From the NCBI RefSeq assembly GCF_000244875.1, contig NC_016791.1, positions 1,299,501 through 1,363,500 on the forward strand: a stretch of DNA of 64,000 bases, read 5' to 3'. Below are positions 1 through 64,000 of this stretch, one piece after another. Position numbers and translations under genes: made by a program. Numbering within the stretch: the stretch's first letter is position 1; every line of letters starts with the position of its first letter. The stretch is from Clostridium sp. BNL1100 (GTDB lineage Bacteria; Bacillota; Clostridia; Acetivibrionales; DSM-1351). The notes under the pieces are model-generated. The model had not been told where the DNA came from. It did not search any database and saw only the letters and a program-made list of their open reading frames with translations.

Positions 1-341
1 TTTTCGGTATGTTGATTTTTTCTAGAGGAGGAGCCTACTTCCCGGGGTTTACATTAAGTGCTTTTGTATCGGGGTTCTTGTACGGATTCATCCTAAATCA
101 AAAGCAGATAACAGTAAAAAGATGCTTTTTTGCAGTTCTCACAGTAATAATTTCAACATCCGTTGTACTCAACACAATCTGGCTGGTGATTATAACAAAC
201 AAGGCAGCATTTGCCATATTAAGTGCCAGAGTCGTAAAAGATTTAATAATGCTGCCAATACAAACGTTTTTTATATATTATGTATGGCGTGCAATTGAGT
301 CAACAGTGAAAAATACTTTAATATTAAATAAGACTTTTTAA
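1..341 (+). CDS. ECF transporter S component, folate family (3' part only)
   Basis: The gene enters from the left edge, so the N-terminus is missing; the frame is open from base 3. The visible ~113 residues are very hydrophobic with about three membrane segments. They begin with a FSRGGAYFPGFTLSAF stretch typical of folate-type ECF substrate-binding (S) subunits. Such S subunits bind a vitamin in the membrane and work with a shared EcfT/EcfA1A2 energy module, which is not in this window. The substrate is inferred from family resemblance only. Nothing looks broken. Confidence 0.7.
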   Translation, partial: FGMLIFSRGGAYFPGFTLSAFVSGFLYGFILNQKQITVKRCFFAVLTVIISTSVVLNTIWLVIITNKAAFAILSARVVKDLIMLPIQTFFIYYVWRAIESTVKNTLILNKTF

Positions 342-381
342 AAGTTATTACGTATCTATTATAAACGATGTTTAGGAGTTG

Positions 382-1287
382 ATGAGGAATTTGAATAAGA
401 AGTTTTTTTCATCTATTGCAATTATATCAGTAGTTAGTATGCTTTTTCTGACAGCCGGTTGCGGTGTAAGGATAAACGGTAAGGACTATACTATATTCGA
501 GGCAAATCATCAAGTTGACAAAAAGGGTGACAACCTTATTACTGAAGAAGCTATCGGAAGTGAGTCAGAAGAGGGTAACAATAAAATTATTGAGGAAATT
601 GGAACCGAGGAAGTTCTCAACATTAACAATAATGCCGGAAACATAACAGTTAAAAAGTCTAACGATACCAAACTTGTTGTGGAAATTGAAAAAAAGTTGA
701 GAGGAGTATCTTCTCAGGAAATAAAAGACGTATTTCGCAGTATGGACGTACTTTTGGAAAGGGATGGAGAAAACTTAAATATTGTATTGAAGACAAAAGA
801 CGGTAATGATTTTTGGGATTGGAATAAACACGAATTAAGCCTTTTGAAGTGTAGTGTTAATTTTATTGTATCAGTTCCCGAAGGAGTAAAGGAATTAAAT
901 ACAGAGACAGGAGCTGGCAATATTGATATCAAAGGCATATCTGCCAAAATATCTGCCAATACCGGAGCCGGAAACATTGACCTTGATAGCGTTTCGGCAA
1001 CAGGAGAAACAACACTTGAAACGGGTACAGGCAATGTAGATTTTGACGGAGATATAGACAAAGTTACTTCATTCAGTGCCTCAACAGGAGTTGGAAATGT
1101 TAGATTGAAAGTACCTGAAAATACAAAGATGTCTCTTAATGCAGAAACCGGTCTCGGACATTTATCGGGTTTCTTTATAGATTCAGATGAAAAAGTCAAA
1201 AATAGTTTTAACGGAGACATAAACGGAGGCGGCCCTGAGGTTGAGCTAAGTACAGGTGTTGGAAACACAGAAGTTGATAAAGGATAA
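382..1287 (+). CDS. DUF4097-like repeat lipoprotein
   Basis: A secreted lipoprotein: a basic N-terminus, a hydrophobic core and a lipobox ending LTAG|C (Cys at about residue 27). The mature protein contains repeated TGxGN motifs about 20 residues apart (TGAGNID, TGAGNID, TGTGNVD, TGVGNVR, TGLGH, TGVGN), the hallmark of DUF4097 'putative adhesin' beta-solenoid proteins. Its role is unknown. A TTG at 379 and an ATG at 382 both sit just behind AGGAG (374-378). I chose the ATG, although the spacing is short and TTG at 391 is also possible. A strong terminator follows, so the gene is transcribed alone or with upstream genes. Confidence 0.75.
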   Translation: MRNLNKKFFSSIAIISVVSMLFLTAGCGVRINGKDYTIFEANHQVDKKGDNLITEEAIGSESEEGNNKIIEEIGTEEVLNINNNAGNITVKKSNDTKLVVEIEKKLRGVSSQEIKDVFRSMDVLLERDGENLNIVLKTKDGNDFWDWNKHELSLLKCSVNFIVSVPEGVKELNTETGAGNIDIKGISAKISANTGAGNIDLDSVSATGETTLETGTGNVDFDGDIDKVTSFSASTGVGNVRLKVPENTKMSLNAETGLGHLSGFFIDSDEKVKNSFNGDINGGGPEVELSTGVGNTEVDKG

Positions 1288-1289
1288 AT

Positions 1290-1336
1290 AAAAGCCGTTC
1301 ATAACATTGAATAAAAGGTATGAACGGCTTTTTTAT
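1290..1336 (+). terminator. Rho-independent terminator
   Basis: A 13-14 bp near-perfect stem (AAAGCCGTTCATA paired with TATGAACGGCTTT) is followed by a T run. It ends the lipoprotein gene and also serves the convergent gene at 1347-1937. Confidence 0.9.
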
Positions 1337-1346
1337 ATATACTACC

Positions 1347-1937
1347 TTATAGGATTGCCTTTATCGAATGCCATAAAATATCACATAGTTCGCAATTATT
1401 ACTATCACCTGAATACATTTCAGGTAAAGAAGAATTTTTCCCCATATCAAAGGTTTTGTCATCAAATGCAACTGACAGGGAAAATTCGCAATCTCCGAAA
1501 TTTTTCCGTTCAAGAATATCAATCATTTGTCCTATATCCAACAGAGGAAGACAATCCTCTTTGTTAAAGGATTCAGGCCTTTGAAGCTCAAAACTGAAAT
1601 CTTCATCTATGGAGAAATCCTCTGCAAAATCATCATTCAGGCTATCATCAGGATGTTCTGTATCCGTATCTGTATCGCTCTCTGAATTATTTTCAGCCGG
1701 TATTGTGAAAAGATTATCAGGCAAAAACTTCATATCGTAGAGAATAATATCATTACGCTTTGTTATGTTGAGTCCTCCGATAACAAATGTAATCTGATTG
1801 TATTTTTCCTCAGCGGCATCTACACAAACACTGGCAACTGCAACATCGTATGCCTGGGGAAGCCATAAATCACAGAGATTTTGCTTTTGTTCAACTGTAA
1901 GATCCGCAAGGTCTTTATCAGTTATTCTTAGTTTCAT
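1347..1937 (-). CDS. Acidic protein of unknown function
   Basis: A 196-residue protein with no recognised domain. It has an N-terminal globular part (about residues 1-85), a strongly acidic Asp/Glu/Ser-rich linker around residues 85-120, and a C-terminal part with several Cys residues. The start is the internal ATG at 1937, because GGAGG lies 8 bases upstream of it; an in-frame start 21 bases further out has no such site. There is no signal peptide or membrane segment, so it is probably cytoplasmic. It is divergent from the topoisomerase IV genes. No function is proposed. Confidence 0.75.
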   Translation of the reverse strand: MKLRITDKDLADLTVEQKQNLCDLWLPQAYDVAVASVCVDAAEEKYNQITFVIGGLNITKRNDIILYDMKFLPDNLFTIPAENNSESDTDTDTEHPDDSLNDDFAEDFSIDEDFSFELQRPESFNKEDCLPLLDIGQMIDILERKNFGDCEFSLSVAFDDKTFDMGKNSSLPEMYSGDSNNCELCDILWHSIKAIL

Positions 1938-2170
1938 ATTATTTTCCTCCGACTTCAATTTGCTTAAAAAGTTACGGAAAATTGTACCAATTTTACCCGT
2001 AGAATTATTATATTATAAAGTTTGTTTCTTGTCATAAATATTTTATTTTTTTGTCGGTATAATACACCGTACAGCCTTAAAGTTAGTTTATAACACTTGA
2101 CAGAGAACACAAGTTTGATAAATAATGTTTAGGTGGATGATTATACAAGTATTTTATGGAGGTTTTACAA

Positions 2171-4153
2171 ATGACAAAGGATAATAGAAAGAATGAATAT
2201 GGGAATGAGAGTATTTCATCGCTCAAAGGAGCTGACAGGGTAAGACTTCGCCCGGGTGTTATATTCGGTTCGGACGGGTTGGACGGCTGTGAACATTCTT
2301 TCTTTGAAATTTTGTCAAACTCAATAGACGAGGCCAGAGAAGGCCATGGAAATGTAATAGAAGTTACAAGGTTTGCAGACAAATCAATAATGGTTCAGGA
2401 CTGGGGAAGAGGTTTGCCTGTAGATTACAACACAAAAGAAGAACGTTTCAATTGGGAGCTGGTTTATTGCGAACTGTACGCAGGAGGAAAGTATCAGAAC
2501 AACTCAGGCGAAAACTATGAGTACAGTCTTGGATTAAACGGACTTGGAGCATGTGCAACCCAATACAGCTCGGAATATTTTGATGTTACTGTTTTCCGTG
2601 ACGGATACAGGTACGACCTTCACTTTGAAAAGGGTGAAAATGTCGGAGGCCTGAAAAAAGAGAAATGTAAATGTGACAAAACGTCTACAATTCAAAAATG
2701 GAGACCGGATATAGATGTTTTCACTGAAATAGATATCCCTCTGGAACATTATCAGACGGTATTAAAAAAACAGGCAGTAGTCAATGCAGGGCTTAAATTT
2801 ATTCTAAAGGATGAAGAATCAGGAGAAACCTTTATATACCTTTATGAAAACGGAATAGTTGACTATGTAAAAGAAATAACAAAAGATACAGGTTTTACTG
2901 AAATTCAGTATTATGAAGGTTCTGCAAAGGGCAGGGATAGAGAGGACAAACCGGAATACAAGGTAAAGATGCAGTTTGCCTTCTGTTTTAACAATCAAAC
3001 CAACCTTTTAGAATACTATCACAATTCAAGTTTTCTTGAGTATGGAGGTGCCCCTGACAAGGCTGTGAAAAATGCATTGATATATGAAATTGACAAGTCC
3101 ATAAAGACAAGGGGAAAGTATAACAAGGATGAGTCAAAAATAACCTTTGCGGACATTGAGGATAGTCTTATACTGGTTGTTAATTCTTTTTCAACAATAA
3201 CCAGCTATGAGAACCAGACAAAGAAATCTATAACTAACAAGTTTATTCAGGAAGCCATGACTGATTTCCTCAAGCAGCAACTGGAGATTTACTTTATAGA
3301 AAATAAGATTGAGAGTGATAAAATTATAGAGCAGATTCTGGTTAACAAAAGGAGCAGGGAAACTGCCGAAAAGACCAGAATCAATATAAAAAAGAAGCTT
3401 AGCGGCAATGTAGACATTTCCAACAGAGTAAAGAAATTTGTTGACTGCCGTACAAAGGACATAACCAAAAGAGAAATCTATATAGTTGAGGGAGATTCTG
3501 CACTTGGAGCTTGTAAACTGGGCAGAGATGCGGAGTTTCAGGCAATCATGCCTGTAAGGGGAAAAATTCTCAATTGTCTTAAAGCTGAGTATGACAGCAT
3601 ATTCAAAAATGAAATTATTGTAGACCTTCTTAAGGTACTGGGCTGTGGTGTCGAGATAAAATCAAAGCATAACAAGGATTTAAACACCTTCGACCTGGCA
3701 AATCTCAGGTGGGACAAGGTAATTATATGCACCGATGCAGATGTGGACGGCTTCCAAATCAGAACTCTTATATTGACTATGCTTTATAGACTTGTCCCTA
3801 CACTTTTAAGCGAAGGAAAAGTATTTATAGCCGAGTCACCCTTGTTTGAGATAACCTGTAAAAACAAATCCTACTTTGCTTATACGGAAAAGGAAAAGGC
3901 TGAAATTCTGACAAAGCTTGAGGGCAACAAATATACAATACAGCGTTCAAAAGGACTTGGAGAAAATGAGCCGGAAATGATGTGGCAGACAACTATGAAC
4001 CCTGCTTCAAGACGGTTGATAAAGGTAATGCCAAGTGATGTAGAGAAAACTTCTATGATGTTTGACGTACTGTTGGGAGATAACCTGGCAGGCAGAAAGC
4101 AGTTTATAGAGGATAATGGCAGCAAATATCTTGATATGATAGATGTCAGCTAA
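2171..4153 (+). CDS. parE: DNA topoisomerase IV subunit B (ParE-type)
   Basis: The ATPase subunit of a type IIA topoisomerase (660 residues), working with the next gene to decatenate and relax DNA. The GHKL ATPase site shows FFEILSNSIDEA (catalytic Glu about 46), DWGRGLP and GLNGLGA. The TOPRIM domain has EGDSA at 440-444 and DADVD at 522-526, and the C-terminal tail carries KGLGE. The motifs depart from gyrase (RPGVIFGS rather than RPGMYIGS; EGDSALGACKLGRD rather than EGDSAGGSAKQGRD), as in the clostridial ParE-type branch. The start is the ATG at 2171 behind GGAGG; an upstream in-frame ATG (2156) overlaps that site. A 57-bp gap to parC implies one operon. Confidence 0.93.
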   Translation: MTKDNRKNEYGNESISSLKGADRVRLRPGVIFGSDGLDGCEHSFFEILSNSIDEAREGHGNVIEVTRFADKSIMVQDWGRGLPVDYNTKEERFNWELVYCELYAGGKYQNNSGENYEYSLGLNGLGACATQYSSEYFDVTVFRDGYRYDLHFEKGENVGGLKKEKCKCDKTSTIQKWRPDIDVFTEIDIPLEHYQTVLKKQAVVNAGLKFILKDEESGETFIYLYENGIVDYVKEITKDTGFTEIQYYEGSAKGRDREDKPEYKVKMQFAFCFNNQTNLLEYYHNSSFLEYGGAPDKAVKNALIYEIDKSIKTRGKYNKDESKITFADIEDSLILVVNSFSTITSYENQTKKSITNKFIQEAMTDFLKQQLEIYFIENKIESDKIIEQILVNKRSRETAEKTRINIKKKLSGNVDISNRVKKFVDCRTKDITKREIYIVEGDSALGACKLGRDAEFQAIMPVRGKILNCLKAEYDSIFKNEIIVDLLKVLGCGVEIKSKHNKDLNTFDLANLRWDKVIICTDADVDGFQIRTLILTMLYRLVPTLLSEGKVFIAESPLFEITCKNKSYFAYTEKEKAEILTKLEGNKYTIQRSKGLGENEPEMMWQTTMNPASRRLIKVMPSDVEKTSMMFDVLLGDNLAGRKQFIEDNGSKYLDMIDVS

Positions 4154-4210
4154 CAAAAATACGAAATCACTGCACTTTAAATATATCGGAATAAAGGAAA
4201 GAGGCAAAAA

Positions 4211-6397
4211 ATGACTCATAAAAATCTGGTTGAACAAAATATCACAGAAACTCTGGAAAGTAACTATATGCCTTATGCAATGAGCGTTATAGTTTCCAGA
4301 GCTATACCTGAAATCGACGGTTTTAAACCTTCCCACAGGAAGCTTCTTTATACCATGTATAAGATGTCCCTTTTGACAGGAGCAAAAACCAAGTCTTCCA
4401 ACATTGTAGGGCAAACCATGAAACTGAATCCCCATGGAGATATGGCGATTTATGAGACAATGGTAAGAATGACCAGGGGTAATAATGCTTTGCTTCATCC
4501 ATTTGTAGATTCTAAAGGAAATTTCGGAAAACAATATTCAAGGGATATGAAGTTTGCAGCACCCAGGTATACTGAAGCTAAGCTTGATAAGATATGTGAA
4601 GAGATTTTTAAAGATATTGATAAAAACACTGTTGATTTTGTTGACAACTATGATGGAACAATGAAAGAGCCTGTTTTGCTGCCAACTACTTTTCCAAGTA
4701 TTCTGGTGAATGCAAATCAGGGTATAGCTGTTGGAATGGCCAGCAATATCTGCAGTTTCAATCTTGAAGAAATATGCAAAACAACATCAGCACTTATTGA
4801 TGATGAAAATATAGTTATCGAAGATTATCTTAAAGCTCCTGATTTCTCATCCGGAGGCCAGCTGATATATTCCGAAAAGGAAATAAGGGATATATATAAC
4901 AACGGAAGAGGGAGCTTTAAGGTTCGTGCAAAATATAATTACGATAAGGAGAACAATTGTGTTGAGATTGTTGAAATACCTTATACAACAACCGTTGAAG
5001 CTATTATCGATCAGATAATCGAGCTGATAAAGGGTGGTAAAATCAGGGAAATAACTGACGTCAGGGATGAAACGGATTTAAGTGGTCTGAAGCTGACCCT
5101 TGATCTCAGAAAGAATACTGACCCGGACATACTAATGAAAAAGCTTTTCAAACTTACTCCGCTTCAGGACAGTTTTAACTGCAATTTCAACATTCTTATA
5201 AATGGCAGGCCAAGAGTAATGGGTGTCAGGACTATTTTGAATGAATGGCTGTCTTTCAGAGTTGACTGCATAAAACGCCAGATATTATATGATATACAAA
5301 AAAAGAGTGATAAGCTTCATTTGTTAATGGGACTCAAAAAGATACTTTTAGACATTGACAAGGCAATTGAAATTATTAGAAAAACTGAACAGGAAGCTAT
5401 GGTTGTACCGAATTTGATGGCCGGCTTTGAAATAGACCAGATACAGGCTGATTACATAGCAGAAATTAAGCTGAGAAATCTTAACAAGGAATATATACTC
5501 AACAGGGTAGGCGAGACGGATAATCTTATAAAGGAAATAGCAGAATTAAAAGATATCCACGGAAACGATAAGAAAGTAAAAAAGATTATTCAAAAGCAGC
5601 TAAGCGAAATAGCTAAAAAGTTCGGTAAACCAAGACGTACCGAAATCATAAGCGATGAGCAAGTAGAAGAAATTACCACAGAGCATTTTATAGAAGACTA
5701 CAACTTAAAGGTATTTCTTACTGAGCAGAACTACCTCAAAAAGATACCATTGGTTTCTTTACGAGCAAATCCGGAACATAAGTTAAAGGACGAAGATACA
5801 ATAGTTCAGGAGATTGAGACCCATAATAAGGCGGATTTACTCCTGTTCACCAATAAATATAACGTTTATAAATCAAAGATTTATGAAATTCCAGACTGTA
5901 AGGCAAGCAGTCTGGGAGAATATCTTACCAACCTCCTTGGTCTGGATAGTGACGAAAAAATAATATATATTACTGCAACGGATAATTACGAGGGTTATAT
6001 GCTATTCTTCTATGAAAACGGTAAGGGTGCAAAAATTGGTCTGTCAGGATATGCCACCAAGACAAACAGGAAAAAGCTTGCGAATGCTTACTATGATGGT
6101 TCACCCCTTATAAGAATGTTCTTTGTAACTGAGGATTTTGAGCTGATTGCAATAAGCAGCATTAATAAGATGCTTGTGTTTAATACAGAAAGTATTAACG
6201 TAAAAACAACAAAAAACTCACAGGGAGTACAGATTCTTACTTCAAAAAAGGGCAGTATTATGACAAGCATAAAAAAATTGGATGAAATGGTATTATCTAA
6301 TATTGATTACTACCGAACAAAAAATATTCCGGCGATAGGGTGTTACATTAAAGAAGAAGATAAGACTGAAAAGCAGATGAGTCTGGATTTAGAATAA
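4211..6397 (+). CDS. parC: DNA topoisomerase IV subunit A (ParC-type)
   Basis: The DNA breakage and rejoining subunit (728 residues). The active-site Tyr is Y120 in the APRYTEAKL motif, and the N-terminus has the classic YAMSVIVSRAIPEIDGFKPSHRK fold start. A coiled-coil tower region lies around 340-450, followed by a beta-pinwheel-like C-terminus. There is no QRRGGKG gyrase box, so this should be a topo IV rather than a gyrase. It follows parE with its own GAAAGAGG ribosome site. It is shorter than typical GyrA (about 820 residues), mainly through a smaller C-terminal domain. A terminator follows. Confidence 0.93.
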   Translation: MTHKNLVEQNITETLESNYMPYAMSVIVSRAIPEIDGFKPSHRKLLYTMYKMSLLTGAKTKSSNIVGQTMKLNPHGDMAIYETMVRMTRGNNALLHPFVDSKGNFGKQYSRDMKFAAPRYTEAKLDKICEEIFKDIDKNTVDFVDNYDGTMKEPVLLPTTFPSILVNANQGIAVGMASNICSFNLEEICKTTSALIDDENIVIEDYLKAPDFSSGGQLIYSEKEIRDIYNNGRGSFKVRAKYNYDKENNCVEIVEIPYTTTVEAIIDQIIELIKGGKIREITDVRDETDLSGLKLTLDLRKNTDPDILMKKLFKLTPLQDSFNCNFNILINGRPRVMGVRTILNEWLSFRVDCIKRQILYDIQKKSDKLHLLMGLKKILLDIDKAIEIIRKTEQEAMVVPNLMAGFEIDQIQADYIAEIKLRNLNKEYILNRVGETDNLIKEIAELKDIHGNDKKVKKIIQKQLSEIAKKFGKPRRTEIISDEQVEEITTEHFIEDYNLKVFLTEQNYLKKIPLVSLRANPEHKLKDEDTIVQEIETHNKADLLLFTNKYNVYKSKIYEIPDCKASSLGEYLTNLLGLDSDEKIIYITATDNYEGYMLFFYENGKGAKIGLSGYATKTNRKKLANAYYDGSPLIRMFFVTEDFELIAISSINKMLVFNTESINVKTTKNSQGVQILTSKKGSIMTSIKKLDEMVLSNIDYYRTKNIPAIGCYIKEEDKTEKQMSLDLE

Positions 6398-6405
6398 TAT
6401 ATATT

Positions 6406-6437
6406 AAAGTATCTGACAAATTGTCAGGTACTTTTTT
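6406..6437 (+). terminator. Rho-independent terminator after parC
   Basis: A stem of about 13 bp (AAGTATCTGACA with TGTCAGGTACTT, one wobble) is followed by six T. It ends the parE-parC transcript. Confidence 0.88.
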
Positions 6438-6566
6438 GTTTTATTACAATGATGTGGAGTTTTATTTAAGAATACATTACATAATTGACATATATAGTAA
6501 ACTGATGCAATAATGGTAAAACAAGTAATTAATTACAATTTTATCAAAGTTGAAAGGTTGCGATAT

Positions 6567-8048
6567 ATGTTACAAAAAATCTCAGAAAAAACAGTAATGG
6601 TATTATCCTTAGTGTATCTGTTAATCACATCTGTTTGGAACTTTGTTTATTTAATACAAAATAAAGCGGCAGTCTATATTTTTCCTCTAGAGCTTTTTTG
6701 TATAGGTGTTTTTTTAGTTATATACAGATTAAAGGCAGACAAAAGAATTTTTGCAATATTATTGTTTATTATGGCTTTCTGCCTTAAAGGCTTTGTTGCG
6801 GTTCGTTATAATGCAATTCCACAATCGGATTTTAAATTAATTTATAATGCAGCAATAAAATTTGCTCAGGGTGATTTTTCTTTTTCAAATACAAAATATT
6901 TCAGTCTGTGGTCATATCAAACGGGGATTGTTCTATATTATGGGTTTCTTCTTAAACTTGGTTGTAATATTATAGGTCTTAAAATTTGCAACTGTTTGTT
7001 TATAGCGGGTGTTAATGTTCTGATATATTTGATTTCGGAAAAGCTTGTTGGCGATAAGTATACCAGATTCATTTCAGTAATTTACCTTTTTTACCCTGCT
7101 ACATTTTTCTTATGTTCTGTTTTAACAAACCAACATGTATCCAATTTCTTTATATTACTGGGAATTTACCTGTATGTTTTCAGAAAAACAAACACACTAG
7201 GGAATACTGTATTGGCAGCTGTAATGATTGCTATTGGAAATGCCTTTCGTCCCCAGGGAATTGTGGTAGTTGCTGCATTTGTTATTTGGGCGATGATAGA
7301 ATTATTAAACAAAAATACCGATAAAAAAATTAAGATAAAAACAGCTGCAGGGATTTTAGGTTTTGTGACTGTCTATATGCTTTTAGGAAAAGGTATGTCC
7401 ATGGCAACACAAATTTCAGGAGTGAATCAGAACGGAATGGACAACAACTTTCCATTATATAAAATAGTAGTGGGATTAAACCCTGATACTACGGGCTGTT
7501 ATTCTAACGAGGACGCCATAAAACTGATTTCAATTAAAGATAGTACAGCCAGAAATCAAGAGTCTTTGAAAATTATAAAAGAAAGGCTGTCAGATCGTGA
7601 AAAAATAAAGGATTTAATGATTCAAAAGCATAAAAAAATGTGGGTAAAAATGGATGATTCAATTGATTGGGGTTTCAAATACATAAATCAAAGCAGCATA
7701 TCATTGTTGGGAAAACATATTGTATATGAGAACTTTAAAATAAGAATTTTAAAACTGGAAAAGATTTTTTATTGTTTCATATTTTTTATGGCTGCAATAG
7801 GTGTTTTTGCAGAAATCAAAAAAAGTCATTATGCAAAAGGGTTTATTCCAATTTTATTAATAACCCTTGCCAATTTCGGAGTATATACCATTATAGAAAT
7901 TCAGTTCAGGTACCGGGATTTCCAAATGATTTTCATATTCATACTGGCGGCATCAGGAGTCCGGTATCTGGCTTTTCTTTTAAAGAATAGTTTAGAATTA
8001 TGGCACAATAGAATATACTTGACAACAGTTGATAAAACTATAAAATAA
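6567..8048 (+). CDS. Multi-pass membrane glycosyltransferase (GT39/PMT-like)
   Basis: A 493-residue protein with about ten hydrophobic segments. Early in the chain, between the first membrane segments, is an acidic SDF motif followed by WSYQTG, as in lipid-linked-sugar glycosyltransferases of the GT39/GT83 (ArnT/PMT) type. These move a sugar from a polyprenyl-phosphate donor on the outer face of the membrane. The donor and acceptor cannot be told. The start is the ATG at 6567 behind GAAAGG; the longer in-frame form from 6513 lacks a ribosome site. It is a single gene between two terminated units. The family call is from motif style only. Confidence 0.65.
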   Translation: MLQKISEKTVMVLSLVYLLITSVWNFVYLIQNKAAVYIFPLELFCIGVFLVIYRLKADKRIFAILLFIMAFCLKGFVAVRYNAIPQSDFKLIYNAAIKFAQGDFSFSNTKYFSLWSYQTGIVLYYGFLLKLGCNIIGLKICNCLFIAGVNVLIYLISEKLVGDKYTRFISVIYLFYPATFFLCSVLTNQHVSNFFILLGIYLYVFRKTNTLGNTVLAAVMIAIGNAFRPQGIVVVAAFVIWAMIELLNKNTDKKIKIKTAAGILGFVTVYMLLGKGMSMATQISGVNQNGMDNNFPLYKIVVGLNPDTTGCYSNEDAIKLISIKDSTARNQESLKIIKERLSDREKIKDLMIQKHKKMWVKMDDSIDWGFKYINQSSISLLGKHIVYENFKIRILKLEKIFYCFIFFMAAIGVFAEIKKSHYAKGFIPILLITLANFGVYTIIEIQFRYRDFQMIFIFILAASGVRYLAFLLKNSLELWHNRIYLTTVDKTIK

Positions 8049-8087
8049 GTATAGCAAAAAATATATATTTTGGAAGGAATACTGAAT

Positions 8088-8609
8088 ATGAACAAAAATC
8101 CTATTGTTACATTTGAATTGGAAAACGGGAATACTATGAAGGCCGAACTGTATCCTGAAATTGCTCCCAATACCGTTAATAACTTTATTTCTCTTATAAA
8201 TAAAGGCTTTTATAATGGCGTTATATTTCACAGAGTAATACCCGGCTTTATGATACAGGGAGGAGACCCGGAAGGAACAGGAACGGGCGGCCCTGATTAC
8301 AGCATTAAGGGAGAATTTTCATCAAACGGATTTAAAAATGACTTAAAGCATGACAAGGGAGTTCTTTCCATGGCAAGAACAATGGTACCCGATTCTGCCG
8401 GATCACAGTTCTTTATAATGGTTGAAAAAGCACCTCACCTTGACGGCCAATATGCTGCATTTGGTAAGGTAATAGAGGGAATTGAAGAAGCTGATAGAAT
8501 AGTAAGCGTAAAGACTGACTACAATGACAAGCCAAAAGAACCACAGGTAATGAAGATTGTTACTGTTGAAACTTTTGGCGTAGAGTACCCGGAACCTGAA
8601 AAAGTATAA
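8088..8609 (+). CDS. Peptidyl-prolyl cis-trans isomerase, cyclophilin type
   Basis: A single-domain cyclophilin of 173 residues without signal peptide, so cytoplasmic. The catalytic core is clear: FHRVIPGFMIQGGDP (active Arg in HRV), then MARTMVPDSAGSQFFI and FGKV. It speeds proline isomerisation during protein folding. The start is the ATG at 8088 with GGAAGGA ahead; a TTG at 8070 overlaps that site. A terminator shared with the convergent FAD protein follows. Confidence 0.95.
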   Translation: MNKNPIVTFELENGNTMKAELYPEIAPNTVNNFISLINKGFYNGVIFHRVIPGFMIQGGDPEGTGTGGPDYSIKGEFSSNGFKNDLKHDKGVLSMARTMVPDSAGSQFFIMVEKAPHLDGQYAAFGKVIEGIEEADRIVSVKTDYNDKPKEPQVMKIVTVETFGVEYPEPEKV

Positions 8610-8622
8610 ACTGTTAAATAAA

Positions 8623-8671
8623 AGAAAGCACCTTGTATCATGTCTTTATTGACTGACACAAAGTGCTTTTT
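8623..8671. terminator. Bidirectional terminator
   Basis: Inverted arms (GAAAGCACCTTGT and ACAAAGTGCTTTT, one mismatch) lie between the convergent cyclophilin and FAD oxidoreductase genes, with a T run on the plus side. Confidence 0.75.
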
Positions 8672-8680
8672 GTTTATATA

Positions 8681-10081
8681 TTAAGAATTACTGATTCTGT
8701 TTATAATTGTTCTAGCTGCCAGAACTCCGCTGGCACTGGCTTGTGAGAGACCTCTTGTTACACCGGCACCGTCGCCTATGGCAAACATATTTGGAAGCTT
8801 GGTTTCAAGTTCGTTAGTCAGCTGAAGCCTTGAACTGTAGAATTTAACCTCTACACCATAAAGCAGTGTATCATAATTTGCTGTACCCGGGGCAATCTTG
8901 TCAAGAGCATAAATCATCTCAATGATATTGTCCAGATGTCTCTTTGTTAATACAAGGCTTAAATCTCCCGGAGTTGCATTTAACGTCGGGTGAGTGAAGC
9001 TCTGACCCAGTCTGTGAGGGTTTGTTCTTGCACCCTTGATTAAATCCCCAAACCTTTGTACCAGTACTCCTCCTCCAAGCATATTTGAAAGAGAGGCAAT
9101 TCTCTTACCGTATTGGTAAGGCTCATTAAACGGCGATGTAAACCTGTTGCTAACCAGAAGTGCAAAGTTTGTATTTTCACTTCTCAGCTTTGGATCAGTA
9201 TAGCTATGGCCGTTAACTGTTACGATTCCGTCAACATTCTCAGAAACAACATGTCCGTATGGATTCATGCAGAAGGTACGCACTAGGTCACCGTATTGCT
9301 TTGTCCTGTAAACAAGCTTGGATTCGTATACGACATCGGTAATGTGTTCAAATACCTTGGCAGGCAGTTCAACTCTTACTCCGATATCAACCTGATTATT
9401 AATAAGGTCAAGCTTTAACCTTTTACATTGTTGTGAAAACCACTCAGCGCCGGATCTTCCGGGTGCTGCAATAAGATACTTACAGTTAATGGTTTGTCCG
9501 TCATGTAACTCTACAGCATAGCCGCCGTCCTTGCAGGGTTCGATGTTCAGAACCTGTGTATTGCACATAAGTTCCAGACGTTCCAGAAGATAATTGTACA
9601 GTCTTTTAAGTATTTCAAGGTTGTTTTCTGTACCAAGGTGCTTTACTGATGCCTGCAAAAGATGAAGGTCATTTTCCAATGCTCTCTTTTCAATAGCCTT
9701 CGCTTCATCAGTATATGTGGAGAACATTTCCTTTGTAGCTCCAAATTCAACATTAACATTGTCAACATAATTTATAAGATTCATAACTTCGTCATCAGGC
9801 AGATAATCATTAAGCCACCCGCCGAAAGCAGTTGTAAAGTTGAATTTACCGTCGGAATATGCTCCCGCACCACCGAAACCACGCATTATATCGCATGTTT
9901 TACAGCGGATACAGTCCTTTGTCCTATTAGCAACAATCGGGCAGGTTCTTTTAGTAATATCATGTCCCTGTTCAATCATTACTACCTTGAGTTGGGGATT
10001 TTGTTTTGTCAGTTCATAGCCGGCAAAGATACCGGATATACCACAACCGATTATTACAACGTCGTACATTGAATTGTTCAT
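8681..10081 (-). CDS. NAD(P)/FAD-dependent oxidoreductase (COG2509-like)
   Basis: A 466-residue flavoprotein. The N-terminal Rossmann motif VVIIGCGISGIFAGYEL binds FAD, and a C-terminal FAIGDGAGVTRGLSQA motif completes FAD binding. A Cys cluster near residues 55-75 (CPIV...CIRCKTC) is followed by RGFGGAGAYSDGKF, a pattern found in the COG2509 family of uncharacterised FAD dehydrogenases; it may hold a metal or Fe-S centre. The start chosen is the ATG at 10081 with GGAGGG six bases upstream; four residues on, MYDVV is an alternative. It is a single-gene unit and its substrate is unknown. Confidence 0.8.
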   Translation of the reverse strand: MNNSMYDVVIIGCGISGIFAGYELTKQNPQLKVVMIEQGHDITKRTCPIVANRTKDCIRCKTCDIMRGFGGAGAYSDGKFNFTTAFGGWLNDYLPDDEVMNLINYVDNVNVEFGATKEMFSTYTDEAKAIEKRALENDLHLLQASVKHLGTENNLEILKRLYNYLLERLELMCNTQVLNIEPCKDGGYAVELHDGQTINCKYLIAAPGRSGAEWFSQQCKRLKLDLINNQVDIGVRVELPAKVFEHITDVVYESKLVYRTKQYGDLVRTFCMNPYGHVVSENVDGIVTVNGHSYTDPKLRSENTNFALLVSNRFTSPFNEPYQYGKRIASLSNMLGGGVLVQRFGDLIKGARTNPHRLGQSFTHPTLNATPGDLSLVLTKRHLDNIIEMIYALDKIAPGTANYDTLLYGVEVKFYSSRLQLTNELETKLPNMFAIGDGAGVTRGLSQASASGVLAARTIINRISNS

Positions 10082-10232
10082 GTAAACCCTCCATATACAA
10101 AATGTCAAATTTTTTAATTTACATAAAAAATGTCTGGTAGCTGGCAGATTGTCTACCCAAATTATACATTATACATTACGTAAAAAGAATAGTAAATGGA
10201 AAAATTTAATTATGTAACTTTAGTTTAAATGT

Positions 10233-10261
10233 TTGTATTACTATATTAAAAGTGATATACT
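10233..10261 (+). promoter_or_regulatory. Sigma-A promoter for the preQ1 riboswitch/queT
   Basis: TTGTAT (10233-10238), a 17-base spacer, and TATACT (10256-10261). The predicted transcription start near 10268 lies just ahead of the riboswitch. Confidence 0.65.
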
Positions 10262-10276
10262 TTACACAAAATAAAA

Positions 10277-10355
10277 AGACAGTTCGTGACCATCCTGTCT
10301 AAAAACAAAACTATGGCGACGCTGCCTGCATACATGCAGGGCAGTATTTTGTTTT
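10277..10355 (+). promoter_or_regulatory. preQ1-I riboswitch with terminator platform
   Basis: The stem AGACAG/CTGTCT (10277-10282, 10295-10300) encloses a TTCGTGACCATC loop, followed by the A-rich tail AAAAACAAAACTA that folds back in preQ1-I H-type pseudoknots. This fits the class I pattern closely. Downstream, CTGCC-TGCAT and ATGCA-G-GGCAG form a hairpin (10322-10344) ending in TATTTTGTTTT. The A-rich tail (AAAACAAAA, 10302-10310) is exactly complementary to that T-rich tract (10347-10355), so ligand binding and antitermination may compete. The rest of the gap from 10082 is AT-rich with only the promoter. Confidence 0.88.
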
Positions 10356-10401
10356 GTATAAAGGCTTTTTAAGGAACTCTGTCACGGCAATGGAGGTTAA
10401 A

Positions 10402-10899
10402 ATGAATAGAAATATCAGAAGATTAACGGTGGCAGCAATGATAGCAGCCGTGTATTTTGTTCTAACAATGATTTTTTATGTAACAAGTTTTCAGCCCCTT
10501 CAAAGTAGGCTTGCTGAAGCACTTACGGTACTTCCGTATTTTACGCCGGTAGCTATACCCGGACTTTTTGTAGGCTGTATTCTGGCAAATATTCTGGGAG
10601 GAAACGGAATATGGGACGTGGTTGTAGGAAGTCTTGCATCTCTCCTTGCAGCTTACCTCACTTATAAATTGACCTATAACAAGCCCAAGCGTAAATGGTT
10701 GGCACCACTTCCTGCGGTGCTGGTAAATGCCGTAGCAGTTGGAATTATGCTTAGTGTACTTTATGATATGCCTCTTTTTGCTACAATGCTATCAGTAGGG
10801 GTGGGACAGGTACTATCTTGTTACGTCCTTGGATTTCCATTAATGTTGCTTATTGAGAGAACAAGAAAATTAAACGAACTTTTTAAAGATATTTCTTAA
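10402..10899 (+). CDS. queT: QueT family queuosine-precursor transporter
   Basis: A 165-residue membrane protein with about five hydrophobic segments, starting RRLTVAAMIAAVYFVLTM and containing the family block FQPLQSRLAEALTVLPYF. QueT is the S subunit of an ECF importer for queuosine precursors (preQ0/preQ1). Its position directly behind a preQ1-I riboswitch supports both calls. The start is the ATG at 10402 behind GGAGG; the longer in-frame reading would run back into the terminator. Expression should fall when preQ1 is plentiful. Confidence 0.92.
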   Translation: MNRNIRRLTVAAMIAAVYFVLTMIFYVTSFQPLQSRLAEALTVLPYFTPVAIPGLFVGCILANILGGNGIWDVVVGSLASLLAAYLTYKLTYNKPKRKWLAPLPAVLVNAVAVGIMLSVLYDMPLFATMLSVGVGQVLSCYVLGFPLMLLIERTRKLNELFKDIS

Positions 10900-11012
10900 A
10901 AATGTTCACATTTGTCTTGATTTTTTCTTTTGTCTAATATAAAATAATTTTGTCGAAATACTATTAGTTTTGTTTATTTAAAAAAATTTAAATACAGATA
11001 TTTTCCAAATAA

Positions 11013-11041
11013 TTGATTTTTTATATTTTTAAATATAAAAT
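11013..11041 (+). promoter_or_regulatory. Promoter for xpt leader
   Basis: TTGATT (11013-11018), 17 bases, TAAAAT (11036-11041), placing the start near 11048, ten bases before the riboswitch. The upstream stretch 10900-11010 is AT-rich and holds a TGTCGAA match (10951-10957) to the Spo0A box; its relevance is unknown. Confidence 0.55.
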
Positions 11042-11057
11042 TAAATTAAGGAAAAGT

Positions 11058-11193
11058 ATCCCGTATATTTTCGGTAATATGGTCCGATAGTTTCTACGAA
11101 GCCGCCGTAAATGGCTTTGCTACGGGTGTTCATCTTAGACATCGCACTTTGTTATAAGATTTTGAACTCCCAATCTCTGATTGGGAGTTTTTT
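11058..11193 (+). promoter_or_regulatory. Guanine (purine) riboswitch plus terminator
   Basis: The aptamer spans 11058-11128: P1 CCCGTA/TACGGG, the conserved GTTTCTAC junction, a P3 arm GAAGCC...GGCTTT with a CCGTAAA loop, and a P2 arm carrying TAATATGG. The discriminating base just before the final TACGGG-side UA is C, which selects guanine-type ligands (U would select adenine). A terminator (AACTCCCAAT...ATTGGGAGTT plus T run, 11165-11193) follows. Guanine binding should turn off the xpt gene. Bases 11194-11325 are untranslated leader with no other element seen. Confidence 0.92.
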
Positions 11194-11325
11194 AGATTTA
11201 TGACGTAAGTCCGTAATGTTTAAATACTTATGGTATCTCCTCCTGCGGATGTGGGAATTTGGTATCATTTTGTAAAGGTATGGATATTACTGCGATTAAT
11301 GACATTTATATTACCGGAGGATAAG

Positions 11326-11898
11326 ATGGAACTCTTAAAGCAGAGGATATTAAAAGACGGAAGAGTAATCGGAAACGACATATTAAAGGTTGATTCATTT
11401 CTGAATCATCAAATGGATGTAGCTCTTTTCAATGAGATGGGCAAGGAATTTTACAATCAGTTTGCCCATAAAAATATCACTAAAATTCTTACTATAGAAG
11501 CATCAGGTATTGGGATTGCATGTATTGCAGCACAATATTTCAATGTTCCTGTAATTTTCGCAAAGAAAACGGAATCCAGAAATCTGGACAGTGATGCTTA
11601 TCTAAGTGAGGTTTTTTCCTTTACCAAGGGAAAAACTTATACAATTCGGGTTTCAAAAAACTATATAAATTCAGAAGATACCATTTTAATAATCGATGAC
11701 TTTCTGGCTAATGGAAAGGCTGCTTTGGGACTTGCCCATATAGTAGAACAATCTGGAGCCAAGCTTGGGGGCATAGGAATAGCTATCGAAAAAGGCTTTC
11801 AGGACGGCGGCAAACTGTTAAGGGAAAAGGGCTTTGATGTTAAGTCTCTTGCAATTATCAGCAGTATGGAAAACGGAAAGCTTAGTTTTGCAGATTAG
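11326..11898 (+). CDS. xpt: Xanthine phosphoribosyltransferase
   Basis: A cytoplasmic purine-salvage enzyme of 190 residues converting xanthine and PRPP to XMP. The N-terminus [31 protein letters not shown] is diagnostic for Xpt, and the PRPP loop is [13 protein letters not shown]. The start at 11326 has GGAGG five bases upstream; 32 upstream in-frame codons lie in the leader and do not resemble the family. It is controlled by the guanine riboswitch ahead. It may belong to one purine regulon with the nucleoside importer that follows. Confidence 0.95.
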
Positions 11899-11971
11899 TT
11901 ATTTGATGTTTCTTAAATATTGAAACATTTAAAATATATAATTTTTTATTAAAAAATAGGGGGATAACAAA

Positions 11972-13135
11972 ATGAAAAGATTAACGGCGTTAATGCTAAC
12001 AATTGTATTTGTTTGTGTGGCAGTATTATCCGGTTGTGGATTAAGTGCAACAGACAACAGTGAAAATTCATCATCTACCTCTACGGCATCAGGCTCGACA
12101 GCATCAGGTTCATCCGCATCAGCTGGTAACGGGTTGAAAGTAGGCTTCATCTATATCGGATCAGTTGGGGATGTAGGCTACACCTTTGCGCATGATCAGG
12201 GTCGTAAATATCTCGAAACTACTCTTAAAGACAAGAATATCACAACATTGGCAGTTGAAAATGTTCCTGAAACAGCTGAAGTTGAAAAATCAATTAACAA
12301 TCTTATAGACCAAGGCTGCAAGGCTATTTTCGCTACAAGTTACGGTTACATGGATTTTGTTGAAAAAGCAGCAAAAGAACATCCGGACGTTAAGTTCTTC
12401 CACTGCTCAGGATATAAATCAAATACTACTAATTTCGTAAACTATTTCGGTCAGATTGAAGAAGGAAGATATCTCTCCGGTATTGTAGCGGGATTAAAGA
12501 CAAAAACAAACAAGGTCGGATATGTTGCAGCAATGCAGATTCCTGAGGTTATCAGAGGAATAGACTTCTTTACACTTGGGGTTCGTTCTGTAAACCCTGA
12601 TGCAGTTGTAAATGTAAAATGGACAAACACCTGGTATGATCCTCAGGTTGAAAAGGACGCAGCTACAGCACTTCTTAACGAAGGAAATGACGTTATAGCT
12701 CAGCACCAGGATTCAACAGCTTCACAAATAGCAGCTCAGGAAAAGAATGCATTTGCAATCGGATATAATTCAGACAGCAGCAAGGCAGCTCCAAAGGCAT
12801 ACTTGACAGCTCCTGTATGGAACTGGGGAGTATACTATGTCGATCAGGTTCAGAAGATTCTGGACGGAACATGGAAAGCTGAGAATTATCTTGGCGGAAT
12901 GAAAGACGGAGTTGTTGATATAGGACCAATGTCAGACTTGGTTGATGCAGATATAAAGGCTAAGGTTGAAGAAGCAAAGAAAAAGATTCTTGACGGTTCA
13001 TTAAACGTCCTTGCAGGTCCTATCAAGGATCAAACAGGTGCCGTAAAGATTCCGGAAGGAAAAGTTATGACAGTTGAAGAACAGCAGTCCTGCAAATGGT
13101 TTGTTGAAGGTGTAAACGGAAAAATAAACAAATAA
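11972..13135 (+). CDS. BMP-family nucleoside-binding lipoprotein of an ABC importer
   Basis: A surface lipoprotein of 387 residues. The signal peptide ends in LSG|C (Cys22), followed by a Ser/Thr/Ala-rich linker (23-50) and a periplasmic-binding-like fold starting LKVGFIYIGSVGDVGYTFAHDQG, the BMP/Med family signature. This family binds purine nucleosides for import. The ribosome site AGGGGG is strong. Its partners, one ATPase and two permeases, follow directly. A hairpin after the stop may let this abundant component be made in excess over the membrane subunits. Confidence 0.92.
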   Translation: MKRLTALMLTIVFVCVAVLSGCGLSATDNSENSSSTSTASGSTASGSSASAGNGLKVGFIYIGSVGDVGYTFAHDQGRKYLETTLKDKNITTLAVENVPETAEVEKSINNLIDQGCKAIFATSYGYMDFVEKAAKEHPDVKFFHCSGYKSNTTNFVNYFGQIEEGRYLSGIVAGLKTKTNKVGYVAAMQIPEVIRGIDFFTLGVRSVNPDAVVNVKWTNTWYDPQVEKDAATALLNEGNDVIAQHQDSTASQIAAQEKNAFAIGYNSDSSKAAPKAYLTAPVWNWGVYYVDQVQKILDGTWKAENYLGGMKDGVVDIGPMSDLVDADIKAKVEEAKKKILDGSLNVLAGPIKDQTGAVKIPEGKVMTVEEQQSCKWFVEGVNGKINK

Positions 13136-13168
13136 TCAGGGGCTTTTGATACATTGAAGTAATGACAA

Positions 13169-13224
13169 TTTAGCAGTAGTTGATAGAACCGATTCAGTCG
13201 GTAATCGGCTACTGCTAAAATTTT
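13169..13224 (+). terminator. Intercistronic hairpin (partial terminator or mRNA-stabilising)
   Basis: Arms TAGCAGTAG and CTACTGCTA (11 bp with flanks) enclose a second small stem CCGATT/AATCGG. It is followed by AAAATTTTAA, a weak T tract. It sits between the binding protein and ATPase genes, the usual place for leaky termination. Confidence 0.65.
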
Positions 13225-13258
13225 AACAGGTTAATAATTAATATGAAAAGGTGATGCT

Positions 13259-14788
13259 GTGAAAAACGAAGTGTATATAAAAATTGACAACTTAACAAAA
13301 ACCTTTGGTCCTGTTGTCGCCAACAATAATGTGTGCCTTGAGGTAAAGAAGGGTGAAATCCATGCATTGCTAGGGGAAAACGGTTCCGGTAAGAGTACAT
13401 TAATGAACATGCTTTCAGGTATATACACTCCGGATAGCGGAAGTATATACATCAAGGGAAAACAGGTTACATTCAAGACCCCTAAAGACTCCATGGCTAT
13501 GGGGATAGGAATGATTCACCAGCACTTTAAGCTTGTGGAGGTGTTATCAGCAAAGGATAATATTATAGCCGGACAGAAGGAAAGTTTCTTTATAGGAAAC
13601 AAACAGCTTTCTCAGAAAATCAAAAGTATTTCTGAAAAGTATGGACTGGCAGTTGACCTTAATAAGAAGGTTTATAATATGTCTGTAGGCGAAAAGCAGA
13701 CTGTTGAGATATTAAAAGTAATATACAGGGGTGCGGAAATACTAATTCTTGATGAACCTACAGCAGTTTTGACTCCACAGGAAACAGAAGGTCTTTTTAA
13801 TATATTAAGAAAAATGAAGCAGTCAGGCTGTTCAGTAATAATAATTACTCATAAGCTAAATGAAGTAATGGAAATTTCAGATAGAATTACTGTTTTAAGA
13901 AAAGGTGAAACAGTAGGTACTGTAAACAAAGAAGATACAAGTGCCGCCGAGCTTACCAACTTGATGGTCGGTAAAGCTGTTGATCTTTCAATTAATAGGG
14001 TTGAAAACAAAAATAATAAGACTATATTGGATATAAATAATCTCACAGTAGTAGATGAAGAAAACGTTAAGGCTCTTGATGCCATTAGCTTCTCCCTTTC
14101 AACAGGAGAGATACTGGGTGTTGCAGGTGTTGCAGGAAGCGGACAAAAAGAGCTGTGCGAAGCTATAGCAGGTCTGTATCCTATCGCTTCGGGCTCTATA
14201 GAATACAAAGGTGAAAATATCGTAGGAAAAAATCCTCGTGACATAATCAAAATGGGTATAAGCATGAGCTTTATCCCGGAAGACAGACTTGGTATGGGAC
14301 TGGTAGCCTCTATGGGAATGGTTGATAACCTGATTCTTAAAGAATACCAGAATCAAAAAGGTGTTTTTATAGAAAAGAAGACTGCAAGAAATCTGGCACA
14401 AAAACTAATAAATAAGCTGGAAATCAGTACACCGGGAATTAACCATCCTGTACGTCAGCTTTCAGGGGGTAACATACAAAAAGTACTTCTGGGCCGTGAA
14501 ATAGAGTCAAACCCCGATTTACTAATAACTGCATATCCGGTTAGAGGATTGGATATCAATGCGTCTTACACAATTTATGACCTCCTTAACGAGCAGAAGG
14601 AAAAGGGTGTAGGTATACTCTATATCGGTGAAGATCTGGATGTTCTAATAGAGCTTTGCGATAGAATAATGGTTATCTGCAACGGCAGAATAACAGGTAT
14701 TGCTGAAGCATCAAAGATAACCAAGGAGCAACTGGGCCTCATGATGGCAGGAGAACAGATGGAAAAGGTAATGGGGGTGGGAATGTAA
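13259..14788 (+). CDS. Nucleoside ABC transporter ATP-binding protein (duplicated cassette)
   Basis: The energy subunit, 509 residues with two ABC cassettes in tandem. The first has an intact Walker A (GENGSGKST, 39-47), the signature MSVGEKQ and Walker B ILILDEPTA. The second has GVAGSGQKE at about 289-297, LSGGN and a weak Walker B (LLITAYPVRGLD) with no catalytic Glu, as usual in this family, so the first site is probably the main ATPase. It starts at a GTG behind AAAAGGTGATGCT. Its stop codon overlaps the next gene's ATG by one base, indicating translational coupling. Confidence 0.93.
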   Translation: MKNEVYIKIDNLTKTFGPVVANNNVCLEVKKGEIHALLGENGSGKSTLMNMLSGIYTPDSGSIYIKGKQVTFKTPKDSMAMGIGMIHQHFKLVEVLSAKDNIIAGQKESFFIGNKQLSQKIKSISEKYGLAVDLNKKVYNMSVGEKQTVEILKVIYRGAEILILDEPTAVLTPQETEGLFNILRKMKQSGCSVIIITHKLNEVMEISDRITVLRKGETVGTVNKEDTSAAELTNLMVGKAVDLSINRVENKNNKTILDINNLTVVDEENVKALDAISFSLSTGEILGVAGVAGSGQKELCEAIAGLYPIASGSIEYKGENIVGKNPRDIIKMGISMSFIPEDRLGMGLVASMGMVDNLILKEYQNQKGVFIEKKTARNLAQKLINKLEISTPGINHPVRQLSGGNIQKVLLGREIESNPDLLITAYPVRGLDINASYTIYDLLNEQKEKGVGILYIGEDLDVLIELCDRIMVICNGRITGIAEASKITKEQLGLMMAGEQMEKVMGVGM

Positions 14789-15867
14789 TGTTCAGAATTA
14801 TCAAAAGGACAGACCTTACAAAAAAACAATCGGTTATATTCAGAGTCATTGCAATATTTGGAGCACTTGTTGCCACCAGTATATTTATAATGTTAATAGG
14901 ATTTAACCCAATAGACGTCTACGTATCAATGCTTGACGGTTCATTCGGCTCCATGTACAGATTCAGGGAAGCAATAATACAGGCTATCCCGCTGATTATT
15001 ACCTCCCTTGGTATATCAGTAGCTTTCAGAATGAAGTTCTGGAATATCGGAGCGGAAGGACAAATAATAATGGGAGCTTTCGCTGCCAGTTATTTTGCTT
15101 TATACCATTCAAACATCCCTACGGGCTTGTTGCTTTTATTAATGTTTGTTTCTGCGGCAATCACAGGAGGTATTTGGGCGCTGATTCCGGCATACTTTAA
15201 GGCAAAGTTCGGTACAAATGAAACACTGTTTACCCTTATGATGAATTATATTGCACAAAAATTTCTTATGTATCTGCAATATGGTCCATGGAAGGATCCA
15301 AATGCGCTTGGGGCAGGTAAAATTGCATTGTTTTCAGAAAATGCTTCACTTCCCAAGGTTTTCGGTATCCACATTGGATGGATTGCAGCTATTGTATTAG
15401 TAATTTTAATGCATATCTTTATAAATAAAACAAAAAGAGGTTACGAAATACAGGTAATCGGTGAAAGTGAAAATACCGCAAGATATGCCGGTATGAATGT
15501 AAAAAAGATAATTGTGTCTTCTATTTTGTTAAGTGGTGCTTTGTGCGGTATGGTCGGTATGTTTCAGGTATCGGGAGTAAATCATACCCTGAGTTATCAG
15601 GTTGCAAACGGGGTCGGATTTACAGCAATTATAACAACCTGGCTTGCGGGCTTGAGCGCTCCTGTTATTGTTGTTGCATGTTTCCTTTTCGCTGTTCTGC
15701 AACAGGGAGGAACATATATTCAAACAGCTTTTAACATTCATTCGTCTGTTGCACAAATACTTCAGGGAATGATTCTTTTCTTTGTCCTGGGAAGTGAGTT
15801 TTTCATTCAATATAAGCTTGTACGCAACAGGAGTATAGAACATAAAATCGGAAAGGAGGCGGCATAA
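14788..15867 (+). CDS. Nucleoside ABC transporter permease 1
   Basis: A 359-residue integral membrane subunit with about nine hydrophobic segments. The EAA-like coupling region includes FWNIGAEGQIIMGA and GESENTARYAGMN, typical of the BMP-system permease related to branched-chain amino acid permeases. It pairs with the next gene to form the channel. The ATG overlaps the ATPase stop (TAATG), and it ends immediately before the second permease with no gap. Confidence 0.92.
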   Translation: MFRIIKRTDLTKKQSVIFRVIAIFGALVATSIFIMLIGFNPIDVYVSMLDGSFGSMYRFREAIIQAIPLIITSLGISVAFRMKFWNIGAEGQIIMGAFAASYFALYHSNIPTGLLLLLMFVSAAITGGIWALIPAYFKAKFGTNETLFTLMMNYIAQKFLMYLQYGPWKDPNALGAGKIALFSENASLPKVFGIHIGWIAAIVLVILMHIFINKTKRGYEIQVIGESENTARYAGMNVKKIIVSSILLSGALCGMVGMFQVSGVNHTLSYQVANGVGFTAIITTWLAGLSAPVIVVACFLFAVLQQGGTYIQTAFNIHSSVAQILQGMILFFVLGSEFFIQYKLVRNRSIEHKIGKEAA

Positions 15868-16809
15868 ATGAGTTTAGTAAGTATGATTACATTTATTTTA
15901 GCCGGTGCCGTTACAGCAGGAACTCCTTTACTATTTGCAACCTTAGGAGAAATAATAACAGAAAAGGTTGGGCAGTTAAACCTTGGTGTTGAGGGAATGA
16001 TGCTTATCGGCGCCGTAATCGGCTTTGGCGCTGCCTTGTCTACAGGCAATCCGGTAATTGGTATGATTGCAGGAATGATTGCAGGAGCAGGAGGTGCATT
16101 GATTTTTGCGTTTTTGACAATTACGTTAAGAGCAAACCAGATTGTTTCAGGTCTTTCTCTTACAATTTTTGGTACGGGCTTTTCAAGCTTTTTAGGACAA
16201 AAGATGATTGGACAGGCTTTGTCGGATTCCATTAGAAACAGTTTCAAACCTATCAAAATTCCTTTGCTTGGAGACATTCCCGTTATAGGAAGTGCCTTTT
16301 TCCATCAGAACATTCTTGTTTATGCAGGATATGTAGCAGCGGTATTAATGGGGCTGTATATGTATAAAACCAGAACCGGCCTGAATCTGAGAACTGTGGG
16401 TGAAAACCCCGGTGCCGCCGACACGGCAGGGATAAACGTTACTATGTACAAATACCTTCATATATTATTGGGAGGTGCTTTGAGCGGTATAGCCGGTGCA
16501 TATATGTCAATGGTTACAGTACCGTCATGGCAGGAGGGTGTAACTGGAGGAAGAGGTTGGATAGCGGTGGCACTTGTTATTTTTGTAACCTGGAATCCAT
16601 ATAAAGCCATGCTGGGGTCATATTTCTTCGGCGGATTGGGTATTTTGGGTTTATATCTCCAAAGCCATGTCCCCATCCCACAGAGCATTTTCGACATGCT
16701 TCCGTATCTGGTAACAATAATAGTTCTTATTATGATTTCTATAAAAAAATCAAAGGAGAACCAACCGCCAAAAGCGCTTGGAGAACCATACTTCAGAGAA
16801 GAACGATAG
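15868..16809 (+). CDS. Nucleoside ABC transporter permease 2
   Basis: The second membrane subunit, 313 residues, about eight to nine hydrophobic segments, with LGEIITEKVGQLNLGVEGMMLIGA near the N-terminus and GENPGAADTAGINV as the coupling helix. These are the family landmarks. GGAGG lies in the end of the previous gene. It completes a four-gene importer operon (binding protein, ATPase, two permeases). Confidence 0.92.
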   Translation: MSLVSMITFILAGAVTAGTPLLFATLGEIITEKVGQLNLGVEGMMLIGAVIGFGAALSTGNPVIGMIAGMIAGAGGALIFAFLTITLRANQIVSGLSLTIFGTGFSSFLGQKMIGQALSDSIRNSFKPIKIPLLGDIPVIGSAFFHQNILVYAGYVAAVLMGLYMYKTRTGLNLRTVGENPGAADTAGINVTMYKYLHILLGGALSGIAGAYMSMVTVPSWQEGVTGGRGWIAVALVIFVTWNPYKAMLGSYFFGGLGILGLYLQSHVPIPQSIFDMLPYLVTIIVLIMISIKKSKENQPPKALGEPYFREER

Positions 16810-16817
16810 AATAAATA

Positions 16818-16862
16818 AAGAAGCCGTAAAGTCCAAGAAATCTTTGGTTTTGCGGCTTTAAA
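16818..16862 (+). terminator. Terminator-like hairpin after nucleoside importer
   Basis: Long arms AAGCCGTAAAGTCCAAGA and TCTTTGGTTTTGCGGCTT pair with few mismatches. The following tract (TAAATTTAAAATT) is only moderately T-rich. Confidence 0.65.
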
Positions 16863-16956
16863 TTTAAAATTCTGTTTCCCTTGCTTACATAATATAAATT
16901 CTGTGCTAAAATATGTTTGATGTTAATATTTTATTGTAACAGGAGGTTGTTCCGGC

Positions 16957-17127
16957 ATGAACAAGATTTTGAGGCTGGGTAGTTTATTTTTTTCAATTGT
17001 GCTGTTGGTTTTTGGAATCATACGAATAATGTCAGGCCGGGAAAATTCAGGTGTATATTACTTAATAGCTGCGGTAGGATTCTATATCATATATTTTTCA
17101 TATAAAAGGGCTCAGGGGAAAGACTGA
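16957..17127 (+). CDS. Small two-helix membrane protein
   Basis: A 56-residue open frame with a perfect AGGAGG ten bases before its ATG. The product starts MNKILRLGSLFFSIVLLVFG and has two hydrophobic segments (about 8-25 and 33-49) separated by a short RIMSGREN loop, ending in a basic tail. No family is recognised. The strong ribosome site and clean membrane topology argue that it is a real gene. It stands alone between the importer operon and trpS. Confidence 0.7.
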   Translation: MNKILRLGSLFFSIVLLVFGIIRIMSGRENSGVYYLIAAVGFYIIYFSYKRAQGKD

Positions 17128-17154
17128 TTATTTTGCAATATGTTTGAAAATACC

Positions 17155-17183
17155 TTGTTATCGGCAATATTTTAAGATAAAAT
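17155..17183 (+). promoter_or_regulatory. Promoter of trpS
   Basis: TTGTTA (17155-17160), 17-base spacer, TAAAAT (17178-17183). The leader to the trpS start is only about 50 bases, too short for a T-box. Confidence 0.6.
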
Positions 17184-17239
17184 CTTTAGGTATGAAATAA
17201 TGGAAATTAAATAAATAAATTCGTAAGGATGTGTTTTAG

Positions 17240-18250
17240 ATGGAACAGATAGAACAAAAGAAAAGGATTTTCAGTGGTGTTCAGCCATCAGGAAACCTTA
17301 CCATAGGAAATTATCTGGGTGCTATAAAGAATTGGATTCCTTTGCAGGAAGAGTATGAGTGCTTGTACTGTGTAGTAGATCTGCATACACTTACAGTTCG
17401 TCAAAAACCTGCCGAATTAAGACAGAGAAGTTTAAATCTTCTGGCACTTTATATGGCCTGTGGTCTTGACCCTAAAAAAAGCATACTGTTTTTACAGTCA
17501 CATGTCAGTGCACATGCAGAATTAGCATGGATTCTCAATTGTTTCACATATATGGGTGAATTGAATAGAATGACCCAATTCAAGGACAAGTCACAAAGAC
17601 ACGGTGACAACATAAATGCAGGCCTGTTCACATACCCTGTTCTTATGGCAGCAGATATACTGCTTTATCAGGCTGATCTCGTTCCAATCGGACAGGATCA
17701 AAAACAACATCTGGAGATTACCAGAGATGTAGCCGATAGATTTAATAACATATATGGAGATACTTTTACAATACCCGAAGCATTTATACCTAAAATTGGT
17801 GCAAAAATAATGAGCCTTCAGGAACCTGAAAAGAAAATGTCCAAGTCAGATGAAAATGAGAATGCATATGTTCTGATTCTTGACTCACAGGATGCCGTAA
17901 TGCGTAAATTTAAAAGGGCTGTTACCGATTCAGAGCGTGAAATACGTTATGATGAGCAAAACAAGCCCGGTGTCAGCAATTTAATCAGTATATACTCAAG
18001 TGTTACCGGAAAGAGTATCAGTGACATTGAAAAGGAATTTGAAGCAAGGTCCTACGGTGATTTAAAAGAAACAGTAGGACAGTCAGTAGTTGACATGTTG
18101 GTTCCAATTCAGCAGAAATTCAACGAATTTTCAGCTGATAAGGAACAGCTGAACTTAATTCTAAAGGAAAATGCAGAAAAAGCTGCTTACATGGCAAGAA
18201 AAACCCTTTCAAAAGTTCAAAGGAAAATTGGTCTTTTGCCTAGAGGTTAA
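17240..18250 (+). CDS. trpS: Tryptophan-tRNA ligase
   Basis: A class I aminoacyl-tRNA synthetase that charges tRNA-Trp in the cytoplasm; 336 residues, the usual length. The HIGH-type motif is PSGNLTIGNYLGA (about 16-28) and the KMSKS loop is intact at 199-203. The conserved DQKQHLE stretch is also present. It is a single gene with its own promoter and terminator. Confidence 0.97.
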   Translation: MEQIEQKKRIFSGVQPSGNLTIGNYLGAIKNWIPLQEEYECLYCVVDLHTLTVRQKPAELRQRSLNLLALYMACGLDPKKSILFLQSHVSAHAELAWILNCFTYMGELNRMTQFKDKSQRHGDNINAGLFTYPVLMAADILLYQADLVPIGQDQKQHLEITRDVADRFNNIYGDTFTIPEAFIPKIGAKIMSLQEPEKKMSKSDENENAYVLILDSQDAVMRKFKRAVTDSEREIRYDEQNKPGVSNLISIYSSVTGKSISDIEKEFEARSYGDLKETVGQSVVDMLVPIQQKFNEFSADKEQLNLILKENAEKAAYMARKTLSKVQRKIGLLPRG

Positions 18251-18259
18251 AATAGTATA

Positions 18260-18306
18260 AGGGATTCATTTCTTGCGGTGTATTGAAATGATTCCCTGTT
18301 TTTTTA
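18260..18306 (+). terminator. Terminator after trpS
   Basis: Thirteen-bp arms AGGGATTCATTTC and GAAATGATTCCCT (one mismatch) are followed by GTTTTTTTT. Confidence 0.9.
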
Positions 18307-18347
18307 AGTAATACAATTCTACCGCATTTAGTTTAATGGAGGCTTAC

Positions 18348-18917
18348 ATGAGTTTAACAGAACTGATTTTGCTGGCAATAGGTTTATCTATGGATGCTTC
18401 AGCCGTATCAATATCAAATTCATTATGTATCAAAAAAATAAATGTAAAACATATTCTTCAGATGGCAATAATGTTTGCAGTATTTCAGGGGATAATGCCT
18501 TTAATAGGTTATTATGCAGCAAATTCCTTTGAAACCGTCATAGAAAGATTCGACCATTGGATAGCTTTCATTTTGCTTGTCATTATCGGTGGAAAAATGC
18601 TTCACGAATCTATTACTGCTGATGAAGAACAGGACTGCTCGTTATTTGCATTAACCTTCAAGCTGCTTATAATACAGGCAATTGCAACCAGCATAGATGC
18701 ATTGGCGGTGGGAGTGAGCTTGTCTGCTCTCAATGTAAATATTTTATATTCAATAACAATTATCAGTATTATAACTTTCATATGCTGCACAGCTGCAATA
18801 TTGCTGGCCAAAAGGTTTGGTAATTTACTTGGAAAGCGTGCAGGAATCGTCGGCGGATTAATTCTGCTGGGAATAGGCGTAAAGATATTTGTACAGCATA
18901 TGTTCTTCGGGGGCTAG
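18348..18917 (+). CDS. mntP: Manganese efflux pump MntP
   Basis: A 189-residue membrane protein with six helices arranged as a repeat. It carries the family's acidic membrane motifs MDASAVSIS (first helix) and SIDALAVGVS (fourth helix), which line the Mn(II) path. It exports excess manganese. The start is the ATG at 18348 behind GGAGG; a longer in-frame ATG at 18336 precedes that site. No yybP-type manganese riboswitch is seen: the whole 5' gap is under 100 bases and mostly filled by the trpS terminator. Confidence 0.9.
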   Translation: MSLTELILLAIGLSMDASAVSISNSLCIKKINVKHILQMAIMFAVFQGIMPLIGYYAANSFETVIERFDHWIAFILLVIIGGKMLHESITADEEQDCSLFALTFKLLIIQAIATSIDALAVGVSLSALNVNILYSITIISIITFICCTAAILLAKRFGNLLGKRAGIVGGLILLGIGVKIFVQHMFFGG

Positions 18918-18927
18918 ATATATTTAC

Positions 18928-18966
18928 CAAACGTATGTTTGTTTTTCCTTTGATATGTGGTATAAT
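18928..18966 (+). promoter_or_regulatory. Likely SOS (LexA) box and promoter of uvrB
   Basis: CAAACGTATGTTTG (18928-18941) is a near match to the Gram-positive LexA operator (GAAC-N4-GTTC), with perfect CAAAC/GTTTG arms. It overlaps the -35 region of a promoter with TTGTTT (18939-18944), a 16-base spacer and TATAAT (18961-18966). LexA bound here would block RNA polymerase, as expected for a repair gene. Confidence 0.6.
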
Positions 18967-19062
18967 ATTTTTTATTATTATATAAAGAGGGATAAATGTT
19001 GCCGGTATTTAATCAGTTTTTACTTCTGTACCGGCTGGTAAGTATAGAAAGGTTTGAATTTT

Positions 19063-21036
19063 ATGAATAAATTTGAAGTTATTTCGCCGTACAAGCCTAT
19101 GGGAGACCAACCGGAAGCTATAGCAAGAATCAGTAAAGGCATACAAGAAGGCCAAAAACATCAGACGCTTTTGGGAGTAACAGGCTCAGGAAAGACATAT
19201 ACCATGGCTAAAGTTATAGAGCAGGTACAAAAGCCTACTCTGGTAATTGCACACAACAAGACACTTGCAGCTCAGCTTTGCAGTGAATTCAAAGAGTTTT
19301 TCCCCAATAATGTTGTTGAATATTTTGTAAGTTATTACGATTACTACCAACCGGAAGCATATATACCATCAACTGATACGTATATAGAAAAAGATTCTTC
19401 CGTAAACGAAGAAATTGATAAATTGAGACACTCCGCCACAGCCGCACTGTTTGAGCGAAGGGACGTAATTATTGTTGCCAGTGTTTCTTGTATTTATGGT
19501 TTGGGTGACCCCGAGGATTACACCGACCTTATGCTGTCACTTAGGGTAGGTATGCAGAAGGACAGGGACGAAGTAATAAGAAAGCTAGTAGACATACAGT
19601 ATGAAAGAAATGAGATAGATTTCAGAAGAGGAAGGTTTAGGGCAAGAGGAGATGTTCTGGAGATATTCCCTGCAAACAGCTCCGAAAAGGTCTTAAGAGT
19701 AGAATTTTTCGGTGATGAGATAGAGCGAATCACCGAAGTAGATTATCTCACGGGTGAGATAGTTGGAACAAGGGAGCACATAGCTGTTTTCCCGGCTTCC
19801 CACTATGCTACAACCAGGCCTAAAATGGACCGTGCCATGGTAACTATTGAAAAAGAGCTGGAGGAAAGACTGGAGCAGTTCAAGATGGAAGGCAAGCTGC
19901 TGGAAGCTCAAAGACTGGAGCAAAGAACCAGATATGATCTGGAAATGATGTCTGAAATCGGCTTTTGCCAGGGAATAGAGAATTATTCCCGTCATATAAG
20001 CGGCCGTGAAGCCGGAAGTTCACCATATACACTGATGGATTATTTTCCCGATGATTATCTGCTTGTTATAGATGAATCTCATGTTACGGTATCGCAGGTA
20101 GGTGCTATGTACAACGGTGACCGTTCCAGAAAGGAATCCCTTGTAGAGTATGGTTTCCGACTGCCGTCAGCCTTTGACAACAGACCCCTTAAATTCCATG
20201 AATTTGAGGAACGAGTGAATCAGGCGGTATATGTAAGTGCCACCCCGGCTGCTTATGAAAGAGAGCATTCTACTCAGATAGTTGAACAGATTATAAGACC
20301 CACAGGCTTGATTGATCCTGAGATTATAGTAAGGCCAGTAAAAGGACAGATAGATGACTTAATCGGTGAAATTAATATGAGGGCTGAGAAGAAACAAAGA
20401 GTCCTTGTAACAACCCTTACTAAAAAGATGGCTGAAGATTTGACTGACTATATGAAGGAACTGGACATAAAGGTTAAGTACCTTCATTCAGATGTTGTCA
20501 CATTTGAGAGAATGGAGATAATAAGAGATTTACGTTTGGGGGTTTTTGATGTTCTCATTGGTATAAATTTGTTAAGAGAAGGTCTTGATATTCCGGAGGT
20601 CTCGCTGGTAGCCATACTGGATGCGGATAAGGAAGGTTTTCTGCGTTCTGAAACATCACTTATACAGACTATAGGAAGAGCTGCCAGAAATTCTGAAGGT
20701 AAGGTTATAATGTATGCTGACAATATTACAGGCTCAATGCACAGAGCTATAAGTGAGACCAACAGAAGACGTCAGATTCAGATGGATTACAATAAGAAGC
20801 ATGGAATTGTTCCAACTACTATTCAGAAATCCGTAAGAGATGTTCTGGAAGCCACAAAGGTTGCCGAAGAAGAGGACAAGTATTATACCCGAAAGAAAGA
20901 AACTCAAATGTCGGAACAGGAACTTGAAAAACTTATAGCAAAACTCCAGAAGGAAATGAAGCAGGCAGCAGCTGATTTACAATTTGAGCGTGCAGCAGAA
21001 TTAAGAGATAAGATAGAATCACTCAGGGGGAAGTAA
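19063..21036 (+). CDS. uvrB: Excinuclease ABC subunit B
   Basis: The damage-verification helicase of nucleotide excision repair, 657 residues (the usual size). Walker A GVTGSGKT lies at about 38-45; the beta-hairpin [12 protein letters not shown] that clamps DNA follows; [11 protein letters not shown] and the QTIGRAARN helicase motif are intact; and a C-terminal UVR domain (about 620-655) docks UvrC. The start is the ATG at 19063 with AGAAAGG ahead; a TTG three codons upstream is the alternative. Its stop overlaps the lrgA start by one base, which is an unusual partner. Confidence 0.97.
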
Positions 21037-21386
21037 TGAAACTACTAAGGCAGTTTTTAATCGTAATAATTATTTGCTTTATAGGGGAAGTATTGAACAA
21101 AGTAGTGCATGTTCCGCTCCCGGGCAGTATCATAGGAATGATATTGCTTTTTATTTGCCTGATAACCGGGGTCATTAAATTGGAGAAAATAGGTGAGATA
21201 AGCAGGTTTTTAATAGATCATCTTGCATTCTTTTTTATTCCGGCAGGGGTGGGCCTACTTGGTTACGTGGGAATTTTAAAGAGAAGTATCCTTCCTATAT
21301 TGGTTATATGTTTTGTTACAACTTTTGTTGTTATGATTGTAACCGGTTGGACTATACAGTTGATAAAAGGGAGGAAGGGTAAATGA
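21036..21386 (+). CDS. lrgA: CidA/LrgA family holin-like protein
   Basis: A 116-residue membrane protein with four hydrophobic segments, starting with the family block IGEVLNKVVHVPLPGSIIGMILLF. LrgA/CidA proteins act with LrgB/CidB in murein hydrolase control, overflow metabolite transport or cell lysis. Its ATG overlaps the uvrB stop (TAATG) and its own stop overlaps lrgB by four bases (ATGA), so all three are probably translationally coupled. Confidence 0.88.
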   Translation: MKLLRQFLIVIIICFIGEVLNKVVHVPLPGSIIGMILLFICLITGVIKLEKIGEISRFLIDHLAFFFIPAGVGLLGYVGILKRSILPILVICFVTTFVVMIVTGWTIQLIKGRKGK

Positions 21387-22078
21387 AAGAAATTATAAGG
21401 TCACCTTTATTCGCACTGCTTATATCAATATTGGCTTATGAGATAGGTATTTTTATTAACAAAAAAACAAGGATAGCATTTTTCAATCCTTTAATGATTG
21501 CAATAGCGTTGGTTATTGGAACTTTACTGGCATTACACATTCCGTTGGAGGATTATAAGAAGGGAGGAGATTTTATCTCTCTTTTTCTGACACCCGCAAC
21601 AGTAATACTGGCTGTTCCTTTATATAAGAACTTAAATTCCTTAAAAAAAGATTATGTTGCCATACTGGGTGGTGTAATCATTGGATCAATAACCGCAATT
21701 TTAAGTGTGTGGTCTCTGGCAAAGGCTTTTGGACTTTCAAAAGAACTGATTGCATCCCTGATACCAAAGTCTATAACAACTCCCCTTGGAATTGAATTAT
21801 CAACCCAGATGAAGGGAATACCCTCCGTAACAGTAGCTGCCATTATAATAACAGGTATATTTGGTGCCGTGTTTGCCGAATGGTTATTGAAAGTTTGCAA
21901 AATAACGGATAAGACAGCAAAGGGTATAGCTATTGGAACTTCATCGCATGCATTAGGAACAACTAAGGCTGTTGATATAGGTGAAACGGAAGGAGCTATG
22001 AGCGGCTTGGCTATTGGGCTTGCTGGACTTGTAACGGTTATAGTTGCTACTGTTTTGTTTAAATTTGGATTCTTTTAA
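21383..22078 (+). CDS. lrgB: LrgB family protein
   Basis: A 231-residue polytopic membrane protein, partner of LrgA. Conserved features are PLMIAIALVIG near the N-terminus, LIPKSITTPLGIELS, and GTSSHALGTTKAVDIGETEGAMSGLA in the C-terminal half. It overlaps lrgA by an ATGA junction. No dedicated LytSR-type regulator lies nearby; transcription from the uvrB promoter would tie it to DNA damage. Confidence 0.9.
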   Translation: MKEIIRSPLFALLISILAYEIGIFINKKTRIAFFNPLMIAIALVIGTLLALHIPLEDYKKGGDFISLFLTPATVILAVPLYKNLNSLKKDYVAILGGVIIGSITAILSVWSLAKAFGLSKELIASLIPKSITTPLGIELSTQMKGIPSVTVAAIIITGIFGAVFAEWLLKVCKITDKTAKGIAIGTSSHALGTTKAVDIGETEGAMSGLAIGLAGLVTVIVATVLFKFGFF

Positions 22079-22154
22079 TATAAGACAAGTTTCATACATG
22101 TTTAAATTATTTTCGTACAATATTATAGAAAATGTACTATAAGGAAGTGAAAAT

Positions 22155-22847
22155 ATGAAGAACATTTATGTTGTATTATCTTCAACTCCTACCATGATGG
22201 GAAAATTAATAAGGGTATTTACCAGAAGCTTTTATAATCATTCCTCTATCAGCCTTACGGAAAATCTGAACGAGATGTATTCGTTTGCACGCTATAGGGC
22301 TTCTAATCCTCTGGTTGGCGGATTTGTAAAAGAATTTCCGGAAAGGTTTACTCTGGGAAAGGAATCGGATGTTTGTATAAAGGTATTTAGGATACCTGTT
22401 ACCGAAGAACAGTATGAAACCATAAAATTGTTTATATATAAGATAAAAAATGACAGTGAAGAGAACATTTACAATTCTTTAGCTGCAATAGGGGTTTTAC
22501 TTGGGTGTAAATTTGATACCTACAAGGCATATACATGCTCTGAATTTGTAGTAAGAACTCTTGTTGAGGGCAATGTTCTATGGGATACATGTATTTCTAA
22601 AAATGTTATTCCAGACGAAATTCATATGCTTCTTGAAAAATACGCTTCTTATAGCGGTTGCTTAAACGCCTATAAGCCTATTGCAGGTGTTAATTTTGAT
22701 GCCGAAGATTTTTTTGAAAAATCAGGCGCTATAAATGAAGTGGCATATACCTTAAATCATTTCTACAGGCTTATAAAGCGTAATATCGTGTATAGCTTTT
22801 ATATAGCTTCAAAGCTTTCGCAGATAAATAAAATTTTTACAACTTAG
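22155..22847 (+). CDS. Permuted papain-like (NlpC/P60-type) protein of unknown role
   Basis: A 230-residue protein with no signal peptide. FYNHSSISL (His29) near the N-terminus and AYTCSEFVVR (Cys128) in the middle match the His-before-Cys order of circularly permuted NlpC/P60-like amidases such as YiiX and LRAT-type enzymes. These cleave or transfer amide or acyl groups. The substrate is unknown and the call rests on those two motifs. AAGGAAGTG is a good ribosome site. It stands alone. Confidence 0.6.
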   Translation: MKNIYVVLSSTPTMMGKLIRVFTRSFYNHSSISLTENLNEMYSFARYRASNPLVGGFVKEFPERFTLGKESDVCIKVFRIPVTEEQYETIKLFIYKIKNDSEENIYNSLAAIGVLLGCKFDTYKAYTCSEFVVRTLVEGNVLWDTCISKNVIPDEIHMLLEKYASYSGCLNAYKPIAGVNFDAEDFFEKSGAINEVAYTLNHFYRLIKRNIVYSFYIASKLSQINKIFTT

Positions 22848-22873
22848 ATTTTTATTCAACTTTCTAATCCTCA

Positions 22874-22901
22874 TTGAATTTGATTACATTTATGATATAC
22901 T
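22874..22901 (+). promoter_or_regulatory. Promoter of phosphohexomutase
   Basis: TTGAAT (22874-22879), 16-base spacer, TATACT (22896-22901). Confidence 0.55.
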
Positions 22902-22938
22902 AATACTCAAATGAAATTTTTAGGAGGTTGCTTAAATA

Positions 22939-24669
22939 ATGGAATGCCTTTCAAAACTTAACTTTTGGTTGGATAATGAATATTTCGATCAAGATACAAA
23001 AAATGAACTTTTAAACATAAAAAACGATGTCAAGGAAGTTGAAGACAGGTTCTATAAAAGCCTTGAGTTCGGGACAGGAGGACTCAGGGGTATTATAGGA
23101 GCCGGAACCAACAGAATTAATATCTATACAGTCAGGGTTGCTTCACAGGGCTTGGCAAATTATATAAACCAGCTGGGAAATCAGGACAAAGGTATTGTAA
23201 TTGCATATGATTCACGTTTTATGTCACCGGAGTTTTCACTGGAAGCTGCGAAGGTATTTTGTGCCAATGGTATCAAAGCCTACCTGTTTGATGAATTAAG
23301 ACCTACACCCCAATTGTCATTTGCTGTAAGATACCTGAAAGCTGCTGCTGGAGTAGTTGTAACTGCAAGTCATAACCCAAAGCAGTACAACGGCTACAAG
23401 GTATACGGAGAAGACGGCGGACAGCTTTCTATTGACGGTTCAAATGCTGTTATATCTGAAATAAATAAGATTGAAGACATTACAAAAGTTAATATTATTT
23501 CAAAGGAAGAAGCTATAAGCAAAGGCCTCCTTCAAATTATAGGCAGTGAAATCGATGATGCGTATATTGAGATGCTAAAGAATTTGAGAATAAACAAGGA
23601 TGCTGTTTCAAAAGTTGCTGATACCTTCAAAATCGTATATACTCCACTGCACGGGGCAGGTAATAAGCCTGTAAGGAGAATACTTGCAGAAAGCGGCTTT
23701 AAGAACGTGTTAGTTGTCAAGGAGCAGGAACTTCCGGATTCACAGTTCTCAACAGTAAAATCTCCGAACCCTGAAGAAAGATCGGCCTTTGAGCTTGCAA
23801 TCAAGCTTGCGTCAGAAAATGATGTTGATTTGATTATCGGAACTGACCCGGATAGTGATAGAGTAGGTGTGGTTGTTAGGAAAAATGACGGGGAATATGC
23901 AGTTCTGACTGGTAACCAGACCGGATGTTTGCTGTTGGAATATATTCTCACTGCAATGAAAGAAGAAGGAAAGCTTCCTCCTAATGGCTTTGTTGTAAAA
24001 ACAATAGTTACAACGGAACTTGCAAGGGTTATAGCCAACTATAATAATATTGAGTTGGTTGAGGTCCTCACAGGCTTCAAATTTATTGGTGAACAGATAA
24101 AGCTTAGAGACGAAACAGGAAAACAGAAGTATCTGTTTGGCTTTGAAGAAAGTTATGGCTATCTTGCAGGAACAGATGTAAGAGACAAGGATGCCGTAGT
24201 TGCATCAATGCTAGTTGCTGAGATGGCTGCTTATTACAAGGCAAAAGGTATTTCTTTATATGATGCACTTATAAATGTTTATGAAAAGTATGGTTATTTT
24301 GTAGAAGGTATCAGTTCCTTTACACTTGAGGGTAAGGACGGGGTTACGAAAATAAAACAAGCCCTTACAACCATGAGAAATACCAGACATGAAGCATTTG
24401 GTGGTATCAAGGTTAAAGCTATAAGGGACTATCAGAAATCGGAAAGGTATGTTATAGCAAGCGGAGCTACAGAAAAAATCACTTTACCTGAGTCTGACGT
24501 TCTTTATTTTGAAATGGAAGATGGTTCATGGTTCTGCGTAAGACCATCAGGAACAGAACCTAAAATAAAGATTTATTATGGAGTATCAGAAAAGACATTG
24601 AATTTGTCTCAGGATAAGCTTGAAAAGTTTAAAGCGGGCGTTCTTGATGTTATAAAGCCACTCTTATAA
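22939..24669 (+). CDS. Phosphoglucomutase/phosphomannomutase
   Basis: An alpha-D-phosphohexomutase of 576 residues, interconverting hexose 1- and 6-phosphates for glycogen and cell-wall sugar metabolism. Phosphoserine motif TASHNPKQYNG (Ser144), metal loop DPDSDR (303-308), sugar loop GFEESYG (about 392-398) and phosphate-binding RPSGTEPK near the C-terminus are all intact. This length matches the Firmicutes PgcA-type enzymes. AGGAGG precedes the ATG. A bidirectional terminator follows. Confidence 0.95.
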   Translation: MECLSKLNFWLDNEYFDQDTKNELLNIKNDVKEVEDRFYKSLEFGTGGLRGIIGAGTNRINIYTVRVASQGLANYINQLGNQDKGIVIAYDSRFMSPEFSLEAAKVFCANGIKAYLFDELRPTPQLSFAVRYLKAAAGVVVTASHNPKQYNGYKVYGEDGGQLSIDGSNAVISEINKIEDITKVNIISKEEAISKGLLQIIGSEIDDAYIEMLKNLRINKDAVSKVADTFKIVYTPLHGAGNKPVRRILAESGFKNVLVVKEQELPDSQFSTVKSPNPEERSAFELAIKLASENDVDLIIGTDPDSDRVGVVVRKNDGEYAVLTGNQTGCLLLEYILTAMKEEGKLPPNGFVVKTIVTTELARVIANYNNIELVEVLTGFKFIGEQIKLRDETGKQKYLFGFEESYGYLAGTDVRDKDAVVASMLVAEMAAYYKAKGISLYDALINVYEKYGYFVEGISSFTLEGKDGVTKIKQALTTMRNTRHEAFGGIKVKAIRDYQKSERYVIASGATEKITLPESDVLYFEMEDGSWFCVRPSGTEPKIKIYYGVSEKTLNLSQDKLEKFKAGVLDVIKPLL

Positions 24670-24678
24670 TATAGAATT

Positions 24679-24725
24679 TAAAAAGCCCTTAAAACAGGTG
24701 TTGCTACCTGCTTTAAGGGCCTTTT
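24679..24725. terminator. Bidirectional terminator
   Basis: Arms AAAGCCCTTAAA-ACAGGT and ACCTGCTTTAAGGGCCTTT lie between the convergent phosphohexomutase and metallophosphoesterase genes. Confidence 0.9.
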
Positions 24726-24727
24726 AT

Positions 24728-25537
24728 TTATGGGAACTGGATTACTGCAATTTCCGGAACCGAAAGGAATCGTAAGGGAAACAAAACATTACCCAAGCCC
24801 CTGTTAATATAAACAATTATTCCGTTAATTTTATGGAGCCCTCTCCTGTATCCCATCTTGCAAAGCTGTTCTCTTCTAAGAATTCTGAACTCCAGATGAA
24901 AAGGCATCCATATCTGTCCACCGTGAAAATGACCGCAAAGAAAGTAGTCAGCTTTGTTTTGGGATAATGTAAGTACCGTATCGGGGTTATGAGAAAATAC
25001 AATATTAATGCGGTTATCGGATGAGGAATCTATATTTCCGAATGCTTTAGCTAAATCAGGTTTACCCCTTTTCAAGTCATCAATACCAATAATATTGTAA
25101 GTAGTAGTATTTTTGTAAATGCTTTTGCACCCATTGTTCAGGACAACAGCCCCAGTTTGTTCCAGTTGGCCAATAAAGCCTTTTATACCCTCCTTTTTAT
25201 TAAGAAGTGCTTTATGGTCATGATTTCCAAGTGTAAGGTATACTGGAAAAATATCAGATATTGCTTTTATTAAATCCAGAGCTTTAGGAATATCATTTTC
25301 TGTTTCAATATAATCTCCTGATATAAGAACTATATCGGGATTAACTTCTTTCAATGCGTTTGTTATCTTTTTCTTGTTAATATGAATATGATTTACATGT
25401 AAATCGGATAAATGTGCGATTTTAAGGCCTTTTGAACTTTTACTAAAACTGACATAATTCTTTTTTAGCAGGGTGGTTTCAAACAGCATATAAACCAGCA
25501 GAAGTATTGCAATGCCTATTATTATAATGTAACTCAT
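24728..25537 (-). CDS. Membrane-anchored metallophosphoesterase (YkuE/YaeI-like)
   Basis: A 269-residue protein with an N-terminal membrane helix (about 3-20) and a calcineurin-like domain. The dimetal site is complete: SDLHVNH, SGDYIE, GNHDHK, SHNPD and GHFHGGQ. YkuE/YaeI relatives act at the membrane on phospholipid-type pyrophosphate or phosphate esters; the substrate here is not known. The ribosome site AGGAGAAATTA precedes the ATG. It runs divergent from the HD-GYP gene across a 373-base gap. Confidence 0.88.
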   Translation of the reverse strand: MSYIIIIGIAILLLVYMLFETTLLKKNYVSFSKSSKGLKIAHLSDLHVNHIHINKKKITNALKEVNPDIVLISGDYIETENDIPKALDLIKAISDIFPVYLTLGNHDHKALLNKKEGIKGFIGQLEQTGAVVLNNGCKSIYKNTTTYNIIGIDDLKRGKPDLAKAFGNIDSSSDNRINIVFSHNPDTVLTLSQNKADYFLCGHFHGGQIWMPFHLEFRILRREQLCKMGYRRGLHKINGIIVYINRGLGNVLFPLRFLSVPEIAVIQFP

Positions 25538-25631
25538 TAATTTCTCCTGTTTATTAAATTCATTTTTCCAAGTAAGGTTATAAATAAGTATATTCTAAAA
25601 TATTTTCTTTGTAAAATAAAACAAAATTTTG

Positions 25632-25660
25632 TTGATATTAATTGGGAAAAAAAGTATAAT
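25632..25660 (+). promoter_or_regulatory. Strong promoter of the HD-GYP leader
   Basis: TTGATA (25632-25637), 17-base spacer, consensus TATAAT (25655-25660). Transcription should start near 25667, about 240 bases before the coding start. Confidence 0.75.
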
Positions 25661-25666
25661 TGTTTT

Positions 25667-25894
25667 GGTAGATACTACTTTTTGTCACATCAAGTAACAA
25701 CTGGGGTTAATTAATAGTCAAATCATAAAATACAACGTAATTCGGTAGTAGTGTAATTAAGCTTTAGATAATGTTTCTACAATTATTATACACAAAGGTT
25801 CCGGATTGTATTTTAATGTCCCGGAATAATAGAAATCAAGACCATGCTGAAGCTGTTATGCCAAGGGGTATGTCTGGTTTAGCGCATGGTTTTT
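25667..25894 (+). promoter_or_regulatory. Long structured 5' leader with terminator-like hairpin (candidate riboswitch)
   Basis: The leader contains TACTAC (25673-25678) able to pair with GTAGTA (25745-25750), a TTCCGG/CCGGAA hairpin (25799-25826), and a final branched hairpin with ACCATGC (25841-25847) paired to GCATGGT (25884-25890) followed by TTTT. That last hairpin ends just before the ribosome site. It does not match the c-di-GMP-I, c-di-GMP-II or ydaO patterns I know. The layout is that of a cis-acting RNA switch, but no class is assigned. Confidence 0.5.
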
Positions 25895-25910
25895 GACTGA
25901 AGAGGAAACA

Positions 25911-26963
25911 ATGAGAAAGATTAATATTTCAAACTGCCAGTCAGGAATGACATTGGGGAAGGCTGTATATTATGATGGTTCATCAATGTTAATTGATGCG
26001 GGAACTGTATTAACACCATCGCACTTAGCACAAATCGCCTCTCTTGGTATTACTGAATTGTATATTCAGGATAATTTTTCAAAAGATATAGTTGTAAAAG
26101 ATGTAATAAGAGACATCACTAGGTTGGAAGCCATCCATTTTATGAAACAAACTATGGAGAAGTATAGTTTAGAAGGTATGCCACCATCCGGAAACATCAT
26201 TTCAATCGTAGATAAAATCTTAAATGATATCCTTGATTCCGAAGAAATAATTGTTAATCTGATGGATATAAAGACCTTTGACGGTTATACTTTTTCTCAC
26301 AGTGTAAATGTTTGTATATTGTCTTTGATAATAGGTATAAAACTAAAGCTTGGACAGGCTGAACTTCAGGAACTGGGAGTAGGTGCACTTTTACACGATA
26401 TAGGCAAAGTACTCATACCTACAAAAATACTGAATAAAAAGTCTTCTCTTTCAAATGACGAATTTGAAGTAATAAAGCGTCATTCAAAGCTGGGTTATGA
26501 TATCCTGAAAAATATACCGGGTATTAGTGATAAGTCTGCATTGGTTGCATTGAACCATCATGAGAGATGCGACGGAAAAGGCTATCCAATGGCCTTGCAT
26601 AAGGAGGAGATACATCTTTATTCAAAGATAGTAGCTGTGACGGATATATTTGATGCCTTGACCTCCGACAGAATATACCGTAAGAAAATAGGAACGTTTA
26701 ACGCTATAAATTATCTCGAATCTATTAATAATTTACTCCTTGATTCACAAATTTTAGGCTGCTTTCTTAACGTTATTCCGCCATATCCTATTGGCACCGA
26801 GGTTACTATGAGCAGCGGGGAAAAGGGGATTGTAATCGGGTTAAACAAGTCTAATATTCCAATTGTCAGACTCAATGTAAATTCTGATGGAACTTCAAAA
26901 TATCCATATGAAGAAATAAATCTGGAAAGTTGCAATAATTACTTTATTGTATCATCCTGTTGA
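25911..26963 (+). CDS. HD-GYP domain protein (probable c-di-GMP phosphodiesterase)
   Basis: A 350-residue cytoplasmic protein. An N-terminal region of about 110 residues (starting INISNCQSGMTLGKAVY, as in many HD-GYP proteins) precedes the HD-GYP domain: HDIGK (HD at 162-163), RHSKLGYDIL, NHHER, DGKGYP (GYP at 224-226) and DIFDALTSDR. HD-GYP enzymes hydrolyse cyclic di-GMP. The C-terminal 80 residues look like a small beta domain. The start is the ATG at 25911 with GAAGAGG ahead. A long leader suggests RNA-level control. Confidence 0.9.
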   Translation: MRKINISNCQSGMTLGKAVYYDGSSMLIDAGTVLTPSHLAQIASLGITELYIQDNFSKDIVVKDVIRDITRLEAIHFMKQTMEKYSLEGMPPSGNIISIVDKILNDILDSEEIIVNLMDIKTFDGYTFSHSVNVCILSLIIGIKLKLGQAELQELGVGALLHDIGKVLIPTKILNKKSSLSNDEFEVIKRHSKLGYDILKNIPGISDKSALVALNHHERCDGKGYPMALHKEEIHLYSKIVAVTDIFDALTSDRIYRKKIGTFNAINYLESINNLLLDSQILGCFLNVIPPYPIGTEVTMSSGEKGIVIGLNKSNIPIVRLNVNSDGTSKYPYEEINLESCNNYFIVSSC

Positions 26964-26966
26964 TTA

Positions 26967-27000
26967 AAGCAGAGAGACTTAAAATAAGTCATCTCTGCTT
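26967..27000. terminator. Inverted repeat between convergent genes
   Basis: Arms AAGCAGAGA-GACTT and AAGTC-ATCTCTGCTT. The T tract is weak on both strands, so this is only a probable terminator. Confidence 0.5.
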
Positions 27001-27018
27001 GTTGAATATCAAAAACAT

Positions 27019-28248
27019 TTATTTTATTTTTTGTGGATTATAAACGTGTATTTGCCCCAGCCCATGAGGAAAAAGCTTATGCCCCCCAGTCATAGCATTA
27101 ACATCTGTAACAATTGAAGCAGGAATATGGTTAGACAGTCTCGGGCCACAGCTTGCATCAAAACTGAAAGTCTTTAGCTGTGAGTGACAGCTTTCTCCGT
27201 TTTGAGCATCACCATCTATAACATATTCTCCGTCGCAATTAAATAGTAAGCCGCCTTGTTTTGTTGCAGCAGAATCCTTTCTCAAAGACATGCCGCAGGA
27301 TATTACTATTTGGATATCCAATTCCTTTATCTTTTTCTCGGATAAATAGCCAAGAAGTCTTTTTCTACTATGATCAAGACAGATTTCAACACCTATATTT
27401 AATCCTCCGCAGTTAAAAGCAGAGTAGGTTAATGTTTGTACAGGATTTTTAGTATCAGAGACAGGAGGGTAGTTAACCATTGTTTGCAGGTAAATTTCAA
27501 CTATACCTTTTGAAGCCGAAGGATTGTTTAAAATAAAGTCTTCTTTGGACTTGAATTCCTTTTGTATAGAATTAGTTTTCTGCCTGTAATAGATAAAACA
27601 TCTGTTATAAACCATTTTATTGGCTAAACCGTCGCTCATACTCAATACATCACACAGTAAATCTGAAAGTTCCTGATCATAGTTGTTTTCTGATGATACT
27701 TTTTTATCGATGATTTTCAGCAAGTGAGAGACCTTTGGAATACTTTTATTGTTTGTAGATTTTTTTAATATGCTGTATACGTTTAAATAATCATCACCAA
27801 CCTTGGAAAGGGTTTTGTCTGTATCGGTTATACAGTCGGGGATATCGAAGGTAGTTAAAATGGAACCGAATAAGAAAAGCCAGTCGCTGAAGTCATATTG
27901 CTTTTCAAGGGTTTTAATAATATTAATAAGGCCGTCGCTGATTTTTATGTACATTTCATCGTTTGCTTTTTGTGAATTTAAATATGCACCCTTAATCCCT
28001 CTCCAGAAGAATTCAGGCAATGCAAATACTTTCAGTGTTGAAGGGTCTTTGCTGATGTCACCAATGCTGATTACCTGTTTTAGTACATCAGAAACGAGTT
28101 GCAGACGGGCGGCGATGTCATCCTTATCATTCTCCAGGCCAAGATAAATTCCCCAATCGCTTATTTCCTCAACAGATTCCTTTAACAGTGGGGTGGAACT
28201 TAACACATGACCAATAAATTGTACCTTGGTATAGATACTTTCATTCAT
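27019..28248 (-). CDS. Divergent nitrilase-superfamily protein
   Basis: A 409-residue protein with no annotation by ordinary similarity. It carries a plausible nitrilase Glu-Lys-Cys triad: KVFALPEFFWRG (Glu79), YYRQK (Lys224) and IGVEICLDH (Cys290), the last being the GxxICxDxR nucleophile elbow with His for Arg. Nitrilase-fold enzymes hydrolyse or condense C-N bonds. A C-terminal NHIPAS...MTGGHKLFPHGLGQI block is unrecognised. The ribosome site is weak. It is the last chromosomal gene before the prophage scar. The fold call is an inference from motifs. Confidence 0.55.
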   Translation of the reverse strand: MNESIYTKVQFIGHVLSSTPLLKESVEEISDWGIYLGLENDKDDIAARLQLVSDVLKQVISIGDISKDPSTLKVFALPEFFWRGIKGAYLNSQKANDEMYIKISDGLINIIKTLEKQYDFSDWLFLFGSILTTFDIPDCITDTDKTLSKVGDDYLNVYSILKKSTNNKSIPKVSHLLKIIDKKVSSENNYDQELSDLLCDVLSMSDGLANKMVYNRCFIYYRQKTNSIQKEFKSKEDFILNNPSASKGIVEIYLQTMVNYPPVSDTKNPVQTLTYSAFNCGGLNIGVEICLDHSRKRLLGYLSEKKIKELDIQIVISCGMSLRKDSAATKQGGLLFNCDGEYVIDGDAQNGESCHSQLKTFSFDASCGPRLSNHIPASIVTDVNAMTGGHKLFPHGLGQIHVYNPQKIK

Positions 28249-28350
28249 ATTATTGTCTCATGTTGTATTTATTTTTATTTGACATGATATACCATATACC
28301 AAAATGTGTCAATTTTTAATTTAAATTACTTTTATACAATGTCATGGCAT

Positions 28351-28385
28351 AAAAAAAGAGTTTCACAATTGTGAAACTCTTTTTT
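28351..28385. terminator. Bidirectional terminator beside the attachment site
   Basis: The near-perfect palindrome AAAAAGAGTTTCAC-AATT-GTGAAACTCTTTTT. On the minus strand it lies directly downstream of the tRNA 3'-end fragment, so it is probably the original terminator of that tRNA gene. Confidence 0.9.
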
Positions 28386-28402
28386 GGTGCGGATGAAGGG
28401 AC
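28385..28402 (-). other. tRNA 3'-end fragment: predicted left attachment site (attL) of prophage
   Basis: Read on the minus strand these 18 bases are GTCCCTTCATCCGCACCA: the end of a T-loop, the T-stem 3' strand CCCTT, the acceptor strand CATCCGC, discriminator A and CCA. The sequence further upstream on that strand does not complete a tRNA. A lone tRNA 3' end next to its terminator, with an integrase a few kilobases inward, is the standard product of phage integration into a tRNA gene. The complete gene, with acceptor 5' strand GCGGATG, should lie at the other end of the prophage. Confidence 0.75.
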
Positions 28403-28438
28403 ACCAGTGGTATCTAAACTATCTATCTCCATTTAGAA

Positions 28439-28618
28439 TTATACCTGTTCTTTATAAAGATCTTTTAATACTTCCGTTATAATAGCGTACAAATGCTCTG
28501 GAAGGTTATTTTTATAGTTTAGGCAGAAATTTAATGTTATGTCTTTTGGCGTTTCAAGGAAATCTATACCGCTTTCTAGAAGTATCTCTTTAACTTGCTG
28601 ATATTTTTTGGAATCCAT
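28439..28618 (-). CDS. Small protein of unknown function
   Basis: A 59-residue open frame, ATG at 28618 preceded by GGAGG, beginning MDSKKYQQVKEILLESGIDF and ending EVLKDLYKEQV. It is mostly helical in appearance, soluble and unrecognised. It is the outermost gene of the prophage, just inside the attachment site. Confidence 0.65.
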   Translation of the reverse strand: MDSKKYQQVKEILLESGIDFLETPKDITLNFCLNYKNNLPEHLYAIITEVLKDLYKEQV

Positions 28619-28662
28619 GTTTTACCTCCATGAAAAACTTTGCAGAGAGGCATCGCTATATT

Positions 28663-28691
28663 TTGACATAATTAATATTTTGTTATACTAT
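28663..28691 (+). promoter_or_regulatory. Consensus promoter for a short transcript
   Basis: TTGACA (28663-28668), 17-base spacer, TACTAT (28686-28691). It points into a 100-base non-coding stretch that ends in a terminator. Confidence 0.65.
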
Positions 28692-28697
28692 ATATTT

Positions 28698-28799
28698 TGT
28701 ACGTATTTACATACAAAATATGTATAGCGATACCGGAATGGTATTGCACCAAAGAGTGTCTATCCTATCCCGTCAAGTGTTGGATGGGCACTCTTTTTG
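28698..28799 (+). ncRNA. Candidate small RNA (about 100 nt)
   Basis: From the predicted start to a terminator (AAAGAGTGTCTATCC with GGATGGGCACTCTTTTT, 28751-28799) there is no open reading frame with a ribosome site. The region begins inside an inverted repeat ATATTTTGTA/TACAAAATAT (28692-28721), which could be an operator or a 5' hairpin. It also holds GATACC-GGAAT-GGTATT (28729-28744), a further stem. Its function is unknown. It might instead be a leader trimmed by attenuation. Confidence 0.45.
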
Positions 28800-28899
28800 T
28801 TTAACTAAATTTAATACAATCAAGCAACCGACCTCCTTCTAAGTTTTTTGTACTGTATAAATTTACTCTTAATTACATTTAATGTAATATATATATACT

Positions 28900-28990
28900 A
28901 AACTATTGGTTTGGTTTTGTAAAGAGTAAAAAACTAATAGTTTGTTTTGTAAAAAAATGGATTGACTATTAGAAACTTACAGTTTATAAT
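28900..28990 (+). promoter_or_regulatory. Promoter with three phased palindromic operators upstream of the XRE gene
   Basis: TTGACT (28962-28967), 17 bases, TATAAT (28985-28990). Three copies of a CTA-W-TRG core lie at 28903-28909 (CTATTGG), 28934-28940 (CTAATAG, inside the perfect AAACTAATAGTTT) and 28966-28972 (CTATTAG, inside the promoter). The spacings of 31 and 32 bases are three helical turns, so the copies sit on one DNA face. The likely binder is the XRE protein encoded just downstream. Confidence 0.65.
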
Positions 28991-29013
28991 ATTTATTGGA
29001 AGGAGGTAATATT

Positions 29014-29550
29014 ATGTTCTCAGAAAATCTACGTAAGCTACGAGAATTTAAAAAAATGGATAGAACACAACTTGCAAAAGAACTTGATATTTCTGCACAG
29101 GCTGTAGGTCAATTTGAACTTGGTAAACGAGATCCTTCCCTGGATACACTAAAAAAGATTTCGTCTTTTTTTGGTGTAACAATAGATACTCTAATATCCG
29201 ATGATGATGAAAAAGTTAATATTACAAAGATTAAAGACTTAATTAAAAAGTTAAATTACACTATTAAAGAATTTGCTCAGGATATTTGTGAACCTGTTAA
29301 TGAAATAGAGAAAATTGTAGTATATGACACAGAACCATCCCCCCAAATACTTAATTCAATATGTCTAAAATATGGTCTACCTATGTCTTTTTTTGAAGAG
29401 CGTAAGGATTCTGAGTATGTTAATTTTTGCAAGAACCAGGAGAATAAAAAGTATATAAACCTTGCTATGTTTGTTAAATCAAATGGATATGACCCGGATA
29501 ATGTATTGGCCTTATTAAAAATTACTGAGTTAATAAAATCAAAAGAATAA
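29014..29550 (+). CDS. XRE-family transcriptional regulator of the Agr-like module
   Basis: A 178-residue DNA-binding protein with a typical XRE helix-turn-helix at about residues 3-58 (LRKLREFKKMDRTQLAKELDISAQAVGQFELGKRDPSLDTLKKI). The following 115-residue C-terminal region has no recognised fold; it may sense or dimerise. The start is the ATG at 29014 behind AAGGAGG. The next gene starts 16 bases after its stop, so they form one operon with the peptide gene. The phased palindromes ahead suggest self-control. Confidence 0.85.
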   Translation: MFSENLRKLREFKKMDRTQLAKELDISAQAVGQFELGKRDPSLDTLKKISSFFGVTIDTLISDDDEKVNITKIKDLIKKLNYTIKEFAQDICEPVNEIEKIVVYDTEPSPQILNSICLKYGLPMSFFEERKDSEYVNFCKNQENKKYINLAMFVKSNGYDPDNVLALLKITELIKSKE

Positions 29551-29566
29551 ATAAGAGGTGAGAATA

Positions 29567-30355
29567 TTGGATCAAATGTCTATTGCTAAATTGTTACTAG
29601 TTACATTACCAGAAAATTTATTTAGCATATATGTGGCATTTCTTTTAACTGGAGACAGACTTAATCTGCCTTTTAGAGATAATATTAAAAATAGAAAACA
29701 AAATATTATAAAACTTTTAGTAGTTGTATCTATGTTTTCCACTATTCAATTTGTTGGAAGACGGTTTATTCACGACATAGCAACCTATTTTATATTAAGT
29801 ATTTTTTTATCTACGGCTATATTGAAAATAATCTACAGAACATCTCGTTTTTATAATCGAGAGAAAGATTTTATTTATAATATTGTTAGTGTAATAAATT
29901 CGTTTAAAAAACCATTTTTACAAGTATTTATTATGTTTGGATTTTTGTACTCCATAGAGGCAATTTATATACCTCCAATAATGCAAACACTAAAAGTCCA
30001 ATCTATCAAAGAATTATTCACAATCCAATGGGTTAATATACTATTTCCTCAATTTGATAGGTTTTTACAATTGTTAGTAATTACTGTACTTTGGAATTCC
30101 CAAAGGTTAAACAAAAACATTTCACAATATAGTTGTAAAAAATCATTTTCCATATTACCAATAATTTATATAATTGTAGCTGAATTTATTATTATATATT
30201 TGTACGTTTGCAGTTTTAATAATTTAAACATACAAGTGAAGATTATAATTTTCATTTTCATTACAAGTATGGCTCCTTTTAATTTGTTTTTATATAAAAT
30301 AGTTCTTAATGTGATAGACAGAATACATTTAAATTACGTGAAGAAAGGGGAATAA
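29567..30355 (+). CDS. Multi-pass membrane protein resembling the AgrC sensor domain without kinase
   Basis: About 262 residues, with six to seven hydrophobic segments covering nearly the whole chain. The N-terminus (SIAKLLLVTLPENLFSIYVAFLLTG) resembles the start of clostridial AgrC-type peptide receptors. After the last helix the protein ends within about 15 residues (IDRIHLNYVKKGE), so no dimerisation or ATPase domain is present. The start is probably TTG at 29567, six bases after AGAGGTG. It lies between an XRE regulator and an AgrD-like peptide, so I infer a peptide receptor; a transporter or immunity role is also possible. Confidence 0.6.
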   Translation: MDQMSIAKLLLVTLPENLFSIYVAFLLTGDRLNLPFRDNIKNRKQNIIKLLVVVSMFSTIQFVGRRFIHDIATYFILSIFLSTAILKIIYRTSRFYNREKDFIYNIVSVINSFKKPFLQVFIMFGFLYSIEAIYIPPIMQTLKVQSIKELFTIQWVNILFPQFDRFLQLLVITVLWNSQRLNKNISQYSCKKSFSILPIIYIIVAEFIIIYLYVCSFNNLNIQVKIIIFIFITSMAPFNLFLYKIVLNVIDRIHLNYVKKGE

Positions 30356-30357
30356 AA

Positions 30358-30486
30358 ATGAAAAGGGTTCTTTACAAAATTTGTATACCACTAAGTTTGA
30401 TAGTAGGTATAATAGCATTTGTAATGGCACAGGGTTCATTTGCCTGGTGGAAACAACCCAGGATTCCAAAAACGTTAAAACAATAA
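30358..30486 (+). CDS. AgrD-like cyclic autoinducer peptide precursor
   Basis: A 42-residue peptide with a basic amphipathic N-terminal helix (MKRVLYKICIPLSLIVGIIAF) and a C-terminal block GSFAWWKQPRIPKTLKQ. Clostridial AgrD peptides typically end ...CxWWxxQPxxPKxL. Here Ser27 takes the place of the ring Cys, so the mature signal would be a true lactone, plausibly Ser27-Phe-Ala-Trp-Trp. The gene begins two bases after the membrane protein stop, with GGGG as ribosome site, and ends in a terminator. It is too short for routine gene calling. Confidence 0.75.
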   Translation: MKRVLYKICIPLSLIVGIIAFVMAQGSFAWWKQPRIPKTLKQ

Positions 30487-30519
30487 AAAAAGGAGCTGCC
30501 TTATGCAGTTCCTTTTTTT
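30484..30519. terminator. Bidirectional terminator between the two halves of the Agr-like module
   Basis: AAAAAAAGGAGCTGC-CTTAT-GCAGTTCCTTTTTTT: a strong stem with T runs in both directions, shared by the convergent agrD-like and DUF5317 transcripts. Confidence 0.92.
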
Positions 30520-31043
30520 ATTGTTTTAAATGAAAAGTAAAGTACAATGAACACAAATGCTCTCACTAAAATATCTCCTAAGCTCATAACACAATATCCC
30601 GTATCAAAAATATCAGACAAGAATTTAACATGTGTTTTGTTATTCCCTAGAACGTGCCAGCCATCCACACTATTAAGCGTATCTAAACTGATATAACCGG
30701 TTTTAAGGGATAGTGAGGGGAATACTGGCATTTTCCCATTATTAAAATACTTTACAAATTCATTCAACACCATCCCCAAGAACATTAATCCCATTCCCAA
30801 AAAGCCTTGCTTATATATTTTAAATCTATAAATAAGAAAGAATATGCAAATTGAATAAACAAGCTTATAAACATTTGTATAAGTTAATAAGAAATATTCT
30901 CCTTTAAACATTCCAATCTGTAAAAAAATATATATTAAAGAACATAAAAAAACAGGGTAAAATTCCCATTTCTTAAAGATTTTTTTAATACTCATGCCTT
31001 TTATTTTAGCAACAAATAAAGCGAGCAATACAGTTTCAATCAT
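30501..31043 (-). CDS. DUF5317-like membrane protein
   Basis: A 180-residue protein with about five hydrophobic segments. The segment MPVFPSLSLKTGYISLDTLNSVDGWHVLG, then THVKFLSDIFD and SLGDILVRA, fits the DUF5317 family of clostridial membrane proteins of unknown role. Its ATG overlaps the AgrB stop by four bases (ATGA), so the two are translationally coupled and probably act together. Its last codons form one arm of the terminator. Confidence 0.7.
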   Translation of the reverse strand: MIETVLLALFVAKIKGMSIKKIFKKWEFYPVFLCSLIYIFLQIGMFKGEYFLLTYTNVYKLVYSICIFFLIYRFKIYKQGFLGMGLMFLGMVLNEFVKYFNNGKMPVFPSLSLKTGYISLDTLNSVDGWHVLGNNKTHVKFLSDIFDTGYCVMSLGDILVRAFVFIVLYFSFKTIKKGTA

Positions 31044-31651
31044 TTGTTTCCTCCGCCAATAGAATTTATTTTTTTATAAAATGAATCTCCTATAGGAGTA
31101 ATAGAGCTTATTTCTAGAAGAATACCTGTATATATTGATAATACTGATTCGATATGTAATTTAATAGAAAACCCAAACCAAAACAACAATATAATCAAAG
31201 AAAAAATTTTAAGAGTCTTTTTTCTTTTTAAAGTCAATTGATTTAAAGGACTATTCTGAGGAGCATAGCAGAAAATAGAAATTGCAGATATAGTAAAGAT
31301 AAATATTCCAATGGCATATCCAGATTGTCCATATACTAAATAACTAAAGTACCTGCATAATATTGATAAAGGTAAAAAGGTTAATATTGTAATTAAAAAG
31401 CATTTAAAGTATGTGCCCATATGTGTACCACCTGCAGTAAATCTAAGTGTTGTGAAAGATAAAATAATAAAAACAACAGATTGAAGAGTATCAAATAATA
31501 AAGCAAATATTAATAGTAAAAACACTTTTAGGATACTTTGAAAGATCATTTGAAAACCGAAATAGTATTCAGTTCTTTTCTGATGGTTCTCTTGCAAATG
31601 GCTCACTAGAAAATTAGCACTACTAAATGACATTTTCTGGACTATTTTCAT
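31040..31651 (-). CDS. agrB: AgrB-type peptide-processing membrane endopeptidase
   Basis: A 203-residue polytopic membrane protein. The AgrB catalytic motif is complete: RFTAGGTHMGTYFKC, with His77 and Cys84. CYAPQNSPLNQLTLKRKKTLK is the second conserved block. AgrB cleaves the AgrD C-terminus, closes the (thio)lactone ring and helps export it. The start is the ATG at 31651 behind GGAGCG; the longer in-frame version lacks a ribosome site. A TATAAT element on the minus strand lies at 31690-31685, next to an AATTGCA/TGCAATT inverted repeat. Confidence 0.9.
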   Translation of the reverse strand: MKIVQKMSFSSANFLVSHLQENHQKRTEYYFGFQMIFQSILKVFLLLIFALLFDTLQSVVFIILSFTTLRFTAGGTHMGTYFKCFLITILTFLPLSILCRYFSYLVYGQSGYAIGIFIFTISAISIFCYAPQNSPLNQLTLKRKKTLKIFSLIILLFWFGFSIKLHIESVLSIYTGILLEISSITPIGDSFYKKINSIGGGNK

Positions 31652-31733
31652 AATTTCACGCTCCATAATTGCACTAATAATGCAATTATATAGCAAAATC
31701 ATTACCATTTAAATATTTATAATAACTAAAACC

Positions 31734-32726
31734 TTAAGAAACATATTTTTTATGGCTCATTTGAATTTCTTCAATATTTAGATCGGCATAAATTTGAGTG
31801 GTTGCGGGCGTGTTATTTCCAAGTATTCTCTGAACGGATTGGATACTTGCACCGTTGTTTACCGCAGTTGTAGCTGTAGTGTGTCGTAATAAATGAGGAT
31901 GAACAGATTTGATTATTCCGACTCGTTTTCCTAATTCATTGAATATCTTTTGATAACCTCTATGTCCTAACCGGTTAAATGGTTGCCTAGAGATAACAAA
32001 AAGAGCGTCGTTTTTATCTTTGCGTGACTCCAAATACTTCCAGAGGTGGACCTTTGCTTTAGCATTTAGAAATACTGTTCTCTCTTTATTACCCTTACCA
32101 ATAACATTAACGGTCTCATTATTCCAGTTAATATCATTTTTATTTAATTTATAAACCTCGTCAAGACGACAACCTGTACTATAAAAAAATTCTATTAAGG
32201 CTTTTTCTCTTTGTGTCCTACATGCCAACCTTAACATTTCTAATTCCTCCGGAGATAATGATTTCCTGATCCGCTTTTCCTTTTTTGTCGGTTTGATTTT
32301 TCTCATTGGATTCTTTAAAATATAGTCCTCTGTTTCAAGCCAACTAAAATAACTTCTTAGAATACTTATTTCTGTATTCAAAGTAGTATTTTTTATACCC
32401 GTAGAAGAATACTGTGCAAGATAGCGCCTTATATCCATCGTATCAATATCCTCAATTCTTTTTTGAATTGTTTTGGAGAATCTTAAGAGATGGTGGGAAT
32501 AACTTTTAAGAGTAGTATTTGATAACCCTTCCAACTTTTTTGCTGTAATAAAAAGAACTACTTTTTCAGAAATACCCTCGTAAGATACAATAGATTTTTC
32601 AATCTGATGTAGTTCATAATTGTACAATTCTTCTTCTATTATATTTTTTAGTTTAATTGACTCATCATGGGAAAGAAACACAATTGCCTTACTCAAAATA
32701 CGGATAATTACATCTTCTTTTAACAT
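31734..32726 (-). CDS. int: Phage tyrosine-recombinase integrase
   Basis: A 330-residue XerC/D-type recombinase that would integrate and excise the prophage at the tRNA site. A SAM-like core-binding domain (about 45-135) precedes the catalytic domain with Arg187 (TGCRLDEV), Lys211 (GKGNKER), His278 and Arg281 (HLLRHTTA) and nucleophile Tyr313 (TQIYADL). The fifth residue, usually His or Trp in LGH, is Asn304 (LGNN), a modest departure. AAAGGGG precedes the ATG. It lies 3.3 kb inside attL and is transcribed toward it. Confidence 0.93.
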   Translation of the reverse strand: MLKEDVIIRILSKAIVFLSHDESIKLKNIIEEELYNYELHQIEKSIVSYEGISEKVVLFITAKKLEGLSNTTLKSYSHHLLRFSKTIQKRIEDIDTMDIRRYLAQYSSTGIKNTTLNTEISILRSYFSWLETEDYILKNPMRKIKPTKKEKRIRKSLSPEELEMLRLACRTQREKALIEFFYSTGCRLDEVYKLNKNDINWNNETVNVIGKGNKERTVFLNAKAKVHLWKYLESRKDKNDALFVISRQPFNRLGHRGYQKIFNELGKRVGIIKSVHPHLLRHTTATTAVNNGASIQSVQRILGNNTPATTQIYADLNIEEIQMSHKKYVS

Positions 32727-32743
32727 ATTATACCCCTTTCGTG

Positions 32744-32781
32744 TTGCATGAAAAAGAATAACAAGATATAATTATCTTGTT
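32744..32781 (+). promoter_or_regulatory. Promoter with perfect palindrome over the -10 box
   Basis: TTGCAT (32744-32749), 17 bases, TATAAT (32767-32772). The -10 box is centred in a perfect 22-base palindrome, AACAAGATA-TAAT-TATCTTGTT (32760-32781). A dimeric repressor binding there would block this promoter and could also affect the nearby integrase start on the other strand. Confidence 0.6.
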
Positions 32782-32846
32782 CCTATCATAGGACGTTTGG
32801 GAGTAGTGTTAACTTTGGACGGTGAGCACTACTCCTTAATTTTTTG
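32779..32846 (+). ncRNA. Candidate small RNA ahead of the integrase
   Basis: About 65 bases from the predicted start to a terminator formed by GGAGTAGTG and CACTACTCC (32800-32835) plus a T run. No reading frame with a ribosome site is present. It diverges from int and points toward the repressor gene. The palindromic promoter suggests regulated expression. It is unrecognised. Confidence 0.45.
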
Positions 32847-32921
32847 TAATATTAATATTTTATTCTAGATTAAATAGTAGAAGACAGACTATGGGATGTT
32901 ATGTCTTACTAAAAATGCTTG

Positions 32922-33212
32922 TTACTTACTTTTTTTCATTTTACGAAATGTATCAAGAAAAGCTTTTACAGCGGTTTTTTCATCTTCTGTTAATTCTTCA
33001 TCGTAAACAATCTTGCTTTGGTCAGAACGCCCCAGTAAGTAATCTGTTGTTACATTAAAATAATCAGCTACTCTCTTTAATTTGTCTGATGTAGGAGAAA
33101 CTTTATCCCAATTTCTTATTACACCTTTTCCAAATCCAAGTATACGTTCAAGCTCAGTAGGAGTAATATCTTTTGATATGCATAAGTCTTTTATTTTATC
33201 TACGGTCGACAT
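32922..33212 (-). CDS. CI-like phage repressor (XRE)
   Basis: A 96-residue protein that is nearly all helix-turn-helix: TPTELERILGFGKGVIRNWDKVSPTSDKLKRVADYFNVTTDYLLGR. It lacks the C-terminal LexA-type peptidase domain of larger CI proteins, so it is not expected to be cleaved by RecA. The ribosome site GAGGTGAATAT precedes the ATG. It faces the early operon across a control region with two promoters, the usual lysogeny switch layout. Confidence 0.85.
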   Translation of the reverse strand: MSTVDKIKDLCISKDITPTELERILGFGKGVIRNWDKVSPTSDKLKRVADYFNVTTDYLLGRSDQSKIVYDEELTEDEKTAVKAFLDTFRKMKKSK

Positions 33213-33258
33213 ATATTCACCTCGTTAAGTACTGGCAGAATAAAATCGTATATTCGAG

Positions 33259-33402
33259 TTGACAATACGAAAATAATCGTCTATAATAAAATCAAGCTAA
33301 ATTGAACAGCAAAAACACACAGCATATTTACTTGTAGATATAGTTTCCGGCAAGTTTTATTTTTTATGCTTTGTTGTACGAAAATAATCTGCTACAAATA
33401 AT
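33259..33402 (+). promoter_or_regulatory. Lysogeny control region: two promoters sharing a 13-base operator-like repeat
   Basis: Promoter 1: TTGACA (33259-33264), 17 bases, TATAAT (33282-33287). Promoter 2: TTGTAC (33374-33379), 17 bases, AATAAT (33397-33402), weaker. Both carry the identical 13-mer TACGAAAATAATC (33266-33278 and 33377-33389) in the spacer, where a repressor would block polymerase. The CI-like protein upstream is the natural candidate binder. A related CGTATATTCG lies at 33247-33256. Confidence 0.65.
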
Positions 33403-33479
33403 AATAATACGTTTTTAACCGTCTGTCAATAAAATTAGCAAATTTTAAGCACATTTTCATGAAAGGAGGTTTCTACACA

Positions 33480-33674
33480 ATGACTGTTTTTGAAAAAGAA
33501 GTACGAAAGGCACTTATAGATAAAGATATGACAGTGAACAAGTTGGCGGAAGAGATGGGGATATCATCATGTTACCTGATAGATATTCTAAAAGGTAATA
33601 GAACAGGTAAAAAACAAAAAACAAAAATACTTGCTTTGCTTGGATTAGATGAATCTATTTGTACAGAAAGATAG
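33480..33674 (+). CDS. Cro-like small helix-turn-helix protein
   Basis: A 64-residue protein, VFEKEVRKALIDKDMTVNKLAEEMGISSCYLIDILKGNRTGKKQK, essentially one XRE helix-turn-helix. The start is the ATG at 33480 behind AAAGGAGG. As the first gene of the rightward operon after the control region, it most likely plays the Cro/early-regulator role. Its tail overlaps the upstream part of the next frame but not its chosen start. Confidence 0.75.
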   Translation: MTVFEKEVRKALIDKDMTVNKLAEEMGISSCYLIDILKGNRTGKKQKTKILALLGLDESICTER

Positions 33675-33685
33675 GGGGATTTGAA

Positions 33686-33853
33686 ATGTCATTATCAATA
33701 CCTAAAAAAACAGTTTTATATTCAGATGGTAGTACTGAGGATTTTGGGGAAATTGAATTTTCAAACGCTCAAGAAGATGCGGCAATAAAATTATTAATTC
33801 ACATTTTAAAAACGACTGGTGATAAAAACGATGGTCGATTAAAGTCTCTTTAA
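33686..33853 (+). CDS. Small early phage protein, unknown
   Basis: A 55-residue acidic soluble protein (MSLSIPKKTVLYSDGSTEDF...), ATG at 33686 behind AGGGGGA. No family recognised. It is in the early operon between the Cro-like and AbrB-like regulators. Confidence 0.65.
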   Translation: MSLSIPKKTVLYSDGSTEDFGEIEFSNAQEDAAIKLLIHILKTTGDKNDGRLKSL

Positions 33854-33888
33854 AAACGAAAAAATGTATTTAGGAAGGAGGTCATAGT

Positions 33889-34137
33889 ATGAAATCTACT
33901 GGAATTGTAAGAAAGGTCGACAATCTGGGAAGAGTTGTTCTACCAGTTGAGATTCGTAGAACAATGGATATTGACTTAAAAGACCCAATAGAAGTCTTTG
34001 TGGATGGACAAACAATAATTCTTAAGAAATACGAACCCGAATGTATCTTCTGTAAAAATGCAAAAGATGTTCAGTCATATAAGGGCAAAAATATTTGTCC
34101 TAACTGCTTGAAGGATTTAGCAAGGGGGTGTGATTAA
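33889..34137 (+). CDS. AbrB-type regulator with C-terminal zinc ribbon
   Basis: An 82-residue DNA-binding protein. The N-terminal SpoVT/AbrB swapped-hairpin domain is clear: MKSTGIVRKVDNLGRVVLPVEIRRTMDIDLKDPIEVFVDGQTIILKK. The tail carries two CxxC pairs (CIFC, CPNC) that should bind zinc. Clostridial phages often carry such AbrB-zinc-ribbon proteins, probably to tune host transition-state or early phage promoters. GGAGG is eight bases upstream. Confidence 0.88.
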   Translation: MKSTGIVRKVDNLGRVVLPVEIRRTMDIDLKDPIEVFVDGQTIILKKYEPECIFCKNAKDVQSYKGKNICPNCLKDLARGCD

Positions 34138-34188
34138 TTTAAAAGCTTTATGGTGTTAAATGTGAACGAAAGGAGGAAGAAGCAATCA

Positions 34189-34335
34189 ATGAAAAAGAAA
34201 AACAAACTTGAAAACCGTATTGAAGTATTGGAAAAGAAACTAGCCGAACTGGAGCTGCAACTCCAAGAACGGCCTACTGTAGTTAATAATAACTATTATC
34301 AAAATGAAAATAAGCCTAATACTTTTGACCATTGA
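34189..34335 (+). CDS. Short coiled-coil protein
   Basis: A 48-residue protein, MKKKNKLENRIEVLEKKLAELELQL..., a clear heptad coiled coil over residues 4-32 with an Asn/Tyr-rich tail. The start is the ATG at 34189 behind AAAGGAGG. The last 20 bases overlap the end of the convergent gene on the other strand. The role is unknown; it may multimerise with another early protein. Confidence 0.6.
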   Translation: MKKKNKLENRIEVLEKKLAELELQLQERPTVVNNNYYQNENKPNTFDH

Positions 34336-34633
34336 CTATAGCATTTGGTTTAATGCAAATATTTTCAGAATGGTTTTCTAGGTGTCCTATAACACCAGAA
34401 ACAGTTAAATATCCTTGATTAGTAATTTTATTAACCATTCCAGAAATATCAGCTCTTCCTTCTGGTTCAATGCATATATTTTCGGTAACCATGCCAGAAA
34501 CTTCAAGAGTGGAATTGTTTTCAACAGTTATGTTACCAGCAACCATGCCACTTACCTTTAAATATGAATTTGATTTAAGAACTATATTTCCAGTATATTT
34601 GCTATCAATGCTTTTGGTTGATTCGATAATCAA
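34316..34633 (-). CDS. Repetitive beta-helix (bactofilin-like) small protein
   Basis: A 105-residue minus-strand protein built of repeats of about 17-19 residues with a VSGMV turn (LKVSGMVAGNITVENNSTLEVSGMVTENICIEPEGRADISGMV...). This suggests a right-handed beta-helix similar to bactofilins. It begins at a TTG six bases after GGGGGTG. It runs against the surrounding early operon, so it is an independently expressed accessory gene, perhaps active during lysogeny. The function is unknown. Confidence 0.6.
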   Translation of the reverse strand: MIIESTKSIDSKYTGNIVLKSNSYLKVSGMVAGNITVENNSTLEVSGMVTENICIEPEGRADISGMVNKITNQGYLTVSGVIGHLENHSENICIKPNAIVNGQKY

Positions 34634-34695
34634 TTTTACACCCCCTTTTATGGGAAATTATATCACAAATTTTTACAGTAAAGGAGAATTTATGA

Positions 34696-34866
34696 ATGAA
34701 AAAAATAATGCCAAAGCCAGTTACATTAAATGACTGTCTGTTAGTTATGCAGATGGGTTATGAAGTTGAGATTGACAATGGTCAAGTAACAAGGCTTATA
34801 AAAAAGAAAAAGCCCTCATTTTTGAGCGCTAAAAAAATTAACCTATTTACATTCTACAAGGTTTGA
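34696..34866 (+). CDS. Small basic phage protein
   Basis: A 56-residue protein (MKKIMPKPVTLNDCLLVMQMGYEVEIDNGQ...), ATG at 34696 nine bases after AAGGAG. A competing ATG at 34692 gives only 13 residues before a stop. No family recognised; the C-terminal half is Lys-rich. It is part of the early operon. Confidence 0.6.
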   Translation: MKKIMPKPVTLNDCLLVMQMGYEVEIDNGQVTRLIKKKKPSFLSAKKINLFTFYKV

Positions 34867-34889
34867 CCTACCTGGTCAAGGAGTAATTT

Positions 34890-35285
34890 ATGCTTGGAAT
34901 TAAAGCTTCTATAGCAATCGGAGACATAGTAACTGCTAGGACTGAGTTTAAATCGAAATATATTGCTCAAATAATAGATATAAACTATAGCATTCGTAAT
35001 TGTCTTTCATTGAAAATTTTGGCGTGTACATTCTATCCATCACAAAAAGCATTGTTGTACAAAGATGTTTACAAAGAAAGATTCCCTTTGGTATACGAAT
35101 CACTTTACAAATGTGGTATTGATTCGATTGAGACATATTCTGGAACAATACCGGAGTATTACGAACTAATGCCCCGGGTGTTGGAAGAGACTTTTCTGAT
35201 TGAAACAGAAGCTGATCGTGAGATTTACGAAAGGCACAAGAAATATTGGAATGAAATGCGAGGTGGTAGAAGTGCCACAGGATAG
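34890..35285 (+). CDS. Phage protein of unknown function
   Basis: A 131-residue soluble protein starting MLGIKASIAIGDIVTARTEFKSKYIAQIIDINYS, mixed alpha/beta in appearance, with no motif I recognise. AAGGAG precedes the ATG by six bases. It overlaps the next gene by 14 bases, so the two are probably coupled. Confidence 0.65.
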   Translation: MLGIKASIAIGDIVTARTEFKSKYIAQIIDINYSIRNCLSLKILACTFYPSQKALLYKDVYKERFPLVYESLYKCGIDSIETYSGTIPEYYELMPRVLEETFLIETEADREIYERHKKYWNEMRGGRSATG

Positions 35286-36000
35286 GTTTGACTGCTGCTC
35301 GTCTTTTATGAAATGCTCTGACGCATGGGCCTGTATACACGCCGATGATCCTTTGTTAGTAAATTGCACGTACAGGAAAAAGTTAGAGGCAGGAATTTGC
35401 TTTTACGGTAAAAATACGAACATTTTCGAGCCTCTGAAATACGGAAGACTTCCGGAGGGATTTGTTCCTTTTCAAAAGCCACAGGCTAAAACAGATTCTA
35501 AGACTGAATTATATCTTACATGCTATAAAATGCCGTTTGCGATACTCACAAGATCCAGTAATACATGGTCATATAAGCTTGATTCCGAAAACATAAAACT
35601 AATTACGGATGAATTTACAGCAAGGACTATACCATTTAGGACAAGTTTGGATTTTTTTGAGCAATTACCAGGTGATGATGTTGAGATTGAAGGGCCATGT
35701 AACAGCAGAGTAGTTTTTAAAATTGGTGACAGGGAATTTCATATTCTTAGTTTTAATGGTTACTTGATTCAAAATTGGTATGCTGAAAAAATAAATAAGT
35801 CACTGCTGGCTAAAGACTTTGAAAGTAGGGTCGAATTAGTAGGAAGTTATATTCACTCTAAGAGTCAAGTTAACTCTATAACTAAAAGTTTAATTGACTC
35901 AAAACCTCCTAAGAATGATTCGGTTAGCCATAATATTCCAGTGCAACTAACATTATTTGATTTATCGGAGGTTACAACTTCAAGTTATAGGAGGTCATAA
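35272..36000 (+). CDS. Phage protein with Cys-rich N-terminus and clamp-binding-like tail
   Basis: A 242-residue protein. The start is probably GTG at 35272 behind GAGGTGG; longer in-frame starts lie inside the preceding gene. The first 50 residues hold eight Cys (DCCSSFMKCSDAWACIHAD...NCTYRKKLEAGICFYG), suggesting a metal site. The middle has no known domain. The C-terminus carries VQLTLFDL, matching the QLxLF peptide by which proteins bind the DNA polymerase sliding clamp. Next to replication genes this hints at a role at the fork, but the function is unknown. Confidence 0.6.
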   Translation: MPQDRFDCCSSFMKCSDAWACIHADDPLLVNCTYRKKLEAGICFYGKNTNIFEPLKYGRLPEGFVPFQKPQAKTDSKTELYLTCYKMPFAILTRSSNTWSYKLDSENIKLITDEFTARTIPFRTSLDFFEQLPGDDVEIEGPCNSRVVFKIGDREFHILSFNGYLIQNWYAEKINKSLLAKDFESRVELVGSYIHSKSQVNSITKSLIDSKPPKNDSVSHNIPVQLTLFDLSEVTTSSYRRS

Positions 36001-36002
36001 TT

Positions 36003-36263
36003 TTGGTTTACTTACTTCATTTTGACAAACCATACAAACATGCAAGGCATTACATTGGTTTCACCGATAACCTTGACAGGCGACTTCACGAACATGAATT
36101 AACGGCAAAAGGTGCAAGACTATTGAAGGTTGCAAGTTCTGCCGGAATAAAATTTACAGTTGCCCGAACATGGGAAGGAGATCGAAAACTAGAGAGAAAA
36201 CTGAAAAACCGTAAAAAGAGTTCCAGCTTATGTCCAATTTGCAGAGGGGAGGTGGTTAATTGA
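36003..36263 (+). CDS. GIY-YIG endonuclease domain protein
   Basis: An 86-residue single-domain nuclease: MVYLLHFDKPYKHARHYIGFTDNLDRRLHEH contains the VYLL/HYIG pair (GIY-YIG core) and the catalytic Arg, and the Glu is in DRKLERKLK. A CPICRG motif near the end may bind zinc. It starts at TTG 36003 behind AGGAGG. Such small nucleases are common in phage early regions and may act in recombination or host DNA attack. Confidence 0.85.
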   Translation: MVYLLHFDKPYKHARHYIGFTDNLDRRLHEHELTAKGARLLKVASSAGIKFTVARTWEGDRKLERKLKNRKKSSSLCPICRGEVVN

Positions 36264-37211
36264 ATGGCAAGACCGTTCAAGGAATCACTTGATTACTTTC
36301 CGCTAGATGTGGATTTCTTGGAGGATAAAAAGGTTAAGCTTATTAAAATTGAATTCGGAGCAAAAGGTATTTTAGTCCTTATATCCTTACTGGCATTAGT
36401 TTATAAAAGTAACGGATACTTTTACAAATGGGATAATGACGATTGCTTCCTGATGTCTGACGGTGTCGGTTGTGGTTGTAATCCCGAATTCATACAAGAA
36501 GTTTTACAAGGGTGTGTTAGACGTTCCATATTCGATGATGGAGTATTTAACATGTTCAATGTATTAACTTCATCAGGCATTCAGAAAAGGTTTATAAAGG
36601 CAGCTTCTGAACGCCAAAATATCACTATTATAAAAGATTACTGGCTAGTAGATACATCTGATAAAAAAGTATTTACAGACGGTATTCTTAAAAAGCTTAC
36701 CATTAATTCGATTAATCCTCCGATTAAAACAGTTAATCCTCCGATTAATTTAATAAAACCGCCTAATAATCCCCAAAGTAAAGTAAAGGAAAGTAAATTA
36801 AATAAAAAACATATATCGTCCGAATTTTCGTCCGATGATATTCAATACAAATTAGCTTTAGAATTGAGGTCTTATATTTTAAAGAATAACGATAAGGCAA
36901 GAGTCCCTGATTCCAACAAGCTACAAAGTTGGGCTAGTGAAATTGATAAAATGCTCAGACTGGACAAGCATACCGCTGATGAAATCAGAGCAGTGATTAC
37001 ATATTCACAAAAAGATAGTTTTTGGCGTTCAAACATACTAAGTGCTTCTAAACTTCGAGATAAATACGACACGTTATATATTCAATCAAAGTCAAAAGGA
37101 TACAGCCAAATTAATATTTCACAGGCATCTAACAGAGGGAATTTTGAACAAAGGGATTATGAAGACAGTTACTTTGAAAACTTTTTCAATAATACGAAAG
37201 GAGCAAAATAA
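36264..37211 (+). CDS. Phage replication protein with Lin1244/Lin1753 (DUF4373) domain
   Basis: A 315-residue protein. The N-terminus MARPFKESLDYFPLDVDFLEDKKVKLIKIEFGAKGILVLISLL is the Lin1244/Lin1753-type domain (DUF4373) of DnaD-like replication initiators. A Pro/Asn-rich linker (about 145-175) leads to a C-terminal helical region (about 195-270) that probably binds DNA or the host DnaC helicase. It starts at ATG 36264 after GAGGTGG, directly abutting the GIY-YIG gene. No phage helicase gene follows, so it probably recruits host proteins. Confidence 0.8.
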   Translation: MARPFKESLDYFPLDVDFLEDKKVKLIKIEFGAKGILVLISLLALVYKSNGYFYKWDNDDCFLMSDGVGCGCNPEFIQEVLQGCVRRSIFDDGVFNMFNVLTSSGIQKRFIKAASERQNITIIKDYWLVDTSDKKVFTDGILKKLTINSINPPIKTVNPPINLIKPPNNPQSKVKESKLNKKHISSEFSSDDIQYKLALELRSYILKNNDKARVPDSNKLQSWASEIDKMLRLDKHTADEIRAVITYSQKDSFWRSNILSASKLRDKYDTLYIQSKSKGYSQINISQASNRGNFEQRDYEDSYFENFFNNTKGAK

Positions 37212-37214
37212 GAG

Positions 37215-37367
37215 ATGTTAAAAAAATTGAGTAAGGCTGAGTTTGTAAAATTAACATCTAAAAAGCAAGAGCAGAAAAGACGTAGAAAAGCACTCAATGA
37301 AAAAATAAAGGCGAATGAAGATGGTAAAAGTGAGTACTTTTCACACGGGAATTTCGGAACATGGTAG
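37215..37367 (+). CDS. Small basic phage protein
   Basis: A 50-residue, Lys/Arg-rich frame (MLKKLSKAEFVKLTSKKQEQKRRRKALNEK...) starting four bases after the replication gene. The ribosome site is weak, so this call is tentative. It could bind nucleic acid. No family recognised. Confidence 0.45.
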   Translation: MLKKLSKAEFVKLTSKKQEQKRRRKALNEKIKANEDGKSEYFSHGNFGTW

Positions 37368-37410
37368 TAAACAATAGCAAAATATTACGCACCAAAAGAA
37401 GGTGAGTTAT

Positions 37411-37527
37411 TTGAGTACAATACCAAATCCAATATGTCCGAAATGCGGTTCTGATGATACATGCATGATGAAAAATGAAATTTATGAGTGCTTAGAGTGT
37501 GGTGAATTATTTGAAGAACAAGAATAA
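37411..37527 (+). CDS. 38-residue zinc-ribbon protein
   Basis: MSTIPNPICPKCGSDDTCMMKNEIYECLECGELFEEQE (37411-37527, TTG start behind GAAGGTGAG): two CxxC knuckles (CPKC, CLEC) 16 residues apart, the minimal zinc ribbon. It is a well-spaced gene just before the cytosine methyltransferase. Confidence 0.65.
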   Translation: MSTIPNPICPKCGSDDTCMMKNEIYECLECGELFEEQE

Positions 37528-37541
37528 GGAGAATAGTAAAT

Positions 37542-38396
37542 ATGCTTACACATTTTAGCACATTTACCGGTATTGGCGGGATAGATTTAGCGGCAGAATG
37601 GGCCGGATTTGAAACAGTAGGGCAGTGCGAATGGGCGGATTATCCTACGAAGGTGTTAGAAAAGCACTGGCCTAACGTACCAAGATGGAGGGATATAAGA
37701 AGTGTCACAGCAGAAAGCTTTAAAGAAAAAACAGGATTATCAACAACTACCATTATTAGCGGCGGATTCCCTTGTCAGCCTTTCAGTAATGCCGGGCTGC
37801 GAAAAGGCAAAGAAGATGACCGTTACCTCTGGCCGGAAATGCTTAGAGTTATATCAGAACTCAAGCCCACTTGGTTTATTGGCGAAAATGTTGCTGGAAT
37901 CATCGATATGGCACTCGACCAAGTGTTATCTGACTTGGAAAGTCAAGGCTACTCCACGCAAACGTTTATTATTCCGGCTTGTTCCCAAAACGCCTCGCAT
38001 CGGAGGGATAGAGTGTTTATTATTGCCAACATTGACAGTAGCAGATATATACACAGGGAAATTAAAAAGTACTCAGCAAAACATAGAATCAATGCATTCA
38101 ATGACACTACCAAGAGCATTAGCACTATTACCGACATTGACGGCAACAGAATACAAAGGAGTTTCGAAGAAAAGGTATTATGGCAGCAAAGATTACCACG
38201 GCAACAGGGTATCGGAAGCGTTGAGGGATGGGTTGAACGATGCAACGAATATGAACCCAAATTACTGCGAAATTTTCATGGGGTTCCCAATGGGATGGAC
38301 AGAGTTAAATGTCTTGGAAATGCCGTAGTACCGCAACAGGTATATCCAATACTGAAGGCCATAGCAGATATTGAACGGGGGATAGGGAGAAGGTGA
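37542..38396 (+). CDS. DNA (cytosine-5) methyltransferase
   Basis: A 284-residue C5 methyltransferase. Motif I FTGIGGIDLAAEWAGF binds SAM, motif IV GGFPCQPF holds the nucleophile Cys78, motif VI GENV is at about 114-117, motif VIII is QNASHRRDRVFI (149-160), and the end carries GMDRVKCLGNAVVPQQVYPI (motifs IX-X). The target-recognition region (about 165-245) is short. No restriction enzyme is linked, so it probably protects phage DNA. A second long frame overlaps its last two thirds (see separate entry). AGGAGAATA is the ribosome site. Confidence 0.93.
   Translation: MLTHFSTFTGIGGIDLAAEWAGFETVGQCEWADYPTKVLEKHWPNVPRWRDIRSVTAESFKEKTGLSTTTIISGGFPCQPFSNAGLRKGKEDDRYLWPEMLRVISELKPTWFIGENVAGIIDMALDQVLSDLESQGYSTQTFIIPACSQNASHRRDRVFIIANIDSSRYIHREIKKYSAKHRINAFNDTTKSISTITDIDGNRIQRSFEEKVLWQQRLPRQQGIGSVEGWVERCNEYEPKLLRNFHGVPNGMDRVKCLGNAVVPQQVYPILKAIADIERGIGRR
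37702..38328 (+). CDS. Overprinted reading frame inside the cytosine methyltransferase gene
   Basis: A +1-frame open reading of 208 codons nested within the methyltransferase. It contains blocks like ones I know from phage proteins annotated beside such methylases: LLPTLTVADIYTGKL, LLPTLTATEYKGVSKKRYYG and NPNYCEIFMGFPMGWTEL. The same DNA encodes the methyltransferase's own conserved end (HGVPNGMDRVKCLGN), so both frames look maintained. The start is unclear (GTG at 37702 has no good ribosome site). It may be expressed by internal initiation or frameshifting, or it may be a frozen shadow. Confidence 0.4.
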   Translation: MSQQKALKKKQDYQQLPLLAADSLVSLSVMPGCEKAKKMTVTSGRKCLELYQNSSPLGLLAKMLLESSIWHSTKCYLTWKVKATPRKRLLFRLVPKTPRIGGIECLLLPTLTVADIYTGKLKSTQQNIESMHSMTLPRALALLPTLTATEYKGVSKKRYYGSKDYHGNRVSEALRDGLNDATNMNPNYCEIFMGFPMGWTELNVLEMP

Positions 38397-38407
38397 AGAA
38401 TAAACAC

Positions 38408-39295
38408 ATGAAAATCGGACTTATAGACGTTGACGGACATAACTTCCCGAATCTGGCACTGATGAAAATATCAGCATATCATAAGCAGCAAGGAGATCAG
38501 GTTGAGTGGGCGCATAGTCTTGATACATACGACAGGGTTTACATGAGTAAGGTTTTCACTTTTACCCCAGACTATGATACCTGTATACAGGCTGATGAAA
38601 TCATTTGGGGTGGCACAGGGTACGACCTTAAAAATAAACTCCCGGCAGAAATAGAAAATATGTGCCCTGACTTTAGCCTGTATAAACAATACAAAGAAGC
38701 ATACGGATTCTTAACCAGAGGTTGCCCTAATAATTGCCCGTTTTGTATTGTCCCGGAAAAAGAAGGTTGCAAGAGCTGCCAGGTTTCGGATTTAGGACAG
38801 TTCTACAGAGGCCAGAAAGAAATAAAACTCTTAGATCCGAACCTGTTAGCCTGTAAGTCCGAGAAATATAATCTACTGCAGCAGCTTGTCGACAGTAGGG
38901 CGTGGGTGGATTTTACCCAGGGATTAGATATTCGACTGATGGATGATAAAGCAATAGACCTGATAAAGCGGATCAAGCTGAAAATGATTCATTTCGCCTG
39001 GGATCGAGAGAAGAACAGCCACCAGATAATGAAAAATCTACAAAATTTCAAAAAAGTAACAGGAATTGACAGAAGGAAAGCAGCGGTTTATGTACTTACG
39101 AACTATGAAACAGAGTTTGAATTTGATCTCTACCGGGTGTATAAGCTTAGGGAACTTGGATATGACCCATACATAATGATTTACGACAAAGAAAATGCCC
39201 CGGAGAATGTTAGGCACCTGCAACGGTGGGTAAACAATAAGATCATATTTTTAAGCTGTGAGAAGTTTGAGGACTATAACTGCAAGTTAGGTTAG
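38408..39295 (+). CDS. Phage radical SAM protein
   Basis: A 295-residue enzyme with the [4Fe-4S] motif in phage-type spacing, TRGCPNNCPFC (Cys about 106, 110, 113), after an N-terminal region IGLIDVDGHNFPNLALMKIS. A later CKSC (about residue 122) may bind a second cluster. It follows the pattern of uncharacterised phage 'radical SAM' proteins found beside methyltransferases. It may modify DNA, RNA or nucleotides. The start is the ATG at 38408, 12 bases after AAGGTGA; the GTG at 38393 overlaps the methyltransferase stop. Confidence 0.8.
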   Translation: MKIGLIDVDGHNFPNLALMKISAYHKQQGDQVEWAHSLDTYDRVYMSKVFTFTPDYDTCIQADEIIWGGTGYDLKNKLPAEIENMCPDFSLYKQYKEAYGFLTRGCPNNCPFCIVPEKEGCKSCQVSDLGQFYRGQKEIKLLDPNLLACKSEKYNLLQQLVDSRAWVDFTQGLDIRLMDDKAIDLIKRIKLKMIHFAWDREKNSHQIMKNLQNFKKVTGIDRRKAAVYVLTNYETEFEFDLYRVYKLRELGYDPYIMIYDKENAPENVRHLQRWVNNKIIFLSCEKFEDYNCKLG

Positions 39296-39311
39296 TACGG
39301 AATATAGAGGA
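39292..39311 (+). repeat. 20-base intergenic repeat, copy 1
   Basis: TTAGTACGGAATATAGAGGA, identical to 40061-40080. It covers the stop codon of the radical SAM gene and the start of the ribosome site of the next gene, so the adenine methyltransferase gene is bracketed by exact copies. Confidence 0.8.
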
Positions 39312-39320
39312 GGTGAAAAC

Positions 39321-40064
39321 TTGGAGATTAACACGCTGTATAACATGGACTGCATGGAAGGGATGAAAGACATTGATGATAAGTCTATAGATATGATTTT
39401 GTGTGACTTGCCTTACGGTACTACTCAATGTAAATGGGATAATGTAATACCGTTTGAGCCATTGTGGGAACAGTACGAAAGAATTATAAAAGATAACGGT
39501 GCAATTGTTTTGACGGGCTGTGAACCATTTAGCAGTATGTTAAGGCTTAGTAATTTAAAGCTTTATAAATATGATTGGATATGGGATAAAGTAAAAGGTA
39601 CGGGATTTTTAAATGCAAAAAAACAACCAATGCGAAATCATGAAATTATTAGCGTTTTTTACCGTAAACAATGTACATACAATCCGCAAAAAACACAAGG
39701 CCACAACCTCAAAAAGTCTTATCGCTCTAAAAATCTGCAGACTGATGTGTATGGAGAAATGAAAAATGACTATACTTATGAATCAACAGAGAGATATCCA
39801 CGAAGTATTCAGGTTTTTTCTACAGACACTCAAAATTCGTCTTTGCATCCAACCCAAAAGCCGGTAGACCTATTTAAATACTTAATAAAAACTTACACAA
39901 ATGAAGGGGATTTAGTACTTGATAATTGCATTGGGAGCGGTACTACTGCAATAGCTTGTTTAAACACTGACAGAAAGTACATAGGTTTTGAAATTGACAA
40001 ACATTATTTTGATGTTGCTCAAGAGAGAATACACAGAACGGTAGCACAGTTAAGTTTAGTTTAG
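39321..40064 (+). CDS. DNA adenine/N4-cytosine methyltransferase
   Basis: A 247-residue amino-methyltransferase of the D21/beta class: the catalytic motif DLPY (29-32, LCDLPYGTT) precedes the SAM motif LDNCIGSGTTAIA near the C-terminus, and HPTQKPVDLFKYLI lies between. DLPY is a tolerated form of DPPY. It starts at TTG behind AGGAGGTG. With the C5 methyltransferase it gives the phage two modification activities without a partner nuclease. The gene is flanked by exact 20-base repeats, suggesting it moves as a cassette. Confidence 0.9.
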   Translation: MEINTLYNMDCMEGMKDIDDKSIDMILCDLPYGTTQCKWDNVIPFEPLWEQYERIIKDNGAIVLTGCEPFSSMLRLSNLKLYKYDWIWDKVKGTGFLNAKKQPMRNHEIISVFYRKQCTYNPQKTQGHNLKKSYRSKNLQTDVYGEMKNDYTYESTERYPRSIQVFSTDTQNSSLHPTQKPVDLFKYLIKTYTNEGDLVLDNCIGSGTTAIACLNTDRKYIGFEIDKHYFDVAQERIHRTVAQLSLV

Positions 40065-40080
40065 TACGGAATATAGAGGA
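40061..40080 (+). repeat. 20-base intergenic repeat, copy 2
   Basis: An identical copy of 39292-39311, again overlapping the stop codon of the upstream gene and leading into the ribosome site of the next. Confidence 0.8.
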
Positions 40081-40097
40081 AGTGCGAGGTGAGTTTA

Positions 40098-40310
40098 TTG
40101 AGAAAAGACCAATGTTTATTTTGTAAAAGCAGGCGTTGTCATATAAGAATTGTTAGATACGAAGAACCAAAATACGATGAAGTGGCTTGCAACCGGCACA
40201 TTTTAGAATTAGAGAAACACTCTGATAAGGTGCTGGGATATAAAAACGGTGTTATGAGGCACCACATTACAAGTTCAGGGCAATTGAAACGTGGAGAACT
40301 GATGCGATAG
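40098..40310 (+). CDS. Small Cys/His-rich (zinc-binding) phage protein
   Basis: A 70-residue protein, MRKDQCLFCKSRRCHIRIVRYEEPKYDEVACNRHILELEKHSD..., with CxxC, Cys and CxxH ligands in the first 35 residues, enough for a zinc site. The start is TTG 40098 after GCGAGGTG. No family is recognised. It is the first of a run of tiny proteins. Confidence 0.6.
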   Translation: MRKDQCLFCKSRRCHIRIVRYEEPKYDEVACNRHILELEKHSDKVLGYKNGVMRHHITSSGQLKRGELMR

Positions 40311-40335
40311 GCCAGAGGCCGGAAAGTTAGGTGCT

Positions 40336-40581
40336 ATGAAAAAGATTGATGCAAATATTTTAGAATCTTTTGTAAAGATATTTCCACATAAAAAAATATC
40401 TAAGGATGTTTATATATTTATCAATAAACCATCAAGAATGCCTAAATTAGCAAAAACCGAATTAAAAGAGTTATTTGAAACACTGTGGCAGTTTATAACG
40501 GCACCATTACTACTTGTTATTGGGTTATATAAATTATTTAAGGTTTTCTTACCTGTAATTTATATCAGAAGAAAGGAGTGA
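40336..40581 (+). CDS. Small membrane-anchored phage protein
   Basis: An 81-residue protein with a soluble basic N-terminal half and one hydrophobic segment near the C-terminus (about 52-75, FITAPLLLVIGLYKLFKVFLPVIYI). AAGTTAGGTG precedes the ATG. Function unknown. Its end carries the ribosome site of the next gene. Confidence 0.6.
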   Translation: MKKIDANILESFVKIFPHKKISKDVYIFINKPSRMPKLAKTELKELFETLWQFITAPLLLVIGLYKLFKVFLPVIYIRRKE

Positions 40582-40586
40582 GGACA

Positions 40587-40775
40587 TTGGCAATTAATAT
40601 GATGTGTGAAAGAAGCACTTGTAAGCACTATTTTGAGGATTGCTGTATGAGGAATTTACAGGAAGAAAGTATCCACATTGATGAGTGCGGTTACTGCCAA
40701 ACATTTGAACCCGGAGTTAATGATGCTTACGAAGAAATGGACAAAATGACCGATGATGAAATCAAGAAAGGGTGA
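40587..40775 (+). CDS. Small Cys-rich phage protein
   Basis: A 62-residue acidic protein with seven Cys (MAINMMCERSTCKHYFEDCCMRNLQEE...CGYCQTFEPG), a pattern common in clostridial phage proteins and likely to bind metal. It starts at TTG 40587 behind AAAGGAGTGAGGACA, a ribosome-site phrase reused before several of the following genes. Confidence 0.6.
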   Translation: MAINMMCERSTCKHYFEDCCMRNLQEESIHIDECGYCQTFEPGVNDAYEEMDKMTDDEIKKG

Positions 40776-40781
40776 TGACAC

Positions 40782-41087
40782 TTGAAAAATAAATTTGATA
40801 GACATAAACAATTATGCGATGAACTAAACGAAGTCTACAAGGCTAAAAACATAGCCTACGGTGACAGCTTCGGCAAAACGTTTCAGGAGTTGGGTGTGAT
40901 ATCGGCTGTAACCCGTATGTACGATAAATTTAACCGGATAAAAGCACTCTCTACTGGGGTAGAAAATAAAGTGGCTGACGAAGGTTTAAAAGACACTTTG
41001 AAGGATATGGCAAACTACTGCCTTATGACGTTGATAGAGTTGGAGATACAGGAGCAGAGAGGGAGTGAGGACAATAATGAAGTATAA
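40782..41087 (+). CDS. Nucleotide modification-associated domain protein (Nmad1/DUF1599)
   Basis: A 101-residue helical protein: VYKAKNIAYGDSFGKTFQELGVISAVTRMYDKFNRIKAL...DTLKDMANYCLMTLIEL. This is the Nmad1/DUF1599 signature, related to MazG-like folds and found near phage base-modification genes. It probably acts on or senses nucleotides. It starts at TTG 40782. It may work with the MazG-like protein 0.7 kb downstream and the radical SAM enzyme upstream. Confidence 0.8.
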   Translation: MKNKFDRHKQLCDELNEVYKAKNIAYGDSFGKTFQELGVISAVTRMYDKFNRIKALSTGVENKVADEGLKDTLKDMANYCLMTLIELEIQEQRGSEDNNEV

Positions 41088-41343
41088 GCCAGAGGATTAC
41101 ATAAATAGTGGATTTTATGAAGGAGACGAGGACTTAGTAAACCGCAAAGAAAAGGTTGTAAAGTGTAGAAAACCTCATAAGTGCATGGGTGGTTGTAATA
41201 AAGAAATTGACATAGGTGAATATGCTCTATTAGAAACCGGTTTTATGGACGGAAAGCCTGTATCATGCTACACCTGTTTACCATGTATAGATAAATGGCT
41301 AGATGTAATTAATGGAGGGAGTGAGGACGTTGAGGGAGATTAA
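41077..41343 (+). CDS. Small Cys-rich phage protein
   Basis: An 88-residue protein with two Cys pairs (CRKPHKCMGGCNKEI and CYTCLPC), consistent with a zinc ribbon. ATG 41077 follows GAGTGAGGACAAT and overlaps the previous gene by 11 bases. Its last residues overlap the next gene. Unknown function. Confidence 0.6.
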   Translation: MKYKPEDYINSGFYEGDEDLVNRKEKVVKCRKPHKCMGGCNKEIDIGEYALLETGFMDGKPVSCYTCLPCIDKWLDVINGGSEDVEGD

Positions 41344-41791
41344 ATTTAGGGCAGTTATTAAGGCTACAAAAGAAGTTTTTCCTGTGATAACAATATGGAG
41401 CAATTCGGTATGTTTGGATTTATCAGAAAGTAATAAGTATGAATATCCAGAGAAAGTGTTTTTGATGGATGAAATAGAGCTACTTCAATACACGGGCCTG
41501 CACGACAAGAACGGTATTGAGGTATTTGAGGATGATATAGTTCAAACAGTAACAATGACAGTTATTGTTAAGTTTGGAGAATTTACACCAGTAGTTTTAA
41601 AAGAATGGTGTGAGGAACAGGGAGTAACTGAAGATGTAAAAATGGTTGGGTTTTACTGTGAAGGTATCAAAAGTAAAATCGACAGTCAAGTTAAAGGGAA
41701 AGAATTCTTCTTACCATCCCATTCACCTTGCTCATTTACCGTAATCAGCAACATACACGACAACCCCGAACTGATGAAGGAGAGTGATTGA
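41330..41791 (+). CDS. YopX-family phage protein
   Basis: A 153-residue protein beginning MREIKFRAVIKATKEVF and holding LLQYTGLHDKNGIEVFEDDIV and VISNIHDNPEL, the hallmark blocks of YopX proteins. These are widespread in Firmicutes phages and of unknown role. It starts at TTG 41330 behind GGGAGTGAGGACG. It is in the run of small early or middle genes. Confidence 0.85.
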   Translation: MREIKFRAVIKATKEVFPVITIWSNSVCLDLSESNKYEYPEKVFLMDEIELLQYTGLHDKNGIEVFEDDIVQTVTMTVIVKFGEFTPVVLKEWCEEQGVTEDVKMVGFYCEGIKSKIDSQVKGKEFFLPSHSPCSFTVISNIHDNPELMKESD

Positions 41792-41792
41792 G

Positions 41793-42332
41793 TTGTTAAA
41801 TGATTTAGCAAAAGAAGTACACCAGAACGCTGTAGAGCATGGCTGGTGGAAGCAGGATAGAAGCTTCGGTGAAATTATTGCACTGTGCCATAGTGAGCTG
41901 TCAGAGGCTTTGGAAGAGTATAGGAATGCATCAGACAGAATCAGGAAGTTACCTATGTATTTTAGTGGTGGTGGATATGTAGCTGGTGCAGTCACGGAAT
42001 GCTGCAAAAAGCCAGAAGGAATTGCAGTAGAACTGGCAGATTGCATTATAAGGATTTTGGACTATTTTGGCAGGGAAGGTATCAATATTGATAAATTGGA
42101 CTCATGTCATTTATCTGTAATGGTGCTTAATAATTTTGGAGATTTGATTGCTGCTTACCACATGTATTTATCTAAAGCTTTAGAAGAATATGAAAATTCT
42201 TGGCTAAAGGGATTAGTTGAGCAGATTTATAGCTATTGTGAAAGAAATGAGATTGATATGGATGCCGTGATACAAATCAAGCATATGTACAACAAAACAA
42301 GGCCGTATAAACACGGCGGTAAGGTGATTTGA
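41793..42332 (+). CDS. MazG-like nucleotide pyrophosphohydrolase
   Basis: A 179-residue helical protein. HSELSEALEEYR followed by GIAVELADCIIRILDYF fits the MazG metal-binding pattern (ExxE ... ExxD). Such enzymes hydrolyse (d)NTPs to monophosphates; phage versions may adjust nucleotide pools or remove alarmones. The C-terminal part (about 110-179) looks like a second, degenerate helical half. It starts at TTG 41793, nine bases after AAGGAGA. Confidence 0.8.
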   Translation: MLNDLAKEVHQNAVEHGWWKQDRSFGEIIALCHSELSEALEEYRNASDRIRKLPMYFSGGGYVAGAVTECCKKPEGIAVELADCIIRILDYFGREGINIDKLDSCHLSVMVLNNFGDLIAAYHMYLSKALEEYENSWLKGLVEQIYSYCERNEIDMDAVIQIKHMYNKTRPYKHGGKVI

Positions 42333-42351
42333 AAGGATGGTGTAAAGGATT

Positions 42352-42546
42352 ATGGACATGACTGGATTCAAAATGATTTATGGGGAACAAGTTTTTAATG
42401 TGATTGATATCATACCAACGTTTACAGAATCACCACAAGATGGATTTAGAAAGGCAAAATTTATTGATGCGGTTTACGTTGATGAAGATGGGGAAATAAG
42501 AGCAGTACATGATGAAGCATGGTGCTTTAAATTTGTTAGGAGATAG
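42352..42546 (+). CDS. Small phage protein, unknown
   Basis: A 64-residue acidic protein (MDMTGFKMIYGEQVFNVIDIIPTFTE...YVDEDGEIRAVHDEAWCFKFVRR) with a beta-rich look. AAAGGATT is the ribosome site. No family recognised. Confidence 0.55.
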   Translation: MDMTGFKMIYGEQVFNVIDIIPTFTESPQDGFRKAKFIDAVYVDEDGEIRAVHDEAWCFKFVRR

Positions 42547-42555
42547 TTCAGTAAA

Positions 42556-42571
42556 TTAGTCTATTGCGTAC
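42556..42571 (+). repeat. Intergenic repeat, copy A
   Basis: TTAGTCTATTGCGTAC, matched at 42796-42811 with one difference (G/A). Both copies precede a tiny Cys-rich gene. Confidence 0.6.
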
Positions 42572-42590
42572 GAAGCGAGGGAATTAAAAT

Positions 42591-42770
42591 ATGAAAAAAT
42601 GTAGTGAATGTGAATATTTATATACACCCTCCCGCTGTTGGGATTCATATAAATGTGAGTTGTATCATTTTTGGACTTTTAAATGGGATGGTAGTATGCC
42701 AAAGACAAGTCCTGTATGGTGTCCTCTAAAAATTAAAAAAGAAAAGAACCAAAAGTGTCCAGTTCAGTAA
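42591..42770 (+). CDS. Tiny Cys-rich phage protein
   Basis: A 59-residue protein, MKKCSECEYLYTPSRCWDSYKCELYHFW..., with six Cys in pairs, probably zinc-binding. ATG 42591 follows GCGAGG at about ten bases. Unrecognised. Confidence 0.6.
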   Translation: MKKCSECEYLYTPSRCWDSYKCELYHFWTFKWDGSMPKTSPVWCPLKIKKEKNQKCPVQ

Positions 42771-42795
42771 TACACAATTTGAATACAGGTTGATG

Positions 42796-42811
42796 TTAGT
42801 CTATTACGTAC
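42796..42811 (+). repeat. Intergenic repeat, copy B
   Basis: TTAGTCTATTACGTAC, one base different from copy A at 42556. Repeated leader sequence suggests gene-cassette duplication or a shared control site. Confidence 0.6.
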
Positions 42812-42826
42812 AAGTGAGGTATAGAA

Positions 42827-42991
42827 ATGAGAAGGAAAAGAAAGCAGGAATACAACTATTGTGTAAAGTGTAACCAAAAGTTCCGCCCTGTGAGAAGTGA
42901 CCAGTTATATTGCTGCAAAGGCTGTAGACTTCGATATTACAAAAGTATACGACAGTCAATTGCAAAGGATAAGAAAGCCGGTAATTTATAG
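42827..42991 (+). CDS. Tiny basic zinc-finger phage protein
   Basis: A 54-residue Lys/Arg-rich protein with CVKC and CCKGC (MRRKRKQEYNYCVKCNQKFRPVRSDQLYCCKGCRLRYY), a treble-clef or ribbon-type zinc site likely to touch nucleic acid. GTGAGG precedes the ATG. Confidence 0.6.
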   Translation: MRRKRKQEYNYCVKCNQKFRPVRSDQLYCCKGCRLRYYKSIRQSIAKDKKAGNL

Positions 42992-43030
42992 CGTGATACG
43001 AATATGCTGTGATGAAAGGAATGATAACTT

Positions 43031-43240
43031 ATGAGCAGTGGAATTGCATGTACGTGTGAAAGCAAAGATAAAAATAATTGGAGAATAAGGCATTATAGGC
43101 ATAACCATTCGGCTTTTGAACATCCCAAATATGCTGAACATTATAGTGATAGGTCAACTATTATTTGCTTAAAGTGTCATGGGGTGTGGAGAACGAAAGC
43201 ATCTTATGTTGAAGTTCTTAAACATGAAGGAATTGACTGA
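43031..43240 (+). CDS. Small Cys/His phage protein
   Basis: A 69-residue protein with N-terminal CTCESK and a later CLKCHGVWR, plus several His; probably zinc-binding. GAAAGGAATG is the ribosome site. No family recognised. Confidence 0.6.
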   Translation: MSSGIACTCESKDKNNWRIRHYRHNHSAFEHPKYAEHYSDRSTIICLKCHGVWRTKASYVEVLKHEGID

Positions 43241-43297
43241 GTACGTGCGCATTTTGAATATTTTACGTACTGAATAAGGCAGAAAGTCGAGAGATAT

Positions 43298-43474
43298 ATG
43301 ATACAGAAAAAATCTTGGATTAAACAACTATTTTGTAAACATAATTTTGTTCAAGCAAAAAAAGCAAGCAAGTATGAATCTATTTCTGGTGAGAGAATTT
43401 ATATAGTTTGTGAACATTGCGGGAAAGTTAATAGCTCATATTACAGAGAGTATGAAGGAATGGGATACAAGTAA
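43298..43474 (+). CDS. Tiny Cys/His phage protein
   Basis: A 58-residue protein: MIQKKSWIKQLFCKHNFVQAKKASKYES...IYIVCEHCGKVNSSYYREYEG. The CxH and CEHC ligands suggest a zinc ribbon. The ribosome site (GAGA) is modest. It is the last of the run. Confidence 0.55.
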   Translation: MIQKKSWIKQLFCKHNFVQAKKASKYESISGERIYIVCEHCGKVNSSYYREYEGMGYK

Positions 43475-43593
43475 TTAATATAAATTATATACTTATTATC
43501 TGTAATGTGATATCATACATAAAGAACAAAACGTTCCATAATACGGATACAATAGAACGAAATTCACGTAATACGTAGATTAAGGAGGTGCCT

Positions 43594-44007
43594 ATGAATA
43601 AAGAGGAGTTAAGCAGATTTATAGAAATTGAAAAAGAAATAAAACAAATAAAAGAAGAGTTAAAAAAAATAGCACCTGAATACAGAAAGGATGCTGTCAC
43701 TGGTTCAACCGTTTCTTTTCCATATATCGCTCATCAAGTCAAAATTGAAGGATATGATTATAATAGTTTTTTTAGGAAAGTAAAAAAAATAGAAAACAGA
43801 CTCAATAAAAAGTTGGAGGAATTGGTTGATACTAAAGATAAAATTACAGATTACATATACAATAACATACCTGACAGCGAACTAAGGCAAATACTAATGT
43901 ACAAATATATTGACGGAAAATCATCTAAACAAATTGGGGAACAAATGGGGTGGACAAGCAGAACTATTGAAAGAAGACTAGAAAGATGGTCAAAAAGTTG
44001 TCGGTGA
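43594..44007 (+). CDS. Sigma-70 region-4-like late transcription regulator (RinA/ArpU type)
   Basis: A 137-residue protein with an N-terminal helical coiled region and a C-terminal sigma-4-like helix-turn-helix, LMYKYIDGKSSKQIGEQMGWTSRTIERRLERW. Proteins of this type sit immediately before the packaging genes of Firmicutes siphoviruses and switch on late transcription. The start is the ATG at 43594 behind AAGGAGGTG. The position fits: the late operon begins about 1 kb downstream. Confidence 0.8.
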   Translation: MNKEELSRFIEIEKEIKQIKEELKKIAPEYRKDAVTGSTVSFPYIAHQVKIEGYDYNSFFRKVKKIENRLNKKLEELVDTKDKITDYIYNNIPDSELRQILMYKYIDGKSSKQIGEQMGWTSRTIERRLERWSKSCR

Positions 44008-44135
44008 TTGTCGCTTAAATACAATATATAATTGTACTATCAAAAATTATATAGATTTATTCAGGGACACAAACAACATCAGGGACGGATACCTTGGTGT
44101 TGTTTTTATTTTATTTAAAAAGGGGTGTGCTCTTC

Positions 44136-44264
44136 ATGGCCAAATATAAATTTATATGTGCAACATGGGTTTGGGGCACATTCAGAGAAGGCAAATGGTT
44201 TTGTATCTTTCCTAAATGTGCAAAGTACAAAATACAGACAGGCAGGGGAAAGTTATATGAATAA
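44136..44264 (+). CDS. Possible 42-residue basic protein
   Basis: MAKYKFICATWVWGTFREGKWF... with three Cys, ATG 44136 nine bases after AAGGGGTG. It overlaps the next gene's start by eight bases (ATGAATAA), a coupled-gene layout. Nothing recognised; a leader peptide or a real mini-protein. Confidence 0.4.
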   Translation: MAKYKFICATWVWGTFREGKWFCIFPKCAKYKIQTGRGKLYE

Positions 44265-44895
44265 AAAGCCTGCTAAACCAATACCGGAAAGTCATTATGA
44301 TCGTTTCAAATATCGCCTTGAAGAAATTAGCGGAGAATGGGCAGAAAGAAACATTACTATTTTTTTGCTAGATATTGCAACAGGATATAGGATTCAGGAC
44401 ATTATACATTTGACTATATCAGACATTCAGACAGCACTACAGCAAGGATATTTTGAGATTCAGGAAAAAAAGCAGTATAACGCTTGGAAAACTCACATGA
44501 GAAAAAGTCCTAAATCTTCAAAAAAAATTCCTGAAAAAAGAAAACATGATATAGTTCCGCAACTTGAGGTCATTCTTAAAAAGTACATAAAAAATAAAAA
44601 GAAGTCCGAATATGCTTTTCCTTCCCAAAAAGGTTCAGGTAGCAAACATATTAGTGAAAAAGCATACTCAGATATATTAAAAAAAGTTGCAGATGACAAT
44701 GAAATAAATCTTAAAAACATTACCGGACACAGTCTGAGAAAAACGTATGCAAGAAGACTTTTTGAAGAAACAAACAACCTTGAATACGTAAGAATTGCAC
44801 TCGGACATTTGAGTGTTGAGGTAACAAAAAGATATCTCGGATTAGATGATGATGTTAAAGAGTCAGCAGCAAAAATAGCAGGAAGAAAATTATAA
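44257..44895 (+). CDS. Second, minimal tyrosine recombinase
   Basis: A 212-residue catalytic domain without the usual core-binding N-terminal domain. The active site is complete: Arg45 (ATGYRIQDI), His158 and Arg161 (GHSLRKTYA), His184 (LGHLS) and Tyr193 (TKRYLGL). The start is the ATG at 44257 behind AGGGGAAAG. It is separate from the prophage integrase and placed at the entry of the late region, so it is probably not the lysogeny integrase. It may resolve genome multimers or invert or excise a late segment. Confidence 0.8.
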   Translation: MNKKPAKPIPESHYDRFKYRLEEISGEWAERNITIFLLDIATGYRIQDIIHLTISDIQTALQQGYFEIQEKKQYNAWKTHMRKSPKSSKKIPEKRKHDIVPQLEVILKKYIKNKKKSEYAFPSQKGSGSKHISEKAYSDILKKVADDNEINLKNITGHSLRKTYARRLFEETNNLEYVRIALGHLSVEVTKRYLGLDDDVKESAAKIAGRKL

Positions 44896-44978
44896 TTTTA
44901 ATTTAAAATCCGCAATTAGTTAAGACATACTTATTTCCAATGCTATAAAAAATAACTACAATATATGCAATAAAAAAT

Positions 44979-45012
44979 AAAATCCGTAATCCTATATGTT
45001 ATTGCGGATTTA
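44979..45012 (+). terminator. Hairpin between the recombinase and the packaging genes
   Basis: AAATCCGTAAT and ATTGCGGATTT pair around a short loop; no T run follows, so termination is uncertain. The 230-base gap also contains a CATGTA/TACATG inverted repeat at about 45101-45126 just before the next gene. No promoter is clear. Confidence 0.4.
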
Positions 45013-45125
45013 CAAAGCACTCAAAAAAGTGGTTCAAAGTGTTGATATTTAAGCGTTACAAAGACATTGCATAAAAAATGCTTAAAAAATAACATAGAGA
45101 CTCATGTATAGAGCCAAGTCTACAT

Positions 45126-45620
45126 GTGGAGGTGAGAACAATTAAGTCAGTTCAAGAAATAATTGATAGTAGTTTAAAGCTTATCGAATCAATGGTTGAG
45201 GACAATAAAACCGATAAAGAAATAGCTGATAAGTTAGGAGTTGGATACTCAACATATAAAAAATATAAAGCCACAAATGATGATTTAAAGGCAGTTATAT
45301 CCGAAGGAAAAGATAAAAAGAATCAAAGAGTAGAACAGGCAGTATTCAAGACTGCTGTTGGTTATACTTACTGGGAAGAAGTAGCTACAAAGGTTAAGTG
45401 CCAAGAGTTAGCTGAAGATGGAACTACTATTCTTGAAAAAGAGTCGGTTGTTATAAGTGAAGTTAAGAAGTATAAAGGCCCTGATTTGGCAGCACAAAAG
45501 TACTGGCTTAACAACAGAGAGAAATCACAGTGGAAAGAAGATCCTCATGGAGTTGAAAACAATAAAAAGCTTACTAAGCTTAAAGAAAAGGAAGTCAATT
45601 CAAAAGCTATAAGCTTGTAA
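45126..45620 (+). CDS. Phage helix-turn-helix protein, small-terminase-like
   Basis: About 159-164 residues. A helix-turn-helix (DNKTDKEIADKLGVGYSTYKKYK, about 27-50) is followed by RVEQAVFKTAVGYTYWEE and a C-terminal DLAAQKYWLNNREKSQW block, as in small-terminase-like phage proteins. It binds DNA, perhaps at the packaging site. No ATG is available: an in-frame GTG lies at 45126, but GGAGGTGAGAACA best positions AUU at 45141 as the start. Confidence 0.65.
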   Translation: MEVRTIKSVQEIIDSSLKLIESMVEDNKTDKEIADKLGVGYSTYKKYKATNDDLKAVISEGKDKKNQRVEQAVFKTAVGYTYWEEVATKVKCQELAEDGTTILEKESVVISEVKKYKGPDLAAQKYWLNNREKSQWKEDPHGVENNKKLTKLKEKEVNSKAISL

Positions 45621-45625
45621 AGAAG

Positions 45626-46048
45626 GTGAAAAGGATTGCGATATATACCAAGTGTTCATGTGGCAAGAAAATAATACAAGGCAGTAAGTGTGAATGTAGG
45701 AAAGATAGATATAAACGGTATGATAAAGAAGTAAGGTACAATCAGGACAATATAAAGTATACAGAGTTTTATAATAGTCCCGAGTGGGATAAGTTAAGCC
45801 AATACATTAAAAACAAATACAATGGGTTATGCTTGATGTGTTTACTTGATAATGATGAAATAACTGCTTGTGATTTAGTTCACCACATCACACCAATTAG
45901 AATTGATTTCAGTAAACGCTTGGATGTGAAAGAGTTGATACCTCTTTGCCATGCCTGCCACAACAGCATAGACCACATCAACTACACCGAGGAAGTAAAA
46001 AGCAAACTGAGAGCTTTGCTAACAGAGTATCAAAAAAAATATGTATAG
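45626..46048 (+). CDS. HNH endonuclease
   Basis: A 137-140 residue nuclease. An N-terminal zinc knuckle (CSCGKK...CEC) precedes the HNH core DLVHHITPI...LIPLCHACHNSIDH with CLMC and CHAC zinc pairs. HNH enzymes beside terminase genes aid genome cutting at cos sites in many siphoviruses. The start is either GTG 45626, which overlaps its own ribosome site, or AUU 45635. A GC-rich CCCCGGGGG directly follows the stop. Confidence 0.88.
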   Translation: MKRIAIYTKCSCGKKIIQGSKCECRKDRYKRYDKEVRYNQDNIKYTEFYNSPEWDKLSQYIKNKYNGLCLMCLLDNDEITACDLVHHITPIRIDFSKRLDVKELIPLCHACHNSIDHINYTEEVKSKLRALLTEYQKKYV

Positions 46049-46163
46049 ACCCCGGGGGATAGGAAAAAGTTTTTAGTCATAGTTGCAACACCCGAGTGGC
46101 TCTCTCAGTCGAATAAAATTCCCAAAATGAAAGTTTGAACTCGGAGAAAAAAAAGGTGAAAAT

Positions 46164-46631
46164 ATGAGCAGACCATGCAAGGTGGTAGACAGTCAAAGCA
46201 GACATAGTACAAAAGAAGAAATTGAAGCGAGGAAAGCTGCAGAGGAAAGCATAAAAAGTTTGGATGACAAAATACATATTCCTCCGGAATACCTGTCTGA
46301 AAACCAAAAAAAAATATATAGGTTTATAATAGAGGAACTGAAAAGAACAGGCATATTGACAAACTTAGATGTTTACATACTTTCAACTTGTGCTATTGCC
46401 GTTGACCGGTTACAGACTATTGAAACTATAATAAATAAAAATATTGGCAGCCTTCTTAACAAAGATCTGATGAGTACAAAGGACAAATACTCTAAAGACT
46501 TATACCGATGCTGTAATGAATTATCATTATCCCCTCAATCACGGGCGAAGCTTGGAAATCTTGCCTTAGAAAATAAAGAGAAGGAAGAAGATCCTGTATT
46601 AAAAGCCTTAAGGGAAGATGATGAGGAATGA
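46164..46631 (+). CDS. Terminase small subunit (P27 family)
   Basis: A 155-residue protein recognising phage DNA for packaging. IPPEYLSENQKKIYRFIIEELKRTGILTNLDVYILSTCAIAVDRLQ is the P27-family core, and SPQSRAKLG is the conserved late motif. AAGGTGAAAAT precedes the ATG. It overlaps terL by four bases (ATGA). The 115-base gap before it is a candidate cos region. Confidence 0.9.
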   Translation: MSRPCKVVDSQSRHSTKEEIEARKAAEESIKSLDDKIHIPPEYLSENQKKIYRFIIEELKRTGILTNLDVYILSTCAIAVDRLQTIETIINKNIGSLLNKDLMSTKDKYSKDLYRCCNELSLSPQSRAKLGNLALENKEKEEDPVLKALREDDEE

Positions 46632-48352
46632 TTCTTTTAAATAAAGCATTAAAATATTGTGAAGATGTAATTGAAGGTAGGGAGATCACCACCTGGGAAG
46701 TAAAAAAGCAATGCTGTATATTTGTACAAGACTACTATCAAAACCAGTATAATGAGTCTTTTGAGTTTTACTTTGATGAAAAGAAACTAAAAAAAATTAA
46801 TAATCTGTTAAAACTGTTTAATTATGCAACAGGGTTTGTTGCAGGTCAACAGGTACTGAATGGCTTGGAGGGATTCCAAGCCTTATTTATTGCAGCAATC
46901 TTTGGATGGAGATATAAAAAAAATAAAAGAGAGTTCAGGTACAGGGATGTAGTTTTATTTATACCAAGGAAAAATGCTAAGAGCTTTATAGCAGCACTGG
47001 TAATTCTTTTATTAATGCTTACTGAACAAAATTTCAGCGAATTTTACAGTATATGTATAGACAGGGATTTAGCAAAGGAAACAAGAAAGGCAATGGCCCA
47101 GCTGATAAAAGCAAGTCCTTTAATCCAGAAACACTTTATTGTATCTGAAAGTGAAATAGGAGTTATAAAGTGTAGAATTACCAACAGCTATTATATTCCG
47201 AGAACAAGCAAGGCAAATAAAAACAACTCTATCAGACCAGCCTGTTTTGTTGCAGATGAAGTAGGAGCTTTTACAACAAACGATAACATACAGGCGATGA
47301 GAAAAGGACAATTAAGTGTTCTTAATCCTATCCAGATACAGACGACTACGGCCTACGCTGAGAGTGATTCCATTATGTTGGATGAATTGGAATATGACAG
47401 ATCTGTATTAAAGGGTATTACTCCAAACCCAAAGCTTTTCTGCTTACTGTATTATTGCAGTAGGGAAGAAGCTTGGACAGAAGAAGGGCTATACAAAGCT
47501 AACCCATTAAGGGTTGAAAAAAATTATGCTGAAATCAGAGCCGATAGGGAAATAGCCAAGATAAAAACCAGTGAACAGGAAGAATTGCTGACTAAAAACT
47601 TTAACGTATTCCTTGAAACCAATGAACTTAACAAATATCTTGATATGGACCATTGGAAGAAGTGGGAAATCACTGAAGAAGAATTTAAACGTAGGATTAA
47701 AGGCAAAAAGGTTAAAGTAGGGGTTGATTTATCGGTAACTACAGATTTAACTGCCGTTGGGATTGAATTTGAGGACGAAGACATTATATATTGCAAGTCA
47801 CACGGATTTTTACCGGAAGATAGCCTTGCAAGTCGAAGGGAAAAAATTGATTATAGAGCATATGCAAAAGCCGGTTATTGTGACCTTCACAAAGGAATGA
47901 CCGTTAATTATACACTCGTTGAAGAATATATTCGAAATATAGAAGTCAAATACGAATGTGAAATAGAGGTTATAGTAACTGACCCTACAAACGCAAAAGA
48001 AATGATGGAAAGACTGTCAGCGGACTATGATGTAGTGTTACTGAAACAAACCTATACGAACCTTTCTCCAGCTACTAAAGAATATAGAAAGGCTGTTTAT
48101 GATGGCAAAACAAGACATGTTAAAAATGAATTGCTTGATTGGAACATGAACAAAGCGAGTACATCAAAGGGCAAAGGCGATGATGAAATGCTGATAAAAG
48201 AGGATAAAAACAAACAGAGGATTGACATGGTTGTAGTACTTGTTTTTGCCTATACAGAATTCGTAGGGAGCAATATTAAAGTTAACACAAGTAAGTATCA
48301 TACAGAAGAATATATTAATAGTTTTTATGGGGGAGGAGACGAAGATATTTAA
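46628..48352 (+). CDS. Terminase large subunit
   Basis: The packaging motor, 574 residues. The ATPase half has Walker A-like IPRKNAKSF and Walker B FVADEVGAF (adenine-contact and coupling motifs follow: QTTTAYAESD). The nuclease half has KVGVDLSVTTDLTAV (first Asp), VTDPTNAKEM and a C-terminal GKGDDEMLIKEDKNKQRIDMVVVLVFAY (last Asp). This is the HK97/P27-partner type. It is translationally coupled to the small subunit. Confidence 0.95.
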   Translation: MILLNKALKYCEDVIEGREITTWEVKKQCCIFVQDYYQNQYNESFEFYFDEKKLKKINNLLKLFNYATGFVAGQQVLNGLEGFQALFIAAIFGWRYKKNKREFRYRDVVLFIPRKNAKSFIAALVILLLMLTEQNFSEFYSICIDRDLAKETRKAMAQLIKASPLIQKHFIVSESEIGVIKCRITNSYYIPRTSKANKNNSIRPACFVADEVGAFTTNDNIQAMRKGQLSVLNPIQIQTTTAYAESDSIMLDELEYDRSVLKGITPNPKLFCLLYYCSREEAWTEEGLYKANPLRVEKNYAEIRADREIAKIKTSEQEELLTKNFNVFLETNELNKYLDMDHWKKWEITEEEFKRRIKGKKVKVGVDLSVTTDLTAVGIEFEDEDIIYCKSHGFLPEDSLASRREKIDYRAYAKAGYCDLHKGMTVNYTLVEEYIRNIEVKYECEIEVIVTDPTNAKEMMERLSADYDVVLLKQTYTNLSPATKEYRKAVYDGKTRHVKNELLDWNMNKASTSKGKGDDEMLIKEDKNKQRIDMVVVLVFAYTEFVGSNIKVNTSKYHTEEYINSFYGGGDEDI

Positions 48353-48515
48353 AAAAATAATATGTCAAATAGGCGCAGCGGAAGTACTTTTCTGCCTTGG
48401 CCTATTTTTTATTTCTTTTGCTAGTTACAAAATTAATTACATATTAGGTTCATATGTAACAGGAGCAGCACTTATTTTGGTCAGCTTAATTATTACCAAG
48501 GCAGACAGGAAGTGA
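48327..48515 (+). CDS. Small two-helix membrane protein between terminase and portal
   Basis: A 56-62 residue protein with two hydrophobic segments (KIICQIGAAEVLFCLGLFFISFA and YILGSYVTGAALILVSLII). The only ATG (48327) lies upstream of the GGGGGAGGAG ribosome site and inside terL. The correctly spaced codon is AUA at 48345. Function unknown; phages often carry such proteins here. Confidence 0.6.
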   Translation: MGEETKIFKKIICQIGAAEVLFCLGLFFISFASYKINYILGSYVTGAALILVSLIITKADRK

Positions 48516-48519
48516 TTAT

Positions 48520-49800
48520 GTGGGATTTTTAAAAAAAGCAATAAGCAAAAAAGATACATATGTAAATAATGAGTGGAGTGCCGAATTATTAAAAATGCTT
48601 GGTATAGATGCTGGCTATTCCAACAGAGAAAAACTCGGAGAGATAACATATTTTACATGCCTTAAGCACTTAAGCGAATGTATGGGTAAATTGCCAATAA
48701 TTCAATACAGGGAAGATCCTCTAAAAGGGAAAGAACGTATTCGGGGAAAACCGCTACATTATTTGTTAAATACAGAGCCGAACCCATATATGACTGCTAC
48801 AACTTTTTGGGAAACTGTTGAGCTCAATAGGAATCATTTTGGGAATGCATTTGTGTACCAGGAATATTACAGAGCAGGAAGAAATGCCGGGCAGGTAAAA
48901 AACTTATGGTTACTTCCAACAAATGAAGTCACGGTATGGGTTGATAACAGAGGCATATTTGGTATACCTAAGGGGATATGGTATGTGTGGCAAGACAGTA
49001 GGAGTGGCAAGTCTTGGAAATTTAATTGTGATGAAATATTACATTACAAAAGTTCACTAAGTTGGGACGGTATAGTCGGACTATCAATAAGAGACATTTT
49101 AATACTTCAAATAGAACAGGCTATGTCGGCACAGAAGTTCTTAAATAAACTATATAAGACAAATATGTTCGGTGGAAAGATAATGGTCCAGTATACCGGT
49201 GATATGGACATAAAAGGCGAAAGTGCATTGGTAAAAAAACTTGAATCATTCTCTTCTAATACTGGTTCGGGTAAGTTTATACCTTTGCCACTTGGCATAA
49301 CGGCAACAATGCTGGACATGAAACTCACGGATGCACAGTTTTTTGAATTAAACAAATATAGTGCGTTACAGATTGCAGCCGCATTTGGAATCAAGCCCAA
49401 CATACTTAATAATTATGACAAGTCTAGTTACAGCAACAGCGAAACCCAGCAACTTGACTTTTATATTAACAGCCTTTTACCGAACCTGAAAGGATATAAA
49501 GAAGAAAATACAAGGAAGCTCCTTACAACATCAGAACTGGCAGACAGTAACACACTAGAACATGATACCAGGGAGTTATTCAAACTTGATCCTGTAAATC
49601 AAATGAATAGGCTACAAAAAGGTGTTAATAATTTTATGATTACAGCCAACGAAGCAAGAGAAGAACTTGGTCAACCATACAGCGAGGAACCCGTTGCAAA
49701 CATGCTTATTGGAAATGGCAACTACATAAGACTTGATCAGGTTGGAACACAATGGAGAAGGGGGAAAAACAATGATAAAAGTGACACAGGAAATACCTGA
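48520..49800 (+). CDS. Phage portal protein (HK97 family)
   Basis: A 426-residue portal subunit that forms the dodecameric DNA entry channel. Family blocks include YFTCLKHLSECMGKLPII, HYLLNTEPNPYMTATTFWETVELNRNHFGNAFVY, a DEILHYKSSLSWDGIVGLS motif and the AFGIKPNILN region. It starts at GTG 48520 behind AGGAAG. It directly precedes protease and capsid genes, as expected. Confidence 0.94.
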   Translation: MGFLKKAISKKDTYVNNEWSAELLKMLGIDAGYSNREKLGEITYFTCLKHLSECMGKLPIIQYREDPLKGKERIRGKPLHYLLNTEPNPYMTATTFWETVELNRNHFGNAFVYQEYYRAGRNAGQVKNLWLLPTNEVTVWVDNRGIFGIPKGIWYVWQDSRSGKSWKFNCDEILHYKSSLSWDGIVGLSIRDILILQIEQAMSAQKFLNKLYKTNMFGGKIMVQYTGDMDIKGESALVKKLESFSSNTGSGKFIPLPLGITATMLDMKLTDAQFFELNKYSALQIAAAFGIKPNILNNYDKSSYSNSETQQLDFYINSLLPNLKGYKEENTRKLLTTSELADSNTLEHDTRELFKLDPVNQMNRLQKGVNNFMITANEAREELGQPYSEEPVANMLIGNGNYIRLDQVGTQWRRGKNNDKSDTGNT

Positions 49801-50047
49801 GGGAAGATTTTGTGCAGAGATATCACACAATAGTAATAATGCCAGTAAAAAGTGTATATTCCTTGACAGGGATTGTCCACCAATAATAGCAAGACGTATG
49901 GAAGGTTTTACTTGCAGAAGGCATCCGGAAGTAATTCTTGGAATGGAATTAAATCAACAAGTAACTGATAAAGTGGTAAAATGCCATGCCTGTCAAAAAG
50001 AAACTTGCGGAGGTGAAACGGATGCCCAAACTGGAATTATTGAATAA
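49772..50047 (+). CDS. Small Cys-containing phage protein
   Basis: A 91-residue protein with six Cys (KCIFLDRDCPPI, FTCRRHPE, VVKCHACQKETCGG), perhaps zinc-binding. ATG 49772 follows AAGGGGGAAAAAC. It overlaps the portal gene end by 29 bases and the protease gene by 26. Function unknown; possibly a head-assembly accessory. Confidence 0.6.
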   Translation: MIKVTQEIPEGRFCAEISHNSNNASKKCIFLDRDCPPIIARRMEGFTCRRHPEVILGMELNQQVTDKVVKCHACQKETCGGETDAQTGIIE

Positions 50048-50756
50048 GGATAAAAGAACCGGAAAGGAAAAAGTATGTGGGAACCTTGAAATCAAGAATC
50101 AGAGTAATGACCTCTCTGAACTTTTTATTTATGGGGATATCATGAACTATAAATGGGATGAATCAGATGTTATACCACAGGACATAGCAGACTTTCTCAA
50201 AGAACTGGATGGGAAATCAAAACTGAATATATATATAAATTCGGGTGGCGGTTCAGTATTTGCCGGATTAGCCATATACAATCAATTAAAAAGGCATACA
50301 GCTGAAAAAACGGTATATGTAGATGGTGTAGCAGCCAGTATAGCATCTGTAATAGCAATGTGTGGGCAAAGGCTTATAATTCCTTCAAATGCTTTTCTTA
50401 TGATTCATAAAGCATGGTCATTATCGGTGGGTAATGCAAATGATTTCAGGAAAGCTGCAGAAGATCTTGAACGCATTGACGAAGGGATTCTAAATATTTA
50501 CAAAGAAAACCTTGCTGATGGGGTAGACATAGAAACTATAAAAGAATTGGTCAACTCTGAAACATGGCTTACGGGTGAAGAGGCTTCAAAATACTTTAAT
50601 ATTGAGGTGGTGGAGGAAAGCAAAGCTGCTGCTTGCGCATCGGATTACTTCAGTAAGTACAAAAATTCTCCTAAAGTATTTAACACACAACAAAAACATA
50701 ACCAAAGAGAAGAAATTGAAAAACAAAAACTATTGTTAGAAATAGACCTGATATAG
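50022..50756 (+). CDS. ClpP-type prohead protease
   Basis: A 244-residue serine protease of the ClpP/crotonase fold, which removes the capsid scaffold during head maturation. Key residues are the oxyanion loop NSGGGSVFAGLAIYNQLK, nucleophile Ser in DGVAASIASVIA and His in LMIHKAWS, with an acidic residue later. The start is the ATG at 50022 behind GGAGGTG. The C-terminal 50 residues are Lys/Gln/Glu-rich. Confidence 0.93.
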   Translation: MPKLELLNKDKRTGKEKVCGNLEIKNQSNDLSELFIYGDIMNYKWDESDVIPQDIADFLKELDGKSKLNIYINSGGGSVFAGLAIYNQLKRHTAEKTVYVDGVAASIASVIAMCGQRLIIPSNAFLMIHKAWSLSVGNANDFRKAAEDLERIDEGILNIYKENLADGVDIETIKELVNSETWLTGEEASKYFNIEVVEESKAAACASDYFSKYKNSPKVFNTQQKHNQREEIEKQKLLLEIDLI

Positions 50757-50800
50757 GGTCTTTTTTTATAACCATTTTATGAAGGGAAGGTAATAATATT

Positions 50801-51955
50801 ATGACCAGAGAAGAAAGAGAATTAAGAGCGCAGCTGGCACAACTAAAAAACGAAGCAAGAACTCTTGTAGACGAGGGGAAAATTAAAGAAGCTCAAGCGA
50901 AAGCAGATGAAGCAAAATCAATTCAGGCAAAAATTGATTTGATAAGGGATATAGAATCAATTGAAGATTCTGCTGGGAACCCAATTAATGGAGAAGAAAA
51001 GGATAAAGCAGAAGAAGAAAAGCAATATAAAGCTGCATTTTGTAAAGCACTGAGAGGTAAAAACCTTACCGAGGCCGAAGCATCTATGCTTGATTCTAAA
51101 GCTGCATTGAGTGAAGGGACCGCTGCTGACGGAGGATTAATTGTTCCTCAGGACATTCAGACAAAGATTAATGAGTATAAAAGGACTCTTATTGACCTAT
51201 CTCAATTAGCTACAATTGAAGGAGTTACTACATTATCAGGCAGTAGGGTACTTGAAAAACTTGCCACAATGACACCATTTGAGAATATCACAGACGATAC
51301 TGCAGATATAGATGAAATGGTAAACCCTCAATTTGAGCAGGTTACATATTCCATTAAAAAATATGCAGGTTGGTTGCCAATACCTAATGATTTATTAAAA
51401 GATACCGATCAAAACATACTAGCCTACTTGACAAGATGGATTGGGAAAAAATCCATAGTAACAAATAGCACACTATTTATGGCTATCTTGAATGCATTAA
51501 ATGAGGTTACGCTTGCTGATTGGAAAGCAATCAAGAAAGCATTGAATGTTACATTGGACCCTATGCATGCAACTTCGGCAGTTATTCTTACAAACCAGGA
51601 TGGGTTTCAGTATCTGGATACATTGGTTGATGGACAAGGAAGGCCGCTTCTCAAAGACGATATAACTCAGCCTTCGGGGAAAATACTCTTTGGCAAGCAA
51701 GTAAAAGTTGCCCCAAATAGCCAACTCCCAACTACCGGGACAACTACCAAATACGCACCAATGTTTATAGGAGACACTAAAGAAACTGTTATCAAATTCG
51801 ACAGACAGCAGTACGAAATAGCCTCAACAAACGTTGGAGGAACTGCCTTCAGAAAGGACAGAACCGAATTAAGAGTAATCGAAAGGGAACAGTACAAAGC
51901 TTGGGATACAGCAGCTACTGTAAGAGGTAAAATCGATGTTACTGCAATAGTTTAG
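50801..51955 (+). CDS. Major capsid protein (HK97 fold)
   Basis: A 384-residue capsid subunit. Residues 1-65 form a charged coiled-coil (delta scaffold domain, with REERELRAQLAQLKNEARTLVDEGK); the mature shell domain starts after about residue 100 (LSEGTAADGGLIVPQDIQTKI, a typical post-cleavage N-terminus). The C-terminal FDRQQYEIASTNVGGTAFRKDRTELRVIERE is the conserved HK97 end. The upstream protease is the likely processing enzyme. GAAGGGAAGG precedes the ATG. Confidence 0.94.
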   Translation: MTREERELRAQLAQLKNEARTLVDEGKIKEAQAKADEAKSIQAKIDLIRDIESIEDSAGNPINGEEKDKAEEEKQYKAAFCKALRGKNLTEAEASMLDSKAALSEGTAADGGLIVPQDIQTKINEYKRTLIDLSQLATIEGVTTLSGSRVLEKLATMTPFENITDDTADIDEMVNPQFEQVTYSIKKYAGWLPIPNDLLKDTDQNILAYLTRWIGKKSIVTNSTLFMAILNALNEVTLADWKAIKKALNVTLDPMHATSAVILTNQDGFQYLDTLVDGQGRPLLKDDITQPSGKILFGKQVKVAPNSQLPTTGTTTKYAPMFIGDTKETVIKFDRQQYEIASTNVGGTAFRKDRTELRVIEREQYKAWDTAATVRGKIDVTAIV

Positions 51956-52015
51956 TTTGTCAAGAAGGGGAGATTAAAAACCTCCCCTTTTATAAATTCA
52001 GTTAGGAGGTACTTA

Positions 52016-52207
52016 ATGGAAAAATATATGATTTTAATTGATGGCATCAAACTGGACGGTGTAGAATTGGAAAACGACAGCGTTGTCGAGTTGCCTTGGC
52101 AGATTGGTGATAATTATATTGCCAGAGGATGGGCTAAAAAGGCTGGTGAAAAAGATGATACTGACATTAGTAGAAGCGAAAAAATATCTAAAGGGAGACG
52201 AAAGTGA
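52016..52207 (+). CDS. Small head-completion or fibre-like protein, unknown
   Basis: A 63-residue protein, MEKYMILIDGIKLDGVELENDSVVELPWQIGDNYIARGWAKK..., a small beta-rich domain with a charged tail. TTAGGAGGTACTTA is a strong ribosome site. It overlaps the connector gene by 53 bases. Proteins of this length and place are common after the capsid gene but have no firm role. Confidence 0.6.
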   Translation: MEKYMILIDGIKLDGVELENDSVVELPWQIGDNYIARGWAKKAGEKDDTDISRSEKISKGRRK

Positions 52208-52442
52208 CACTTCAGAGGATTTGGACATTCTTTCACTTATTACTGCAGCTGAAGAATATTTGAAAAATGCAGGATGTAAGCTACCCGAAGGAAATGAACT
52301 TGCTAAACTTGCAATTAAGCTCCTTGTTGTTCACTGGCATGAAAATAGAGAGCCAATTGGAAAAGCAGATAAGCTGCAATATAGCCTATCAAATATAATT
52401 CTTCAGTTACAGTTCTGCTATGAAGAGGAGACAATAATATGA
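52155..52442 (+). CDS. Head-tail connector protein (gp6-like)
   Basis: A 95-residue helical protein: TLVEAKKYLKGDESDTSEDLDILSLITAAEEYLKNAGC...LAKLAIKLLVVHWHENREPIG, the HK97 gp6/DUF3199-type connector pattern that attaches below the portal. ATG 52155 is preceded by GGTGAAAA. It overlaps the head-closure gene by four bases. Confidence 0.88.
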   Translation: MILTLVEAKKYLKGDESDTSEDLDILSLITAAEEYLKNAGCKLPEGNELAKLAIKLLVVHWHENREPIGKADKLQYSLSNIILQLQFCYEEETII

Positions 52443-52789
52443 ATCCAGGAGAATTAAAGCACCGTATCCGGATACAGAAGAAAACAAAAAGCATAGACAA
52501 CAAAGGGCATCCTGTTGAAACTTGGGTTGATTTTGGTGCAACTCAAGATCGGCCAGAGGTGTTCCGCTGGGCTAAATGGGTTTGGTTGCACGGTAATGAA
52601 TTTTACGCTGCGGCTGCGGCCATGTCAAAGGCTACGGCTAATATAACCATACGTTACATACCTAATTTAACGCCTGATATGTCCGTTTTGTACAAGGGTA
52701 AGCGTTACGGTATTTTACCGCCTATTGATAATATCAGAGAAGAAAATAAGGTAATAACATTTAAAGTCTACACTATTGAAGCGGGGTGA
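52439..52789 (+). CDS. Phage head closure protein
   Basis: A 116-residue SPP1 gp16-like head-closure protein starting MNPGELKHRIRIQKKTKSIDNKGHPVETWVDF, with a small beta-barrel fold that plugs the portal after packaging. An ATGA overlap links it to the connector gene. Confidence 0.9.
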   Translation: MNPGELKHRIRIQKKTKSIDNKGHPVETWVDFGATQDRPEVFRWAKWVWLHGNEFYAAAAAMSKATANITIRYIPNLTPDMSVLYKGKRYGILPPIDNIREENKVITFKVYTIEAG

Positions 52790-52793
52790 TACC

Positions 52794-53228
52794 ATGTCTA
52801 TGAATATTGGAACTCATAGTGGTAACAACGGGTTTGATATATCGGAATTTGACATAATGATAAATCAACTTGAAAAAATGGGAATAGATACCGCACAGAT
52901 AGCTGAAAACGTTCTTGATGCCGGGAGCGAACCTGCAAGGCAAGCATTTATACGAAATATGCCTCCAAACTCAAAAAGAGACAAGGAACATGCAAGGGAT
53001 AATGTTGTTGTATCTAAAACCAGAATAGCGAGAAAAACAAAAAACAGATACCGCTTAGTCGGGACCTTAAACCGAAATTTTGAGTATCTGTATTATGTTG
53101 AAAACGGCACAACACAAGCCCCACCCCATCCTTTTATAGAAAAAGCATACCGAGCAGCTAGGGACGCAACAGTAGAACCGATGAAAGAAGCTTTTAACCG
53201 TGAATTTGACAAATATATGGGGGGATAA
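52794..53228 (+). CDS. HK97 gp10-like neck/tail protein
   Basis: A 144-residue protein with the gp10-family region FDIMINQLEKMGIDTAQIAENVLDAGSEPARQAFIRNMPPNSK and the conserved VENGTTQAPPHPFIEKAYRAA block. It is needed for tail attachment or the tail terminator complex. The start is the ATG at 52794 behind GGGGTG. Confidence 0.9.
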   Translation: MSMNIGTHSGNNGFDISEFDIMINQLEKMGIDTAQIAENVLDAGSEPARQAFIRNMPPNSKRDKEHARDNVVVSKTRIARKTKNRYRLVGTLNRNFEYLYYVENGTTQAPPHPFIEKAYRAARDATVEPMKEAFNREFDKYMGG

Positions 53229-53230
53229 CA

Positions 53231-53641
53231 TTGCAGGATGCAGAGACATTGGTCTATCAGACATTAAACACAGATGAAACTTTAAAAAAATTACTAGGTG
53301 GTATAGACGTAGAAAATGGTTTGTTTAGAATATATAACAGTCCTGTAGCTCCAAACTCTGATGAATATCCCCGGATAACGCTATTTGAAGTTGTTAACAC
53401 GGATGAAGCTGTCGCAGATGATGAAGCAACAATGTCTGATGTAAATGTCAGGGTAGATATCTGGACAAAAGATGAAACAACTCTGTTTGATATTACAAAC
53501 AGGATTAAAAAAATACTAAAGACAAACCTCCTGTGTACGGTAAAACTTGGAGCTAAAATTTATGAGCAGGACACAGAGGTATATCACAAGGTAGTAGAGG
53601 TTTATTTATTATTAGAACAGGAGAGTGAAGATAATGGCTAA
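53231..53641 (+). CDS. Tail terminator/completion protein
   Basis: A 136-residue protein: MQDAETLVYQTLNTDETLKKLLGG...YPRITLFEVVNTDEAVADDEATMSDVNVRVDIWTKDETTLFDITNRI. This is the DUF3168-like tail-completion type that caps the tail tube. It starts at TTG 53231 after GGGGGA, two bases past the previous stop, and overlaps the tail-tube gene by eight bases. Confidence 0.85.
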   Translation: MQDAETLVYQTLNTDETLKKLLGGIDVENGLFRIYNSPVAPNSDEYPRITLFEVVNTDEAVADDEATMSDVNVRVDIWTKDETTLFDITNRIKKILKTNLLCTVKLGAKIYEQDTEVYHKVVEVYLLLEQESEDNG

Positions 53642-54338
53642 AGTAGGCTTAAAGGATGCATATTATGCAATCATGACTAAAGATGAAATTGGTTCAATTA
53701 CATACGATGTGCCTGTAAGATTAAAAAACATACAACAGGCACAAGTAAATCCAAAGGTAAATACGGCACAGGCTCCGGGTGATGATGTAATTGCAGAAAG
53801 TGTTACCCAATGCATCGGAGCAGATGTAACAGTACAAAGACTTGAATTTACACCGGTAGAAGAAAAAATACTATTGGGGCGTGTAGAAGATGCTGACGGA
53901 GGTATTTATGGAGGCACAACAGACAATCCCCCGTATGTCGCATTTGGATACAAGAGAACGTTTGTAAACCAATCAGAAGGGTTATATACTTGGATATTAA
54001 AAACTAAATTTGCACCGTCAAACATGACAGCAGATACTAAACCGGTAGACGGGGTTACTATGCAGTATGATAGCATGACAGCATCGGCACTTACAAGACA
54101 GGCTGACGGTCAATGGATATATTCCAGAAAATCATCTGATCCGAATTTTGGGGCAACTTTTTTCAGTAAGGCTACACTGGAAAGACTTGCAAATGCAGTA
54201 AATCAAACATATGGGCAACCTGCAACAGTATCAGCAGTTGCAACATTACCCGAAACGGGAACACCCGGAGTTATCTATCATCTTACAACGGATGATACAC
54301 ATCATTACTGGGATGGCTCAAAGTTTGTTGAAATATAA
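53634..54338 (+). CDS. Major tail protein (phi13 family)
   Basis: A 234-residue tail-tube subunit: MAKVGLKDAYYAIMTKDEIGSITYDVPVRLKNIQQAQVNPKVNTAQAPGDD is the phi13-type N-terminus. An added C-terminal segment of about 35 residues (ATLPETGTPGVIYHLTTDDTHHYWDGSKFVEI) forms a small surface module seen on many phage virion proteins and may decorate the tube. ATG 53634 follows AGGAGAGTGA. Confidence 0.9.
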   Translation: MAKVGLKDAYYAIMTKDEIGSITYDVPVRLKNIQQAQVNPKVNTAQAPGDDVIAESVTQCIGADVTVQRLEFTPVEEKILLGRVEDADGGIYGGTTDNPPYVAFGYKRTFVNQSEGLYTWILKTKFAPSNMTADTKPVDGVTMQYDSMTASALTRQADGQWIYSRKSSDPNFGATFFSKATLERLANAVNQTYGQPATVSAVATLPETGTPGVIYHLTTDDTHHYWDGSKFVEI

Positions 54339-54389
54339 AATACATATTAAGGGGTGGCGAAAGCTGCCCTTATTTATTTAGGAGGTAAT

Positions 54390-54683
54390 ATGAAAAATCC
54401 AAATATAGATATTAAGTTTGGAGCAAGTATCAAATCCTGCAAAGAGTGCAAAGAAAACAGCGTAGGAAGAATAATATTTGAATACTTTAAGCCAACTTAT
54501 GGTTTGTCTAATGTTTTTATTAAATATAAAGATGGCATTTGTTATATTAACGATCAAATATTAATGTCGTTTATTAGGATGGCAAACCCATTGCAGCCGG
54601 ATAGAAAAATACAGATAGTGTCAGATAAAGAATTTAGAGAATTATGCACTGGAAAGGATGGAAATAAATGCAACGAACAATAG
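54390..54683 (+). CDS. Phage protein before the tail chaperones, unknown
   Basis: A 97-residue protein with CKECKE near the start and a globular remainder. ATG 54390 lies behind TAGGAGG. It overlaps the tail chaperone gene by 16 bases. Nothing recognised; it may take part in tail assembly. Confidence 0.6.
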   Translation: MKNPNIDIKFGASIKSCKECKENSVGRIIFEYFKPTYGLSNVFIKYKDGICYINDQILMSFIRMANPLQPDRKIQIVSDKEFRELCTGKDGNKCNEQ

Positions 54684-54997
54684 TTTTAGACTACAACGGT
54701 CAAAAAATAGTTTCACAGCCTTTTACATTTAAACATGCTTGCATTATGGATGATCAAAGACACAAAGCCGGAGATAAAGAACTTAATATGAACGACTATA
54801 AACTATGGGCTTTTGAATCACTTAAAAAAATGTTTGAAGGAACTATACTTACGGATGAAATCCTAGAAACGGAAATCAAAATAAAAGAAATAAGTAATGC
54901 ATGTACAAAAATATTAAACTGGTTTTTTAGTATTGATGAAGAAACAAAAAACTCATCAAGCCCACAAACGGAACAGGAGCCGGGAGTGGGCGACTAA
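54668..54997 (+). CDS. Tail assembly chaperone, short form (gpG-like)
   Basis: A 109-residue helical protein (MQRTIVLDYNGQKIVSQPFTFKHACIMDDQRHKAGDKELNMNDYKLWAFESLKKMFEGT...). It occupies the lambda gpG position, between tail tube and tape measure, and coats the tape measure during tail assembly. The gene carries a slippery heptamer 45 bases before its stop (54946-54952), so a minority of ribosomes should make the longer fusion listed next. Confidence 0.82.
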   Translation: MQRTIVLDYNGQKIVSQPFTFKHACIMDDQRHKAGDKELNMNDYKLWAFESLKKMFEGTILTDEILETEIKIKEISNACTKILNWFFSIDEETKNSSSPQTEQEPGVGD

Positions 54998-55155
54998 GAA
55001 ATCTTTATAAGACTTTTATGAAAATGAAGTTGTTACCGTCCGAAGTAGACAAACAAGACTTTGATATTCTTCTATGGTTAGCTTTAAGTCCTGACGAAGA
55101 AACCAGAAAAGATGAAATAGAAGCAGCAAATGCACCTATCATGGGCATGTTATAA
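54668..55155 (+). CDS. Tail assembly chaperone, -1 frameshift fusion (gpGT-like)
   Basis: Slippage at A-AAA-AAC (54946-54952, codons AAA AAC in the zero frame) moves ribosomes back one base. The -1 frame is open from there for 67 codons to TAA 55153-55155, giving a 162-residue fusion. The extension includes LRNLYKTFMKMKLLPSEVDKQDFDILLWLALSPDEE, which resembles gpT-type tails. Such fusions recruit the tape measure. The site, frame and position all agree with the rule for long-tailed phages. Confidence 0.82.
54946..54952 (+). other. Slippery heptamer for -1 ribosomal frameshifting
   Basis: AAAAAAC in phase A-AAA-AAC with the chaperone frame. It is among the most efficient bacterial -1 slip sites. 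Confidence 0.82.
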
Positions 55156-55167
55156 GGTGGTGAGAAT

Positions 55168-58100
55168 TTGGCAAAGAACCCGAATATAAGTATTGGTTTT
55201 AGTAGCAATAAATTTGCACAAGAAGTAAACAGCATGGTTGCTCCACTAAAAAATGTCAAAAAAGAATTTGAAAAAACAAACTTGGCAATAGAGGCTACAG
55301 GAGATAAATTTGCACTTGCAGCAAATAAATTAAAGGGTTATGAGGCAGAGACAAAAATATTAAAGGCTGCAACCTCGGCAATGAAAAAAGGCTTAGACGA
55401 TGCGGTTAATACACAGTCTAAGCTTACTGCAAAGGTTGAAGCTGCTAAACAGGCTTACCAAAATGCAGCAAATGCAGAAATTAAGTCCACAGAAGAGGTA
55501 AAAAAGCTCAAGCAGCAATATGATGATTTAGTTTCAAGGCTATCAAAGGCTGATAAAGCCGTTGCAAATTGGAAAAACAAAATACTTGATAGTCAGATAG
55601 CTGAAAATAAACTCAAAGTTGCAGTATCTCAAACCTGTGCGGAAATCGACAAGCTGAATAACCAACAGGCCAGAAATATAAAGAGTACCCAAAATGTAAC
55701 TACTGCATCAGGGCAACTGCTTAATATATACACTCTCATAAAAGGGTTAGCAATAGGATATGCAGGAAAAACCTTATACGAAGCACTTATAGGTGATAAT
55801 GCAAAGTTTGAGCAGAACATGACCGCCTTTGAAGTACTTTTGGGCGGTGCCGAAAAAGCTCAGAAGGAAATGGAGAGGTTAACCCAATTTGCAGCAGTAA
55901 CACCTTTTACATTGCCACAAACCGTGGATACAGAAAAACGGCTACTTGCCTATGGTGTAGATATAAAAAATGTTGCCGGGGTTATGCAAATGTTGGGCGA
56001 CATATCTATGGGAATCCCGGAAAAGTTGGATATGATATCCCTTGCCTACGGTCAGGTAGTTACTAATCAAAAACTTTATGGTACAGAACTTAGGCAGTTT
56101 GCTGAAAACGGTGTTCCACTCTTGGATGCGTTGGCAAAAATGTACGGTAAGACAACTGCCGAAATGCGAAAAATGATTGAAAACGGACAAATTAGTGCCG
56201 ATGCCGTAACAGCAGCATTACAGGGCATGACAGCCGAAGGCGGCAAGTTCCACGGAATGATGGATAAACAAAGTAAGACCATGAGTGGTATGTGGTCAAC
56301 GCTCAAAGACGATATAAGCATGTTTGCAAGGGATGTTGGGTCGGAAGGCTTTGAATACCTTAAAGGTGAGTTAAGCTCGCTACTGGATACAATAAATGAA
56401 ATGTCAGCAAACGGACAGCTTGACAAAATGGCAGAGGATTGGGGCCGTAATATAGCTACGTTTATTGAATATGTGGCAAAAGCAGTAGAAATCCTGTGGG
56501 AAATGAAAGACGTACTTATAGCGGTAGGTGCTGCAATGGCAATAACATCAGTTATAAATGCTGCAGCCGGAGCGTTTAACGTGCTTAAATCTACAGTATT
56601 AGCAGTAAAAGCCGGGTTTGATGCTGCAAAGGTATCCAATGACGTGTTAAATGCAAGCCTTATAAAATCACCTTGGGGCTTAGTAGCAGCTGCAATCGGT
56701 ATTGTGGGCGGGGCTTTAGTAACATATGCATTAACTGCAAGCAAAGCAGAATCAGAAGCAGATAAACTTGCAAAAAAGACAGCTGATTTAAAATCTGAGT
56801 ACGAAAGCAATATACAGTCAATAGATAGGCAAACAAAATCGTCTATGGGCGAAATAGCCATGTCTCAAAGGTTGGCAAAGGAGCTTGAAGGGCTTAGTGG
56901 CAAAACCAATAAAACAACTACCGAAAAAAACCGCATGGGCCAGATTGTAGACCAATTAAATCAAAAAATACCCAATCTGGCATTAGCATTAAACAGTGAA
57001 ACAGGCGAGTTAAACAAGCAAATAGGTGTTGTATACAATGCCATAGATGCATATAAACAGCTTTTATTCGTAAAGGCTGCTGATAAAAAGGCTAGTGCTG
57101 CAGCTGAAAACATCTTAAATATGCAAGACCAAAAAACAGCAATAGAAAAATCAATAAAGAATAATCAAAATGCTCTTAACGAAGCAAATAAAAAAATATC
57201 ATCAAGTATGACGGATGTATTCGGGAAAAGTACTCTTGAATCAGTAACAAAGTCATTTAAAAATGAAAGTAAAATAAATGGAATATTAATCGAAAGAAAA
57301 AACTTGCAAAGTCAGCTTGATAACGTAAATAAAAGCATAGCGGATTCAGAGAAAGCTATTTCAGATTCGCAGAAAATGGCACAGGACTATGCGAAAAAGT
57401 ACGGAAACAATAACCCCAACACGAACAACAATAATAATAAGGAACCTCCTCCACTCCTAAACGGAAAAAACAATGACAAAGATGCTGAACGAGCCAGAAA
57501 AGAAGCAATACAACGGGAATTTGAAACACTTAAATTTAACCTTGATATGGGGTACATAACCGAAGCCACATACTATAAAAAGCTTGCAGTACTCCGGGAT
57601 AAATATTATAAATCAGGATCGTCTGAATGGCAACAGTATACCCTTGAAATAAAGCAGTATAACGACAAGGCAAAGGAAAATGCACTGCAAGCTCAAAAAG
57701 AGGAGTACCAGGAGAGACTAAAAAACTCTGAACAGTGGATATCGGCACAGAAAAACTACGGGAAACTGTCAGCAGAGCAGGAAGTAGCATCCTACGAAAA
57801 AATTAGAGCCTATACAAAAGAATATTACAATAAAAAAGTAATCAACTATAAGGACTATCTGGAACAGCTTAAATCTCTTGACCAGACCGAATTTAATATA
57901 CGAAAGCAAGCCCTGCAAGATGAAATTTCTTCCGAAGTAGATGCACAAAAGAAAATACTGGACAGCCGGAAAGAAGCGATTGAAAAAGAAGCCGACTATG
58001 ATAAGAAAAAATACGATGCCCGGAAAAAACAGATTGAAGCTGAATATGACCTGATAGAGCAAAATGAAAAGAAAGCGGACAGGAACACAGAACTTGCAGA

Positions 58101-58593
58101 CCTTGCAAGGCAGGAGCAAATATTCAGAGCTGCAGTTACCACAGAGGGCAAGAACCGGCTAAAAGAAATACATGACAAAATTGCTGACCTCAACAAAGAA
58201 GCTGCAAAAGAACAAAGAGACGTTGAGAAGAAAGGTAAGCTTGATGCTTTAGAGGAACATCAGACACAAACAGAAGAAGCAAGGAAAGCCCGTCTTGATG
58301 CAATAAGTGACGAGTACACAAGGCTTGACGAGAAGCAAAAGGATCTACTAAAAAATATAGGTGATTATGCAGCGTCAGCAGCAGGAAAAATTGAAGAGGC
58401 AACCGCAAAGGTTAAAGCCTTGATTGATGCTGTAACACATATTAATCCAAGTAGCACATTAACAGGGCAGCAAGTACCGACAGTCAGAAAAACAGTAATA
58501 AATCAAACTAATAATAACAATATATATGACTCTGTAAGTGCAAATGTTTTTGGAAGCATGCTTACGTCTGGACTGCGTGGGATGGCAACATAA
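55168..58593 (+). CDS. Tape measure protein
   Basis: A 1,141-residue tail-length ruler. The N-terminal coiled coil (about 20-170) leads to the conserved tape-measure core (about 205-420, FEQNMTAFEVLLGGAEKAQKEMERLTQFAAVTPFTLPQ...), hydrophobic segments at about 440-470 and 495-530, and a very long charged coiled coil (about 760-1095). It starts at TTG 55168 behind AAGGTGGTGAG. By the rule of about 1.5 Angstrom per residue, the tail would be roughly 170 nm, an estimate only. Confidence 0.95.
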   Translation: MAKNPNISIGFSSNKFAQEVNSMVAPLKNVKKEFEKTNLAIEATGDKFALAANKLKGYEAETKILKAATSAMKKGLDDAVNTQSKLTAKVEAAKQAYQNAANAEIKSTEEVKKLKQQYDDLVSRLSKADKAVANWKNKILDSQIAENKLKVAVSQTCAEIDKLNNQQARNIKSTQNVTTASGQLLNIYTLIKGLAIGYAGKTLYEALIGDNAKFEQNMTAFEVLLGGAEKAQKEMERLTQFAAVTPFTLPQTVDTEKRLLAYGVDIKNVAGVMQMLGDISMGIPEKLDMISLAYGQVVTNQKLYGTELRQFAENGVPLLDALAKMYGKTTAEMRKMIENGQISADAVTAALQGMTAEGGKFHGMMDKQSKTMSGMWSTLKDDISMFARDVGSEGFEYLKGELSSLLDTINEMSANGQLDKMAEDWGRNIATFIEYVAKAVEILWEMKDVLIAVGAAMAITSVINAAAGAFNVLKSTVLAVKAGFDAAKVSNDVLNASLIKSPWGLVAAAIGIVGGALVTYALTASKAESEADKLAKKTADLKSEYESNIQSIDRQTKSSMGEIAMSQRLAKELEGLSGKTNKTTTEKNRMGQIVDQLNQKIPNLALALNSETGELNKQIGVVYNAIDAYKQLLFVKAADKKASAAAENILNMQDQKTAIEKSIKNNQNALNEANKKISSSMTDVFGKSTLESVTKSFKNESKINGILIERKNLQSQLDNVNKSIADSEKAISDSQKMAQDYAKKYGNNNPNTNNNNNKEPPPLLNGKNNDKDAERARKEAIQREFETLKFNLDMGYITEATYYKKLAVLRDKYYKSGSSEWQQYTLEIKQYNDKAKENALQAQKEEYQERLKNSEQWISAQKNYGKLSAEQEVASYEKIRAYTKEYYNKKVINYKDYLEQLKSLDQTEFNIRKQALQDEISSEVDAQKKILDSRKEAIEKEADYDKKKYDARKKQIEAEYDLIEQNEKKADRNTELADLARQEQIFRAAVTTEGKNRLKEIHDKIADLNKEAAKEQRDVEKKGKLDALEEHQTQTEEARKARLDAISDEYTRLDEKQKDLLKNIGDYAASAAGKIEEATAKVKALIDAVTHINPSSTLTGQQVPTVRKTVINQTNNNNIYDSVSANVFGSMLTSGLRGMAT

Positions 58594-58605
58594 GGGGGGA
58601 TTAAA

Positions 58606-59451
58606 TTGTATGGAATATCAATAAACGGTATACACAGTAGTAAAATACCAACAACATGGAAAACAACAAAGCGACCGTTTATGCCGGAGCCCAAAACCTA
58701 CTATGAATCACTACCTGACACAGATAGTGATTTTGATTTTTCTGAGTTTAATGAGGATGGAAGACAACACTATAATGATAGGGTGTTTGAAGGGACATTA
58801 TCCGTTGTAGGGAGGGATATGCAAGAAATACATATACTCCTTACCAAAATTGGACGTTGGCTGTTTGGAGGCTGGAAAACCCTTGAATTTGATGATATGC
58901 CCGGTACGGTCTGGACTGCTAAAGTAGAAAATACAGAACAGGTAAGCTATGAACTTGCCAGAATTGGAACAGCATCAGTCTATTTCAGGGTAAAACCTTT
59001 CTCAAAATGGTTCTTGGATTCAGCTGCCGGTGGTGTGCCTCTTGATACAGACAAGATAGATATAGACAGCGAAATACCAATTGACTTGGACTTGAATCCG
59101 ACTTATACATTTACACAAGGTAGTCAAAGTGTAATAGTAAACAATTTGGGTGATTGGTACACTACCCCCGTTTTGACTATAACAGGAAGTTTTACAAAAT
59201 TAACTATTGCATCTGGAACAAAGCAATACACATATACCGGTAGTATACAAACGGGAGACACATTAATAATAGACTGTGAAAAGCCTATGGCAACAAAAAA
59301 CGGTCAAAATGTGATGCCTTTTTTATCAGGAAATGGCTTGGTATTTGCACCGGGTAGCAATGAACTGACAATAACCTCAGACGGTACAGGTCAGGTAACA
59401 GTAACCTTTGATTTTAAATTTATAAATGTGGCGGTGATAAACTATGCTTAA
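58606..59451 (+). CDS. Distal tail protein (Dit)
   Basis: A 281-residue hub protein joining tail tube and fibre. The N-terminal Dit ring domain is clear: MYGISINGIHSSKIPTTWKTTKRPFMPEPKTYYESLPDTDSDFDFSEFNEDGRQHYNDRVFEGTLSV. The C-terminal galectin-like part covers about 150-281. It starts at TTG 58606 behind AAGGGGGGA and overlaps the Tal gene by eight bases. Confidence 0.9.
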   Translation: MYGISINGIHSSKIPTTWKTTKRPFMPEPKTYYESLPDTDSDFDFSEFNEDGRQHYNDRVFEGTLSVVGRDMQEIHILLTKIGRWLFGGWKTLEFDDMPGTVWTAKVENTEQVSYELARIGTASVYFRVKPFSKWFLDSAAGGVPLDTDKIDIDSEIPIDLDLNPTYTFTQGSQSVIVNNLGDWYTTPVLTITGSFTKLTIASGTKQYTYTGSIQTGDTLIIDCEKPMATKNGQNVMPFLSGNGLVFAPGSNELTITSDGTGQVTVTFDFKFINVAVINYA

Positions 59452-61219
59452 AGTATATGACAAAAAAGAAACAGACTTTTCCAGAAACGGTCTGGCAGTA
59501 CTGAAAGAAGCACAGAATGTGTGTGTTACAAGAGAAATAAACGGAGAATACAAGTTAACTTTTGAACTGCCGGGAGAGAGTAACGAAAAATGGCAGTATT
59601 TGCAGCACAATAATATAGTAACATGCGAAGGACAACAATTTAGGGTTGTAAGAAAAACAAGGGAGAATCAAGGCATAATAAAACGGTCAGTGGAATGTCT
59701 GCATGTAATGTATGATGCAACAAAAAAATTAATACCTGATTATCCAAACCAAATGGGTTATACACCCTATGCCATTATGGCAACAGCATTTTCCGGGACA
59801 CCGTTTCATGTGCTGACAGAGGCAGAAGCAACAGCACTTGGAATGTCGTGGGTAACAGACAAGACGGATATATTCCAGTGTTCAAAGGTTACACCGTTTC
59901 AGATTATCAAAAAGATAATAGAGAATGTAGGCAAAGGTGAAATCTATGTAGACAACTATAATATAGCCCTTGTTCAACGTATCGGTAAAGATACGGGACT
60001 ACACTGTACACTATCAAACAATCTACAATTATTAAGTGATATAGCAGATACAGGCGAAACAATAACAAGGCTATACGCTTTAGGTAAAAACGGTATGCCT
60101 TTACCATCATCGGTGGCACCTCACGGATACATAGACAGTACAGAGGGTATAGCTCTATATGGAATACTGGAAGGTTATAAAGAATATGACACAGAAGGCC
60201 CTAATGAATTATATCAAAAAGCCTTGTGGGAATTTAGCCCGGAAAACCATGAAAGAATCGACATGGTAAAAGTAGCATATGGACTTAAATTTGTAGAGCT
60301 TTATAAGCTGTTTGGACAAAACTTTAAAGTAAACTTAGGTGACTCTGTAAAAATAATGAATCAGACACTTGGAATTGATACGGTTCAGAGATTTACTAAA
60401 TATGTGTATTACCCATATGGGCCGCAACAATCTGACGTAATACTTGGCTATCCTCCAAAAACTTTAACCGATGCTGCAGTAGCCGGACTAAATGCATCGG
60501 AGAAACTAAGTAATGTAACAAATCAGGCCGGAGAGGTTAAGTCAGAGTGGTTTGAAAACCTTGTAGGCAACTTAAAGCAAACAGTTTATGACGGCTTAAA
60601 AAAAGAGCTTGCACAACATAGAACAGGTGACTTGTGGGAATTTGGAAACAACTCCGCTATTGCAATAGTAGACGGTGTGATAGCTATAGCTAACAAACGT
60701 AAAGCAGACGGTTCTTGGGATTTTCGAACTTTTGGAAATGGTAATGGGTTTGTTGCAGATTTAATTATTGCAGGAATTTTAAAAGGGGTTGAAATTCAAC
60801 AAGTATCTGATACGGGGAAATTATTATTAGACATTTATAAGGACGTAAATGGAGGAAAGGTCGCAATATATGATACCGATGGGAATTTGAACGTTGGTAT
60901 TGGGGTAGAGGGTGTAGGCGGCGAAAATATAGGTGGAACATTAATGCTGTATAATGACTCAAAATATAAGCCTAGGGTTGCTTTAGGGACCCGAGGACTC
61001 TATGATAGTGGTTTTTTAACATTATATGGTCCAACAAATATGGGGAATGTATTTATTACAGCAAGTCAAGGTGGACCATGTATATTTTTATATGACAATA
61101 ACGGAACTTTAAAAAGTTCGCTTACTGCCACCACTGGAACGATAAATGGGCAAGATATAGCAACAAAAAAATATGTAGATGATGCAATAAGTCAGCACAT
61201 ATTACAATACCATACATAA
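59444..61219 (+). CDS. Tail-associated protein (Tal; prophage endopeptidase tail family)
   Basis: A 591-residue baseplate spike. Residues 1-345 are the gp27-like Tal domain (MLKVYDKKETDFSRNGLAVLKEAQNVCVTREINGEYKLTFELPG...), which extends the tail channel. The remaining part (about 380-570) is a beta-rich fibre-like segment (GVIAIANKRKADGSWDFRTFGNGNGF...), ending in a helical IATKKYVDDAISQHI tail. No separate lytic motif is visible. The gene ends in a perfect palindromic terminator. Confidence 0.88.
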   Translation: MLKVYDKKETDFSRNGLAVLKEAQNVCVTREINGEYKLTFELPGESNEKWQYLQHNNIVTCEGQQFRVVRKTRENQGIIKRSVECLHVMYDATKKLIPDYPNQMGYTPYAIMATAFSGTPFHVLTEAEATALGMSWVTDKTDIFQCSKVTPFQIIKKIIENVGKGEIYVDNYNIALVQRIGKDTGLHCTLSNNLQLLSDIADTGETITRLYALGKNGMPLPSSVAPHGYIDSTEGIALYGILEGYKEYDTEGPNELYQKALWEFSPENHERIDMVKVAYGLKFVELYKLFGQNFKVNLGDSVKIMNQTLGIDTVQRFTKYVYYPYGPQQSDVILGYPPKTLTDAAVAGLNASEKLSNVTNQAGEVKSEWFENLVGNLKQTVYDGLKKELAQHRTGDLWEFGNNSAIAIVDGVIAIANKRKADGSWDFRTFGNGNGFVADLIIAGILKGVEIQQVSDTGKLLLDIYKDVNGGKVAIYDTDGNLNVGIGVEGVGGENIGGTLMLYNDSKYKPRVALGTRGLYDSGFLTLYGPTNMGNVFITASQGGPCIFLYDNNGTLKSSLTATTGTINGQDIATKKYVDDAISQHILQYHT

Positions 61220-61245
61220 AATAAGAGGCTAGCTAGCCTCTTATT
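61220..61245. terminator. Perfect-palindrome bidirectional terminator
   Basis: AATAAGAGGCTAG-CTAGCCTCTTATT, a 13-bp perfect inverted repeat with a minimal loop, at the end of Tal and at the end of the convergent minus-strand gene. Confidence 0.8.
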
Positions 61246-61561
61246 AATCAATATTAATAGTAACTTTAGGTACAGTTGTGTCCATATCAGAATATGGATT
61301 GTTGTTTTGAGTAGTCACAACCTTATTTACTATGTCAATTTGGCCTTTATCTTTATCAAACTTAACATCTAAACCAGCCTTTGTAAAATCTGAAAGTTTT
61401 AAATAAGTTGAACCATTTACATTGTAGCCTTTTACATCTTCTTGTTTGTTATTAATTAAAACTGGATAAGGATTATCAATAACTTTTAAATTTGTGGCAA
61501 AGGCGGTTATTGAACATGCGAGGATAGCTCCTGCAATTAAACCGGATATAAATTTTTTCAT
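61244..61561 (-). CDS. Secreted 'stalk'/copper amine oxidase N-domain-like protein
   Basis: A 105-residue exported protein: signal peptide MKKFISGLIAGAILACSITAFA, then a domain LKVIDNPYPVLINNKQEDVKGYNVNGSTYLKLSDFTKAGLDVKFDKDKGQIDIVN. This resembles the copper-amine-oxidase-N-like 'stalk' domain of clostridial surface proteins. The start is the ATG at 61561 behind GGAGG. It runs against the late operon between Tal and the tail fibre, with its own terminator: a moron-type accessory gene likely expressed in the lysogen. Confidence 0.8.
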   Translation of the reverse strand: MKKFISGLIAGAILACSITAFATNLKVIDNPYPVLINNKQEDVKGYNVNGSTYLKLSDFTKAGLDVKFDKDKGQIDIVNKVVTTQNNNPYSDMDTTVPKVTINID

Positions 61562-61667
61562 AGGACATACCTCCAAACCTATTAATATATTAGTTTTATA
61601 TACAGTATATACCAAAAATGTGACATTTAATAGACTTTTCAACCAAAATATGTAAAGGGGTGGTAAA

Positions 61668-63332
61668 ATGCTTAATCTTAATATGAACTGGCCAACATTG
61701 GTTATTAAATCTATAAATCATTGGTGGCCAGTGGTTAAATCAAATTTTGCGGCGATACAGTCCGCTTTTAATGGGCATGTCTCAGGAACTGCAGATAAGC
61801 ACACGGCTAGCTCTATAATTAATGATTCTGCAGAGCCGGGGGAAAGTGTAAAGGAGGTGATGGAGAATACAAGAACGGAATTGAACTCCCATTATACAGG
61901 AGCATTAAATAAGCATAGTGCAAGCTCAATTGTTAACGATTCATCTTTGCCGGGAGATAGCATTAGGGAAGTGGTGGAAAATAACAGTGTAGAGTTAAAT
62001 AATCATTATTCAGGAGAGGCAAACCGGCATACAGCAAGCATTATTATAAATGACTCTGCCGAAGAGGGGGGGACGGTTGAAGAAGCATTAAACAATAATA
62101 AGGCAAGGTTTGATAATCACATTACTGGAACTTTTGGGACACACGCTGCTGAAAATATAAGTTATTCGGGAAGTTTTGTTGGCAAAGACAATGTAAAAGC
62201 TGCTCTAGAACAAGCAAAGTCTGAAATAGATACAATAGTTATTAATGCAAGCAAAGACCCGGAAGTAGCAATAGCTAGATCGTCAACCGTAAAAAGTAAA
62301 ACATTTACAACCTTGGATGATAGGTTAGAGGAATCCGAGCTGGAATTTATAAACTTGGTTAATAATATGTCTGACTACGAAACTACATCGGGATCACAAG
62401 CTAAAGCAGATACGGCATTGAGTGGAGCAAAAACCTATACAGACCAAAAAACCGAACAGGTACAGACAACAATACAAAATACAATCAATACACATTTGTC
62501 GGATTATACGATGCAAATACCGTGGGCAGGTGTATCTACAAATGCTGGTAATGCTTACTCTATTGCAAGTCCTGTAATAGCAGTGTTAGTGGCTGGTATG
62601 GCTGTAAGTTTTAAATGCAATGCAGATTCTACGGGAGCAGTAACCCTAAACTGGTCAGGAACAGGAGATAAAAGCGTTTTAAAAGCAAATAATCTTAGTG
62701 TTACAAATTGGAAAAGCGGTGGGGTTTATACTTTAAGGTATGATGGTACAAATTTTCGGTTACAGGGTGAAGGGGGTGATTACGGAACCGCACAATCAGC
62801 ACAAGTTTTATCAGGTTATTCAATCGGAACAAATTCAGGATTAGTAGATGGAACAATGGTTAATCATACTGCAAGTAATATTCAATGTACTTTTTTCACT
62901 GATGCAACTATTAGTGAAGGATATTATAACGGCACAGGAAAAGTATTAAGACCAACTTTTACAGCAGGTGATACAAATAGTTTATTCCATGATACTACTA
63001 ATGATTATAAATATTATCATGCTACATATACAAAAGTATTTGAAAAGACATTATTACTTGGTGGTACGCTAAGAATATCTTTTCCGTTACGTCCGGAAAA
63101 TGGGAGTGCGTATACTGCTTATGCAAGAATTTATAGAAATGGCACTGCTGTTGGTATAGAACGAAGTGTTAATAGTAACAGTTACGTATTATTTACTGAG
63201 GATATTTCGGGTTGGCTGCCATCTGATAAAATTCAGATATATTTAAAAAGCTCATCTACATCATCTAATAGTATGATTGAAAAAAGTAATGGGGGGATAA
63301 AAATATCAGTAAATGAAACATTTGTAAGTTAA
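61668..63332 (+). CDS. Phage tail fibre protein with 38-residue repeats
   Basis: A 554-residue fibre. Four repeats of exactly 38 residues start at His37, His75, His113 and His151 (HxxGxxxKHTASSIINDSxxxGxSVxEVxENxxxELNN); the fourth is degenerate. The helical middle (180-280) is followed by a beta-rich C-terminal receptor-binding region (about 290-554). AAGGGGTGG precedes the ATG. As the last structural gene it probably decides host surface binding. Confidence 0.85.
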   Translation: MLNLNMNWPTLVIKSINHWWPVVKSNFAAIQSAFNGHVSGTADKHTASSIINDSAEPGESVKEVMENTRTELNSHYTGALNKHSASSIVNDSSLPGDSIREVVENNSVELNNHYSGEANRHTASIIINDSAEEGGTVEEALNNNKARFDNHITGTFGTHAAENISYSGSFVGKDNVKAALEQAKSEIDTIVINASKDPEVAIARSSTVKSKTFTTLDDRLEESELEFINLVNNMSDYETTSGSQAKADTALSGAKTYTDQKTEQVQTTIQNTINTHLSDYTMQIPWAGVSTNAGNAYSIASPVIAVLVAGMAVSFKCNADSTGAVTLNWSGTGDKSVLKANNLSVTNWKSGGVYTLRYDGTNFRLQGEGGDYGTAQSAQVLSGYSIGTNSGLVDGTMVNHTASNIQCTFFTDATISEGYYNGTGKVLRPTFTAGDTNSLFHDTTNDYKYYHATYTKVFEKTLLLGGTLRISFPLRPENGSAYTAYARIYRNGTAVGIERSVNSNSYVLFTEDISGWLPSDKIQIYLKSSSTSSNSMIEKSNGGIKISVNETFVS

Positions 63333-63344
63333 AGGAGGAGTGAA

Positions 63345-63506
63345 ATTATAATTATACAATATAATACCGAAGAAGAAGGACAGCAAATTATTTCCGAGAA
63401 AACCAGCCAAAATTATATTTTAACAGAAGTTAAGAATATCACGGAAGGCAATTTTTTGAGGTTTTTAGAACCTAGTGAAGTACTCCTTGAAAATGGGGGA
63501 AAATAA
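63345..63506 (+). CDS. Small phage protein with apparent AUU start
   Basis: A 53-residue frame (IIIQYNTEEEGQQIISEKTSQNYILTEVKNITEGNFLRFLEPSEVLLENGGK) with perfect AAAGGAGG six bases before AUU 63345. The nearest NTG codons are out of frame or stop at once. Its place, after the fibre and before the holin-like gene, is where short fibre-linked proteins usually occur. Confidence is limited by the start codon. Confidence 0.5.
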   Translation: MIIIQYNTEEEGQQIISEKTSQNYILTEVKNITEGNFLRFLEPSEVLLENGGK

Positions 63507-63552
63507 ATAGATATGATAATTGGAAATGAGTTATAGGATAATATCACGAACT

Positions 63553-63593
63553 AAAAGGGAGTCATTTATTTGGCTCTCTTTTTATTTTATATA
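63553..63593 (+). terminator. Terminator before the lysis genes
   Basis: AGGGAGTCA and TGGCTCTCT pair (with wobbles) around TTTATT, followed by a T run. Confidence 0.75.
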
Positions 63594-63619
63594 AATACAT
63601 CATTGGGGAGGACTGATAA

Positions 63620-63910
63620 ATGGAAGTTAATGTATTAGTAGCTATTAGTGTGGCCGGAACTTTGAGTGGTATTTTATTTAGCTACGTTGGCTATCGGAAC
63701 GGAGTAAAAAAAGAAAGTACAGATACCGGTAAGAATTCCGGGACCCTGATATCAGATGTTGGTTATATAAAAGCTGGCGTTGATGATTTAAAACGAAAGC
63801 AAGAAACATCAGAGGAACGCCATTTTGCATTAGCTGAACGTGTAAAAGGTGTAGAAGAGTCAGCAAAGTCAGCACACAAAAGAATTGATAATTTAGAGGG
63901 GAGAGATTAA
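63620..63910 (+). CDS. Membrane-anchored coiled-coil protein (holin/XhlA-like)
   Basis: A 96-residue protein with one N-terminal membrane helix (about 4-24, VLVAISVAGTLSGILFSYVGY) and a charged coiled-coil C-terminus (50-94, DDLKRKQETSEERHFALAERVKGVEESAKSAHKRIDNLEGRD). This is the architecture of XhlA/hemolysin-type lysis accessory proteins. It sits just before the endolysin gene. GGGGAGGACTG is the ribosome site. Confidence 0.75.
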   Translation: MEVNVLVAISVAGTLSGILFSYVGYRNGVKKESTDTGKNSGTLISDVGYIKAGVDDLKRKQETSEERHFALAERVKGVEESAKSAHKRIDNLEGRD

Positions 63911-63912
63911 AA

Positions 63913-64000
63913 ATGGGCAATGTCAAAGCATCAGATATTATCAGATGGGTGAAATTAAAAGTAGGTCTTGGCTATGTTTATAGTGCTACAGGACAAGTAT
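63913..64000 (+). CDS. Endolysin (start only, NlpC/P60- or CHAP-like)
   Basis: The window ends 29 codons in: MGNVKASDIIRWVKLKVGLGYVYSATGQV. The GLGYVYSATGQ stretch resembles the active-site approach of NlpC/P60 cell-wall peptidases (usually GxPYxxGG...), and the location after a holin-like gene fits a phage lysin. The catalytic residues are beyond the edge. Confidence 0.6.
   Translation, partial: MGNVKASDIIRWVKLKVGLGYVYSATGQV

Follow-up and report, generated by a model that had tools for sequence, protein, structure and literature searches.

The window analyzed here is a stretch of 64,000 nucleotides from Clostridium sp. BNL1100. Between positions 28985 and 31709 it contains a module of five genes encoding an XRE regulator, a membrane receptor, an AgrD-type 42-mer, a DUF5317 protein and AgrB. 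The first-pass annotation had read the first three as a rightward operon and agrB, with its His77/Cys84 motif, as a leftward one together with the DUF5317 gene. All five assignments were confirmed, and all five reading frames were open.

The rightward operon is preceded by a promoter-like site (TTGACT-17-TATAAT, 11/12; 28962..28990, + strand). The XRE regulator of 178 aa (29014..29550, +) starts with the ATG at 29014, which is preceded by GGAAGGAGGT. It is composed of two HTH stretches (HTH_3 match, 1.4e-21), the second of them being an HTH-like domain, and a C-terminal helical hairpin that is common to the whole XRE family. The putative kinase-less AgrC-type membrane receptor (262 aa; 29567..30355, +) has a TTG start and is followed by the AgrD-type propeptide of 42 aa (30358..30486, +) with the sequence MKRVLYKICIPLSLIVGIIAFVMAQGSFAWWKQPRIPKTLKQ. 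The predicted ring of this peptide is Ser27-Phe-Ala-Trp-Trp31, with Ser27 placed six residues ahead of the QP of the tail. The 42-mer thus shows the Cys/Ser ring residue and the PxxP-type tail of agr propeptides; the AgrD models of NCBIfam and Pfam gave no match to it.

A two-way intrinsic-terminator-like hairpin (30478..30525; -27.3 kcal/mol, z -9.7) is located between the convergent transcripts. On the opposite strand, the DUF5317 membrane protein (30501..31043, -; PF17248, 3.9e-22) overlaps agrB by 4 bases. The AgrB peptidase/cyclase (31040..31651, -; PF04647, 4.6e-31) comprises 203 aa from the start MKIVQ, with the ORF open to 31708. Read from MKIVQ (31651), its catalytic pair is His77/Cys84, lying within the stretch GTHMGTYFKC. 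Both genes are located downstream of the integrase gene on the same strand and may be transcribed from a promoter-like site ahead of agrB (31713-31685, -) or together with int.

Three AAACT-N3-AGTTT-like inverted repeats were present ahead of the XRE gene (28900-28912, 28931-28943 and 28973-28985), which give a weak hint of XRE operators. Compared with shuffled sequences the repeats upstream of this gene were not significant (P 0.17), the upstream regions of other XRE genes showed no excess of them, and the genome-wide count of the pattern equalled the control, with one match in a 16S-23S spacer.

The module sits within a 42-kb prophage of this cellulose-degrading clostridium. The left attachment-site repeat of 19 bp (TTGGTGCGGATGAAGGGAC; 28384..28402) is a copy of the 3' end of tRNA-Leu, and an intact tRNA-Leu gene 42 kb rightward has the identical 19-mer at its 3' end, at window coordinate about 70425-70443 (L021). 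The element accordingly extends from 28384 to about 70443 (C1:1327884-1369943). In two relatives the site was found empty, with the flanks adjoining and overlapping by 19 bases in G005 and by 22 in G006, so the earlier description of the module as phage-borne holds. With its att repeat, an integrase and structural genes the element has the features of a temperate phage; its contents include a terminase, a major head protein (capsid) and a replication initiator. The tyrosine integrase (31734..32726, -) lies upstream of agrB on the same strand, which places the module between attL and int. Beyond it the phage carries its own divergent repressor/Cro-like pair (32922-33212, -, and 33459-33674, +) with divergent promoter-like sites at 33259 (+, 12/12) and 33429 (-, 11/12). 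Neither an AgrC kinase domain (DHp plus GHKL ATPase) nor an AgrA-type LytTR regulator was detected in the prophage, as no match to GHKL (PF14501) or LytTR (PF04397) was obtained within C1:1327884-1369943. The proposed lack of a histidine kinase was thereby borne out, and no AgrC/AgrA pair was found elsewhere in the prophage.

The window receptor itself had no family match in Pfam, NCBIfam or PHROG. Judged by hydropathy only, it is a multi-helix protein with about 16 residues beyond the last helix, in agreement with the initial reading of a protein that stops there. According to profile comparisons, this membrane protein is a kinase-less AgrC. A profile built from 61 receptors matched a 455-aa GHKL AgrC-like kinase (L107) with an E-value of 6.5e-13 over 269 columns, and the alignment spans the sensor and continues into the SPOB_a phospho-acceptor (DHp) helix. 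Here, the RHDFYNHL of the kinase lies opposite an EDDVRFAL-like stretch without histidine in the receptors, many chromosomal ones of which stop at this point. The same profile matched the host's own AgrC next to agrB (L020; E 1.3e-14). The AgrC sensor domain was therefore recognized by family profile against full-length kinases. In the host copies the histidine of the phospho-acceptor helix is absent, and in the phage copy the helix is deleted; the receptor of the window and those of three related loci (L068, L069 and L071) end 15-20 residues past the last helix without a phospho-acceptor tail. A residual SPOB_a domain was seen only in the profile alignment, since a Pfam scan of the 61 receptors detected none alone. 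The idea that the protein represents the sensor half of AgrC alone is upheld by this homology, which runs through the sensor into the DHp helix with no kinase domain following. An unrelated transporter family, considered at the outset, was rejected, as there was no such match and the homology was to AgrC instead. The AlphaFold model of the receptor, calculated from a two-row alignment, reached a pLDDT of 45. The phage receptor is also devoid of the short cytoplasmic tail seen in its chromosomal counterparts, and thus offers no obvious surface for contact with the XRE protein.

A genome search with the single receptor yielded relatives in six other genomes. With a profile of seven receptors 69 places were found in 39 of the 58 genomes of the order. 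Most of the receptor open frames were 240-330 aa long, and some profile matches of 456 aa carried GHKL kinases. None of the 62 receptor loci examined contained a GHKL kinase gene. A same-strand AgrD-like gene followed directly downstream of 57 of these 62 receptors. Six residues ahead of the QP, 35 of the 57 linked peptides had Cys and the other 22 Ser, compared with a background of 12.6%, and the peptide search had not required Cys or Ser at the ring position. The motif of these peptides (n=57) was [CS]x4[YHK]QP[KR]xPKx[LM].

An XRE gene was located within 1.5 kb of 47-48 of the 62 receptors, 13-fold over background. Among the 48 linked XRE genes 23 lay upstream and pointed the same way as the receptor gene, 22 lay downstream in convergent orientation and 3 were otherwise arranged. 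XRE density was 0.31/kb near the receptors versus 0.021/kb elsewhere in the same loci, and a model made from only unlinked XRE proteins gave nearly the same values (0.310 versus 0.023/kb, 47 receptors linked). Fourteen of the 62 receptors were without an XRE gene inside 1.5 kb and agrB was found within 4 kb of only 15, yet 51 of the 58 genomes have agrB somewhere; the parts can thus act apart.

Receptor and XRE regulator were also inherited together. Their distances correlated with a Mantel value of 0.585 (maximum of 1000 permutations: 0.165), a figure that is inflated by species relatedness. This does not apply to the within-genome tests, possible in genomes holding several modules, where in 40 of 44 cases the receptor's own XRE protein, and not that of a sibling module, resembled the XRE protein of the nearest receptor elsewhere. 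Furthermore, the XRE arrangement was shared with the nearest receptor of another genome in 45 of 47 cases. Linkage and co-inheritance together are good evidence, at the level of sequence comparison, that receptor and XRE regulator act together.

The kinase-less receptor circuit appears to be a widespread kind in the order and not specific to phages. The host chromosome itself has such a locus at 3.497 Mb (L018), where agrB is accompanied by genes for a kinase-less receptor and an AgrD-like peptide and by two XRE genes in convergent orientation; the design was consequently not invented by the phage. In the tree the window copy clustered with L012 (100/100), and the group of L068, L069 and L071, which belong to prophages, stood apart (100/100). 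On this basis one or two captures of the module by mobile elements seem to have taken place. L012 (in G003) consists of the five-gene cluster, including a DUF5317 gene adjoining agrB, next to another divergent XRE/HTH pair, on a contig too short for a prophage call. The relative in R. hungatei (L011, G004) has three stops that break the receptor. No phage record in IMG/VR or INPHARED contained the module, except for one IMG/VR contig matching this R. hungatei copy. Of two scans of genome contigs the first gave none and the second R. hungatei only.

Two prophages of other genomes carry the module in a different setting. Starting at the att site, the element in G009 (L071/L072) has AgrB (+), followed by peptide, receptor and XRE (-). 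Divergent from the XRE gene are a Cro-like gene and then an excisionase-like gene and an anti-repressor, with the integrase at the opposite end. This element of 62,771 bp is present in two identical tandem copies. The module in G006 (L068) has the same order; its neighbours are a serine integrase, a Cro-like gene and a gene for a DnaD-like replication protein, after which terminase and tail sheath follow; an IS3 element splits the XRE gene from the receptor. In both prophages the module XRE gene thus stands in the CI slot, with a Cro-like gene diverging from it, and it was the only full-length XRE gene found in each, in a scan that would miss repressors of other folds. In these sibling prophages the module XRE protein probably acts as the lysogeny repressor.

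Taking as a starting point the gene identities, the prophage location, the kinase loss and the linkage and co-inheritance of receptor, peptide and XRE gene, all read from the DNA, we consider it rather likely that the locus is a prophage-borne agr-type quorum-sensing module whose receptor works without a kinase and whose output runs through the XRE protein by protein contact. Based on general knowledge of the AgrB/AgrD family, AgrB would cut and cyclise the 42-mer into a small Ser27-Trp31 lactone that is exported. As further steps we infer that the membrane protein, a former AgrC with its catalytic half gone, binds the lactone, and that the XRE protein, whose gene directly precedes that of the receptor in the operon, is then held or released by the receptor in a different way. 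The signal would reach the DNA by protein contact and not by phosphotransfer, and promoter occupancy would change. In the window's phage the operon itself would most likely be the target of the XRE protein, perhaps along with host genes. What the scheme predicts beyond the sequence is the structure of the peptide, its binding by the receptor, the contact between receptor and XRE protein, the promoters that are addressed and the direction in which they respond. The kinase-less AgrB/AgrD-receptor-XRE circuit of the first-pass annotation thus received strong comparative support from AgrC homology, linkage and co-inheritance, with the direct coupling of peptide and XRE protein as its conjectural part. 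Points that weigh against it are the non-significant operator-like repeats, the receptors with no XRE gene or agrB nearby, the missing cytoplasmic tail of the phage receptor, the separate cI/cro pair of the window's phage and the IS3 element in the G006 module.

The receptor might instead pair with a GHKL kinase of the host as a heterodimer or decoy, by which the phage would eavesdrop on or dampen host agr, the XRE protein being only a co-transcribed operon repressor. Possible partners exist, since the host has two classical agrB loci beside GHKL AgrC (L019 and L020) and some twenty GHKL matches, and the receptor profile matches the L020 AgrC as described above. However, the phage receptor is without the DHp helix, the usual dimerisation part, every module has its own peptide, and the linkage and co-inheritance of the XRE gene would be left unexplained. 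We regard such pairing as unlikely.

Still less probable is a weapon against superinfection or competitors, in which AgrB makes an antimicrobial or interference peptide, the membrane protein confers immunity and the XRE protein does no more than repress the cassette. The location between attL and int is typical of accessory genes, and bacteriocin cassettes also pair kinase-less membrane proteins with small peptides. This explanation is at odds with the homology of the membrane protein to AgrC sensors, with a peptide whose ring and tail follow AgrD closely and with the CI position of the module in two prophages. Least probable of all appears a relic without present function, left by the decay of a once-complete agr system on the phage. 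The truncated receptor, the three stops in the R. hungatei relative and the IS element inside the G006 module would fit such decay, but none of the five frames is interrupted, dozens of intact loci have a receptor truncated in this way together with a co-inherited XRE gene, and the intact identical tandem prophages of G009 carry the module.

Compared with known systems, the module resembles staphylococcal-type agr in the His77/Cys84 pair of AgrB, the AgrD-type propeptide and the AgrC-sensor homology. It differs in that HATPase, DHp and AgrA/LytTR are absent and an XRE protein is in the output position. LytTR systems of the HdrRM/BrsRM type also combine a membrane protein with a DNA-binding regulator and use no kinase; their regulator is of the LytTR type, their membrane family is a different one and they have no AgrBD peptide. 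Among solved structures the XRE family comes close to ICEBs1 ImmR, CylR2 and SinR, all of them repressors whose activity is set by peptides or by partner proteins. By sequence, CylR2 is related to the module XRE family in the HTH region (E 6.5e-11). In the cytolysin operon of Enterococcus faecalis, CylR1/CylR2 consist of a membrane protein and a small XRE repressor that respond to a secreted peptide without a phosphorelay, by a mechanism that is itself unresolved (PMC3709268). The module is proposed to work in a similar way; points of difference are that CylR1 is described as having three predicted helices, that a lantibiotic subunit instead of an AgrB product serves as the signal, and that the system is not phage-borne (PMC3709268).

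The agr3 genes of the C. difficile phage phiCDHM1 likewise reside on a temperate clostridial phage that has no response regulator (PMC3901668). The AgrC reported there is the converse of the module receptor, being a HATPase_c protein in which no receptor domain was identified, and in the available text no XRE link is described (PMC3901668). Phage agr genes are hence already known, and CylR1/CylR2 and the phiCDHM1 agr genes are the nearest precedents. Arbitrium (AimR/AimP/AimX) of SPbeta-group phages is phage peptide signalling tied to lysogeny, a trait that the module shares by position only, in the sibling prophages; AimP is linear and imported to a cytoplasmic receptor (PMC6458997), whereas the peptide of the module is predicted to be cyclic and comes with AgrB and a membrane receptor. 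No module protein matched AimR in NCBIfam. In the open-access literature we found no description of a kinase-less AgrC with an XRE partner, which is not proof of novelty, and the available text of 2025 reviews of phages and quorum sensing does not mention kinase-less agr.

The suggestion that the peptide might guide lysogeny has to be divided. It fits the two sibling prophages with their XRE gene in CI position. In the window's phage, which has a separate cI/cro pair (32922-33674), the module XRE protein is an extra regulator, and lysogeny control by the module is not supported there. The lysis-lysogeny reading is clearest in G009 and G006; for the window's phage the module would be an added layer. 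If the XRE protein is the lysogeny repressor in the siblings, their modules would be agr-type lysis-lysogeny switches. The prophage branch has a fair chance of being a second peptide-based system of lysogeny control. The full form of this proposal, a second, independent kind of phage peptide communication in which a kinase-less membrane receptor reads an agr cyclic peptide and acts directly on a CI-class XRE repressor so as to set lysis against lysogeny, is put forward tentatively, at slightly under an even chance.

As taught, agr signalling passes from peptide to kinase to response regulator. A widespread kinase-less branch tied to XRE regulators by gene order and inheritance would mean that agr peptides have a second way to their output, and it would provide a large set of analogues for studying how CylR1/CylR2 work. 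Finally, since some prophages have the module in the CI slot, signalling from phage to phage through extracellular cyclic peptides can be put to a direct test.

Kinase-less AgrC-type receptors were present in the genomes G022 and G052, and no AgrB match was found in the assemblies of either genome. Any peptide in these two genomes would require another processing enzyme, or else agrB is absent from the assembly.

The left end of the window's prophage carried a tyrosine integrase, and its far right end a large serine recombinase of 490 aa (L021:4975-6447, in the locus of the tRNA-Leu). The 3' end of the latter gene overlapped the right att site, and either enzyme may integrate the phage. At the left end, an open frame of 59 aa with no family assignment (window 28439-28618, minus strand) was located in the interval from attL to the XRE promoter.

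In G009 (L071/L072, G009:C1:1922187-2047700) a prophage of 62,771 bp was present twice in tandem at a tRNA-like att site, the two copies being identical throughout. Barring an artefact of assembly, this arrangement represents a tandem double lysogen. In the prophage module of G006 (L068) the operon was split by an IS3-type transposase gene (L068:6779-7591) located between the XRE gene and the receptor gene. In Ruminiclostridium hungatei (G004), a short remnant of a receptor gene was interrupted by three stop codons (L011/L017, G004:C27:67686-67901), and an intact module (L069) was present at another place.

Adjoining the chromosomal kinase-less module of the host, two paralogous XRE genes were situated side by side (L018:7669-8061 and 8297-8710); the same pair was also present in G005 (L053).

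The DUF5317 gene of the window (30501-31043) overlapped agrB by 4 bases, and its counterpart in the five-gene cluster of G003 (L012:7239-7781) likewise adjoined agrB. The DUF5317 protein is possibly an accessory of peptide export or processing.
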